Shown here piece after piece: positions 1 through 42,475 of a DNA stretch of 42,475 nucleotides. Numbering within the stretch: the stretch's first letter is position 1; every line of letters starts with the position of its first letter. Under the pieces are notes generated by a model, which was not told the DNA's origin, searched no databases, and saw nothing but the letters and a program-made list of their open reading frames with translations. The position numbers were made by a program, and so were the translations under genes. Location of the stretch: positions 1 to 42,475 of the forward strand of contig CAJXAC010000014.1 in NCBI GenBank assembly GCA_913050035.1, written 5' to 3'. The DNA comes from an uncultured Gammaproteobacteria bacterium (lineage in GTDB: Bacteria > Pseudomonadota > Gammaproteobacteria > Pseudomonadales > Azotimanducaceae).

Positions 1-387
1 GTGTCGGTCAGGAACTGCGGCATGTTCACGGTCACACCAGATATTTGGTTGACCCGATAGCCGCTGTAGCGCAGCGCGAACTTCCGCACACTGCTGATGC
101 GCAAATACCGAATGCGGGAGCATAAGTTCACTGGTGATTACTGCATCAGTCGCTACGCTCAGTACTACCGTTTTAACAGGGGCACCTAGCGCCGCACAAC
201 CTTGCTGCAATGCCTCACACATACGCTCGGGATTGCGCCAATTACCGCTCTCAATTACACCCGCCGGCAATATTTGGTAAGCGGCGCCACTTAAACGCAA
301 TGATCGACCCTGCAAGACTAGCGAAACAAGGCTTAGCGAATTCGCCTGTACATCTAGACCTGTTATTGCGTTGTAAGTTTTGCGCAT
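1..387 (-). CDS. pilM: PilM, type IV pilus inner-membrane assembly protein (5' part only)
   Basis: The reverse strand is open from an ATG at 385-387, directly after an in-frame TGA, to the window edge, giving 129 N-terminal residues. The reading starts MRKTYNAITGLDVQANSLSL and continues with a 'LPAGVIESGNWRNPE' stretch and 'VLSVATDAVIT'. This matches the actin-like first subdomain of PilM (GLDIG...VKLVEL, LP.G.V..G....PE, A.P...VI). PilM is a cytoplasmic FtsA-like protein that binds the PilN tail and links the PilNOP alignment complex to the pilus motor. In related gammaproteobacteria pilMNOPQ is divergent from the PBP1A gene, exactly as here. Part of the start region overlaps a longer possible 5' extension of mrcA, which is one reason for choosing a later mrcA start. 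The family call rests on sequence pattern plus synteny. Confidence 0.82.
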   Translation of the reverse strand, partial: MRKTYNAITGLDVQANSLSLVSLVLQGRSLRLSGAAYQILPAGVIESGNWRNPERMCEALQQGCAALGAPVKTVVLSVATDAVITSELMLPHSVFAHQQCAEVRAALQRLSGQPNIWCDREHAAVPDRH

Positions 388-420
388 TCACCCTAGCTCT
401 TCCCAGTGGTCCGTCCGATG

Positions 421-485
421 TTGCCAAGCTGATCCATAACAGCCATTGGCAAAAAACCGTTTTTGCGGTCAGCCATTACCGCAAA
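421..485. promoter_or_regulatory. Two inverted repeats in the pilM-mrcA divergent intergenic region
   Basis: Between the divergent starts of pilM (387) and mrcA (about 546) there are two perfect inverted repeats. The first is TTGCCAA (421-427) with TTGGCAA (446-452). The second is TTTGCGGT (462-469) with ACCGCAAA (478-485), an 8-bp stem with an 8-base loop. They sit where the promoters for both genes must lie, so they could be operators or part of a leader transcript. No regulator can be named from the sequence. Confidence 0.45.
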
Positions 486-545
486 CCCTCTTGCGAGCGC
501 GGTTCGGTGGGATATGATGCGCGAGTTGTTGTTTTGGACAGAAGG

Positions 546-3110
546 GTGATCAAACGCCGCCGTAGGCCTTTTCTTGCTGTTACAAGCTTTTTAGTGGCAT
601 CGCTGTGCGCGATCACTATTGGCTTAGCAGGCATCTATCTTTATCTAGACCCGCAAACCCCGGCCGCTGCGACGTACCGCAACGTCAAGCTACAACAACC
701 ACTCAGAATTTATTCAGCAGATGGCGCTCTAATCGCCGAATTCGGCGAACGCCGGCTTATCCCGATAAAACTTGCCCAAGTGCCGGATCACTTTATAAAC
801 GCATTACTCGATACCGAGGATAAGCGCTTTTACGAGCACCAGGGCATCGATTTCATATCGTTGAGTAACGACATCCTGCAACTACTTGGCAGCCTCATGG
901 GTCAAGACAATTCGGTTGGCGGCGCTAGCACCATCACAATGCAACTGGCACGCAATGTATCTTTTACGCTAGAGCGGCGTTTTCTCAGAAAATTTAAAGA
1001 GATGCTCTTAGCGCTCAAAATTGAACGCGAGCTAAGTAAGGATGACATCCTCGAGCTGTATATTAATCTGGTGCCATTTGGCAAAAGAGCCTACGGCGCC
1101 GAAGCCGCCGCACTCACGTACTATGGTAAATCGTTAGATCAGTTAAATTTAGCCCAGCTCGCTATGCTGGCCGGTATCCCTCAGAGACCCGAGGCTGGTA
1201 ACCCGATTAACGGGCCAGAGTGGGCGCTGCGCCGACGCAATGTCGTACTTGCACGAATGCGTGACCAGGGTTCAATTACTCAAAGCCAATACCAAGAAGC
1301 AAGGCAGCAACCAATCACCGCACAGGTATTTGCACGCAGCGTTGACATACCCAGCCCCTATGTGGGGGAGTGGATACGGCAACAGGCGGTCACTCTGGTC
1401 GACGATCTGTATACGGGTGGCTATGAAGTACACACCACCATCGACAGTACTTTGCAGCAGGCTGCAATCGCTGCGCTGCAACGCGGGCTCAAAAACTATG
1501 ATCGAAGCCACGGTTATCGAGGTGTTGAGGGTCGTATTGACGCGCAATTACTGAATCAAATTACCCTGGCCGAAGACTTAGACCCAGACAGCGGCGAAAC
1601 CGTGATCAAGATTACGGTACCCGAGGATGTTGCCAAAACTGCCTTGAACGGGACCCGCACTTACGGACAACTATTGCCAGCCTTTGTTATTGCTGTTGAC
1701 ACAGAAACCGCAACAGTCGTCACCGCAGATGCGCAACACCATACTCTGGCGCGTAAAGACGCCCGCTGGGCTAGAGCCTATATCGATGTGGATACCCGCG
1801 GCCCGGCTGTCAGTGACTTCTCTACCTTGCTTACAGTTGGCGATGTGGTGCGCATAGAGTCCATCAGTAAAAATGGCGAACCCACATGGCAGTTGGCGCA
1901 GTTGCCCGACATTCAGGGTGCTTTAGTGGCCATGCAACCAGAGACTGGCAGTATCAAGGCGCTTGTCGGAGGCTTTGACTTCTATCGCAATCAGTATAAT
2001 CACGCCCTCCAATCCGCCAGGCAACCAGGATCCGGGTTCAAGCCTTTCATTTATTCTGCAGCACTCGCCAATGGCGTAAACGCTGCCGACGTTTTCCTCG
2101 ACGCCCCCCTGGTCTTTGATGACGTTAACCTAGAATCCCAATATCGCCCGGAGAACGATAACAATCGCTACAACGGCCCAACCCGGTTGCGCGAGGCTTT
2201 GTATCGCTCCATTAATCTGGTCTCCATGCGGGTGTTGCTAAAAGTGGGGGCCGGCAAAATGCTCGAGCATGTAGGAAATTTCGGCTTCGATACCCGTAGT
2301 TTTCCACGCAATACTCAGTTAGCAATTGGCGGCGGCACCATGACGGTCGCGCCACTGGATATGGCTCGAGCCTATGCTGTGCTGGCAAATGGTGGCCATC
2401 TGATCGAAACAAATGTCATCGATCGCATTAGTGATCAACAAGGCAACATAATCTATCAGCCAGCGCGGGTTGAAGTATGCCAAGACTGTTCATCACAATC
2501 GCAACCGGTGGTGGCGTCTGAGGCCCCGGTAAACGCAGCAGATATCTTCGCGGACCCTGCCGGCTTGGATGAATTCGCTGAGGTTCAAGTAGCCGAGGAA
2601 GAGCTGAGAGAAATCATTCCCGCGCCTCAGGTTATCGATGAACGCAATGCATTTATAATGGACTCTATGCTTCGAGACGTAATTAAGCGCGGCACGGGGC
2701 GGCGCGCCAGAAGCCTCGGACGCGACGACTTAGCCGGCAAGACTGGCACTACGAATGACGCCGAGGACACCTGGTTTAACGGCTATAACCAAGACCTAGT
2801 GGCAAGCGTATGGGTCGGCTTCAGTAACCAAGCACCTCTCGGTGCCAATGCCTATGGATCCAACACCCCGCTGCCAATCTGGATCGACTTCATGCGCAAA
2901 GCCTTAGCTGGAAAAGAACCTGCTAATGTTTATCAACCACCGGGCATCACAACCATGAAGATTGACCCGCAGACGGGGCTCGCAGCGCCCCCGGATGATC
3001 GAAATGCGGTCTTCGAGTTCTTTTTTGCGGAGCAGGCGCCCGAACTACCGAGCAACGCCGATGGCAGCAGCCCTAGCGAAGAGACAATCAAAGCGGTAGA
3101 TCTGTTTTAG
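546..3110 (+). CDS. mrcA: Penicillin-binding protein 1A, bifunctional transglycosylase/transpeptidase
   Basis: Class A PBP that polymerises lipid II and cross-links the glycan strands in the periplasm, anchored by an N-terminal helix. From a GTG start at 546 the protein is 854 residues, close to the usual PBP1A size. A basic cap (IKRRRRP) is followed by one membrane segment ending GIYLYLDP. The GT51 domain shows catalytic Glu about 91 in TEDKRFYEH and GASTITMQLARN at about 126-137. The OB-like insert follows. The transpeptidase has S496-G-F-K499, S555-I-N557 and K732-T-G734 (AGKTGTTNDAEDTW). The reading frame is open back to 210, but that extension overlaps pilM on the other strand and is not PBP-like. 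TTG at 534 is the other possible start. The gene is divergent from pilM and convergent with the M48 protease gene only 9 bases away. Confidence 0.96.
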   Translation: MIKRRRRPFLAVTSFLVASLCAITIGLAGIYLYLDPQTPAAATYRNVKLQQPLRIYSADGALIAEFGERRLIPIKLAQVPDHFINALLDTEDKRFYEHQGIDFISLSNDILQLLGSLMGQDNSVGGASTITMQLARNVSFTLERRFLRKFKEMLLALKIERELSKDDILELYINLVPFGKRAYGAEAAALTYYGKSLDQLNLAQLAMLAGIPQRPEAGNPINGPEWALRRRNVVLARMRDQGSITQSQYQEARQQPITAQVFARSVDIPSPYVGEWIRQQAVTLVDDLYTGGYEVHTTIDSTLQQAAIAALQRGLKNYDRSHGYRGVEGRIDAQLLNQITLAEDLDPDSGETVIKITVPEDVAKTALNGTRTYGQLLPAFVIAVDTETATVVTADAQHHTLARKDARWARAYIDVDTRGPAVSDFSTLLTVGDVVRIESISKNGEPTWQLAQLPDIQGALVAMQPETGSIKALVGGFDFYRNQYNHALQSARQPGSGFKPFIYSAALANGVNAADVFLDAPLVFDDVNLESQYRPENDNNRYNGPTRLREALYRSINLVSMRVLLKVGAGKMLEHVGNFGFDTRSFPRNTQLAIGGGTMTVAPLDMARAYAVLANGGHLIETNVIDRISDQQGNIIYQPARVEVCQDCSSQSQPVVASEAPVNAADIFADPAGLDEFAEVQVAEEELREIIPAPQVIDERNAFIMDSMLRDVIKRGTGRRARSLGRDDLAGKTGTTNDAEDTWFNGYNQDLVASVWVGFSNQAPLGANAYGSNTPLPIWIDFMRKALAGKEPANVYQPPGITTMKIDPQTGLAAPPDDRNAVFEFFFAEQAPELPSNADGSSPSEETIKAVDLF

Positions 3111-3119
3111 CTGGGGACC

Positions 3120-4562
3120 CTAGCGTACTAGTTTTATCAAATCACCGGCTCTAGGCTCACCATTGGGATAATGTCCATTCATTACTCGCAACAGTTGCTC
3201 GGCGTTTTGCCGAATCGGCACAGAGCGCGATAATTTAGCGTAGGTATCGCCGGGGTTCGCCATAACCAAGTGCAGTTGTTGTTTGTTTATGAGCCGTAAA
3301 TCATCGGCCGTCATGGCACGAGTGGACATCACCATGGCCTCGAATTCTTTAGCAAACTGTTCTGGCGAACCGGGCTTGTCGATTTCGCCGTTAAATACGT
3401 AGACCCCACCGTCTTTGTACAAAACGGCAATTTTTCGCAATGCCTTTTTCTCATCCGTCACCTTAATCGACGCGATGTAGCCTGAATAAGCCCCCACCTG
3501 TATGGCCTCACCATCCTCCAGATCATCGCGCTTCAGCGTCTCTGTTAGATATTCTTGCGGCGTTTGCTCTTCGGTGGGCAGCGCGGTTCTGCGGGCGCTC
3601 ATACGCGCAGCGTCTTTATCGCTGCGGGCAAAAACCTCTGTAGGGGTAGCACGAATATCCCAGTCTTTAGGAAACGCGATACTCAAGCGCAGTGCGCCAT
3701 GGTAATAGACACCGTCTTTAACCACACCTGTCGCACTGTCGTCACCGAAACGCAGGCCATTCAGCATCTGGTGAAAGTCGCGTAGCGGTTCATTCAACTG
3801 CTTGGGTGCTAAGTGCTGGGATTGTCGAACCAGTTCATATAACCGCTTCTGATGCGCCGGGTGACTGCCGAGCATGCCATGGTAGACCGTCGGGCTGTTA
3901 TTGACTGCTTTCTGATAATTATCGTGGTCGCGCAGCATCTGAATGCTATCCAATAACGCTGTCGGGTTATAGCCGGTTTTAAGTACAACCTCGGCACCGA
4001 ATCTATCTGCCTCTAGTTCTTGCTTGCGTCCATAACCCGCAATGGCGGTTTGGGTAACCGCATTGGCCAAGCCTATGGTTGAAGAAGAACCCGTTGCCAA
4101 AGCACCGACGATACCAAGCACTTTACCCAGCCGTTGTTTACTAACAGCATTACGCGAGTGCGCCCCAACTACATGGCCGATCTCATGCCCCAGCACCGCT
4201 GCAAGCTCGTCTTCGCTGTTAAAGAATGCAAGTATGCCTCGTGTTACGAAGATGTAGGCATCTGGCGTCGCCCAGGCATTAACAACAGGCTGATCGACAA
4301 CAACGAAGGTATAGGTGCGTCCAGCGTGAGGAGATTGCGCCAGCAAGCGCTCGCCGACTTCAGTAACGTAGTCTTGCCAAGCTTGATCAGGGTAAATAAT
4401 GCCCTTTTCAAGGAATTCGTTGTACATCTCTGCGCCCGGGCCTGCATAGGCAGATGGCGACAATAGAACGCACAAAGACACCGTAGCGCTCTTCCAAAGC
4501 AGCCCAAGGCCCACTCTTAAAAACCTGAAAATTTCCTTTGCGACTGCATAGCGGGTTGGCAT
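3120..4562 (-). CDS. Secreted M48-family zinc metalloprotease with C-terminal LysM-like region
   Basis: A periplasmic M48 peptidase of the BepA/LoiP type, 480 residues from ATG 4562. A TTG at 4604 would add 14 residues that look non-native. A signal peptide with a hydrophobic core ends near SAYA-GPG at about residue 40. The zinc site is H126-E-I-G-H130, with the third ligand Glu about 184 in ELEADRFGAE, so the protease should be active. Relatives act in outer-membrane protein quality control. After the peptidase domain there is a long region unlike a TPR, and the last about 60 residues (HLVMANPGDTYAKLSRSV...PNGEPRAGDLIKLV) look like a degenerate LysM or secretin-adaptor fold. This suggests envelope or peptidoglycan association. 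The exact orthologue name is not assigned. It is convergent with mrcA. Confidence 0.88.
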   Translation of the reverse strand: MPTRYAVAKEIFRFLRVGLGLLWKSATVSLCVLLSPSAYAGPGAEMYNEFLEKGIIYPDQAWQDYVTEVGERLLAQSPHAGRTYTFVVVDQPVVNAWATPDAYIFVTRGILAFFNSEDELAAVLGHEIGHVVGAHSRNAVSKQRLGKVLGIVGALATGSSSTIGLANAVTQTAIAGYGRKQELEADRFGAEVVLKTGYNPTALLDSIQMLRDHDNYQKAVNNSPTVYHGMLGSHPAHQKRLYELVRQSQHLAPKQLNEPLRDFHQMLNGLRFGDDSATGVVKDGVYYHGALRLSIAFPKDWDIRATPTEVFARSDKDAARMSARRTALPTEEQTPQEYLTETLKRDDLEDGEAIQVGAYSGYIASIKVTDEKKALRKIAVLYKDGGVYVFNGEIDKPGSPEQFAKEFEAMVMSTRAMTADDLRLINKQQLHLVMANPGDTYAKLSRSVPIRQNAEQLLRVMNGHYPNGEPRAGDLIKLVR

Positions 4563-4661
4563 CGAGACAGCCTCGCTTCTGAAGAACCTATAGAATAGAC
4601 GCAATACCCGAAGATGAAAAAGCGCAGATGTTAGACACAGCCCACACCTGCGGATTTATGC

Positions 4662-4880
4662 TTAGCTGCCCGTACTAGTGCGGTTACCGAAGCGCTTGCG
4701 GAATCGTTCCACCCGACCACCAGAGTCTATGGTCTTTTGCTTGCCCGTATAAAACGGGTGACAGCTTGAGCACACGTCTACGTGGATGTCTTCGGCAACT
4801 GTCGATGAAATTTCAAGCACGTTGCCGCAACTGCACGTGGCTTTGATTGTGTAGTATTCCGGATGTATGTTTGCTTTCAT
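4662..4880 (-). CDS. rpmE: 50S ribosomal protein L31, zinc-binding type
   Basis: A 72-residue protein beginning [10 protein letters not shown] with the L31 zinc cysteines C16-x-C18 and C37-x2-C40 ([14 protein letters not shown]). This is the C+ paralogue that binds zinc and bridges the ribosomal subunits. Length and ending ([10 protein letters not shown]) are normal for the family. In related genomes rpmE lies next to priA; here the small SMR exporter gene is between them on the other strand. A plausible vegetative promoter lies immediately upstream. No zinc-uptake-regulator box is obvious. Confidence 0.96.
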
Positions 4881-4918
4881 CGCGTACTATTCTGCTGTCT
4901 GGAAAATAAAGGGCGCGC

Positions 4919-4946
4919 AGTTTAACAGAAGGCTAGGGGATGACAA
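4919..4946 (-). promoter_or_regulatory. Probable sigma-70 promoter of rpmE
   Basis: On the minus strand, TTGTCA (4941-4946) is followed 16 bases later by TAAACT (4919-4924), about 40 bases upstream of the rpmE start. The -35 fits well, while the -10 matches four of six consensus bases. Confidence 0.5.
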
Positions 4947-5150
4947 CCCGAAGCTTTGCCGAGGATTGATTCGTCATACGATCAATCAAGGCTCACTAAC
5001 AACCCGCCAAACCGCCCCCAGCTGATAGTGATAAAGCAGAAAAGCGCTTTGCAGCCGACTCTAGGCTAAAACCACCCATTAACCTGATCGCATTCAGAAA
5101 CAATATTCTGTTTAATGCGGCGTCAATCAGCAGCACGAAAGAGGATTTAA

Positions 5151-5483
5151 ATGGCTCGGGCTATATTAGTCGTCGCGGGGATTTTCGAGGTCATTTGGGC
5201 GGTTGCGCTAAAGTACTCAGAAGGATTCACAAAATTGTGGCCTTCCGTGATTTTTATTATTGCGGCTTGGTTAAGTTTTGCGTGTTTATCTTTGGCACTA
5301 AAACACATTCCCATGGGCAGTGCCTACGCCGTTTGGACCGGAATCGGCGCAGTTGGCATCGCGATCATTGGTATGGTGTGGTTTAGCGAACCCGCAACGC
5401 TTTTTCGTATTGTTTGCATCGCGCTAATTGTCATCGGTATTGTGGGGCTCAAACTGTCCGGCTCTGAAGTAAATACGGCATAG
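5151..5483 (+). CDS. sugE: Small multidrug resistance family exporter, Gdx/SugE (guanidinium) subtype
   Basis: A 110-residue, four-helix inner-membrane protein of the SMR family that works as an antiparallel dimer exchanging substrate for protons. The essential Glu is in the first helix (GIFEVIWAVALKYSEGFT, E13). The KYSEGFTKLWPS and AYAVWTGIGAVGIA blocks are those of the SugE/Gdx branch rather than the EmrE branch, so guanidinium export is the best guess. A good ribosome site, AGAGGA, sits 6 bases before ATG. No partner SMR gene is adjacent. I looked for a guanidine riboswitch in the roughly 250 bases upstream and could not recognise one. Confidence 0.92.
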   Translation: MARAILVVAGIFEVIWAVALKYSEGFTKLWPSVIFIIAAWLSFACLSLALKHIPMGSAYAVWTGIGAVGIAIIGMVWFSEPATLFRIVCIALIVIGIVGLKLSGSEVNTA

Positions 5484-5616
5484 CCGGTGGCGCCAGAGTT
5501 CTGTAAATGCTTTGATTTACGAATAATGAACGGGCCGTAGCGGTAAGGTCGAACTGGCTTCGAGCCTGCCTTAAAAAGAGATTCCCAGTCACGATGAAAG
5601 CTTCTTAGAATGACCC

Positions 5617-7782
5617 ATGTCCAACCATAACCGAGTCATTCAAGTCGCTGTACCGCGGCCACTACACTCCGTGTACGACTACTCGGTGCCGGCAGATATG
5701 CCATTGCCATCACTAGGCTGTAGGGTTCAAGTACCGTTTGGGCGCACTACAACCTTAGGTATTTGCGTCAACAATGAAGTGGCTAACCCGCACAGTCGTC
5801 TTAAGCCTATTCAGGCCTTGGTCGATGCTGAGAACTCAGAACCGGCCGTATCAGCAGAGCTATTGGATTTAGCCAAGTGGATGAGCGCGTACTACCATTA
5901 CCCCTTAGGTGAAGTGTTGGCGACCGTTTTGCCGGCCGCCGCCAGGCGCGGTGCAGAATTTGCTATTGCCCCGGCTGATAGTTGGCAAGTCGCGAAGCCT
6001 GAGTACGTTAACCCACGAGCCCCTCGGCAGCAGCAACTACTGGATTTCCTGCTGACCAATCCGCACTGCACCGGCGCCGAAATTATTGCCGCGGGCTTTA
6101 GTCGCGCCTTGCTCAACAAGCTAGTTGATTTATCCGTAGTAGTTCGCAGCGATCCGCTTGCTGCGGCCGAAGCTCAAGAACCCCATCTGACCGCTACTGC
6201 GGAACAAAAACTCGCCATAGAACAGATTAGTCATGCCCAAGGTCGCTTTCAGACACTGCTAATCGAAGGCGTTACTGGCAGCGGCAAGACCGAAATCTAT
6301 TTACAGAGTATTGCTAACGTAGTCGCCCAAGGCGGTCAGGCGCTGGTGCTGGTGCCAGAAATCGCGTTAACGCCCCAGACACTGGCGCGTTTCAAGCGAC
6401 GCTTTGCAAGAACCGGCATGCTGCATTCAGCACTTACGGATAACGAACGGCTGCAAACATGGTTGAAGTGTCGCCAGGGTGACTTCGACATTGTCCTAGG
6501 CACTCGTTCAGCGATTTTTACGCCGTGCAAAAATTTACAGCTCATTATTGTCGATGAGGAACACGACAGCTCATATAAACAACAAGATGGCTTGCGCTAC
6601 TCCGCCCGAGACCTCGCTGCTAAACGTGCCCAGGCCCTATCTATTCCATTGCTTTTAGGTTCCGCTACCCCTTCCCTAGAATCTTTGTACAACGCCAAAC
6701 GCGGTCGTTACCAGCATCTCCGGCTATTAAATCGAGCGGGCGATGCGCAAATGCCGGACTATCACGTGATCGACATGCGTAATGAAAATGTTCTGCACGG
6801 CATGTCCCATCAGTTGATTAACGTTATTCGTCGCCACCTTGACGCCGCTGGCCAGGTACTGATTTATCTGAATCGGCGCGGCTTCGCGCCCACGCTATTG
6901 TGTCAAAGCTGCGGCTGGCAGAGCCATTGCTCAGACTGCGACGCCAAACTGACACTGCACCAATCACCTCCACAGATGATCTGCCATCACTGCAATCTGC
7001 GCTTTCCGGTTCCCCAACAGTGCGACAATTGCGGCCACACCGCGCTACTGCCTATTGGTCTGGGAACCCAGCGCGCAGAAGAGAACGCACGGCAATTGTT
7101 CAAAGACACACCGGTATATCGCATTGATCGCGACACTACTCGCAGCAATAAACAACTGAATGCCCAACTCGAGCAGATAAATCGCGGCGAACCATGCGTT
7201 CTAGTGGGCACCCAAATGCTCGCGAAAGGTCATCATTTTCCCAACGTCACGCTGGTGGCGGTGATTAACGCCGACGCCGGCTTGCTCAGTCCAGACTTCC
7301 GCGCTCCGGAGCGGACAGCGCAACTCATCGTCCAAGTCGCTGGACGTGCTGGGCGTGCAGATCGCCTTGGTGAGGTATGGATTCAGTCTTATCAGCCAGA
7401 TAATCCGTTGCTTACGACCTTAATCGAATCCGGCTACAGCGGCTTCGCCGACGCCGAGCTGACGAGTCGGGAGACCGCGCAATTACCGCCCACGACGCCT
7501 ATGGCACTGATCCGCGCAGAGTCTGAAAATCCGGAACTAGCGAAACACTTTTTGCTCCAGTGCAAAGTCCAGAGCGAGTCACTAGGAATGCAGACCGACA
7601 TCAATATTATGGGGCCCGTACCCGCGCCGATCAGTCGAATGGCAAACCGACATCGCTTTCAACTGATGTTAATTGCAACTCACCGCAGCGCCCTACATCG
7701 CTGCCTCAAAATCTTAAATCAGACCAGCGCTCCAAGTAAGTTACGTTGGTCTATCGACGTGGACCCATACGATGCAATGTAG
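5617..7782 (+). CDS. priA: Primosomal replication restart helicase PriA
   Basis: A superfamily-2 3'-5' DNA helicase that reloads the replisome at stalled forks, 721 residues, normal for PriA. The N-terminal 3'BD domain (VAVPRPLHSVYDYSVP) is followed by a winged-helix region. The helicase core has Walker A TGSGKT at about 220-225 and DEEH at 313-316. The zinc-binding insertion spans about 429-472 with four CxxC pairs (CQSC, CSDC, CHHC, CDNC). Motif GTQMLAKGHHFPNVTLV and the arginine-finger motif QVAGRAGR are present. In related genomes argS follows priA and precedes the SPOR gene; here argS is missing from that position and only 72 bases separate priA from the SPOR gene. Confidence 0.97.
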   Translation: MSNHNRVIQVAVPRPLHSVYDYSVPADMPLPSLGCRVQVPFGRTTTLGICVNNEVANPHSRLKPIQALVDAENSEPAVSAELLDLAKWMSAYYHYPLGEVLATVLPAAARRGAEFAIAPADSWQVAKPEYVNPRAPRQQQLLDFLLTNPHCTGAEIIAAGFSRALLNKLVDLSVVVRSDPLAAAEAQEPHLTATAEQKLAIEQISHAQGRFQTLLIEGVTGSGKTEIYLQSIANVVAQGGQALVLVPEIALTPQTLARFKRRFARTGMLHSALTDNERLQTWLKCRQGDFDIVLGTRSAIFTPCKNLQLIIVDEEHDSSYKQQDGLRYSARDLAAKRAQALSIPLLLGSATPSLESLYNAKRGRYQHLRLLNRAGDAQMPDYHVIDMRNENVLHGMSHQLINVIRRHLDAAGQVLIYLNRRGFAPTLLCQSCGWQSHCSDCDAKLTLHQSPPQMICHHCNLRFPVPQQCDNCGHTALLPIGLGTQRAEENARQLFKDTPVYRIDRDTTRSNKQLNAQLEQINRGEPCVLVGTQMLAKGHHFPNVTLVAVINADAGLLSPDFRAPERTAQLIVQVAGRAGRADRLGEVWIQSYQPDNPLLTTLIESGYSGFADAELTSRETAQLPPTTPMALIRAESENPELAKHFLLQCKVQSESLGMQTDINIMGPVPAPISRMANRHRFQLMLIATHRSALHRCLKILNQTSAPSKLRWSIDVDPYDAM

Positions 7783-7854
7783 CCACCGCCAGTCCCAAAG
7801 CGTCGAACAGACCTGTATCATTACCCGCATTCAACAGCGTACTGGCTAAACCCG

Positions 7855-8424
7855 ATGCCGAAAGATTTCGCTTCGCGATCGCGTACCGCCAAAAATAAAC
7901 CTGCATCGCGGCGGAAGTCTGCATCTAGAACGTCGCCGGTGAAGCAAAAGGCCGTGTCATTTCATGGGCCGAGCTTTTCTTCAGGCGCGCTCATTGGCGC
8001 CGCGATTGTTTTGACCGCAGCTTATGCGCCGGAACTTTTGCGCAGTACCGAACTCACCAGCGGAACCGAAGATAGCGCGGAGCAACAACCAGTGGTGCAA
8101 TTTGAATTCCCTAAGCTGTTGCGCAATACCACGGTGCAAGGTGACCCAACGTCTTATAGCGTGCCAAAGCCCACGGCACCCGGCGAAGAAGTTATCTATC
8201 GAGTACAGGCGGCGTCTTTTCGCGATGCTGACGACGCCCAGCAGTTGCGCGCTGTCTTACTACTACAAAATCTTCCGGTAGAGTTGTCATCATCTAACGT
8301 TAAGGGCCAGCTCTGGCATCGTGTCGTGGTCGGTCCATTTACACGCAAACTCGATGCCGAGCGCGCCCGAACTAAACTACGTGAGCAAGATCTGCCGGCG
8401 ATCTTAATGCGCGACAAAAGCTAA
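7855..8424 (+). CDS. SPOR-domain inner-membrane protein (FtsN-like)
   Basis: A 189-residue protein with a basic cytoplasmic N-terminus (KDFASRSRTAKNKPASRRKS), one membrane helix at about residues 42-58 (SGALIGAAIVLTAAYAP), a short variable linker, and a C-terminal SPOR domain at about 115-186 (YRVQAASFRDADDAQQLRAV...WHRVVVGPFTRKLDAERARTKL). SPOR domains bind denuded septal glycan, so the protein should sit at the division site in the periplasm. It occupies the position of the FtsN-like SPOR gene before hslV in related genomes. It is much shorter than E. coli FtsN, and I cannot confirm that it is the essential FtsN. Confidence 0.88.
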   Translation: MPKDFASRSRTAKNKPASRRKSASRTSPVKQKAVSFHGPSFSSGALIGAAIVLTAAYAPELLRSTELTSGTEDSAEQQPVVQFEFPKLLRNTTVQGDPTSYSVPKPTAPGEEVIYRVQAASFRDADDAQQLRAVLLLQNLPVELSSSNVKGQLWHRVVVGPFTRKLDAERARTKLREQDLPAILMRDKS

Positions 8425-8477
8425 ACTGAATCTACCGTGCTCTGCCGTATGCGACGAGCACAACTACGAGAACCTTC

Positions 8478-9032
8478 ATGCAACAGTTTCATGGCACCAC
8501 TATTATCAGCGTTCGCGATGCACACAGTGTCGCGCTGGGCGGCGACGGCCAGGTATCCCTTGGCGATACGGTAATGAAAGGCAATGCGGTCAAAGTACGG
8601 AAGCTTTATCAAGACAAAGTGCTGGCAGGCTTCGCAGGCAGCACGGCAGATGCATTTACCTTGTTCGAAAAATTTGAGGCGGCACTGGAGAAATACCACG
8701 GTCAACTGACACGCGCTGCGGTTGAACTGGCAAAAGAATGGCGATCTGACCGTGCATTGCGCAAGCTCGAAGCAATGCTCATCGTTGCCGATACCGAAGC
8801 CACCTTATTGATCAGTGGCAACGGTGACGTCATAGAGCCTGAACACGGTGTTCTGGCCATTGGCTCGGGCGGCCACTACGCCCACGCAGCGGCAACTGCA
8901 TTAGTCGAAAATACCGAGTTGGGGGCTGCAGATGTAGTACGTAAGTCTCTGATGATCGCGGCAAATATCTGCGTCTACACAAACAGTTCGCTAACAATCG
9001 AAACCTTAGACTTGACCGCCCCAGCGGTCTAA
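8478..9032 (+). CDS. hslV: HslV, peptidase subunit of the HslUV (ClpQY) protease
   Basis: The proteasome-beta-like threonine peptidase that forms a double hexamer capped by HslU, 184 residues. The conserved core [15 protein letters not shown] and [15 protein letters not shown] is present. The catalytic Thr is residue 7 or the following Thr in [13 protein letters not shown], so the protein carries a six-residue propeptide to be removed, as in alphaproteobacterial HslV. The enterobacterial and Pseudomonas forms start MTTI. The ATG is placed well and no internal alternative restores the short form. hslU follows after 22 bases in the same operon. Confidence 0.97.
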
Positions 9033-9054
9033 ACCTTCTTAACGAAAAAGCACT

Positions 9055-10398
<1,344 letters not shown>

Positions 10399-10415
10399 CC
10401 ATCGAGAGCGCTTGA

Positions 10416-10808
10416 ATGAATAGAAACGCCCCTGAAGAGATCGTCTATCACAAGATCGGCCATACCCTGGAGATCGCTTGGCCCGACGCAAGGTTTGATT
10501 TGCCGGCCGAGCTATTGCGTGTCTATTCGCCATCAGCAGAAGTGCGCGGCCATTCAGAACAAGAACGGGTACTGCAGACCGGTAAGAAGAATGTTGGCAT
10601 CAAAGCCATCGAAGCAATCGGCAACTACGCCATACGTATCACCTTCGACGACGGCCATGACAGCGGCATTTTTGCTTGGGACTATCTGTATGAACTGGGT
10701 AACAATCAGGCTCAACACTGGCAGGACTACCTGAGCGACCTAAAGCAAGCAAATGCTTCACGGCTGCCCACTATCCCGGTGGGTCAGTGGCAGCCAAACA
10801 AGTCTTGA
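10416..10808 (+). CDS. DUF971 family protein (gamma-butyrobetaine hydroxylase-like N-terminal domain)
   Basis: A 130-residue single-domain protein with the DUF971 pattern: LEIAWPDARFDLPAELLRVYSPSAEV near the start, GNYAIRITFDDGHDSGIFAWDYLYEL in the middle, and a short C-terminal tail. In longer proteins this zinc-binding fold precedes the oxygenase domain of gamma-butyrobetaine hydroxylase. As a stand-alone gene it is frequent next to hslVU and ubiE in proteobacteria, and its function is not established. It starts 17 bases after hslU and is probably in the same transcript. Confidence 0.88.
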   Translation: MNRNAPEEIVYHKIGHTLEIAWPDARFDLPAELLRVYSPSAEVRGHSEQERVLQTGKKNVGIKAIEAIGNYAIRITFDDGHDSGIFAWDYLYELGNNQAQHWQDYLSDLKQANASRLPTIPVGQWQPNKS

Positions 10809-10848
10809 GATGTAAGATCCTCGGCAAAAATTTAACCAGAGATAACCT

Positions 10849-11634
10849 ATGTCTTCTAAGCAACAACAATCAGACCCATCAGCAGAAGTGAATTTCGGCT
10901 ACCAAAAGGTCTCGGCAGCAGAAAAAACCGAGCGTGTTGGCGCGGTTTTTCGCGCCGTTGCGAAGCGCTACGATGTTATGAACGACATTATGTCATTGGG
11001 TACCCACCGTATCTTTAAGCGCATGGTGCTGCATATGTCAGGGCTACGCCAAGGCCATAAGGTTCTGGATCTTGCTGGCGGCACAGGCGATATGGCCGCG
11101 CTGTTTGCGGACGCCGTGGGTCCTCAGGGCGAAGTAGTGCTCGCGGATTTGAACGAGGACATGATGCGCGTTGGGCGTGATCGACTGCTGGATGATGGCC
11201 TTACACAAATTAGTTTTTGTCGTGCCCCCGCTGAGGCTCTGCCTTTTCCGGACCAACAGTTTGACTGTGCCTGTATCAGCTTTGGCCTGCGTAACTTTAC
11301 CGACAAAGACCAAGCGCTGCGCGAGCTACTACGCGTACTTAAACCCGGTGCTGCACTATTAGTCCTCGAGTTTTCAAAACCCACCGACCCACTGCTGGAA
11401 GGTGCATACAAAGCCTTCCAAACTCTTTGGCCACCTATTGGCAAAGCATTAGTCGGTGATGCCCAACCCTATCAATATCTAGTGGATTCCATTCGTGTGC
11501 ATCCCGATCAGAATGCATTACGCCAGATGTTCTCTGACGCTGGATTTGTCGACGCCGAATACCACAATTTATTGGGCGGCATCGCCGCTATACATCGCGG
11601 TTGCAAGCCTATGAATGACGGTCCAGCCGATTAA
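10849..11634 (+). CDS. ubiE: UbiE, demethylmenaquinol/ubiquinol C-methyltransferase
   Basis: An SAM-dependent C-methyltransferase that adds the ring C-methyl group in ubiquinone (and menaquinone) synthesis, 261 residues. Family landmarks are VFRAVAKRYDVMNDIMSLGTHRIFKR, the SAM-binding motif VLDLAGGTGDMA, DLNEDMMRVGRDR, and the signature CISFGLRNFTDKDQALRELLRVLKPGA. It heads the ubiE-ubiJ-ubiB cluster, with ubiJ starting 5 bases after its stop. The protein acts with the Ubi metabolon at the inner membrane. Confidence 0.97.
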   Translation: MSSKQQQSDPSAEVNFGYQKVSAAEKTERVGAVFRAVAKRYDVMNDIMSLGTHRIFKRMVLHMSGLRQGHKVLDLAGGTGDMAALFADAVGPQGEVVLADLNEDMMRVGRDRLLDDGLTQISFCRAPAEALPFPDQQFDCACISFGLRNFTDKDQALRELLRVLKPGAALLVLEFSKPTDPLLEGAYKAFQTLWPPIGKALVGDAQPYQYLVDSIRVHPDQNALRQMFSDAGFVDAEYHNLLGGIAAIHRGCKPMNDGPAD

Positions 11635-11639
11635 CGACA

Positions 11640-12263
11640 ATGAATTCGTCGGACTTATTCGAGCTTCTGCAGGATTGGGTAAATCAGCTGTCGCGATCCT
11701 GGTTAGCGTTGGATCCGCTGGTGCAACAAAGGCTCCAAAACTTGACCGGGCAAGTAATTGAAGTCGAATGTACACAGCCCGAGCTCACCGCCCACATTAC
11801 TGTTGTGGGCGCAAGCCTAGAATTAAGCCATGGAGCAGCAACAGCACCTAACGTGCAGTTGCGGGGCACCGCGCCAGCACTGGTTGGCCGCGCGCTATCT
11901 ATAGAAAGTAAAGCCGCCGTTGAAGTGAACGGCGACGAAACTCTACTTTTACAATTGCTTGAAATTCTAAGCGGCTATCGGCTTGATCCGACGCCTGCAC
12001 TCGCCAAGCTGATAGGTAATGATCCAGCACAGACCCTTAGCGCCGCCCTCGAATTAGGGGCGCAAACCACAATGGGACTGGTCGAAAGCGGAATTCACGA
12101 CCTAATGCAGCGAAGCACCGGCAGCCTACAGCGTCATTTCACCACTCGCAGCAATGCAGACGCACTGCAAAATCAACTGGATGATATGCGTCTTCGTATC
12201 GACCGTGCCGCAGCCCGCGTCCAGCAGCTCGAGCAATCCCCACGAAGTAGCGCTGAGCAATGA
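11640..12263 (+). CDS. ubiJ: UbiJ, SCP2-domain accessory factor of ubiquinone biosynthesis
   Basis: A 207-residue protein with an SCP2 lipid-binding domain in the first about 110 residues (LTAHITVVGASLELS...PNVQLRGTAPALVGRAL) and a helical C-terminus ending in a coiled coil (NALQNQLDDMRLRIDRAAARVQQLE type). UbiJ, with UbiK, scaffolds the soluble Ubi complex and presents the polyprenyl intermediates. Its identity rests on the domain plus placement between ubiE and ubiB. The stop overlaps the ubiB start by four bases (ATGA), implying translational coupling. Confidence 0.9.
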   Translation: MNSSDLFELLQDWVNQLSRSWLALDPLVQQRLQNLTGQVIEVECTQPELTAHITVVGASLELSHGAATAPNVQLRGTAPALVGRALSIESKAAVEVNGDETLLLQLLEILSGYRLDPTPALAKLIGNDPAQTLSAALELGAQTTMGLVESGIHDLMQRSTGSLQRHFTTRSNADALQNQLDDMRLRIDRAAARVQQLEQSPRSSAEQ

Positions 12264-13813
12264 CACTCCAACAGTGGATCGCGTTGGCGAGGTTAGGCCG
12301 GCACGCCCTTAGGCTCGGACTGCATCACTTTGTCGACGTTAACGAACTTCCAAACGGCTTGGGTAAGCGACTGCTGTCGGTGATGCAAAGACTCTTCCCC
12401 GCACCGGCGGATGACCAAGCCGCTCGGCTGTGTTCGACCGTAGAGTCTCTAGGGCCGGTTTACATTAAGTTAGGGCAGCTCTTATCAACACGTCCCGACT
12501 TATTACCGGCTGCCATCGTTGAGGCATTGACTAAGCTGCAAGATCGGGTCGATCCCATCGAGGCTTTTTTCGTTACCGAGGCCGTGAGCAATCGTCTAGG
12601 GCAACCGTTTGACGAGGTATTTCGCTCCATCGATCCTCAACCGCTGGCCAGTGCCTCTATCGCCCAAGTACACGCCGCGACTTTGCACAACGGTTCAGAA
12701 GTTGTGATCAAGTTAGTGCGGCCCGGTATTGCCCAGCGCATCAACGCGGATATGGACAACTTAGACGCACTGGCTGACTTTCTATGTCGCAACTCAGCCG
12801 TCGCTCGCAGGCTGCATTTAACTCGCATCATGCGCGACCATCGCACTGTGCTTAACCGCGAACTAGATATGTTTGCGGAAGGCCGCAATCAAATACAGCT
12901 ACGACGCAATTTCGCCGACTCTGACTTGTTATATGTGCCGCGAGTTTACAGCGAACATACCCGCCGCGACCTGTTGGTCATGGAGCGCGTCTACGGCGTG
13001 CCGATCGGCGAAGTGGAAACCTTGCGAGCCGCCAATGTAGATTTTCAAGTACTGGCTCATAAAGGCGTCGAAACATTCTTTACCCAAGTGTTTGAGCACA
13101 ACTTTTTCCATGCTGATATGCACCCTGGGAATATTCAGGTCGACATAACCGACCCCAGAAATCCAAGTTATATCGCCCTGGACTGTGCAATCGTTGGATC
13201 GCTGGATCGCCAAGACATCGACTACCTTGCGCAGAACATCCTGGCATTCTTCAACCGGGACTATCGCAGGGTTGTAGATTTGCACTTACGTTCGGGCTGG
13301 ATTCCTGCCACCACCGATGCGGATGCTTTCGAGCAAGTCATTGCCGAAGTCTGCGATCCTATTTTCAATAAACCACTGGCTGAAATTTCTTTCGCCGACT
13401 TTATGACCCAGCTGCTGCGCACGGCTGCCGATTTCGACATGGAGATACAGCCACAACTGGTGCTGTTGCAAAAAACTCTCCTGTATATCGAGGGTCTAGG
13501 TCGGCAGCTCTACCCAGAGTTAGACCTATGGAGTACTGCCTGGCCCTTTATGCAACGCTGGGCAACCCGCAACTTCGGGCCCATAGCGGTTATTACCCAA
13601 ATCCTCGAGCAAGCGCCGGAACTGGCGAGTAATATTTACCGACTGCCTGAACTATTGCGCCAAGATACACTACCTCTACGCATTGAGCTGGCTAAGCAAG
13701 ACCGAGTACTGGAGGATTTACAGCAGCGCCTAACGCACTTACGCCGCAATCAGCGGCTCGGCATTGGAGTTATCATCCTCATCACCGCAGCCGTGGCCAC
13801 AACACTAGCCTAG
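12260..13813 (+). CDS. ubiB: UbiB, atypical ABC1/ADCK-family kinase-like protein of ubiquinone biosynthesis
   Basis: A 517-residue member of the UbiB/Coq8 family. The diagnostic KxGQ motif is in YIKLGQLLSTRPD at about residues 72-84. The nucleotide-binding Ala-rich replacement of the P-loop is PLASASIAQVHAA, the ATP-contact Lys is in VVIKLVRPGI, and the metal site block is FFHADMHPGN. The last 20 or so residues form a membrane helix (LGIGVIILITAAVATTLA). UbiB is an ATPase thought to extract or deliver CoQ precursors rather than a protein kinase. It is the third gene of ubiE-ubiJ-ubiB. hisI, which often follows in Pseudomonas-like genomes, is absent and hisE comes next. Confidence 0.97.
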   Translation: MTLQQWIALARLGRHALRLGLHHFVDVNELPNGLGKRLLSVMQRLFPAPADDQAARLCSTVESLGPVYIKLGQLLSTRPDLLPAAIVEALTKLQDRVDPIEAFFVTEAVSNRLGQPFDEVFRSIDPQPLASASIAQVHAATLHNGSEVVIKLVRPGIAQRINADMDNLDALADFLCRNSAVARRLHLTRIMRDHRTVLNRELDMFAEGRNQIQLRRNFADSDLLYVPRVYSEHTRRDLLVMERVYGVPIGEVETLRAANVDFQVLAHKGVETFFTQVFEHNFFHADMHPGNIQVDITDPRNPSYIALDCAIVGSLDRQDIDYLAQNILAFFNRDYRRVVDLHLRSGWIPATTDADAFEQVIAEVCDPIFNKPLAEISFADFMTQLLRTAADFDMEIQPQLVLLQKTLLYIEGLGRQLYPELDLWSTAWPFMQRWATRNFGPIAVITQILEQAPELASNIYRLPELLRQDTLPLRIELAKQDRVLEDLQQRLTHLRRNQRLGIGVIILITAAVATTLA

Positions 13814-13850
13814 CGATAGGCTATATGACGCTTCGATTAAAGGAATGCGC

Positions 13851-14183
13851 ATGGATACTTTGCAACAACTTAACGACACCCTCATTAAGCGCAAGCTCGA
13901 TGACCCCAGCACATCTTACGTCGCCAGCCTGTACCAAGGGGGCGTGAATAAAATCGCGCAGAAGGTTGGCGAAGAAGCCACCGAAGTCGTGATCGCCGCC
14001 AAAGACGCGGCGGCTGATGCCGAGCAGAAGCCTGCACTTATCAGTGAGGTCGCCGATCTATGGTTTCATTCGCTAGTGCTGCTCAGTCATCTGGATCTCA
14101 GCGCGGATGACGTATTGCAAGAATTACAGCAGCGCTTCGGTGTCAGCGGTCACACCGAAAAAGCCAATCGCCCGGCCGGATAA
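13851..14183 (+). CDS. hisE: HisE, phosphoribosyl-ATP pyrophosphatase
   Basis: Hydrolyses phosphoribosyl-ATP to phosphoribosyl-AMP, the second step of histidine synthesis. The protein is 110 residues with the MazG-like all-alpha fold: IAQKVGEEATEVVIAAKD and EVADLWFHSLVLL supply the acidic metal ligands. Two ATGs are possible (13845 and 13851). The second is chosen because the AAAGGA ribosome site at 13839-13844 is then about 6 bases away. HisE is separate from HisI here, and hisI is not next to it, so the cyclohydrolase must be encoded elsewhere. tatA follows after 55 bases. Confidence 0.94.
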   Translation: MDTLQQLNDTLIKRKLDDPSTSYVASLYQGGVNKIAQKVGEEATEVVIAAKDAAADAEQKPALISEVADLWFHSLVLLSHLDLSADDVLQELQQRFGVSGHTEKANRPAG

Positions 14184-14238
14184 AACGTCGCTATAATACC
14201 TTTCACTTAATTGCCTAAACCCTAGATGGAGAAGAACT

Positions 14239-14475
14239 ATGTTCGGAGGATTCGGTATGACCGAGCTGTTGGTTATCCTCGCTATCGTGTTGCTGATCTT
14301 CGGCCCTAAACGCATCAAGAGCATTGGCTCAGACTTGGGCAGCGCCATTAAAGGGTTTCGTAAAGCAGTGACTGATGATGACCAAACCAAAGCACCTGAC
14401 AGTGCGGCTAAAGTTATAGACGGTGAGGCGGACACGGCCAATCCATCCACTAGCGACGAGAAGCACAACGTCTGA
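14239..14475 (+). CDS. tatA: TatA, pore-forming subunit of the twin-arginine translocase
   Basis: A 78-residue protein with a short periplasmic N-terminus, one membrane helix (MTELLVILAIVLLIFGP), the FGPKRI hinge, an amphipathic helix (IGSDLGSAIKGFRKAV) and an acidic disordered tail. TatA oligomerises to let folded, often cofactor-containing proteins cross the inner membrane. It is the first gene of tatABC, with a GGAG ribosome site before ATG. Confidence 0.97.
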   Translation: MFGGFGMTELLVILAIVLLIFGPKRIKSIGSDLGSAIKGFRKAVTDDDQTKAPDSAAKVIDGEADTANPSTSDEKHNV

Positions 14476-14522
14476 AACGCCGATACGTCGGCTACGGCGC
14501 CCCATCAGTCTAAGAGGCCTCT

Positions 14523-14933
14523 ATGTTTCCTGATTTTGGTAGCCTAGAAATCCTATTGATCTTGGTCGTTACACTGTTAGTGATCGGCCCCGAAAAGCTG
14601 CCCGAAACTCTTCGCGCATTGGGTCTATGGTTTGGCCGTTTGAGTCGCTCCTTCAATAGCGTGAAGTCCGAAATAGAAAAAGAAATTGGTATGGACGATG
14701 TGCGCCGGCAGTTGCACAACGAGGCTGTGATGCAAGAAATGAAGCGCATCGAAGATGAGGTCAAAGGTGCCATCGATCCGGTCACCCAACCCGTAAGCAT
14801 TGATCCTGCAGCTGATCATTCTGAAACAACAGAGGTCGCGAGTGCACCGAAACCCGTTAGTGAGGCCGAACTAGAGGCCCAGCACGCCAGCAAACTGAAA
14901 CAGGCGTCCACTGGTAACAACCAAGAAGTTTAG
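14523..14933 (+). CDS. tatB: TatB, receptor subunit of the twin-arginine translocase
   Basis: A 136-residue TatA-like protein with the TatB features: MFPDFGSLEILLILVVTLLVIGPEKLPETLRALG, in which Glu replaces the polar residue of TatA in the helix and GPEKLP is the hinge. A long amphipathic helix and a variable acidic tail follow. With TatC it forms the signal-peptide receptor. It lies 47 bases after tatA and 13 bases before tatC. Confidence 0.97.
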   Translation: MFPDFGSLEILLILVVTLLVIGPEKLPETLRALGLWFGRLSRSFNSVKSEIEKEIGMDDVRRQLHNEAVMQEMKRIEDEVKGAIDPVTQPVSIDPAADHSETTEVASAPKPVSEAELEAQHASKLKQASTGNNQEV

Positions 14934-14946
14934 TCAACCGCACCCT

Positions 14947-15723
14947 ATGACGTCCCAGAATAAAGACGACAACGCCGTCGACCAGAAACAACAACCGTTT
15001 CTTGAACACATCGTAGAACTGCGCTCTCGCATCCTGCGCTCATTAGGGTTCGTTGCGGTGTTATTTTTGCCAATCTATTACTTTGCAGAGCCGCTATTCG
15101 CCTGGGTCGCAGACCCGCTAATGAGCCGTTTACCCGCAGGCGCTGGAATGATCGCGACACAGGTAGCTTCGCCCTTCTTGGCGCCATTCAAGCTCGCCAT
15201 TTACGCGGCGATTTTTGTCGGCGTGCCGTTCCTCCTGCATCAACTCTGGTCATTCGTGTCACCTGGCCTGTATCGCCACGAAAAACGTTTTGCCTTGCCA
15301 CTACTGGTCTCGAGCGTGGTGTTATTTTACTGCGGTATGGCGTTCAGCTACTTCCTAGTGTTTCCCATTGTGTTCACCTTCTTTATCGAAATCAGCCCTA
15401 CGGGCATCAGCATGATGACCGACATTAACCAGTACCTAGACTTCGTTATGAAGATGTTTTTGGCTTTTGGGCTGGCATTCGAAATACCTGTGGCGACCCT
15501 ATTGATGGTGTGGTCAGGACTGACAACCCCAGAAGCCATGGCTGCAAAGCGCCCCTACATTATTATTGGCTGTTTCGTGCTAGGAATGTTTCTAACGCCA
15601 CCAGACGTGGTTTCGCAACTTCTGCTGGCGCTACCCATGTGGTTACTGTTTGAGGTTGGTGTTGTACTGGCGAAATTTGTCAGCCGCAAAGAGGCAACCA
15701 AGGGCGACCACGAAGCTGGTTAA
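14947..15723 (+). CDS. tatC: TatC, multispanning receptor of the twin-arginine translocase
   Basis: A 258-residue inner-membrane protein with six hydrophobic segments. Conserved TatC blocks are FLEHIVELRSRILRS at the N-terminus (signal-peptide contact Glu), the LWSFVSPGLYRHEKR loop, FGLAFEIPVATLLMVWSGL, and the C-terminal FLTPPDVVSQLLLALPMWLLFEVG. It recognises the twin-arginine signal. It is the last gene of tatABC and converges with dtd 17 bases downstream. Confidence 0.98.
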   Translation: MTSQNKDDNAVDQKQQPFLEHIVELRSRILRSLGFVAVLFLPIYYFAEPLFAWVADPLMSRLPAGAGMIATQVASPFLAPFKLAIYAAIFVGVPFLLHQLWSFVSPGLYRHEKRFALPLLVSSVVLFYCGMAFSYFLVFPIVFTFFIEISPTGISMMTDINQYLDFVMKMFLAFGLAFEIPVATLLMVWSGLTTPEAMAAKRPYIIIGCFVLGMFLTPPDVVSQLLLALPMWLLFEVGVVLAKFVSRKEATKGDHEAG

Positions 15724-15740
15724 GCCACGTGTCCGGGCGA

Positions 15741-16169
15741 CTATAGGGTCAGGGTAAAGGGGCCATCGTTAACCAAGCTCACCTGCATATCCGCCGCAAA
15801 TTCGCCGCTTTGCACAGGCACCGCCGCAGCGAACCGCTGGACTACCTCTTGATACAAGCGCTGCGCTTCGCCTGGGGCCGCAGCAGCACTGAAGGATGGC
15901 CGCCGGCCGCGTTGGGTCTCGGCCAATAAAGTGAACTGAGAGACCACTAATACCGAGCCATTTACCTGACGGATGTCGTAGTCGAGTTTACCGTGTTCAT
16001 TCGCGAACAAACGCAACCCTAGGACTTTATCCACTAACCCCGCGACTTGAGCTTCGTCATCGCCCTTCTCTACCCCGACCAAGAGCAGATAGCCACGACC
16101 AATTACGCCCACAACCTCCGAATCGATCGCCACCGAGGCGCTGAGGACGCGTTGTAAAACGGCTTTCAT
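15741..16169 (-). CDS. dtd: D-aminoacyl-tRNA deacylase
   Basis: Removes D-amino acids and mischarged glycine from tRNA. At 142 residues it is the standard DTD1 length. The cross-subunit Gly-cisPro motif is in the C-terminal LVNDGPFTLTL and the SQFTLLA motif in VLVVSQFTLLAETQRGRRPSF. The N-terminus MKAVLQRVLSASVAIDSEVVG is typical. It lies 13 bases downstream of typA on the same strand and probably shares its transcript. Confidence 0.97.
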   Translation of the reverse strand: MKAVLQRVLSASVAIDSEVVGVIGRGYLLLVGVEKGDDEAQVAGLVDKVLGLRLFANEHGKLDYDIRQVNGSVLVVSQFTLLAETQRGRRPSFSAAAAPGEAQRLYQEVVQRFAAAVPVQSGEFAADMQVSLVNDGPFTLTL

Positions 16170-16182
16170 GGGACCAAGGAAA

Positions 16183-17982
16183 CTAGGCGCGTTTGCGTTC
16201 GTGCTCTTTTAGCAACATTTTACGGATGCGAATGCCCTTCGGGGTTACTTCAACCAATTCGTCGTCGTCAATGAACTCTAGTGCCTGCTCGAGGGTGAAC
16301 TGCAATGCATTGGTCAAAATAATCGCTTCATCTGTACCGGATGCTCGGACATTCGTCAGCTTCTTCTCTTTTAAAGGGTTCACAGTCAAATCGTTAGAAC
16401 GGCTGTGAATACCCACGATCATGCCCTCGTAAATGACATCGTTAGGTTTAACCATCATGCGCCCACGATTTTGCAGATTAAACAATGCAAAAGAGACCGC
16501 CTTACCTTGGGCATTAGAAATCAATACACCGTTTTTGCGACTGCCAATGTCATCGGTAAGCTTTGGTCCAAATCCTGCTGACGCAAACGACATAATGCCT
16601 GTACCGGAGGTCTGGGAAAGGAATACCGGTCGATAGCCCATGACCCCACGACTGGGTATTCGAAACTGCAAACGCACCCGGCCCTTGCCGTCAGGCTGCA
16701 TTTCTTGCAACTCACCGCGCCGGTCACCAAGACTCTCCATTACCTTGCCTTGGTGTTCTTCCTCAATATCGATAATTAAGGTTTCATACGGCTCTTGAAC
16801 AACGCCATCTACTTCCCGAAAGATAACTTGAGGACGCGATACCGCAATTTCAAATCCCTCTCGGCGCATGGTCTCTATCAGCACTGACAAGTGTAGTTCG
16901 CCGCGTCCAGAAACCCGGAAGCGATCCGGATCAGGGGTATCGGTAACCGACAATGCCACATTGTGCAGACTTTCGGTGTACAAGCGCTCGCGAATTTGCC
17001 GGCTGGTCAGAAACTTCCCATCCTTTCCCGATAACGGCGAATTGTTGACACAGAACATCATCGTTAGCGTAGGCTCATCCACAGATAAAGCCGGCATGGG
17101 GTCTACTTTATCCAACGCACACAGGGTGTCGGAGATATTGATTTTATCAACGCCCGTTAGACAAATAATATCGCCGGCATTCGCCGATTCAGTTTCAACC
17201 CGCTCGAGTCCGCGATGAGTATAGAGGTTGGCGATTTTTGCTTTGCGCTCGTTACCCTCGCGGTCCACGACGGCCACCTGCTGGTTACGCACAACCTGGC
17301 CACGTGTGATGCGCCCAATGCCGATCACACCCTCGTAGGTGGAATAGTCCAACGAACTGATCTGCATTTGAAAAGCACCTGTAGCATCCACTTGGGGTGG
17401 CGGCACTTCATCAACAATCATGTCCAAGAGTGATGTCATATCCGTGCCGATCGCATCCAATTCCAGACCCGCGACACCGTTGATGGCTGAAGCATAGACG
17501 GTAGAAAAGTCCAACTGCTCGTCAGAACCACCAAGGCTGTCGAACAAATCAAAGACTTCATCAATCACCCGATATGGTTCGCTGCCATCGCGGTCAATCT
17601 TATTCACCACAACAATGGGTCTAAGGCCGTAACTAAATGCTTTCTGAGTAACAAAGCGAGTTTGCGGCATCGGCCCGTCAACCGCGTCCACCAGCAGCAG
17701 TACCGCATCGACCATTGACAGGATCCGTTCAACCTCACCACCAAAATCCGCGTGGCCTGGTGTATCGACAATATTGATGCGGGTATCTCGGTATTCGATT
17801 GCGGTGTTTTTGGCGAGAATCGTAATACCCCGCTCTTTTTCGAGATCATTGCTGTCCATAACCCGCTCCGCGGTATTGCCAGTCAGCAAGCCTGTTTGCT
17901 GCAACAGGCAATCCACTAAGGTGGTTTTGCCATGATCGACGTGAGCGATAATCGCAATGTTACGAACGGTCGGATTGGACAC
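16183..17982 (-). CDS. typA: TypA/BipA, ribosome-associated translational GTPase
   Basis: A 599-residue EF-G-like GTPase involved in 50S assembly and stress responses. The G motifs are [10 protein letters not shown] (G1), GITI (G2), [14 protein letters not shown] (G3) and NKIDR (G4). The C-terminus carries the BipA-specific domain ([16 protein letters not shown]...EHERKRA). The start is GTG at 17982, with an AAGGAAG site 7 bases upstream. As in enterobacteria, typA is divergent from the glutamine synthetase gene of the glnA-ntrB-ntrC locus. That supports reading the next three genes as the syntenic equivalent of glnALG. Confidence 0.98.
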
Positions 17983-18225
17983 AGAAGCGCTTCCTTTTTT
18001 TATAACGCAGATTAACTTCGCTGCAACAAAGGCCTAATCCTTTCAGATACCAGTGATTGAACGGCTGAATCGGACCCATGAGCGAGCGACGCGCGATTAT
18101 GGCGTAAGCATCCAGCGCTGTCGCGTCAAACTCGCTTGTTAGTGCGCAGATTGGTAACAGTCCAACAAAAGCATCCGGTTCGACTAAGAATTTTCTCAAT
18201 CGGGGATAATTTTACGCACCCCTTC

Positions 18226-18240
18226 GCACCAGAATGGTGC
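18226..18240. promoter_or_regulatory. NtrC-type enhancer site 1 upstream of the glutamine synthetase gene
   Basis: GCACC-AGAAT-GGTGC is a perfect palindrome of the NtrC half-site (consensus TGCACC-N5-GGTGCA core). It lies about 120-130 bases upstream of the sigma-54 promoter, the usual enhancer distance. Confidence 0.82.
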
Positions 18241-18286
18241 TAATATGAGCCTCGGAACGTGCACGCGCCCAGATACGAGGCAAAAA

Positions 18287-18301
18287 GCCCATTAGTGGTG
18301 C
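18287..18301. promoter_or_regulatory. Weaker NtrC-type enhancer site 2
   Basis: GCCCA-TTAGT-GGTGC has one perfect half-site and one degenerate half-site. It lies 61 bases (about six helical turns) from site 1, between site 1 and the sigma-54 promoter, as expected for a paired NtrC enhancer. Confidence 0.5.
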
Positions 18302-18352
18302 ACGCTTTAATTGGGAAGGTACTAAAAACAACAGCTTAGCGACGAATGAGCG

Positions 18353-18368
18353 TGGCATATTTCTTGCT
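18353..18368 (+). promoter_or_regulatory. Sigma-54 promoter of the glutamine synthetase gene
   Basis: TGGCATATTTCTTGCT fits the -24/-12 consensus TGGCAC-N5-TTGCW at every invariant position (GG at 18354-18355, GC at 18366-18367, correct spacing). Transcription should start near 18380. Confidence 0.82.
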
Positions 18369-18496
18369 GACTCCTCGTTGCCGCCCTTGAAGGGTGGGCA
18401 TGCTGATACTCGACATGAGCTTGAATGCTGCGAACGCCGACTAGCCCGGGTTTGCGCCCGACTAGGCCATGATCAAAGTCTAATAAGGAGACAAGA

Positions 18497-19507
18497 ATGA
18501 AATCAAAACTGGAATACATCTGGCTGGACGGCAGTGCGCCAACCCAGGGCCTACGCAGCAAAACCCAAATTCGGGAGAACTTCGGCGGCACCCTTGAAGA
18601 GTGCCCCATGTGGTCCTTCGACGGCAGCTCAACTGCGCAAGCTGAAGGCAACTCATCAGATTGCTTACTTAAGCCAGTAGCTATCTTTCCAGACCCAGAC
18701 CGCCAGAACGCTTACTTGGTCATGACCGAGGTACTTAACGCTGATGGAACACCTCACGCCACTAATGGTCGCGCGACCATTGATGACGACGACGACGATT
18801 TCTGGTTCGGCTTCGAACAGGAATATTTCCTGTGGGATGTGGATACACAGCTACCTCCGGGCTTCCCTGCTGGCGGCTTCCCCGCACCTCAAGGCCCTTA
18901 TTACTGCTCCGTTGGAGCGGCCAATGCATTCGGTCGCGACTGCATCGAAGAGCATTTTGACCTATGTCTAGAAGCAGGCATTAATGTTGAAGGCATTAAC
19001 GCAGAAGTGGCTGCCGGTCAGTGGGAATTTCAGGTCTTCGCTAAAGGCGCAAAGCGCGCCGGCGACGAAACTTGGGTTGCTCGCTACCTGCTAGAACGTA
19101 CCGGCGAAAAATATGGCTACGGCATCAATTATCATCCTAAGCCCTTCGGCGAATTAGACTGGAACGGCTCTGGCATGCACGCCAACTTCTCCAACGGTGT
19201 TATGCGTGAAAACGGTGACGAAGGCATCTTTACTAAGATTTGCGAAAATTTCGGTCGCAACATCGAACGCCACATGAGTGTTTATGGCGCAGATAACGAT
19301 CAGCGACTCACCGGCAAACACGAAACTCAGTCCATTGACGAATTCAGCTACGGAGTATCCGATCGTGGCGCCTCTATTCGGGTTCCAATTGGCACCGTTG
19401 AAGACGGCTGGAAAGGTCGCCTAGAAGACCGACGCACTGCGTCCAACGCGGATCCATATAAAGTGGCCGCAGCAATCATCAAAACCTCGAAAGAGGCCTT
19501 GGCCTAG
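18497..19507 (+). CDS. Glutamine synthetase, type II (eukaryotic-type GSII)
   Basis: Makes glutamine from glutamate, ammonia and ATP. At 336 residues it is the short GSII class, far from the roughly 470 residues of GSI. The beta-grasp domain starts YIWLDGSAPTQGLRSKT and CPMWSFDGSSTAQAEG. The catalytic domain has GFEQEYFLWD (metal Glu), GPYYCSVGAANAFGRD, GINAEVAAGQWEFQV, and HPKPFGELDWNGSGMHANFS. GSII has no adenylylation loop, so the usual GlnE control is not expected. The start has a strong AAGGAG site. It lies between divergent typA and downstream ntrB-ntrC, the place normally held by GSI glnA, and carries NtrC/sigma-54 control elements. A strong terminator follows. A second, GSI-type gene may exist outside the window. 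Confidence 0.95.
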   Translation: MKSKLEYIWLDGSAPTQGLRSKTQIRENFGGTLEECPMWSFDGSSTAQAEGNSSDCLLKPVAIFPDPDRQNAYLVMTEVLNADGTPHATNGRATIDDDDDDFWFGFEQEYFLWDVDTQLPPGFPAGGFPAPQGPYYCSVGAANAFGRDCIEEHFDLCLEAGINVEGINAEVAAGQWEFQVFAKGAKRAGDETWVARYLLERTGEKYGYGINYHPKPFGELDWNGSGMHANFSNGVMRENGDEGIFTKICENFGRNIERHMSVYGADNDQRLTGKHETQSIDEFSYGVSDRGASIRVPIGTVEDGWKGRLEDRRTASNADPYKVAAAIIKTSKEALA

Positions 19508-19523
19508 CTCGGTTTTGATCTGC

Positions 19524-19560
19524 AACAAAAAGGCGGGCTTTTAGCCCGCCTTTTTGTTTG
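19524..19560 (+). terminator. Rho-independent terminator after the glutamine synthetase gene
   Basis: A 12-bp stem, AAAAAGGCGGGC with GCCCGCCTTTTT, around a short TTTTA loop and running into a T-rich tract. It begins 17 bases after the stop codon, so ntrBC needs its own promoter or read-through. Confidence 0.93.
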
Positions 19561-19820
19561 TTCGTTAAACATCACTCAAATGGGCCTGATTGCATCCGCA
19601 CGATAATCATTTGAACTAAAACCGTGCATGCACCATTTCGGTGCGATAAAGTGTCTTTTCCATGCACGAAGCCCGTCATTGAGTCTGAGATCGCGACGTT
19701 TCCAAGGGCAAAAAGACTTGGGACAGGGTGTTATTAGCTGAATATGTTCGACAATAGCTGATCACTAAAATTTTCCACGCGACACTCTAATTCAGGCGCG
19801 AAAATTGCTTAACGAATGTA
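19561..19820 (+). promoter_or_regulatory. ntrBC control region
   Basis: 260 bases between the terminator and ntrB. It contains an exact NtrC-type palindrome (listed separately) about 180 bases before the ntrB ATG. No sigma-54 -24/-12 pair was seen, and no sigma-70 promoter is clear enough to mark. Confidence 0.55.
19630..19644. promoter_or_regulatory. NtrC-type palindrome upstream of ntrB
   Basis: GCACC-ATTTC-GGTGC is a perfect 5-N5-5 palindrome with the same half-sites as the enhancer before the glutamine synthetase gene. With no sigma-54 promoter nearby, NtrC bound here would more likely repress or autoregulate ntrBC, as at enteric glnLp. Confidence 0.75.
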
Positions 19821-20939
19821 ATGAATCAAACAGCTCTTTCTAAAGCCAAACCATTCCGCAGCGCCGTCAGCGCTGAGGCTGTTCTCGACACCCTGGTGAC
19901 CGCCACGATGGTTCTAGACACCGATCTGAAGGTGGTTTTCGTTAATTCAGCAGCCGAGAGCCTATTACATTGTTCAGCAACACAAATTATCGGGTCTGCG
20001 CTGAATCAGATTTTGCTAAGTGCTGAAGATCTACAATCGAACCTACGTAAAGCCCTACGCGAGATGCAACCTTTCACAGCGCGCGAAACCCTTTTGCAAT
20101 TGCCGGACAATCTCCGCGAAGAGGTTGATCTGACTGTTTCTATTTTGGATAACGCCCACTATTTGGTGCTGGAGATGTATCCGACCACGCGGCTAACACG
20201 CATCAACCAAAGTAAGGCTTCTACAGATCGACAAGCCACGACCCGGGGCCTGATTCGCGGTCTGGCGCATGAAGTTAAGAACCCCTTGGGCGGCATCCGC
20301 GGCGCTGCCCAGTTGCTTGAACGAGAACTTCCCAGTGCAGCTTTGAGCGAATATACCGGCGTGATTATCGCTGAGGCTGACCGTCTCAAAGATCTAGTAG
20401 ATCGCATGCTTGGGCCACACCAACGCCCAAATATCGAGGCTGTTTATTTGCCAGAGATTTGCGAACACGTGATCGCTGTGGCCGCCTCGGAATTTTCAGA
20501 TCATATTGAATGGTTTCGCGATTATGACCCGAGCCTGCCAGACATTGCCGGTGACCATGACCAGATTATCCAGGCGGTGCTCAATGTAGTGCGCAATGCC
20601 TGCCAGGCGCTAATCAATACCAACGCTGCCAAGATTACCCTGCAAACACGGATAACCCGGCAATTCACCATCGGTAAAACCCGTCACCGACAGGTCATGT
20701 GCCTGAACATAATCGACAACGGACCAGGCATCGACTCCCGCGATCTGGAGCGAATTTTTTATCCGATGATAAGCGGGCGGCCAGACGGCAGTGGGCTGGG
20801 CTTGTCGATTACCCAACACATTGTCAGTGAGCACAATGGCGTCATCCAAGTAAGTAGCACGTTTGGGCAAACCATCTTTTCAATTTTTCTTCCTTTTGAG
20901 CAGCCGGCCGAAGAAGCCGGACCACAGGAGCGCAGATGA
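19821..20939 (+). CDS. ntrB: NtrB (GlnL), nitrogen-sensing histidine kinase/phosphatase
   Basis: A 372-residue soluble two-component kinase that phosphorylates NtrC when nitrogen is short and, with PII, dephosphorylates it. An N-terminal PAS domain (about 18-110; VTATMVLDTDLKVVFVNSAAESLL) is followed by the HisKA domain with phospho-His150 in GLAHEVKNPLGGIRGAAQ. The HATPase domain has the N-box (LNVVRNACQAL), G1 (IIDNGPGID) and G2 (GSGLGLSI). There is no membrane segment. Its stop overlaps the ntrC start by four bases (ATGA). Confidence 0.97.
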   Translation: MNQTALSKAKPFRSAVSAEAVLDTLVTATMVLDTDLKVVFVNSAAESLLHCSATQIIGSALNQILLSAEDLQSNLRKALREMQPFTARETLLQLPDNLREEVDLTVSILDNAHYLVLEMYPTTRLTRINQSKASTDRQATTRGLIRGLAHEVKNPLGGIRGAAQLLERELPSAALSEYTGVIIAEADRLKDLVDRMLGPHQRPNIEAVYLPEICEHVIAVAASEFSDHIEWFRDYDPSLPDIAGDHDQIIQAVLNVVRNACQALINTNAAKITLQTRITRQFTIGKTRHRQVMCLNIIDNGPGIDSRDLERIFYPMISGRPDGSGLGLSITQHIVSEHNGVIQVSSTFGQTIFSIFLPFEQPAEEAGPQERR

Positions 20940-22324
20940 ATAAACATGTTTGGGTCATAGATGATGACCATGCGATTCGTTGGGTTTTAGATCGAGCATT
21001 GGCGCAAGCGGGCATCCCGATTACTGCGTTCAACAGCGCCGATGAGGCGATGCATCATCTTGCTAAGGAAACCCCTCTGGCGATCATCACTGACATTCGT
21101 ATGCAGGGCACCTCCGGACTAGATTTCCTCGAGCAATTTAACGCTCAGCACCCGAATACTCCGGTAATCGTCATGACTGCCCACTCGGATTTACAGAGCG
21201 CGGTAACAAGTTTCGAGCGCGGCGCTTACGAGTATTTGCCAAAGCCTTTCGACGTAGATGATGCCGTGGCGGTAGTGCAAAGAGCTATCGCACACAGCGA
21301 AGAAGCCGATCCAGTGGTAGTAGAGCAGATTACTCCGGCAACAGAAATTATTGGTCATGCGCCTGCGATGCAGGAGGTATTTCGCGCCATCGGTCGACTG
21401 TCTTCGTCTAATGTTAGCGTCTTAATCAATGGACCATCCGGATCAGGAAAAGAGTTGGTCGCACGTGCACTGCATCGGCACAGCCCCCGCGAAGCCCAGC
21501 CATTTATTGCATTAAACGTGGCCGCGATACCGAACGAACTCATTGAAAGTGAATTGTTTGGACATGAGAAAGGTTCGTTTACTGGCGCCACAACCCAACG
21601 GATGGGCCGCTTTGAACAAGCTAATGGCGGCACTTTATTTCTCGATGAAGTTGGCGATATGCCCGCTTCAGCCCAAACCCGATTGTTACGCGTGCTTGCC
21701 GAGAATGAATTTTATCGCGTCGGCGGCCACCAATCTGTAAGAGTGGATGTGCGAATCATTGCCGCAACCCACCAAGATTTAGAGTCGCTGGTCGAACAGG
21801 GTAAGTTTCGCGAGGATCTGTTTCATCGGCTTAACGTCATTCGAGTTCACGTTCCGTCTCTGGCACAGCGTCGTGAAGATATTCCCTTGTTGGCCCAATA
21901 TTTCTTGGACAACGTTGCCCAGGAATTGGGAGACGAGCCAAAGCGGCTACACCAAGATACTGCGGATTATCTAATGGCCTTACCCTGGCCAGGTAACGTG
22001 CGCCAGCTGGAGAATACCTGTCGCTGGTTACAGGTAATGGCAAGTTCGCGGACAATCCTTACCGAAGATTTACCCCCTGAATTACGCGACAGCGAAGAGC
22101 CAAGCGGCGGCTCTGACTGGGAAGGAAGCCTGGCCCGTTGGGCTAATCAATTTCTTGAGCAATCGCATATATCGCCGTTACTGGATACCGCAGTGCCGAA
22201 ATTTGAACGCATTATGATCGATGCGGCTCTGCGCAAAACAGGCGGACGAAAAAAAGACGCCGCAGAACTCTTAGGCTGGGGCCGCAATACCTTGACGCGC
22301 AAGATGCAGGAATTGCAATGTTGA
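20936..22324 (+). CDS. ntrC: NtrC (GlnG), sigma-54-dependent nitrogen response regulator
   Basis: A 462-residue enhancer-binding activator. The receiver domain has phospho-Asp53 (IITDIRMQGTSGLDF). The AAA+ domain has Walker A GPSGSGKE at about 166-173, the sigma-54 contact loop as GSFTGA at about 213-218 (Ser in place of the more common Ala), and a GGTLFLDEVGDMP Walker B. The C-terminal Fis-type helix-turn-helix is GRKKDAAELLGWGRNTLTRKM. It should bind the GCACC-N5-GGTGC palindromes found upstream of the glutamine synthetase gene and ntrB. It is translationally coupled to ntrB. Confidence 0.98.
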   Translation: MNKHVWVIDDDHAIRWVLDRALAQAGIPITAFNSADEAMHHLAKETPLAIITDIRMQGTSGLDFLEQFNAQHPNTPVIVMTAHSDLQSAVTSFERGAYEYLPKPFDVDDAVAVVQRAIAHSEEADPVVVEQITPATEIIGHAPAMQEVFRAIGRLSSSNVSVLINGPSGSGKELVARALHRHSPREAQPFIALNVAAIPNELIESELFGHEKGSFTGATTQRMGRFEQANGGTLFLDEVGDMPASAQTRLLRVLAENEFYRVGGHQSVRVDVRIIAATHQDLESLVEQGKFREDLFHRLNVIRVHVPSLAQRREDIPLLAQYFLDNVAQELGDEPKRLHQDTADYLMALPWPGNVRQLENTCRWLQVMASSRTILTEDLPPELRDSEEPSGGSDWEGSLARWANQFLEQSHISPLLDTAVPKFERIMIDAALRKTGGRKKDAAELLGWGRNTLTRKMQELQC

Positions 22325-22356
22325 GCAGCAGGGGTTCTCTCGCGTAGCCTTGCGCG

Positions 22357-22818
22357 ATGCACATTGTTCTTTACGAGCCGGAAATTCCTCAAAACACCGG
22401 TAACATTATCCGACTCTGCGCCAACGTTGGGGCAAAGCTGCATCTGGTAGAGCCATTAGGCTTTGCCTGGGACGACAAAAGGCTGCGGCGCGCAGGTCTG
22501 GACTATCACGAATTCGCTGAGGTCGCCCATCATGCAAACCTAGAGGCCTGCCAAACCGCGCTCGGCGACGCCCGTTGGTACGCATTTACCACCAAGGCGC
22601 AGCGCAACTACGCTGGGGTCAACTATTCCCCCAATGATGTACTGCTATTTGGCCCTGAAACTCGAGGTCTGCCACAACCACTACTGGATACATGGCCGAA
22701 TGAGCAGAAGGTTCGATTGCCTATGCAGGCGTCATCACGCAGTTTGAATCTATCCAACACCGTAGCCGTAGCCGTTTATGAAGCTTGGCGACAACAGGAT
22801 TTTAACGGCGAGCGCTGA
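22357..22818 (+). CDS. trmL: TrmL, tRNA (cytidine/uridine-34 2'-O) methyltransferase
   Basis: A 153-residue SPOUT-class methyltransferase that modifies the wobble base of tRNA-Leu isoacceptors. It shows [30 protein letters not shown] at the N-terminus, [11 protein letters not shown] in the middle, and the SAM-binding knot [26 protein letters not shown] at the C-terminus. It is a minimal single-domain form of normal length. It converges with secB 10 bases downstream, as in Pseudomonas-like genomes. Confidence 0.95.
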
Positions 22819-22828
22819 CCAAATAACT

Positions 22829-23368
22829 TTAATGGGTGACCGGATCCGTATCGCCAGGCTCCACAGCCGGTACGGCAGCCTGATTCTGCTCAGCCTGCTG
22901 GCGCATTGCCTGCACATACAATGCTTCGAAGTTCACTTGCGCAAGCTGCAATGGCGGGAACCCGCCCTTGACTACCAGCCCATCAATGGACTCTCGTAGG
23001 TACGGAAATAGGGTGGTCGGACATGCAATGCCTAAGATCTGTGCAAGCTGACCGTCTTCGACACCTTCAATATGAAAAAGACCTCCCTGCTGCACCTCAA
23101 CAATGAAACCAACCATGTCGCCTTCAAGTTGAGCGGTGACGGTCATAGTCAGCACAACCTGATGTTGGTTCTCGCTCACGCGATTAGCCTGAGTATTAAT
23201 GTCGAGTTTTAGCTCTGGCCGCCATTGGCGCAGAAATACCTCGGGCGAGGACGGTGACTCAAAAGAAGCGTCCTTTAGGAAAATACGATCGATGCGCAAT
23301 TGTGGTTGCGCGGCATCATCAGATTGTGTCGCCGCTTCGCCCGCGCCGCTGTCGTTTTGGTCACTCAT
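22829..23368 (-). CDS. secB: SecB, protein-export chaperone
   Basis: A tetrameric cytosolic chaperone that holds preproteins unfolded and hands them to SecA, 179 residues. SecB blocks are RIDRIFLKDASFESPSSPEVF, QVEGGLFHIEG-like (VQQGGLFHIEGV), and CPTTLFPYLRESIDGLVVKGGFPPLQLAQVNFEALY. Both the N-terminal acidic lead and the C-terminal tail are somewhat longer than average. The ATG at 23368 overlaps the rhodanese stop (ATGA), so it is preferred over an upstream start at 23401. A grxC gene usually found between the two is missing. Confidence 0.96.
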   Translation of the reverse strand: MSDQNDSGAGEAATQSDDAAQPQLRIDRIFLKDASFESPSSPEVFLRQWRPELKLDINTQANRVSENQHQVVLTMTVTAQLEGDMVGFIVEVQQGGLFHIEGVEDGQLAQILGIACPTTLFPYLRESIDGLVVKGGFPPLQLAQVNFEALYVQAMRQQAEQNQAAVPAVEPGDTDPVTH

Positions 23369-23781
23369 GATTTCACTACCGGTAAGTTTTGTCCCCGCCA
23401 CTCGGCCATTCCGCCAGTAAGTCGGAGCACATTAGTAAAGCCCTTTTTCCGCAGTATGGTGCCCACGGATCCAGAGTGTTGGCCCATTTTGCATGCAACT
23501 ATTACGGGCTGGTCTTTGTGCTTGTTTAATTCGTCACTGCGCGCTTCAAAATTCGCAAACGGGATATTGATGGCATCAACGATATGGCCCTCTGAATATT
23601 CGTTTGCATCTCGAACATCGACCACTATGGCGTTTTCGCTGTTAACTAACTGCACAAGTTTCTGTGAGCTAATCGTCGCGCCGCCACGGGACATTTCGTT
23701 ACGAATGAACAAAATCAAAAACACAACAAAGGCGCCAACCAATAACGGATGGTTACCGATGAACGTAAACAACTGCTCCAT
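23365..23781 (-). CDS. Membrane-anchored rhodanese-like sulfurtransferase (YibN type)
   Basis: A 138-residue protein with an N-terminal membrane helix (LLVGAFVVFLILFI, about 13-27) and one rhodanese domain. The active-site Cys is in PVIVACKMGQHSG (about residue 97). The EYSEGHIVDAINIPFA block is typical. YibN-type proteins sit upstream of secB in many gammaproteobacteria and are thought to act at the membrane; the sulfur donor is not known. The gene is coupled to secB through an ATGA overlap and is divergent from gpmI. Confidence 0.93.
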   Translation of the reverse strand: MEQLFTFIGNHPLLVGAFVVFLILFIRNEMSRGGATISSQKLVQLVNSENAIVVDVRDANEYSEGHIVDAINIPFANFEARSDELNKHKDQPVIVACKMGQHSGSVGTILRKKGFTNVLRLTGGMAEWRGQNLPVVKS

Positions 23782-23947
23782 GCCCGGACCCTTAAAATTG
23801 CGCGCGTAGTATACACATCGCGGTGCTAAATGCGGGGGTGTGGTGCACGCTTTTTATCCATTGCAGCACCGGGCTATAGCCGCCAACCGGCAATAGCAAA
23901 AAATTTGCTAATATTCCCGAATCACAATTAGCTTTGTTGGAGCGCAC

Positions 23948-25501
23948 ATGTCCGAGGTCAGTCTGCTGGTCATTCTCGATGGTTTCGGCTACCGAGAGGA
24001 GGCCACCGACAACGCCATTGCCCAAGCCCATACCCCAACCTGGGACGCACTATGGGCGACCCGTCCGCACACCTTAATTTCAGGCTCGGGCGAAGATGTC
24101 GGGCTGCCTGCAGGACAAATGGGCAACTCCGAGGTCGGCCACATGATTCTTGGGGCCGGACGCGTGCTGCATCAGGACTTTAGCCGCATCAACCAGGCCA
24201 TTGAAACCGGCGATTTCGCCAAAAACCACGAAATAAACACAACACTCAATGCCGTTAGCGATACCGAGGGCGCGCTGCATATATTGGGGCTGCTGTCACC
24301 CGGCGGCGTGCACAGCCATGAGCGGCAAATTTTTGCTCTCATTCGACACGCCGCAGAATGCGGCTTGAGAAAAGTGTATCTGCACGCATTCTTGGATGGT
24401 CGGGATACACCGCCGCGCAGTGCACGAACCTCTCTTGAACAGGCCCAAGCCTTATTCGACGAATTAAACTGCGGCAGTATTGTCAGTGTTACCGGCCGCT
24501 ACTTTGCAATGGACCGTGACCGCCGATGGGATCGCCAAGAGCGGGCATACAATTCGATTACCCGCGGCGAGGCGCCATTCCATGCCGAATCTGCTGTGGC
24601 GGCCTTAGACGCAGCCTATGCTCGCGGCGAAGACGACGAATTTGTGCAACCCACCGCAATTCATCCGAATTCCCAAAGGCCGATCGTAATGACCGCGGAC
24701 GATGCGGCCATCTTTATGAATTTTCGCGCAGACCGCGCACGCCAATTGACCCGCGCAATGACAGAACCGGGATTCGATGGTTTTCAACGGCGCTCCTTCA
24801 CTCCGTTACAGCGCGTCACCACGCTGACGCGCTATGCAGACGATATTGATTTGCCATGTGCATTCCCGCCAGAGATGCCAAAAAATACCTTGGGTGAATA
24901 CTTAGCAACACTCGAACGGCCGCAACTGCGCATTGCTGAAACAGAGAAGTACGCACACGTGACCTTCTTTTTCTCCGGCGGCAGAGAAGAGCCCTTTGCC
25001 CAAGAGCACAGGGTCTTGATCCCCTCGCCAGACGTCGCCACCTATGACTTACAACCAGAAATGAGCGCTGCTGCAGTTACGAAAGAACTCATTGCAGCAA
25101 TCCACAGCGGTGACTACGACACCATTATCTGCAATTACGCCAATGGCGATATGGTCGGTCATAGCGGTAACTTGGCAGCGGCCATCAAGGCAGTGGAAAC
25201 ACTGGACACCTGTATTGCCCAGCTGGTCGAAGCCATCTCCGCTGCGAACGGCCAAATGCTGATTACAGCAGATCATGGCAACGTGGAAAAAATGCACGAC
25301 GCCGAACACGACCAAGCCCATACAGCCCATACGGAAAATCCTGTGCCTCTGGTATATGTCGGCACCCAAGCATTTGAATTTGCAGATAAGGGAACGTTAG
25401 CAGACGTCGCTCCGACGTTGCTGACTTTGAAGAAGTTGCCGGTTCCCGATGAGATGAGCGGTCGCTCACTGATACTGCGCGATATCCAGCAGTCCGCCTG
25501 A
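23948..25501 (+). CDS. gpmI: 2,3-bisphosphoglycerate-independent phosphoglycerate mutase
   Basis: A dimanganese enzyme interconverting 3- and 2-phosphoglycerate in glycolysis/gluconeogenesis, 517 residues (family about 510). Metal ligand Asp11 lies in LVILDGFGYRE and the phosphoserine nucleophile Ser61 in MGNSEVGHM. Other active-site blocks are HAFLDGRDTPPRS, NFRADRARQLTRA, CNYANGDMVGHSG and LITADHGNVEKM. A GGAG-like site precedes the ATG. envC follows within 6 bases and ctpA after that, the conserved gpmI-envC-ctpA order. Confidence 0.98.
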   Translation: MSEVSLLVILDGFGYREEATDNAIAQAHTPTWDALWATRPHTLISGSGEDVGLPAGQMGNSEVGHMILGAGRVLHQDFSRINQAIETGDFAKNHEINTTLNAVSDTEGALHILGLLSPGGVHSHERQIFALIRHAAECGLRKVYLHAFLDGRDTPPRSARTSLEQAQALFDELNCGSIVSVTGRYFAMDRDRRWDRQERAYNSITRGEAPFHAESAVAALDAAYARGEDDEFVQPTAIHPNSQRPIVMTADDAAIFMNFRADRARQLTRAMTEPGFDGFQRRSFTPLQRVTTLTRYADDIDLPCAFPPEMPKNTLGEYLATLERPQLRIAETEKYAHVTFFFSGGREEPFAQEHRVLIPSPDVATYDLQPEMSAAAVTKELIAAIHSGDYDTIICNYANGDMVGHSGNLAAAIKAVETLDTCIAQLVEAISAANGQMLITADHGNVEKMHDAEHDQAHTAHTENPVPLVYVGTQAFEFADKGTLADVAPTLLTLKKLPVPDEMSGRSLILRDIQQSA

Positions 25502-25506
25502 AGCGC

Positions 25507-26661
25507 TTGAGACCCAACTGCCGAATTCTGCTTTGCCTATTGGTTGCAGGCTTCGCGTCGGCGGCGCCATTGGCGCTAAACGCTGCCGGTATCGATGCCG
25601 AAACCGCACAAACAGCAGCAGCACTGCAGGAAACTGTCGACGAACTGAATGCTTTAGACCAATGGTTTTCTGAAACTGAAAAAGTCCAAAGGGATCTACA
25701 GGTACAACTACGCGACTTGGATCGCGATATCGCGAAACTCAGCCTCGAGCTCAGCAAAGGCGAAGCTACCTCCCGCGAACAAAAACAGAATATCGACGCC
25801 ACGAGCAAGCAAATTACAGCATTAGAGGAACAACTCGAGACGCAAACCATAAGTATTAAGGCGCATCTCCAAGCCGCCTATCGTTTGAGTGGTAACGGCC
25901 TGGCGAAAAGCTTAATGCAAACGCAAAGTCCGGCGGACATCGACAGGCTTATTCGCTACCACGGCTATTTCAGCGCACAACGTATCGACCTAGTTGAAGC
26001 CTATAGCAGCACGTTAACAACGCTAGAAGACACCGAGCAATTACTGAGCGAGCAGCTGGCGCTCAATCAGACGCAGACGCACGCATTACGTATACGCCAA
26101 AGCGAACTCGACGCCAGTCGCCAAGAACGAAAAACCGCTATACAAGATTTACAGCAACAGAGCGTGGACAAAGAACAAACGCGCAAACAGCTGCTGGCTG
26201 ACAGTGAGCGCTTACAAGCGCTGTTACAGCAACTGCGTGCACGCTTAGGAGAACTCGACGGTCGTGGTTTTGCAGCGGCCAAGGGCAAACTGCCGCGCCC
26301 CGTTCGCGGCAAGCAGCGCAACCGCTTCGGCGCCAAACGTTCTGCCGGTAGATTGACCTGGCACGGCATTAATTTTAATACTCCACAAGGCACTAAAATT
26401 AATGCGGTATACCAGGGCCGGGTAGTATTCGCGGAATGGCTAAGGGGCTTTGGCTTGATGGCAATTATCGACCACGGCAGCGGTTATATGACTCTTTATG
26501 GCAACGCCGACGTATTGCTGAAGCAGCCCGGTGATTGGGTAGAAAGCGGCGAAGCCGTGGCCACCGCCGGCAACAGCGGCGGTCAGAGTCAAAGCGGGCT
26601 ATATTTCGAGGTGCGCCATAAAGGTCAGGCCGAAGACCCCGCCGCATGGCTGCAACTTTAA
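25507..26661 (+). CDS. envC: EnvC-type murein hydrolase activator (degenerate M23/LytM domain)
   Basis: A periplasmic division factor that activates amidases at the septum, 384 residues from a TTG at 25507. No ATG is available and no clear ribosome site is seen, so the start is tentative. A signal peptide ends near LALNAA-G. Residues about 35-250 form long coiled coils. The C-terminal LytM fold is catalytically dead. The zinc-ligand positions read WHGINF (Asp replaced by Asn), LYGN (His replaced by Asn) and LYFEVR (first His of HxH replaced by Tyr), as in EnvC. It lies between gpmI and ctpA. Confidence 0.92.
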   Translation: MRPNCRILLCLLVAGFASAAPLALNAAGIDAETAQTAAALQETVDELNALDQWFSETEKVQRDLQVQLRDLDRDIAKLSLELSKGEATSREQKQNIDATSKQITALEEQLETQTISIKAHLQAAYRLSGNGLAKSLMQTQSPADIDRLIRYHGYFSAQRIDLVEAYSSTLTTLEDTEQLLSEQLALNQTQTHALRIRQSELDASRQERKTAIQDLQQQSVDKEQTRKQLLADSERLQALLQQLRARLGELDGRGFAAAKGKLPRPVRGKQRNRFGAKRSAGRLTWHGINFNTPQGTKINAVYQGRVVFAEWLRGFGLMAIIDHGSGYMTLYGNADVLLKQPGDWVESGEAVATAGNSGGQSQSGLYFEVRHKGQAEDPAAWLQL

Positions 26662-26676
26662 CGGCACCAGAGCAGC

Positions 26677-27861
26677 ATGGAACCCACATCGCGACTGTCA
26701 CTACTCACCCAAGCTTGTTTGTTAGTGAGCATCCTCAGCGGCGTACTCTTGGGTGTCGTGGCATTCCGCTATTTAAACAATACCGAGCCGACCGCAGAGG
26801 TATACGTCGGCCAGGCGCTTGAGCAAATCCGCGATCATTACGTGGAAGAGATAGACGAGCGCAAATTGGCGCAAAGTGCTATAGATGGCATGCTCGGTCA
26901 CCTAGACCACTACTCTATTTTGTTAGACTCAGTGCAACTTAGCCAACTGCAACAGAATGCCGAAGGTAAGTTTAGCGGGGTTGGCATAGAGGTTGATCGG
27001 CGCGACGGCAATTTCGTAGTCATAGCACCGATCGCTGACAGCCCCGCTTACCATGCAGGGATCAAAGCAGGCGATCGTCTAAAGGCGGTGAACGAACAAT
27101 CGACCGCCGAGCTGGCTATACATCAGCTTGCCGAGCTTATAAAGGGTAAGGCTGGGACTGAAGTTGAGCTCACCCTGATTCGCGAGGGCCTCGCAGAACC
27201 ACTAAACGTGCGCATTGTGCGCGCGCAACTGGCGATTGAAAGCGTCAACGCTCAGCTACTCGACAATAATTTGGTGTACGCACAATTAACCAAATTCCAG
27301 CGCAACAGCGCCCGAGAACTGTCTTCTGCCCTTGCCCGCCTCGGCACGGAAATGCCAGTGCAGGGCCTGATCTTGGATCTGCGCAACAATCCTGGAGGAC
27401 TGCTGAGCTCAGCTGTGGCGGTGGCTGACCTGTTTTTGCAACGCGGGGTAATTGTGACCACGCGTAAACGGCGAGGTGAATCGGGACAGCAACACTTCCG
27501 CGCTACTCTCGACGACATTTTACCGGAACGGCCTATTGCGGTACTGATCAACGCAGGTTCGGCTTCTGCCGCCGAAGTAGTTGCGGCTGCCTTAAAGGAT
27601 CACCAACGGGGCGTTCTGGTAGGCACACGCAGCTTCGGTAAAGGGTCCGTGCAAACGATCATGCCTACGCTTAGTCTGCAACAGACAATTAAGCTCACCA
27701 CCGCTGAGTATTTCTCACCTCAAGGCCACGCCATTAATGAGGTCGGAGTGATCCCAGATGTTTCGATCGAGGAATCTGGCGCCAGGACGACTCAAGGCTC
27801 GGACCCCTGGTTAGAGGCCGCAATCGCAGAATTACAAAAAGTAAATCTAGGCGTCGAGTAA
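26677..27861 (+). CDS. ctpA: CtpA-type carboxy-terminal processing protease (S41, PDZ)
   Basis: A 394-residue envelope serine protease. An N-terminal hydrophobic anchor (LTQACLLVSILSGVLLGVVAF) is followed by a PDZ domain (about 95-185; GIEVDRRDGNFVVIAPIADSPAYHAGIKAGD) and the S41 catalytic domain. The Ser block GSASAAEVV is at about 294-302 and the general-base Lys322 in SFGKGSVQT, forming a Ser-Lys dyad. The LRNNPGGLL motif is present. In Pseudomonas the related CtpA degrades peptidoglycan hydrolases, which fits its place after envC. Its 3' end overlaps the convergent hisA by 15 bases. Confidence 0.96.
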   Translation: MEPTSRLSLLTQACLLVSILSGVLLGVVAFRYLNNTEPTAEVYVGQALEQIRDHYVEEIDERKLAQSAIDGMLGHLDHYSILLDSVQLSQLQQNAEGKFSGVGIEVDRRDGNFVVIAPIADSPAYHAGIKAGDRLKAVNEQSTAELAIHQLAELIKGKAGTEVELTLIREGLAEPLNVRIVRAQLAIESVNAQLLDNNLVYAQLTKFQRNSARELSSALARLGTEMPVQGLILDLRNNPGGLLSSAVAVADLFLQRGVIVTTRKRRGESGQQHFRATLDDILPERPIAVLINAGSASAAEVVAAALKDHQRGVLVGTRSFGKGSVQTIMPTLSLQQTIKLTTAEYFSPQGHAINEVGVIPDVSIEESGARTTQGSDPWLEAAIAELQKVNLGVE

Positions 27862-28584
27862 CGACTGACCTTCAGCAACTGACAAATCGCCCTCGTAAAT
27901 AGCACGGCCCGTGATCGCGCCTAAAAATAACTCCGGACAATCAGCAAACGCTTCTTTCAGGCGCTGCAGATCATGCAGCGTCGCGATACCGCCAGAAGCT
28001 ACAACACCCACACCTGCGCCTCGAGCCAACGCAACCGTAGCGTCTACGTTGACCCCAGACATCATGCCATCGCGATCTATGTCGGTATAAACAATTCCGG
28101 CAATCGGCAGGGCAGCGGCCTTACGCGCGAAGGCTAACGCACTGATACCAGAATCTTCATCCCAGCCGTGCGTGGCTACAGCCCCATTGCGTGCATCTAA
28201 TCCCAGCAATACCTGCTGCGGAAACCGTTCTGCGGCATTGACCAAAAATTCAAAATCTTCGATCGCCTTGGTACCAACAATGACCCGGCTGACTCCAACC
28301 TGCAAATACGCCTCAATGATCTCAAGAGAACGTATACCCCCACCAACCTGCACCGGCATATCGCCTACAGCGACTACCATGTCTTGGATCAGTTGGCGGT
28401 TCTTGGGCAATCCAGCGAACGCACCATCTAAATCTACGATATGCAGTATGCGGCCCCCTTGGCGCTGCCAATGTTCAGCCATCGCCACCGGGTCGCTGGA
28501 AAATACCGTTGCGTCGTCCATTCGACCCTGCCGCAAGCGCACACATTGCCCTTGCTTCAGATCGATAGCAGGAATCAATTGCAC
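27847..28584 (-). CDS. hisA: HisA, phosphoribosylformimino-AICAR isomerase
   Basis: The TIM-barrel isomerase of histidine synthesis, 245 residues. Catalytic Asp8 lies in LIPAIDLKQG and the second Asp in YTDIDRDGM; phosphate-binding loops are VQVGGGIRS and VVASGGIATL. The start is GTG at 28584 whose G is shared with the hisB stop (TAGTG), so the two genes are coupled. In related genomes hisH lies between hisB and hisA and hisF follows hisA. Neither is here; the window continues straight into convergent ctpA. Confidence 0.97.
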   Translation of the reverse strand: MQLIPAIDLKQGQCVRLRQGRMDDATVFSSDPVAMAEHWQRQGGRILHIVDLDGAFAGLPKNRQLIQDMVVAVGDMPVQVGGGIRSLEIIEAYLQVGVSRVIVGTKAIEDFEFLVNAAERFPQQVLLGLDARNGAVATHGWDEDSGISALAFARKAAALPIAGIVYTDIDRDGMMSGVNVDATVALARGAGVGVVASGGIATLHDLQRLKEAFADCPELFLGAITGRAIYEGDLSVAEGQSLLDA

Positions 28585-29189
28585 TATAGACTGCCCTTAG
28601 TCGATGGCACCGCACTACCCATACGCGCATCTACCGCGACCGCCATCCGTAATGCTCGCCCAAACGCTTTGAATAAAGTTTCCGCCTGATGGTGTGCGTT
28701 TTCGCCTTTGAGGTTATCCAAATGCAAAGTCAACATGCCATGGTTGACGAAACCTTGGAAAAATTCTCGCAGCAGATCTACGTCAAAATCACCTACCCGA
28801 CCACGCGTATAGTCAACGCCATAAAACAACCCTGGGCGGCCTGACAAATCCACCACGACTCGAGACAACGCTTCGTCAAGAGGCACATAAGCATGCCCAT
28901 AGCGGGTAAGGCCGCTCTTGTCACCGAGCGCTTCATTGAGTGCCTGACCTAGCACAATCCCCACGTCTTCCACCATATGGTGAGCATCAACGTCTAAATC
29001 TCCAGTCGCCTGTATATGCAGATCAATAAGCCCATGGCGCGCGATCTGGGTGAGCATATGCTCAAAAAACGCCAGACCAGTGGCGAGATTAACCTCACCA
29101 TTGCCATCTAAATTGATGGTCAATTCAATCTGCGTTTCGCTGGTATTACGGACAATGCTAGCAGTTCGACCCTGTGTCACTGAGATCAC
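28584..29189 (-). CDS. hisB: HisB, imidazoleglycerol-phosphate dehydratase
   Basis: A manganese enzyme of histidine synthesis, 201 residues: the monofunctional dehydratase without the HisB-N phosphatase domain. It shows the two metal-binding DxHHxxED-type motifs ([18 protein letters not shown] and the C-terminal [19 protein letters not shown]). [13 protein letters not shown] and SGRPGLFY are also present. It is translationally coupled to hisA. Confidence 0.98.
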
Positions 29190-29256
29190 CTATTTTGTTA
29201 CCTTGTGTTGGCGGGGGCAGTGTAGCCCACTTGCTGAAGAATTCACCCACTGGCCG

Positions 29257-29652
29257 TCACAGCATGGCAGACAAGTCACCATGGGGCAGAAAACGATTTG
29301 TCGTATGGTCTTTGATCCAACGCGCCAGCGTAGGGTCAAATTTACCGCGCTGTTTCAGCTCTTTCACCAGCGGCACCACAGGCGATTTAGCACCGGCCTG
29401 CCAACTGCCATGCTGCATTTCGCCAAGAGTAAACAGACGCACAAGACTCTCTAGCTCGGCATCAGACAAATCCACAGCGGCCAGATCCCAACCGGGAAGT
29501 AAAATATTTGCAATGAGATCCGGCTCTGCCGCCTCAATGGATGGCGAGTCGCCATCCAGCTCGCAACGATCGGCAAGTAGCAACCATTGCGCAACCTGAG
29601 CCGCGGTCACGGCACTGTTCATCGCCTGAGGATCAAAGCTATCAACGGTCAT
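29257..29652 (-). CDS. Conserved-looking hypothetical protein, 131 residues
   Basis: I do not recognise a named family. The protein is soluble, acidic in its first two thirds and without signal or membrane segments. The C-terminal third is the most distinctive: FTLGEMQHGSWQAGAKSPVV, then KELKQRGKFDP, and NRFLPHGDL. This looks like a conserved alpha-helical domain ending in a short signature. It lies 67 bases upstream of hisB on the same strand and is divergent from mutY, so it may be co-transcribed with the his genes. No catalytic residues can be named. Confidence 0.72.
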   Translation of the reverse strand: MTVDSFDPQAMNSAVTAAQVAQWLLLADRCELDGDSPSIEAAEPDLIANILLPGWDLAAVDLSDAELESLVRLFTLGEMQHGSWQAGAKSPVVPLVKELKQRGKFDPTLARWIKDHTTNRFLPHGDLSAML

Positions 29653-29933
29653 AAATTTTCTTCAACAGTCTAAAGTATGTGACTCATGGCCACTGAACAG
29701 CTAAGTATACTCCTGCAGTCGACATCTGCAGCCCACGCTGCTCGTACAATTCAATAACAAACCCAAGCACAGCAGCCTGACTGGAAAGATCGCAACGAAA
29801 AAGCGCCCGTGGCTGCCCATGGTTGACACCCTTACGCCGGATGTCGTACCTAGTACACCCAATTCGCCCGCGCTTAAACTGTTGAGACGGTGCAAACGGA
29901 AAGGCCACTATTCTGGAGACGAGTGCGCAAACA

Positions 29934-31013
29934 TTGGACTGGTTCGCTCAACAACTAATCACATGGCAGAGGCAGCACGGCCGCCACGACCTGCCGTGGC
30001 AGCAACAGATCAATCCCTATCGCGTCTGGGTCAGCGAGATCATGCTGCAACAGACCCAAGTAGCGACGGTGATCGACTATTACACGCGTTTTATGCAGCG
30101 CTTCCCGACTCTGGGCCAACTGGCTGATGCTCCCATAGACGACGTCTTGCATCACTGGACAGGGTTGGGCTACTACGCCAGAGCGCGCAACCTGCATCGT
30201 GCTGCGAAAATTATTAAACAAGATCACGCAGGCAAAATGCCGAGAACCCAGGAGCAACTGGAATCATTGCCCGGCATCGGCCGTTCCACAGCAGGGGCGA
30301 TTCGGGCTCTGGCGATGAACCAATACGCCAGCATTCTGGATGGCAATGTGAAACGGGTGCTTACCAGATTTCACGGCATTCACGGTTATCCCGGCGAAAC
30401 TCAAATAACCAAACAATTGTGGCACATCGCAGAAGAGCACACGCCCGAAGAGCAAACCGCCGCTTACACCCAGGGCATTATGGACTTGGGCGCGACCCTG
30501 TGTGTTCGTCGCCAACCCAACTGTCCCGCTTGCCCTATGCAAAGTCGATGCGAAGCCAAGCGCGCTGGCACAACCGCAGAACTGCCCAGTTCAAAGCCAA
30601 AGAAAACTAAACCCGTAAAAGCATCACGATTTTTTGTCGTAAGCCTACCCAATAAGGCAACACTCTTAGAGCAAAGACCCATGAATGGTTTATGGGGCGG
30701 CCTTTGGACACCACCCGAACGCCCTGCGGACACCAGCATAGAAACATTTTTAGCGGAGCTCTCGCTAACGCCTGCGGATCTAAGCGAGCAAATACGCGAG
30801 CAAGTCTTCCGCCATACCTTCAGCCACTTTCATCTAGATATCGAACCCATTTACCTGCGCCTCAAAGATGCGCCCATGCAAATTGCAGACAATTCCGCGC
30901 GCTGGGTACTACCAACCCAGATCGATGCTGAAAACGAACCTCTTGGGCTTTCCGCCGTTGCCGTTAAACTGCTTACTGCACAAACTAATCCACAGAAGGC
31001 ATTCGACCTATGA
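29934..31013 (+). CDS. mutY: MutY, A/G-specific adenine DNA glycosylase
   Basis: Removes adenine mispaired with 8-oxoguanine, 359 residues. The helix-hairpin-helix region LESLPGIGRSTAGAIRALA is present, with catalytic Glu about 35 (VWVSEIMLQQTQVATV) and Asp in ILDGNVKRVL. The 4Fe-4S cysteines are C190-x6-C197-x2-C200-x5-C206. The C-terminal NUDIX-like 8-oxoG recognition domain has the FSHFHLDIEP block. The only usable start I find is TTG at 29934, with GGAG rather far upstream (29915-29918). An alternative non-ATG start slightly upstream cannot be excluded. Its stop overlaps yggX by four bases. Confidence 0.96.
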   Translation: MDWFAQQLITWQRQHGRHDLPWQQQINPYRVWVSEIMLQQTQVATVIDYYTRFMQRFPTLGQLADAPIDDVLHHWTGLGYYARARNLHRAAKIIKQDHAGKMPRTQEQLESLPGIGRSTAGAIRALAMNQYASILDGNVKRVLTRFHGIHGYPGETQITKQLWHIAEEHTPEEQTAAYTQGIMDLGATLCVRRQPNCPACPMQSRCEAKRAGTTAELPSSKPKKTKPVKASRFFVVSLPNKATLLEQRPMNGLWGGLWTPPERPADTSIETFLAELSLTPADLSEQIREQVFRHTFSHFHLDIEPIYLRLKDAPMQIADNSARWVLPTQIDAENEPLGLSAVAVKLLTAQTNPQKAFDL

Positions 31014-31285
31014 GCCGCACCGTGATCTGCAGTAGATACCAAAAAGAATTACCCGGTCTGGACAAACCACCCCTACCTGGGCCGGCTGGCGAGAAGATAT
31101 TCAACGAGGTGTCAAAGCAAGCTTGGGACGAGTGGCAGACATTGCAAACAATGTTAATAAACGAAAAGCACCTTAGCCTTATTGACCCTGACGCGCGAAA
31201 ATACTTGAGCGAGCAACGCCAGCGATTCTTCAATAATGAGGCTGTTGATCACGCCGAAGGCTACGTTCCCGGCGAAGGCGGTTGA
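31010..31285 (+). CDS. yggX: YggX, probable Fe(2+)-trafficking protein
   Basis: A small 91-residue protein of the YggX family, linked to protection of iron-sulfur clusters and iron handling under oxidative stress. It shows the single conserved Cys7 in MSRTVICSRYQKELPGLD, then PPLPGPAGEKIFNEVSKQAWDEW, MLINEKHLSL and RQRFFNN. It is coupled to mutY by an ATGA overlap. The mutY-yggX pair, whose products both deal with oxidative damage, followed by tRNA-Phe is a conserved order in Pseudomonas-like genomes. Confidence 0.97.
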   Translation: MSRTVICSRYQKELPGLDKPPLPGPAGEKIFNEVSKQAWDEWQTLQTMLINEKHLSLIDPDARKYLSEQRQRFFNNEAVDHAEGYVPGEGG

Positions 31286-31346
31286 CGGCGCCCATTCACC
31301 CCGCTTTAATACGCCGCTCTGTGCCGCAACGCCGGCAACCCCAAAT

Positions 31347-31422
<76 letters not shown>

Positions 31423-32077
31423 TTTTCTACTTTAAAGGCTCTATAGGCCCTAGCCAATGTGTTTACCAGCTTTGCAGGGCTTCAGAGGCCTGTCAAAAGC
31501 ACAAAAGTGTCTACCGTTTGACTACCCCGGGGCAGGTGACCATACTCCCTGGCTGCCTAGATATAAGAATGGGCGGACAATCTGGGGGGTGTGGGGGTTA
31601 TTCACTAGGTTCTGGCTTTATAGACTCAGAAGGGCCGGATTGCTTATGACGGGTCATAATTTTTTGTTAAGACGGCGTATCCACGATCCATCAGATACCT
31701 ATGCAAACTAGTGCTCTCAGCTTTTGTTCTTCTACGTTTGTTTTGCGCTTGTCCGTTCGAATTCCAATTAGCATACCTGCTCCCAGTAAGGGCCATAAAA
31801 CAGGGGACAAGGTAGCTCCTGCGGCGAGAACGCCGATGTTTTGGCAGGGTTTCCCAATGATCTTAGTAAAGCCCTATTGATCACCGTTTTGGTGCTGTAT
31901 CGCTGCTACATGATTTTTAAAATCAGTAGCAAAGCAGGGTTCTTTTTCCTTCCACTTCTTCTTGTCCTGCCGCCCTTGATCTTTAGAGGCAAGAAAGCTT
32001 CTGGAGATGGTGACATGCAGTGAAACAGGTTAAACACCGTTCGGGTTCCTTACTACAAAAAAACCTCAACTTTTCTC
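31423..32077. other. 655-base stretch without a supported gene between tRNA-Phe and the flagellin promoter
   Basis: Only short open frames cross this stretch, and none has family features. One (31841-32023, TTG start) encodes a hydrophobic 60-residue peptide. On the minus strand around 31690-31880 a frame without a usable start encodes a helix plus a basic tail (PVLWPLLGAGMLIGIRTDKRK). Both could be remnants of membrane-protein genes. No attachment-site copy of the tRNA-Phe 3' end was seen. It reads as decayed or spacer DNA. Confidence 0.5.
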
Positions 32078-32104
32078 TATAGTTTTCTCAAATGGCACCG
32101 ATAT
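32078..32104 (+). promoter_or_regulatory. Sigma-28 (FliA) promoter of the flagellin gene
   Basis: TATAGTTT (32078-32085), an 11-base spacer, then ACCGATAT (32097-32104) match the flagellar consensus TAAAGTTT-N11-GCCGATAA at 13 of 16 positions with exact spacing. A leader of roughly 140 bases precedes the flagellin ATG. Confidence 0.85.
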
Positions 32105-32254
32105 GATGTCTGAGCGGCAAACTTTTGCCGGTTTTCAACAAAAGTGGCGGGGGTCTGCCGCTGAAGATAAAACTTAGCTGACCTTCTGAATGCTTTGGAG
32201 GGGTCCTAAACAGGATTGAGGATCGGCTTGTACAGTGACTTAAGGAGTTACGGT

Positions 32255-33340
32255 ATGAGCTTGGTCGTAAATACCAACACTGGATCTCTGAACGCGCAAC
32301 GTTCTTTGGCGTCTTCAGGCAAGGAGCTACATACCGCTATGGAGCGACTATCCTCTGGTAAAAAAATCAATTCCGCTGCCGACGATGCAGCAGGTTTTGC
32401 CATCGCAGAGCGTATGACTGCACAGGTTCGTGGTCTCAACATGGCAACCAAGAACGTCAATGACGGCCTATCCATGTTGGCCGTGATTGAGAACGCTACG
32501 AACGACGTCACCGATATGCTGCAACGTATGCGTGAGTTGGCTGTTCAGGCCGCTAACGACACCAATAGCTCCACCGATCGACAATATCTTCAGAGTGAAG
32601 TAGCTGCGTTGATTGAGGAGATAGATAGAGTAGCCTCGCAAACAAGGTACAACGGGGAGCAAGTGCTAGATGGAAGCTTGCAGAACGCTTCATTACAGGT
32701 AGGGACAGATCAAGGGCAAACCGTTTCTTTCTCGATATCCGATATCAGCGCATCAAGCATCGGGGCGCTAAACACCCTCGAGGCGATAAACTATCACGCT
32801 CCCTATGACTCCGTGACCAACACTACCAACTTATCGGACTATTACGGCGATGAACGAGGCTTTGGTAGCGTCAGTGTAGGGGATTATGTTTCTTTCTCCT
32901 TGGATCCATCAAAAAGCTACAAAGTACTGGATATCGTCTCTAGCAACGGTGGTCCACCGGATGAAATTAAAGTTCAGGGCGATCCTGCAGGAGACGGTGC
33001 ACTTGTATCATCGAACACGATTTTTAAAAATGTAGCGCTCAAATACATTGATGTTTCCAGTAATGCCGATCTCGCAGTTGCATCTATATCCACCGCACTA
33101 GAGCAATTGTCGTCCCAACGTGCTGAATACGGCGCCTTACAAAACCGTCTTGAGTACACGGTGTCGAACTTGATGAACGTCAGTGAGTTTACAACCGCCG
33201 CACGATCTAGAATTGAAGATGCTGACTTTGCTGCAGAGAGCGCAAAGCTTGCTAAAGCTCAAGTACTGCAACAGACAGGCACAGCTATGTTGGCTCAATC
33301 AAACTCGTCTTCACAATTGGTGTTATCCCTAATCAGGTAA
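32255..33340 (+). CDS. Flagellin
   Basis: Filament subunit of the flagellum, 361 residues from ATG 32255, which has TAAGGAG 7 bases upstream. An in-frame GTG/TTG further upstream would spoil the canonical MSLVVNTNTGSLNAQR start. The N-terminal D0/D1 region spans about 1-165 (RLSSGKKINSAADDAAGFAIAERM, VNDGLSMLAVIENA). The central variable part is short (about 165-265). The C-terminal D1/D0 spans about 265-361 (YGALQNRLEYTVSNLMNVSEF, AKAQVLQQTGTAMLAQSN). It stands alone: no flaG, fliD, fliS or other flagellin is adjacent. It lies between tRNA-Phe and tRNA-Sec and has a sigma-28 promoter, so it should be expressed late in flagellar assembly. Confidence 0.97.
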   Translation: MSLVVNTNTGSLNAQRSLASSGKELHTAMERLSSGKKINSAADDAAGFAIAERMTAQVRGLNMATKNVNDGLSMLAVIENATNDVTDMLQRMRELAVQAANDTNSSTDRQYLQSEVAALIEEIDRVASQTRYNGEQVLDGSLQNASLQVGTDQGQTVSFSISDISASSIGALNTLEAINYHAPYDSVTNTTNLSDYYGDERGFGSVSVGDYVSFSLDPSKSYKVLDIVSSNGGPPDEIKVQGDPAGDGALVSSNTIFKNVALKYIDVSSNADLAVASISTALEQLSSQRAEYGALQNRLEYTVSNLMNVSEFTTAARSRIEDADFAAESAKLAKAQVLQQTGTAMLAQSNSSSQLVLSLIR

Positions 33341-33393
33341 GCTGAGACAGCCTTAGCTGTATAGCCCCATCTGAGCAATCATCTTTTAAAATA

Positions 33394-33486
33394 TGGCGGA
33401 AGAGGTAGGAGTCGAACCCACCAGACACGTAGTCGCGCCTCAACGGCTTTGAAGGCCGCGCACCCCACCGGGAGCGATACTCTTCC
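33394..33486 (-). tRNA. selC: tRNA-Sec (UCA), selC
   Basis: 93 bases on the minus strand including encoded CCA. It has a UCA anticodon (33450-33452) in a CTTCAAA loop, a six-pair D-stem closed by a CGGT loop, and a long variable arm (about seven pairs, AGGCGCG against CGTGTCT). The T-arm GTGGG-TTCGACT-CCTAC is followed directly by CTCTTCC. These are selenocysteine tRNA features. The acceptor has seven clear pairs (GGAAGAG/CTCTTCC); the eighth pair usual in bacterial tRNA-Sec is not formed because the 3' strand is one base short. selA and selB lie 3-6 kb away. It is convergent with the flagellin gene. Confidence 0.96.
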
Positions 33487-33609
33487 GCCCCCATACTATG
33501 TGGCTTGCGGCCGTGCTGCCATAGGCTTTGCGCGACTGAAATTCGCCTGCCGCCAATTTGCTCGATGCGGCATAATCTGGCTTGACGAAGCATCAGAGGT
33601 AGCTTAACC

Positions 33610-34554
33610 GTGTTAATCAATCTGCAGGAGCTTCGTGGCTATAGCGTCCGCCCGGATCCACAGGCGTTAACCGAAAGTGTTCGGCCTGCCGCACAAGGAG
33701 ATGCAGCTGCGCAAGCGTCGGTCTGTGGCGCCATGCTTTGGGCATCCTTTGCAGCGCCCGGAGCGATTACTCAGGTCTTTGATTTAATCAGCAGAAGCCA
33801 ACTTAGCCTTCGTACTGATCCTGCCGAAATATTGGCCCATAGTGCGGCACCGCCTGAGGAGTTCTGGCAACAATTTGAAGCAACTCTAACCGGGCCAGAA
33901 GAAGGCTACGACGCCACATCGATTACTATGGCGGTAGCTTCGTTGGGGGCCGTGCTCGACGATGACTACGCGGCGCTCAGCGAATGTGCAGCTCTAGCGT
34001 ATATGGGTTCGGACAATGCGGCAGACAAATTTGTACCGCCAATGATTTCCCTTACGGCACTGGCAGACTTTCCCGATGGCAGTTTGGCACGCCAGCTGCT
34101 CAGTATGTGGGTAGACAACGGGTTCGATCCCGAAGTGCTCGATCGTGATGCCATCGGTCTGAATGGTCTTAGTCCAGCTCTGCGTTACCTCAATACGCGC
34201 ATTCTGCAGATGCACGACATCTGGCACTTGGTGGCGGGTTATAAAACCACCAGCCTGCATGAAATGGCCATTTCGGCGTTTCAGTTGGCTCAGTTTGGTC
34301 ACAACTATTCTGCGATGTTTCTCACCACGGTGTGCACCATGAGCCACCTCAAGCAGCCCATGGGCTTTCCATTGCTACTACAAAATTTGTCAGAGGCTTG
34401 GGTTCACGGCTGCGATGCGCCCGACTTTATGAACATAGAGTGGGAGCAAGATTGGCATATGAGTATTGAAGAGGTTCGAGCGAAATATGGCATCGTGCCA
34501 TTTGCCGGCGCTTTTCCAGCAGATTTGCTTGAGCAACTCAGTCAGGCGTCCTGA
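33610..34554 (+). CDS. Coq4-family protein (ubiquinone biosynthesis-like)
   Basis: A 314-residue soluble protein starting with GTG. The C-terminal half carries the Coq4 metal-binding signature H202-D203-x2-H206-x11-E218 (HDIWHLVAGYKTTSLHE), followed by helices (FQLAQFGHNYSAMFLTTV) typical of the family. Residues 1-150 are extra, acidic and not recognised. Eukaryotic Coq4 is reported to act in oxidative decarboxylation at ring carbon C1 and in organising CoQ synthesis. Bacterial members are scattered and mostly uncharacterised. It starts 123 bases from divergent selC. Its 3' end overlaps the end of the decayed transporter by about 13 bases. The family call is good; the function in this organism is inferred. 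Confidence 0.83.
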   Translation: MLINLQELRGYSVRPDPQALTESVRPAAQGDAAAQASVCGAMLWASFAAPGAITQVFDLISRSQLSLRTDPAEILAHSAAPPEEFWQQFEATLTGPEEGYDATSITMAVASLGAVLDDDYAALSECAALAYMGSDNAADKFVPPMISLTALADFPDGSLARQLLSMWVDNGFDPEVLDRDAIGLNGLSPALRYLNTRILQMHDIWHLVAGYKTTSLHEMAISAFQLAQFGHNYSAMFLTTVCTMSHLKQPMGFPLLLQNLSEAWVHGCDAPDFMNIEWEQDWHMSIEEVRAKYGIVPFAGAFPADLLEQLSQAS

Positions 34555-36020
34555 GTGAACTTTGCGATAGCGACCCTCTGTTTACGCCCCCAGACGTCAC
34601 TTTGAATCGTCTTTAGCTGTACACGAGTCAACCGATATTGGCGCAATAACAAAATTGGGATGATGCTGAGAGCTGGAACAAGTATTCCGTCAATAACGCC
34701 TAGCCGAATAATCAAATCTGGATTCAGGCTCTGAGGTTGAGTTTGTACCGGGAATGCGACGACCTACTTAAGCAACAAACCGCCGACAAACAGACGAGGG
34801 CAGTGGTGCTTTTGCCGGCAAAGGCGGTGCCTGCGGAGAACATACCTTCCTGTCGCGGGCCTGTTCGGTGTTAATTCTCGTCAACAATATCCGGAATGAT
34901 CGCGGCGCACATGATGATTAAGATAGCGCCTGCAAGGGACATGACTGCCATGTGCATTACGAGCAATGGCAGCAAAAGTGGTTGACCGTTGTCTGGCCAG
35001 ATACCTGCGAAACGAAAACCTAACTTGGTCATGCCTAAGAGCATGATCAAGGCAACGGTGGTAATGACAATCCGTTGTTTTTCAAATCGACGCTGCAGGG
35101 GTGCAATGAGCGCGAAAGCCGCAGCGGCGCCGACGGCAGCGAAGAAAAACCACTTAATGTCCTTGCTACTGAATTCCCAAAAGTGGAGGTTCATGTAGAC
35201 ATCGAACACTAGGCCTGTGCCTGCAATTGCCGCGGTTGTAACCGCGGCTAAGAAGACCATGCGGAAGTTGCGGTTTTGGAGGGCGCTGATGGTTTGCGAG
35301 ATCAGTGCCCCGAGCCCAACCCTCGATAAGGTTTCACGAGCGTGTGCGAGAAAAGGGTATCTGGTTGAGCGCGGTTAGCGTCGTAATCAGCATCCATAAA
35401 GCGATGAGCCCGCTGACGAGTGCGCCAAAAGGTGCATAGCTATCAGGGTTCAGGAGTCCACTTGGGTCGTTCTCGGCGGGAGGAAAAACCAGCGCATACA
35501 TCACAAACGTGAAAATGGCGCCTACAAACCAACCCGCAGTGACTCCGTAGGTTTGAATGCTCGTATGTTCCTCATATCTGTGTGATAGCTCAATCGACAT
35601 GGCGGCCCAAGGTACCGAGAAAAATGTGAAAAACATCCGAGTGAAGATGGTGAACGTCAGCATCCATGCGGCAAGTTCTCTGTTAGCCAAGACCTGGGTA
35701 GGATGAAACAGCGCATAGAAAGAGAGAGGTGTTGGTAAGATAGAAGCGCGCATGAACAGTTGCCTTCGCCCGAAACGTCAACGAAACTTGTCCGTCCATC
35801 CGCCTACCAGTGGGTCTGAACCCGCATCTACGACCAGAGAAACACCCAGGACGAGAGACGCCCAGGACGCCGACAAGCCGAGGACTCGCGAGTAGTAAAG
35901 CAGTAGTAGTAGCGTATTAAACGCAAAGTCCTTATGTTGCCCGCGTACGGAACCAAACCCGTTGAGGATCTTGATGTGAATAGGCACCGGGCCCTGACGT
36001 TGCCGTGCGTTGACGAACAT
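34542..36020 (-). pseudogene. Decayed GPH-family (MelB-like MFS) sugar/cation symporter
   Basis: Joined across lesions, the minus strand encodes an almost full-length glycoside-pentoside-hexuronide symporter. The start is KILNGFGSVRGQHKDFAFNT, then LVVDAGSDPLVGGWTDKFR. An in-frame TGA (35778-35780) follows, the same frame continues as RFGRRQLFMRASILP, and there is a frameshift near 35340-35400. Next come ISALQNRNFRMVFLAAV and IIPDIVDEN, a TAA (34871-34873), then HRTGPRQEGMFSAGTAFAGK, and a second frameshift near 34800. RLFVGGLLLK is followed by TAG (34764-34766) and a last membrane helix ending LLLRQYRLTR. Five lesions mean it cannot make a functional transporter. The former substrate was probably a sugar or glycoside. 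Confidence 0.88.
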
Positions 36021-36185
36021 GAGTTCATCACGACACCTGAGTTAGCCTGCGTCCTAAAGGTGTTAGTCATAGGGCCTACCGAGAAAATCGCTCCAAACAA
36101 GGGGCTCTTTTTCTGCGCATGAAAGTATTTATTGTATTGGTAATTAAGTGTATTTTGAGGACAACTAAAACTTTGTGGAGGACAT

Positions 36186-36416
36186 ATGGCTGACAATGTT
36201 GCCTTGGGCCCCCTTAACACAGCAAACGTGCAGCGAGCGTCAAGCGATAAGTCCCTTGCCATCAAGCAAGTTGAAAAGGCATTCGAGGCGGCAAGTCAAA
36301 ACGCGCAAGACACTTCCATTGATAGAGGCGTCGAAGTGCTAATCAGTTCTCGTCCGCAAGCGTCTGTCGACCCAACCTACGAAAATTTAGGTGCCGCATC
36401 GCGCAAAGGTAGCTAA
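36186..36416 (+). CDS. Small hypothetical protein, 76 residues
   Basis: Not recognised. A strong ribosome site (GTGGAGG) sits 4 bases before ATG, which supports translation. The protein has no membrane segment or signal peptide. It begins ADNVALGPLNTANVQRAS, has a short amphipathic helix rich in Lys, Ala and Gln (SLAIKQVEKAFEAASQNAQ), then a polar tail. It lies between the decayed transporter (divergent) and selB (convergent, 33 bases away). Its upstream region is AT-rich compared with the neighbours, but no promoter is clear. Confidence 0.55.
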   Translation: MADNVALGPLNTANVQRASSDKSLAIKQVEKAFEAASQNAQDTSIDRGVEVLISSRPQASVDPTYENLGAASRKGS

Positions 36417-36449
36417 TCCTCGTTTTTAGACCTCTTCTTGACGGCTCAC

Positions 36450-38297
36450 TCAGCTGGAGAATGGCCTGAGTACGACCCGCTCATTGCCTTGGCGTCGAGT
36501 GAAGCCTCTGCTGTCAAAAAACTCCAACACGTCGATGGCCACGTTTCGACCAATACCCGATCTGTCACGAAAGTCTTTAACCGTCATGGTTCCTTGAGGG
36601 CTCTCCTCGGTCATGTTTTGGACGAGGGCGGCAATCTCTTGTAGCCGTTTGGGCAGATAAAAGCGGTGATTGCCTATATGGGTTAGCTGGCCAGTTTTAG
36701 ACAATTCGAGTAGGGACCGCTCCAGTAGGGCGAGAGGACGACCTAGCTGTTTCGCCAAATCACCGCAGCTCGGTGCCTGCAATTGATCAAGCAAGGGCTC
36801 TACCTGCTGCCACGTTCCTAGCAGTTCTGGAGGCAGCGTAAGTTCCGCTTGTGGCATAAAGTACTCGCCGCCGCGCTTGATAATTTTGCCGGCCTTTGTC
36901 AGCGCGTCGAGAGCCGGTTGCCGAAGCGGTTTTGCCACCTCGTCGATATCATTGGATAGCAACCGGCCTTGAGAACCTGGTGTGGCGTCGTTGGGCTTGG
37001 CAGCGATTTTTGCAAGGCATCGGTCGAGAGTTTCCTGCCACTGAGCCCGACTCACGACGAGATCGCCAAGCTCCTCGGTCTGCTGTTTTGCCATTAGTGC
37101 TGCCTTACTGTCATCGGTAAGGTTCCAGACCGACTGAAATGTGTTCATTCGGAGTTGCAGTTGCGCTAATAGCGTTTGAAAGCTCTTTGCTGGGTCGGTC
37201 GCACCATAGGCCGACACGAGCTTGCGGTGCTCGAGCGTATTGCGGCGACTGACCTGAGTTTCACTTACGAATAGCACCTCGCCACCGCCCATGGTGGCAT
37301 CCAGTGCCTGATCTCTAAGTACTAGCCGATCGCCGCGATGACACGCCATGGGCGTATCGCAGATCACCTCGGCCCAGGTTTGTTGATCAGGCGCCTCGGT
37401 GAACAGTGCCATACGAGCGGTGCTATGGCGGGTCGCGTGATAGGCATGCACTGGCATCCAATGCCGCAACGGGCGATTGAACGAACTCGCTTTGTCGAGC
37501 CTGATCGTCATAGAGCGAACCCCTTGGGTGGGCTGGGCGGTGATCCAGTCGCCGCGCTTGATATCCTCGAGTGATGCGCCCACGAGATTTAACGCACTGC
37601 GATCACCCCGAGCGCTACGCGCGGCGGGCTGGTCCTCCACACGCATAGAACGCACACGCAACACCTTCCCGGAGGGAAAGTGGTAGACCTGCTGGCCTTC
37701 TTGTATCTCGCCGCTGTGCACCGTACCGGTGGCCACTACCCCAGCACCTTTGATTGTAAAGGCGCGGTCTATGGCCAAGCGAAAGCAGGTGGTGTCCTGA
37801 GTGCCTTGATGGTTTGCGGCTTGCTGCAGCAGATGATCGCTGAGGTCTGCGTAACAGGTGGTGTCTTCTGCACTGGTCTGAAAGACTAAGGCTTCTTGCA
37901 AAAACGTGTTTCGTGTTAGCTGGGAGATCTCTCGCTCGCAGGAGTTTAGTCTCTCTGGACTGACGAGGTCACACTTAGTGAGGGCGACGGTTCCTTGTGT
38001 CACCCCGATCAACGACAGAATCTCCAGATGCTCTAGAGTTTGCGGCATTGGACCATCGTCTGCTGCGATCACAAGTAGGGCATGTTGGTCTGCAGCGACG
38101 CCCGCCACCATGTTGTGTATGAATTTCTGGTGGCCAGGTACGTCGACAAAGCCCAAATGCTCGGTATAAGCAAAGCCCAGGTCGATGGTCAGTCCGCGGG
38201 CCTTTTCCTCGGCTAAGCGATCTGTATCTACGCCCGTGAGTGCGCGGACTAGCGTTGTTTTGCCATGATCCACATGACCTGCGAGAGTAATGATCAT
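36450..38297 (-). CDS. selB: SelB, selenocysteine-specific elongation factor
   Basis: An EF-Tu-like GTPase that delivers Sec-tRNA to UGA codons followed by a SECIS element, 615 residues (E. coli 614). G motifs: [10 protein letters not shown] at 7-16, DVPGHQKFIHNMVAG, and TKCDL. Domains II and III follow (TIKGAGVVATGTVHSGEI). The C-terminal half contains the winged-helix repeats that bind the SECIS hairpin (PSCGDLAKQLGRPLALLERSLLELSKTGQL and the final KDFRDRSGIGRNVAIDVLEFFDSRGFTRR). It starts 13 bases after selA and forms an operon with it. Confidence 0.97.
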   Translation of the reverse strand: MIITLAGHVDHGKTTLVRALTGVDTDRLAEEKARGLTIDLGFAYTEHLGFVDVPGHQKFIHNMVAGVAADQHALLVIAADDGPMPQTLEHLEILSLIGVTQGTVALTKCDLVSPERLNSCEREISQLTRNTFLQEALVFQTSAEDTTCYADLSDHLLQQAANHQGTQDTTCFRLAIDRAFTIKGAGVVATGTVHSGEIQEGQQVYHFPSGKVLRVRSMRVEDQPAARSARGDRSALNLVGASLEDIKRGDWITAQPTQGVRSMTIRLDKASSFNRPLRHWMPVHAYHATRHSTARMALFTEAPDQQTWAEVICDTPMACHRGDRLVLRDQALDATMGGGEVLFVSETQVSRRNTLEHRKLVSAYGATDPAKSFQTLLAQLQLRMNTFQSVWNLTDDSKAALMAKQQTEELGDLVVSRAQWQETLDRCLAKIAAKPNDATPGSQGRLLSNDIDEVAKPLRQPALDALTKAGKIIKRGGEYFMPQAELTLPPELLGTWQQVEPLLDQLQAPSCGDLAKQLGRPLALLERSLLELSKTGQLTHIGNHRFYLPKRLQEIAALVQNMTEESPQGTMTVKDFRDRSGIGRNVAIDVLEFFDSRGFTRRQGNERVVLRPFSS

Positions 38298-38310
38298 TGG
38301 TTGTACAAAC

Positions 38311-39660
38311 TCAAATCTCGACTCGGTTCAGCACGTCGATTAGCTCCTCCAAGGGGTCGGCCCCATGCATGTCCAATAGAACACGCTGGTCTTTGATTCT
38401 GCCAATGATTGGGACCGCTGCGTAGCGCAACGCCTCGGCGAGTTTTTGTGCGCTGACTGTGCTGTGGTTAAGGCTCACGGCAATGCTGTCAATATTCTGA
38501 TCGGGCAGGGCGCCGCTACCGATTTGCGCCTTGCAGGGGACGATGACGCCCTGTAGATCATTGGGTAAGTTGGCGAGAACAGTTTCGGCTCGTTTCTGCA
38601 GTTGCGGCTGCGTCAGCGTCAGGGTTCGCAGCAGCGGTAGATGTTCGCCTAGGCGCTCTGGATTGACATAGTGCTTGAGTGTGGCGTTCAGGATGGCGAG
38701 TGTCACTTTGTCGACTCGAAGTGCCCGCTTCATTGGGTTTTTGCGAATCGCTTCAATCAGATCTTTACCGCCTGCAATCACTCCACACTGTGCGGCGCCG
38801 AGGAGTTTGTCGCCGCTGAATGTCACCAGATCGACGCCCTGTGCCAGCACGCTTTGGGGTGTCGGTTCTTGGGGTAGGTCCCATTTGCCAAGGTCAACCA
38901 GACTACCGCTGCCAAGATCCACACAGCTGGGAATGTTGTGCTTTTTCGCCAATTCGGCAAGCTCTGGGGCCTCTACCGCCTCGGTAAACCCCTCGATGTG
39001 ATAGTTGCTGGGATGGATTTTGAGCAGCATGGAGGCGCGCTCGGCAACCTCGGCAAAGTCTGACAGTCGGGTCCTGTTCGTGGTGCCGACCTCTAGCAGT
39101 CGACAACCCGCACGACTCATCAGTTCTGGTAGACGAAAGCTGCCGCCAATTTCTACTAACTCGCCCCGAGAAACCGGCACCTCGTCATTAAGACCAAATG
39201 TGTTTAGCACCAGCATCAACGCGGCCGCATTGTTGTTCACGATGGTCACCGCTTCACAACCCATCAATTCGCATAGGCGTTCTTCCACAACGGTGTCGCG
39301 CTGGCCACGAGCACCCTTGGCGAGGTCATATTCCAAATTCATTGGCCGCGTCATAAGTGGTTCGATGGCTCGCCACAGCGCCGGGCTCAACAGCGCGCGT
39401 CCCAGATTGGTGTGGATTACTGTGCCGGTAAGATTAAACACTGGCACGTAGTCAGGCTTGGCTTCGGCTGTGTCTAGCGCCGCCGCATAACCCTCAGCCG
39501 CCGTTGCCCATAGGGGCACTTCCCGCGTTGCGCGAATTTGCCTTTGCATTTCTCGCAGTCTCGTCTTTACGGTGGTTGCGCCAAGGACTTCAACTAGATC
39601 AGCCAGAGCATCGCTCTGCATCAGCGTCTCAATGGCGGGTAAGTCGCGGAGTTCTGGCAT
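38311..39660 (-). CDS. selA: SelA, L-seryl-tRNA(Sec) selenium transferase
   Basis: A PLP-dependent decameric enzyme that converts Ser-tRNA(Sec) to Sec-tRNA(Sec) using selenophosphate, 449 residues from ATG 39660, which has GGGGACC upstream. An upstream TTG start at 39714 adds residues absent from the family. Blocks include FNLTGTVIHTNLGRALLS, NNNAAALMLVLN, the PLP Lys285 in TFSGDKLLGAAQCG, and the C-terminal ALRYAAVPIIGRIKDQRVLLDM. It is the first gene of selA-selB. selD, needed for selenophosphate, is not in the window. It is divergent from the dehydrogenase gene at 39868. Confidence 0.97.
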   Translation of the reverse strand: MPELRDLPAIETLMQSDALADLVEVLGATTVKTRLREMQRQIRATREVPLWATAAEGYAAALDTAEAKPDYVPVFNLTGTVIHTNLGRALLSPALWRAIEPLMTRPMNLEYDLAKGARGQRDTVVEERLCELMGCEAVTIVNNNAAALMLVLNTFGLNDEVPVSRGELVEIGGSFRLPELMSRAGCRLLEVGTTNRTRLSDFAEVAERASMLLKIHPSNYHIEGFTEAVEAPELAELAKKHNIPSCVDLGSGSLVDLGKWDLPQEPTPQSVLAQGVDLVTFSGDKLLGAAQCGVIAGGKDLIEAIRKNPMKRALRVDKVTLAILNATLKHYVNPERLGEHLPLLRTLTLTQPQLQKRAETVLANLPNDLQGVIVPCKAQIGSGALPDQNIDSIAVSLNHSTVSAQKLAEALRYAAVPIIGRIKDQRVLLDMHGADPLEELIDVLNRVEI

Positions 39661-39867
39661 GAGGTCCCCGATAAGATGGTGGATAATGCTGGAGCGAGCA
39701 TGTTTTATAGCCAAGGGTGATCTTGGTTGCGAGAAAAAATTTATTGGTTTTTCGCGAGATACTGGTTGCTGGGGCTTTGTGCAGGCGATACTACTCTTGG
39801 CATGATGTACTCGCCCTATGCTGATCGCGGCAAGTCTGCCGTCAGCAACAACGTGAAGAGAGTAAAC

Positions 39868-40758
39868 ATGTCAGAAGAATTCGGCCGAGTCGCCTTCATT
39901 GGATTGGGTGTAATGGGCTATCCCATGGCAGGACATTTAGCCAAGCAGGCAAGCGCAGTGACGGTGTTCAATCGCACCGCTGCCAAGGCCAACCAGTGGG
40001 AACAAGACCATGGCCGGAGCCAAGCGACCTGCCTGTCAGCGACAACACCCAAGGCGGCAGCGGCTGCGGCGGATATCGTTTTTGTCTGCGTGGGCAATGA
40101 CGATGATGTGGCAGAAGTGGTGCTCGGCGCTGACGGCGCCTTAGCAGGCATGTCGCCTGGCTCGTTACTCGTGGATCACACCACCGCATCCCAATCCCTA
40201 GCCCAGAAGCTGGGCGCCGCCTGTGCAATTCAGTCCATTGGCTTTCTTGATGCGCCAGTATCTGGCGGCCAGGCAGGGGCCGAGAACGGTGCGCTAACGG
40301 TTATGGTGGGTGGCAGCGCAGCGGACTACGAGCTTGTAGGGCCTTACTTAGATTGTTACGCCAAGAAACACGCCCTGATGGGTGATGTTGGGTCAGGCCA
40401 GCTAACAAAAATGGTAAATCAGATATGTATTGCCGGCGTGCTGCAGGGGCTCAGCGAGGGTGTGCACTTCGCCCAGCAAGCAGGTCTTGATGTCGATTCG
40501 GTAGTAGACGTGATATCCCAGGGTGCCGCGCAGAGTTGGCAAATGAATAATCGCGCTCATACCATGGCTCGTGACGAGTACGATTTTGGGTTTGCCGTCG
40601 ATTGGATGCGCAAGGACCTAGGTATCGCGCTAAGCACGGCTAAGCAGATCAATGGGCGATTACCTCTGACCGCACTAGTAGATCAGTTTTATGCTGACAT
40701 TCAGAGCGCGGGCGGAGGACGTTGGGATACGTCGAGTTTGCTGCGGCGTCTGAAGTAG
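39868..40758 (+). CDS. NAD(P)-dependent beta-hydroxyacid dehydrogenase (3-hydroxyisobutyrate dehydrogenase family)
   Basis: A 296-residue dehydrogenase starting at ATG 39868, with a GAAGAGAG site upstream. Rossmann motif GLGVMGYPMAGHLA lies at about 12-25. The family substrate-binding signature is DAPVSGGQAGAENGALTVMVGG and the catalytic Lys is in GQLTKMVNQICIAG (about residue 174). Members oxidise 3-hydroxyisobutyrate, tartronate semialdehyde or related acids. Substrate cannot be told from sequence, and the neighbours (selA upstream, citrate synthase convergent) do not decide it. The open frame extends back to 39727, but that extension has no family similarity. Confidence 0.92.
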   Translation: MSEEFGRVAFIGLGVMGYPMAGHLAKQASAVTVFNRTAAKANQWEQDHGRSQATCLSATTPKAAAAAADIVFVCVGNDDDVAEVVLGADGALAGMSPGSLLVDHTTASQSLAQKLGAACAIQSIGFLDAPVSGGQAGAENGALTVMVGGSAADYELVGPYLDCYAKKHALMGDVGSGQLTKMVNQICIAGVLQGLSEGVHFAQQAGLDVDSVVDVISQGAAQSWQMNNRAHTMARDEYDFGFAVDWMRKDLGIALSTAKQINGRLPLTALVDQFYADIQSAGGGRWDTSSLLRRLK

Positions 40759-40793
40759 CACCAGCAGCACGTTAGGGATAGCGATCAGGCAAG

Positions 40794-40815
40794 GGCGCGG
40801 GGTAGGGCCCGCGCC
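40794..40815. terminator. GC-rich hairpin between two convergent genes
   Basis: GGCGCGGG (40794-40801) and CCCGCGCC (40808-40815) form an eight-pair stem with a six-base loop, 35 bases after the dehydrogenase stop and 19 before the end of gltA. There is no T-tract on either side, so termination is inferred from position and stability. Confidence 0.5.
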
Positions 40816-40834
40816 ATACGAGCAGCGTCTTAGG

Positions 40835-42118
40835 CTAGCGGTTGGCAACGTCAACGAAGTCACGCTTGGGGCTGCCAGTGTACAGCTGGCGCGGACGGCC
40901 AATCTTGTAGCTGCCCCCAATCATTTCGCACCAGTGCGCGATCCAACCCGGGGTGCGTCCGGTAGCGAATATTACCGTGAACATTTCTACCGGTATGCCG
41001 ATGGCTTTCAAGATGATGCCGGAATAGAAATCTACGTTTGGATACAAACGCTTCTCAACGAAGTAATCGTCTTCCAGAGCTATACGCTCAAGTTCCTTTG
41101 CCATTGCGAGAACAGGATCGTCCTGTACACCCAGTTCCTCTAGCACCTCGTGGCAGGTTTGCTGCATCACTTTTGCGCGTGGATCGTAGTTTTTATAAAC
41201 CCGGTGACCGAAGCCCATAATGCGGAACGGATCGTCCTTATCCTTTGCACGACGCACGTATTCTGGAATTTTATCGACGCTGCCGATTTCATCGAGCATG
41301 TTAAGCACCGCTTCGTTTGCGCCGCCATGGGATGGGCCCCACAGAGCCGCAATGCCTGCGGCGACACTGGCAAATGGATTAGCGCCGGTTGAACCTGCTA
41401 GCCGTACGGTTGAGGTCGATGCGTTCTGCTCGTGGTCGGCGTGCAGCAGGAAAATACGATCCATCGCCTTGGCCAGTGTGGGACTGACTTCGTAATCTTC
41501 GCATGGCGTGGCAAACATCATGTGTAGGAAGTTCTCGGCATAGCCCAGATCGTTGCGGGGATAAATAAAGGGCTGGCCTTGAGCATGCTTGTAGCTCATT
41601 GCCGCCAGCGTTGGCATCTTCGCAATCAATCGGTGCGCCGTAATCATGCGATGTTGTGGATCATCAATGTCCAGAGAGTCGTGATAGAACGAAGAAAGTG
41701 CTCCAATGACGCTACACATGATGGCCATCGGGTGCGCATCGGGTCGAAAGCCTTTGAAGAAGCTGCGCAACTGCTCGTTGACCATGGTGTGGTGTTTAAT
41801 AGTGTCGACAAAGCTGTCCTTGTCTTTGGCGTTGGGCAGTTCGCCGTTCAGCAGCAGGTAGCAGACTTCCAGGAAGTCGGAGTGCTCGGCCAGCTGGTCA
41901 ATGGGGTAGCCGCGGTGCAGCAAAACACCGTTGGCGCCATCGATGTATGTGATGGCCGATTCGCAGGCTGCGGTGGATACAAATCCGGGGTCGTAAGTGA
42001 AAACGCCTTCCTGTACCAGGCCGCGTACGTCAATAACGTCAGGGCCGACGGTGCCGGAATAAACCGGTAGCTCAATGGACTTATCTCCCACCGAGAGCGT
42101 GGCTTTCCTGTCGGTCAT
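40835..42118 (-). CDS. gltA: Citrate synthase
   Basis: Condenses oxaloacetate and acetyl-CoA to citrate, 427 residues, the long gram-negative hexameric type with an N-terminal beta domain ([29 protein letters not shown]). Active-site blocks: [22 protein letters not shown] and [17 protein letters not shown], with VDFYSGI near the C-terminus. It ends with the [16 protein letters not shown] tail usual for this branch. A clear sigma-70 promoter lies upstream. In related genomes gltA is divergent from sdhCDAB, which would lie just right of the window. Confidence 0.98.
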
Positions 42119-42205
42119 GGTGCTCTCCTGTCTGATTAGCTATAACAGCTTTTCTGCATGTGTAGATGCGCCAGAAAGCGCGTATTATCGCAAAACTGGC
42201 GGCAA

Positions 42206-42233
42206 AATATAGGGCGTCAGCTTTTTTTGTCAA
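42206..42233 (-). promoter_or_regulatory. Sigma-70 promoter of gltA
   Basis: On the minus strand, TTGACA (42228-42233), a 16-base spacer and TATATT (42206-42211) lie about 90 bases upstream of the gltA ATG. The -35 is perfect and the -10 matches five of six bases. Confidence 0.75.
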
Positions 42234-42384
42234 TGCACTCGCGGAGAAAACGGCAAATTTCTTCCCGTTTGTAAATGAGGGATATCCGGAATATCGGGCC
42301 CCTGGGGCGGAAATTGGTTTTGTCAATAAGCCTTATAGATGGGTAGAGGCTGCAAGCTGCAAGGCCTGGAGGGCGATTGCAAGT

Positions 42385-42413
42385 TTGTAATTACCGGGGT
42401 GTCTCCTTATAAT
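42385..42413 (+). promoter_or_regulatory. Sigma-70 promoter firing out of the window (probably sdhCDAB)
   Basis: TTGTAA (42385-42390), a 17-base spacer and a perfect TATAAT (42408-42413) point rightward. The transcript start would be near 42420 and the gene lies beyond the window. Succinate dehydrogenase is inferred from the usual gltA/sdh arrangement only. Otherwise the 357 bases from 42119 contain no gene I can support. Confidence 0.72.
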
Positions 42414-42475
42414 CCGTAGCCCGGAATCGGGGATGCACCGGCTTATGGGCTTGAGTATAGCAAGCTACCGGGTAG

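Follow-up and report, generated by a model that had tools for sequence, protein, structure and literature searches.

The 42,475-nucleotide stretch of DNA analyzed in this study (referred to as the window) is contig C14 of the draft genome G000, which is 2.6 Mb in size and 92% complete. G000, the source genome, and 24 further genomes of the same genus label (25 genomes altogether) are designated here as the group; they are oligotrophic marine Pseudomonadales of the K189A/HTCC2089 type, and their close relatives are the K189A clade, HTCC2089, OM182, and NP63. Positions 33610..34554 on the forward strand of the window are occupied by a long-form Coq4-family gene, which initiates with GTG directly downstream of an AGAGGT-like ribosome site and encodes 314 amino acid residues. 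Approximately 20 kb away, at positions 10849..13813 on the same strand, we found ubiE (PF01209), an SCP2-domain gene in the position of ubiJ (PF02036), and ubiB (PF03109), in agreement with the initial annotation, which had listed ubiE-ubiJ-ubiB in the same window. UbiB is present as a single copy in G000 and matches that of G002 at 95%.

The initial annotation regarded the 314-residue protein as a bacterial Coq4-family member bearing a full metal-site motif, and both claims held. The protein matched PF05019 (Coq4) in Pfam with 64.3 bits and an E-value of 1.3e-17 (the cut-off is 22.9), and its residues 202-218 (HDIWHLVAGYKTTSLHE; positions 34213..34263, forward strand) fit the H-D-x2-H-x11-E pattern exactly. 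The four ligand residues, H202, D203, H206, and E218, were each invariant in an alignment of 65 relatives across Gamma- and Alphaproteobacteria. With a dN/dS of approximately 0.11 against the two orthologs in MAG NP63 and G007, the window coq4 is under purifying selection, and its motif is intact. The comparison of a predicted structure with Coq4, which had been proposed along with these claims, pointed in the same direction. The AlphaFold2 model is confident (mean pLDDT of 91), and its residues 78-297 (positions 33841..34500, forward strand) matched the Coq4-family structures of Nostoc, 6e12_B and 3msq_A, with Z scores of 15.8 and 15.2, respectively (VIA against PDB), while the next-best PDB chain reached a Z score of only 3.3. 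Foldseek also matched the model to two Nostoc Coq4-family structures with E-values of approximately 1e-6.

The extra N-terminal region, which had been estimated at roughly 150 residues, turned out to be about half of that size. The PF05019 match covers profile positions 73-219 and starts at residue 146 of the protein, but the Coq4 fold starts near residue 78; the structural match begins at residue 78-79 of the model, and the true extension is thus approximately 77 residues long (residues 1-77; positions 33610..33840, forward strand), lying outside the match to 3msq/6e12. In the model, the extension comprises helices at residues 5-11, 17-28, 32-47, and 50-64, and long-form relatives carry it as well. 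Altogether, the window gene is a genuine Coq4-family member. Bacterial Coq4-family proteins have already been annotated as such, and the window protein thus represents a longer version of a family that was known before; our literature search found no paper on Coq4 in gammaproteobacteria.

The gene lies in a portion of the window of which the origin has to be considered separately. Positions 1-31425 are collinear with G002 and G004 at approximately 90%, and this homology ends right after a tRNA-Phe gene (31347-31422; ARAGORN). A tRNA-Sec gene (selC; 33395..33487, reverse strand; ARAGORN) marks the left edge of a block shared with G007, G024, and NP63, and the homology of the loci L050, L077, and L113 begins at the same point. 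Rightwards of tRNA-Sec, synteny was found with G007, G024, G001, G011, and G023, and the block is 94.7% identical to MAG NP63 over 6.2 kb. The two tRNA genes point toward one another (31347-33487), with the 3' end of each on the inner side, and flank a variable 2 kb segment, inside which a lone flagellin gene was observed. As the homology breaks at both tRNA ends, the region resembles integration hot spots; no attR copy of the tRNA-Phe end was found in the window. Contig C38 of G000 encodes another long Coq4, which is 56% identical to the window copy and, in the tree, closest to that of G002, being the native copy of the G002/G004 lineage. Two origins of the window copy thus come into question: it may be a second paralog, retained or acquired, within the variable region bounded by tRNA-Phe and selC, or it may result from a join made during assembly or binning. 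We regard it as somewhat unlikely that the right arm (31425-42475) was joined in assembly or binning with a related species, which would make the window copy foreign to the genome. The end of the collinearity with G002/G004 right after tRNA-Phe, the synteny of the block from selC rightwards with G007, G024, and G001 together with its closeness to NP63, and the separate native Coq4 on C38 are all consistent with such a join. Nevertheless, the sequences of G002 and G004 likewise diverge from one another directly behind tRNA-Phe, as would be seen at a hot spot of integration, and the GC content of the right arm is like that of the rest of the window; the tetranucleotide and GC profiles do not decide the origin of the arm. 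This question is independent of the functional readings discussed below, and what we conclude about the family holds irrespective of the window copy.

Downstream of coq4, the remains of a GPH/MFS_2 transporter gene are found in frame-shifted pieces (34871..36020, reverse strand), with PF13347 matching two separate fragments; the transporter is intact in relatives (522-550 amino acid residues in L113 and L114). Between these remains and selB, there is an open reading frame of 76 amino acid residues (36186-36416, forward strand), and the spot is conserved with approximately 72-73% DNA identity in G001 and G023. In view of this conservation, the reading frame may be a real small gene.

We then surveyed the genes for ubiquinone synthesis across the group by profile searches, on which all gene absences reported here rest. 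The initial annotation had asked whether UbiD, UbiX, or UbiH is missing. UbiD was detected in none of the 25 group genomes, including those that are 97-99% complete, and is present in 10 of the 13 other families of the order. Likewise, no group genome possessed UbiX over the cut-off, as opposed to 9 of the 13 order relatives. The incompleteness of the drafts does not explain the absence of both from all 25 genomes. Coq7 was found in 24 of the 25 genomes, and UbiA over the cut-off in all but three drafts. Two COQ7-family genes (approximately 220-260 and 180-200 amino acid residues) were observed in G000, G001, G004, G007, G008, G012, G014, G019, and G021-G023. The answer for UbiH is less clear-cut. 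Each group genome has a single strong UbiH/I/F-type hydroxylase as against two to three in the near-complete relatives with UbiD, and, in a tree including the three E. coli enzymes, this hydroxylase was placed outside the E. coli UbiH clade. The UbiD-less relatives G027, G034, and G036 also had no UbiH-clade member in the same tree, whereas all four UbiD-bearing relatives tested had one. Both the count and the tree position thus agree with a missing UbiH, but the remaining hydroxylase of G000 still scores best with the UbiH profile, at 259.5 bits and far under the cut-off of 392. As UbiD and UbiX are absent, only one UbiH/I/F-type hydroxylase is present, and the rest of the tested pathway is kept, a non-classical C1 route must exist, and it is well supported that C1 decarboxylation and hydroxylation in the group are carried out by something other than UbiD/UbiX/UbiH. 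An alternative route to CoQ, as raised in the initial annotation, is accordingly needed; whether Coq4 provides it is a separate matter.

Coq4 of any kind was found in 23 of the 25 group genomes and in all 19 of those that are at least 81% complete, but in only 2 of the 369 other gammaproteobacteria. Nevertheless, these sequences do not represent one conserved gene. The long form, to which the window protein belongs, is missing in the near-complete genomes G006, G008, G010, and G018, and a short form (RQRDMHDLWHT...YGRDELGE) is missing in G000, G002-G005, G016, G017, and G020. The two forms are far apart in the tree and non-orthologous, and neither is universal in the group. Within the group, the presence of Coq4 coincides with the loss of UbiD/UbiX, but all 25 genomes belong to a single lineage and amount to just one event when an association is judged. 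There are mismatches elsewhere: no Coq4 was found in the UbiD-less relatives G027, G034, and G036, and Coq4 occurs together with UbiD in G032 and G074, outside the group. A further genome of the class, G050, possesses Coq4 but neither UbiD nor the flavin monooxygenase (FMO) described below over the threshold.

The genes around Coq4 vary from one subclade to another. The short-form genes have neighbors for acyl-CoA synthetase, GMC oxidoreductase, GST, and beta-lactamase-fold (esterase) proteins. The long-form genes reside in two contexts, one with the GPH/MFS_2 transporter and selB-selA and the other with S41 peptidase, response regulator, and photolyase genes. In none of the contexts examined across the group subclades did quinone genes adjoin Coq4, and no partner of a eukaryote-like COQ complex was found beside it. 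We abandoned the neighborhoods as a guide to the substrate, as no consistent partner emerged (the commonest one, the GPH/MFS_2 transporter, appeared at 11 of 80 loci). In plasmid records, the only Coq4s were short ones of cyanobacteria and sphingomonads, with uninformative contexts. Long Coq4s also occur in Halieaceae, Parvibaculum, Phenylobacterium, and Hyphomonas, and, among cultured relatives, in Halioglobus japonicus and Litorirhabdus. The long Coq4s of Acidobacteriota and Myxococcota were considered as proof of a non-quinone role but set aside, as the tree places them next to Hyphomonas on near-zero branches or in the vicinity of Litorirhabdus, a position for which mis-binning or recent transfer is likely. 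The sequences concerned, close or near-identical to those of Litorirhabdus or Hyphomonas, are L184, L187, and L191 (from two Acidobacteriota MAGs and one Myxococcota MAG) and, in a MAG of the group, L070 (G020:C198); these are probably mis-binned contigs or very recent transfers.

A second candidate for the C1 step emerged from weak matches to TIGR01988, a Ubi-hydroxylase profile. G000 carries its own copy of this FMO at C63:8428-9606 (reverse strand). The FMO, which is also encoded at L193:1420-2670 (reverse strand), is conserved among the group genomes as well as in UbiD-less relatives. The best PDB relatives of the C63 protein were 8x38, 8rqh, 8r2t, 8uiq, and 8gsm, and its solved relatives include a decarboxylative vanillate 1-hydroxylase, tropone 2-monooxygenase, 6-hydroxynicotinate 3-monooxygenase, and 8gsm, labeled as '4-hydroxybenzoate decarboxylase.' These matches assign it to the salicylate/decarboxylative-hydroxylase branch of FMOs, and, in the tree, it was separated from UbiH/I/F with a branch support of 100%. 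In Rhodobacter capsulatus, the salicylate-hydroxylase-like FMO UbiN carries out the decarboxylative hydroxylation at C1 and can rescue an E. coli strain from which ubiD and ubiH are missing (PMC10626278). We term the group protein UbiN-type in the sense of a likeness to this broad family.

With a profile built from 19 members, including the sequences of G034 and G036, the UbiN-type FMO scored above 500 bits in 20 of the 25 group genomes, among them all 19 that are at least 81% complete; the other five genomes, in which it was missing, are only 64-80% complete drafts. Among the order relatives without UbiD, Coq4, or UbiX over the cut-off, the scores were 552 (G034), 562 (G036), and 354 (G027), as against at most 283 bits in all 10 order relatives with UbiD. 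When the best five candidates per genome were scored across the class, the further scores above 400 bits were found in G363, G263, G163, G343, and G091, all without UbiD, and in G318, whose UbiD paralogs are all weak (1.6e-112). G125 and G232, which belong to the same genus as G318 (f104/g105), possess canonical UbiD (approximately 1e-171) and no such FMO. Within this genus, canonical UbiD has apparently been exchanged for the UbiN-type FMO in G318. Such exchanges between UbiD and the FMO are seen in several families and do not require Coq4.

The view of Coq4 as the obvious replacement for UbiD was weakened once the TIGR01988 matches proved to be a conserved FMO of the decarboxylative-hydroxylase type. 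The FMO tracks the loss of UbiD better than Coq4 does, as it occurs in UbiD-less relatives without Coq4, while Coq4 is patchy, is not one conserved gene, and never stands beside quinone genes; the FMO thus fits the C1 gap better, and Coq4 as the provider of the alternative route is not supported above it. With regard to ubiquinone, the UbiN-type FMO probably matters more than the window Coq4. Our preferred reading, to which we give an even chance, is that Coq4 works mainly on a different hydrophobic acid, aromatic or lipid in nature, or serves at most as a backup, and is not the main C1 enzyme. In this reading, the window protein is a soluble, all-helical Coq4-fold metalloprotein of the long subfamily, in which H202, D203, H206, and E218 would hold one divalent metal, probably zinc, at a hydrophobic pocket. 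The metal would activate the carboxylate of the bound acid, which Coq4 would decarboxylate, possibly oxidatively, and the C1 step of ubiquinone synthesis would more probably be performed by the UbiN-type FMO (C63) via decarboxylative hydroxylation. Three observations speak against this preferred reading: the near-confinement of Coq4 to the group within the class (19 of 19 versus 2 of 369) is in keeping with a connection to the loss of UbiD, G050 possesses Coq4 although both UbiD and the FMO over the threshold are absent from it, and the C63 FMO has neighbors with a catabolic look (SDR, VOC, TetR, and acyl-CoA synthetase, as named from their sequences) and relatives at 42-47% identity in records of Nonomuraea, Rhodococcus, and Paraburkholderia. 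Such neighbors and relatives make a role in degradation possible, and the group FMO may be a degradation enzyme.

The above distribution would suit Coq4 being the C1 enzyme itself, exchanging, in a single step, the ring carboxyl of polyprenyl-4-hydroxybenzoate for a hydroxyl group, as reported for human COQ4. Coq4, one FMO, and Coq7 would then constitute a eukaryote-like bacterial route in place of UbiD, UbiX, and UbiH, with which the absence of UbiD/UbiX, the presence of a single Ubi-hydroxylase, Coq7, and UbiA, and the intact metal motif agree. COQ4 activity on this ring has also been reported: a COQ4 protein sharing this motif acts as a Zn-dependent decarboxylase in vitro and is inactivated in double mutants of the motif residues (PMC7615680), and the human protein performs a one-step oxidative decarboxylation according to the summary in PMC11495197. 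We nevertheless consider this unlikely, as neither kind of Coq4 is universal in the group, G027, G034, and G036 lack both UbiD and Coq4 while G032 and G074 carry both, the UbiN-type FMO covers every UbiD-less case in the order, and no quinone genes are adjacent. It is more doubtful still that this marine lineage replaced UbiD-UbiX-UbiH by a eukaryote-like oxidative decarboxylation in which two unrelated Coq4 kinds serve one and the same function, each in its own set of species, perhaps alongside the FMO. A non-catalytic Coq4, binding lipid or scaffolding the machinery for ubiquinone or another membrane lipid around a structural metal site, would accord with the title of 6e12, a complex with oleic acid and magnesium, and with the structural role proposed for yeast Coq4 (PMC11495197). 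The invariance of the four metal ligands in 65 diverged sequences however resembles that of an active site, and eukaryote-like COQ complex partners are missing beside Coq4, so that we hold this reading to be improbable.

The more general point is the loss of UbiD/UbiX alongside a UbiN-type FMO in marine gammaproteobacteria. The UbiD/FMO exchange, including that within one genus, points to UbiN-type C1 chemistry being distributed across gammaproteobacteria, and this matters for the prediction of ubiquinone pathways from genomes. A lineage that lacks UbiD/UbiX and possesses both the UbiN-type FMO and Coq4 offers a clear setting in which the two can be told apart by simple complementation. The mode of action of COQ4 is disputed between plain Zn-dependent decarboxylation (PMC7615680) and one-step oxidative decarboxylation (as summarized in PMC11495197), and, if the Coq4-based replacement were true, the group would offer a natural bacterial model for this reaction.

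Compared with E. coli, in which UbiD/UbiX/UbiH serve the same pathway step, the group is without UbiD, UbiX, and, among the hydroxylases tested, a UbiH-clade member. R. capsulatus UbiN performs the step expected of Coq4 with a fold and a cofactor unrelated to those of Coq4, and the same broad family of salicylate-hydroxylase-like FMO is conserved in the group. The Nostoc proteins 3MSQ (Npun02000094) and 6E12 (Alr8543) share the fold with the window protein over residues 78-297 (Z scores of 15-16, approximately 20% identity) but not the N-terminal extension. Cyanobacteria make plastoquinone, not ubiquinone, and the role of the Nostoc Coq4-family proteins is thus not at C1 of ubiquinone. Human and yeast COQ4 (PF05019) have the HDxxHx11E motif and the Coq4 fold in common with the window protein, which differs in its approximately 77 extra N-terminal residues, its bacterial origin, and showing no sign of a COQ complex; unlike human and yeast COQ4, several non-orthologous Coq4 kinds occur here in one lineage.
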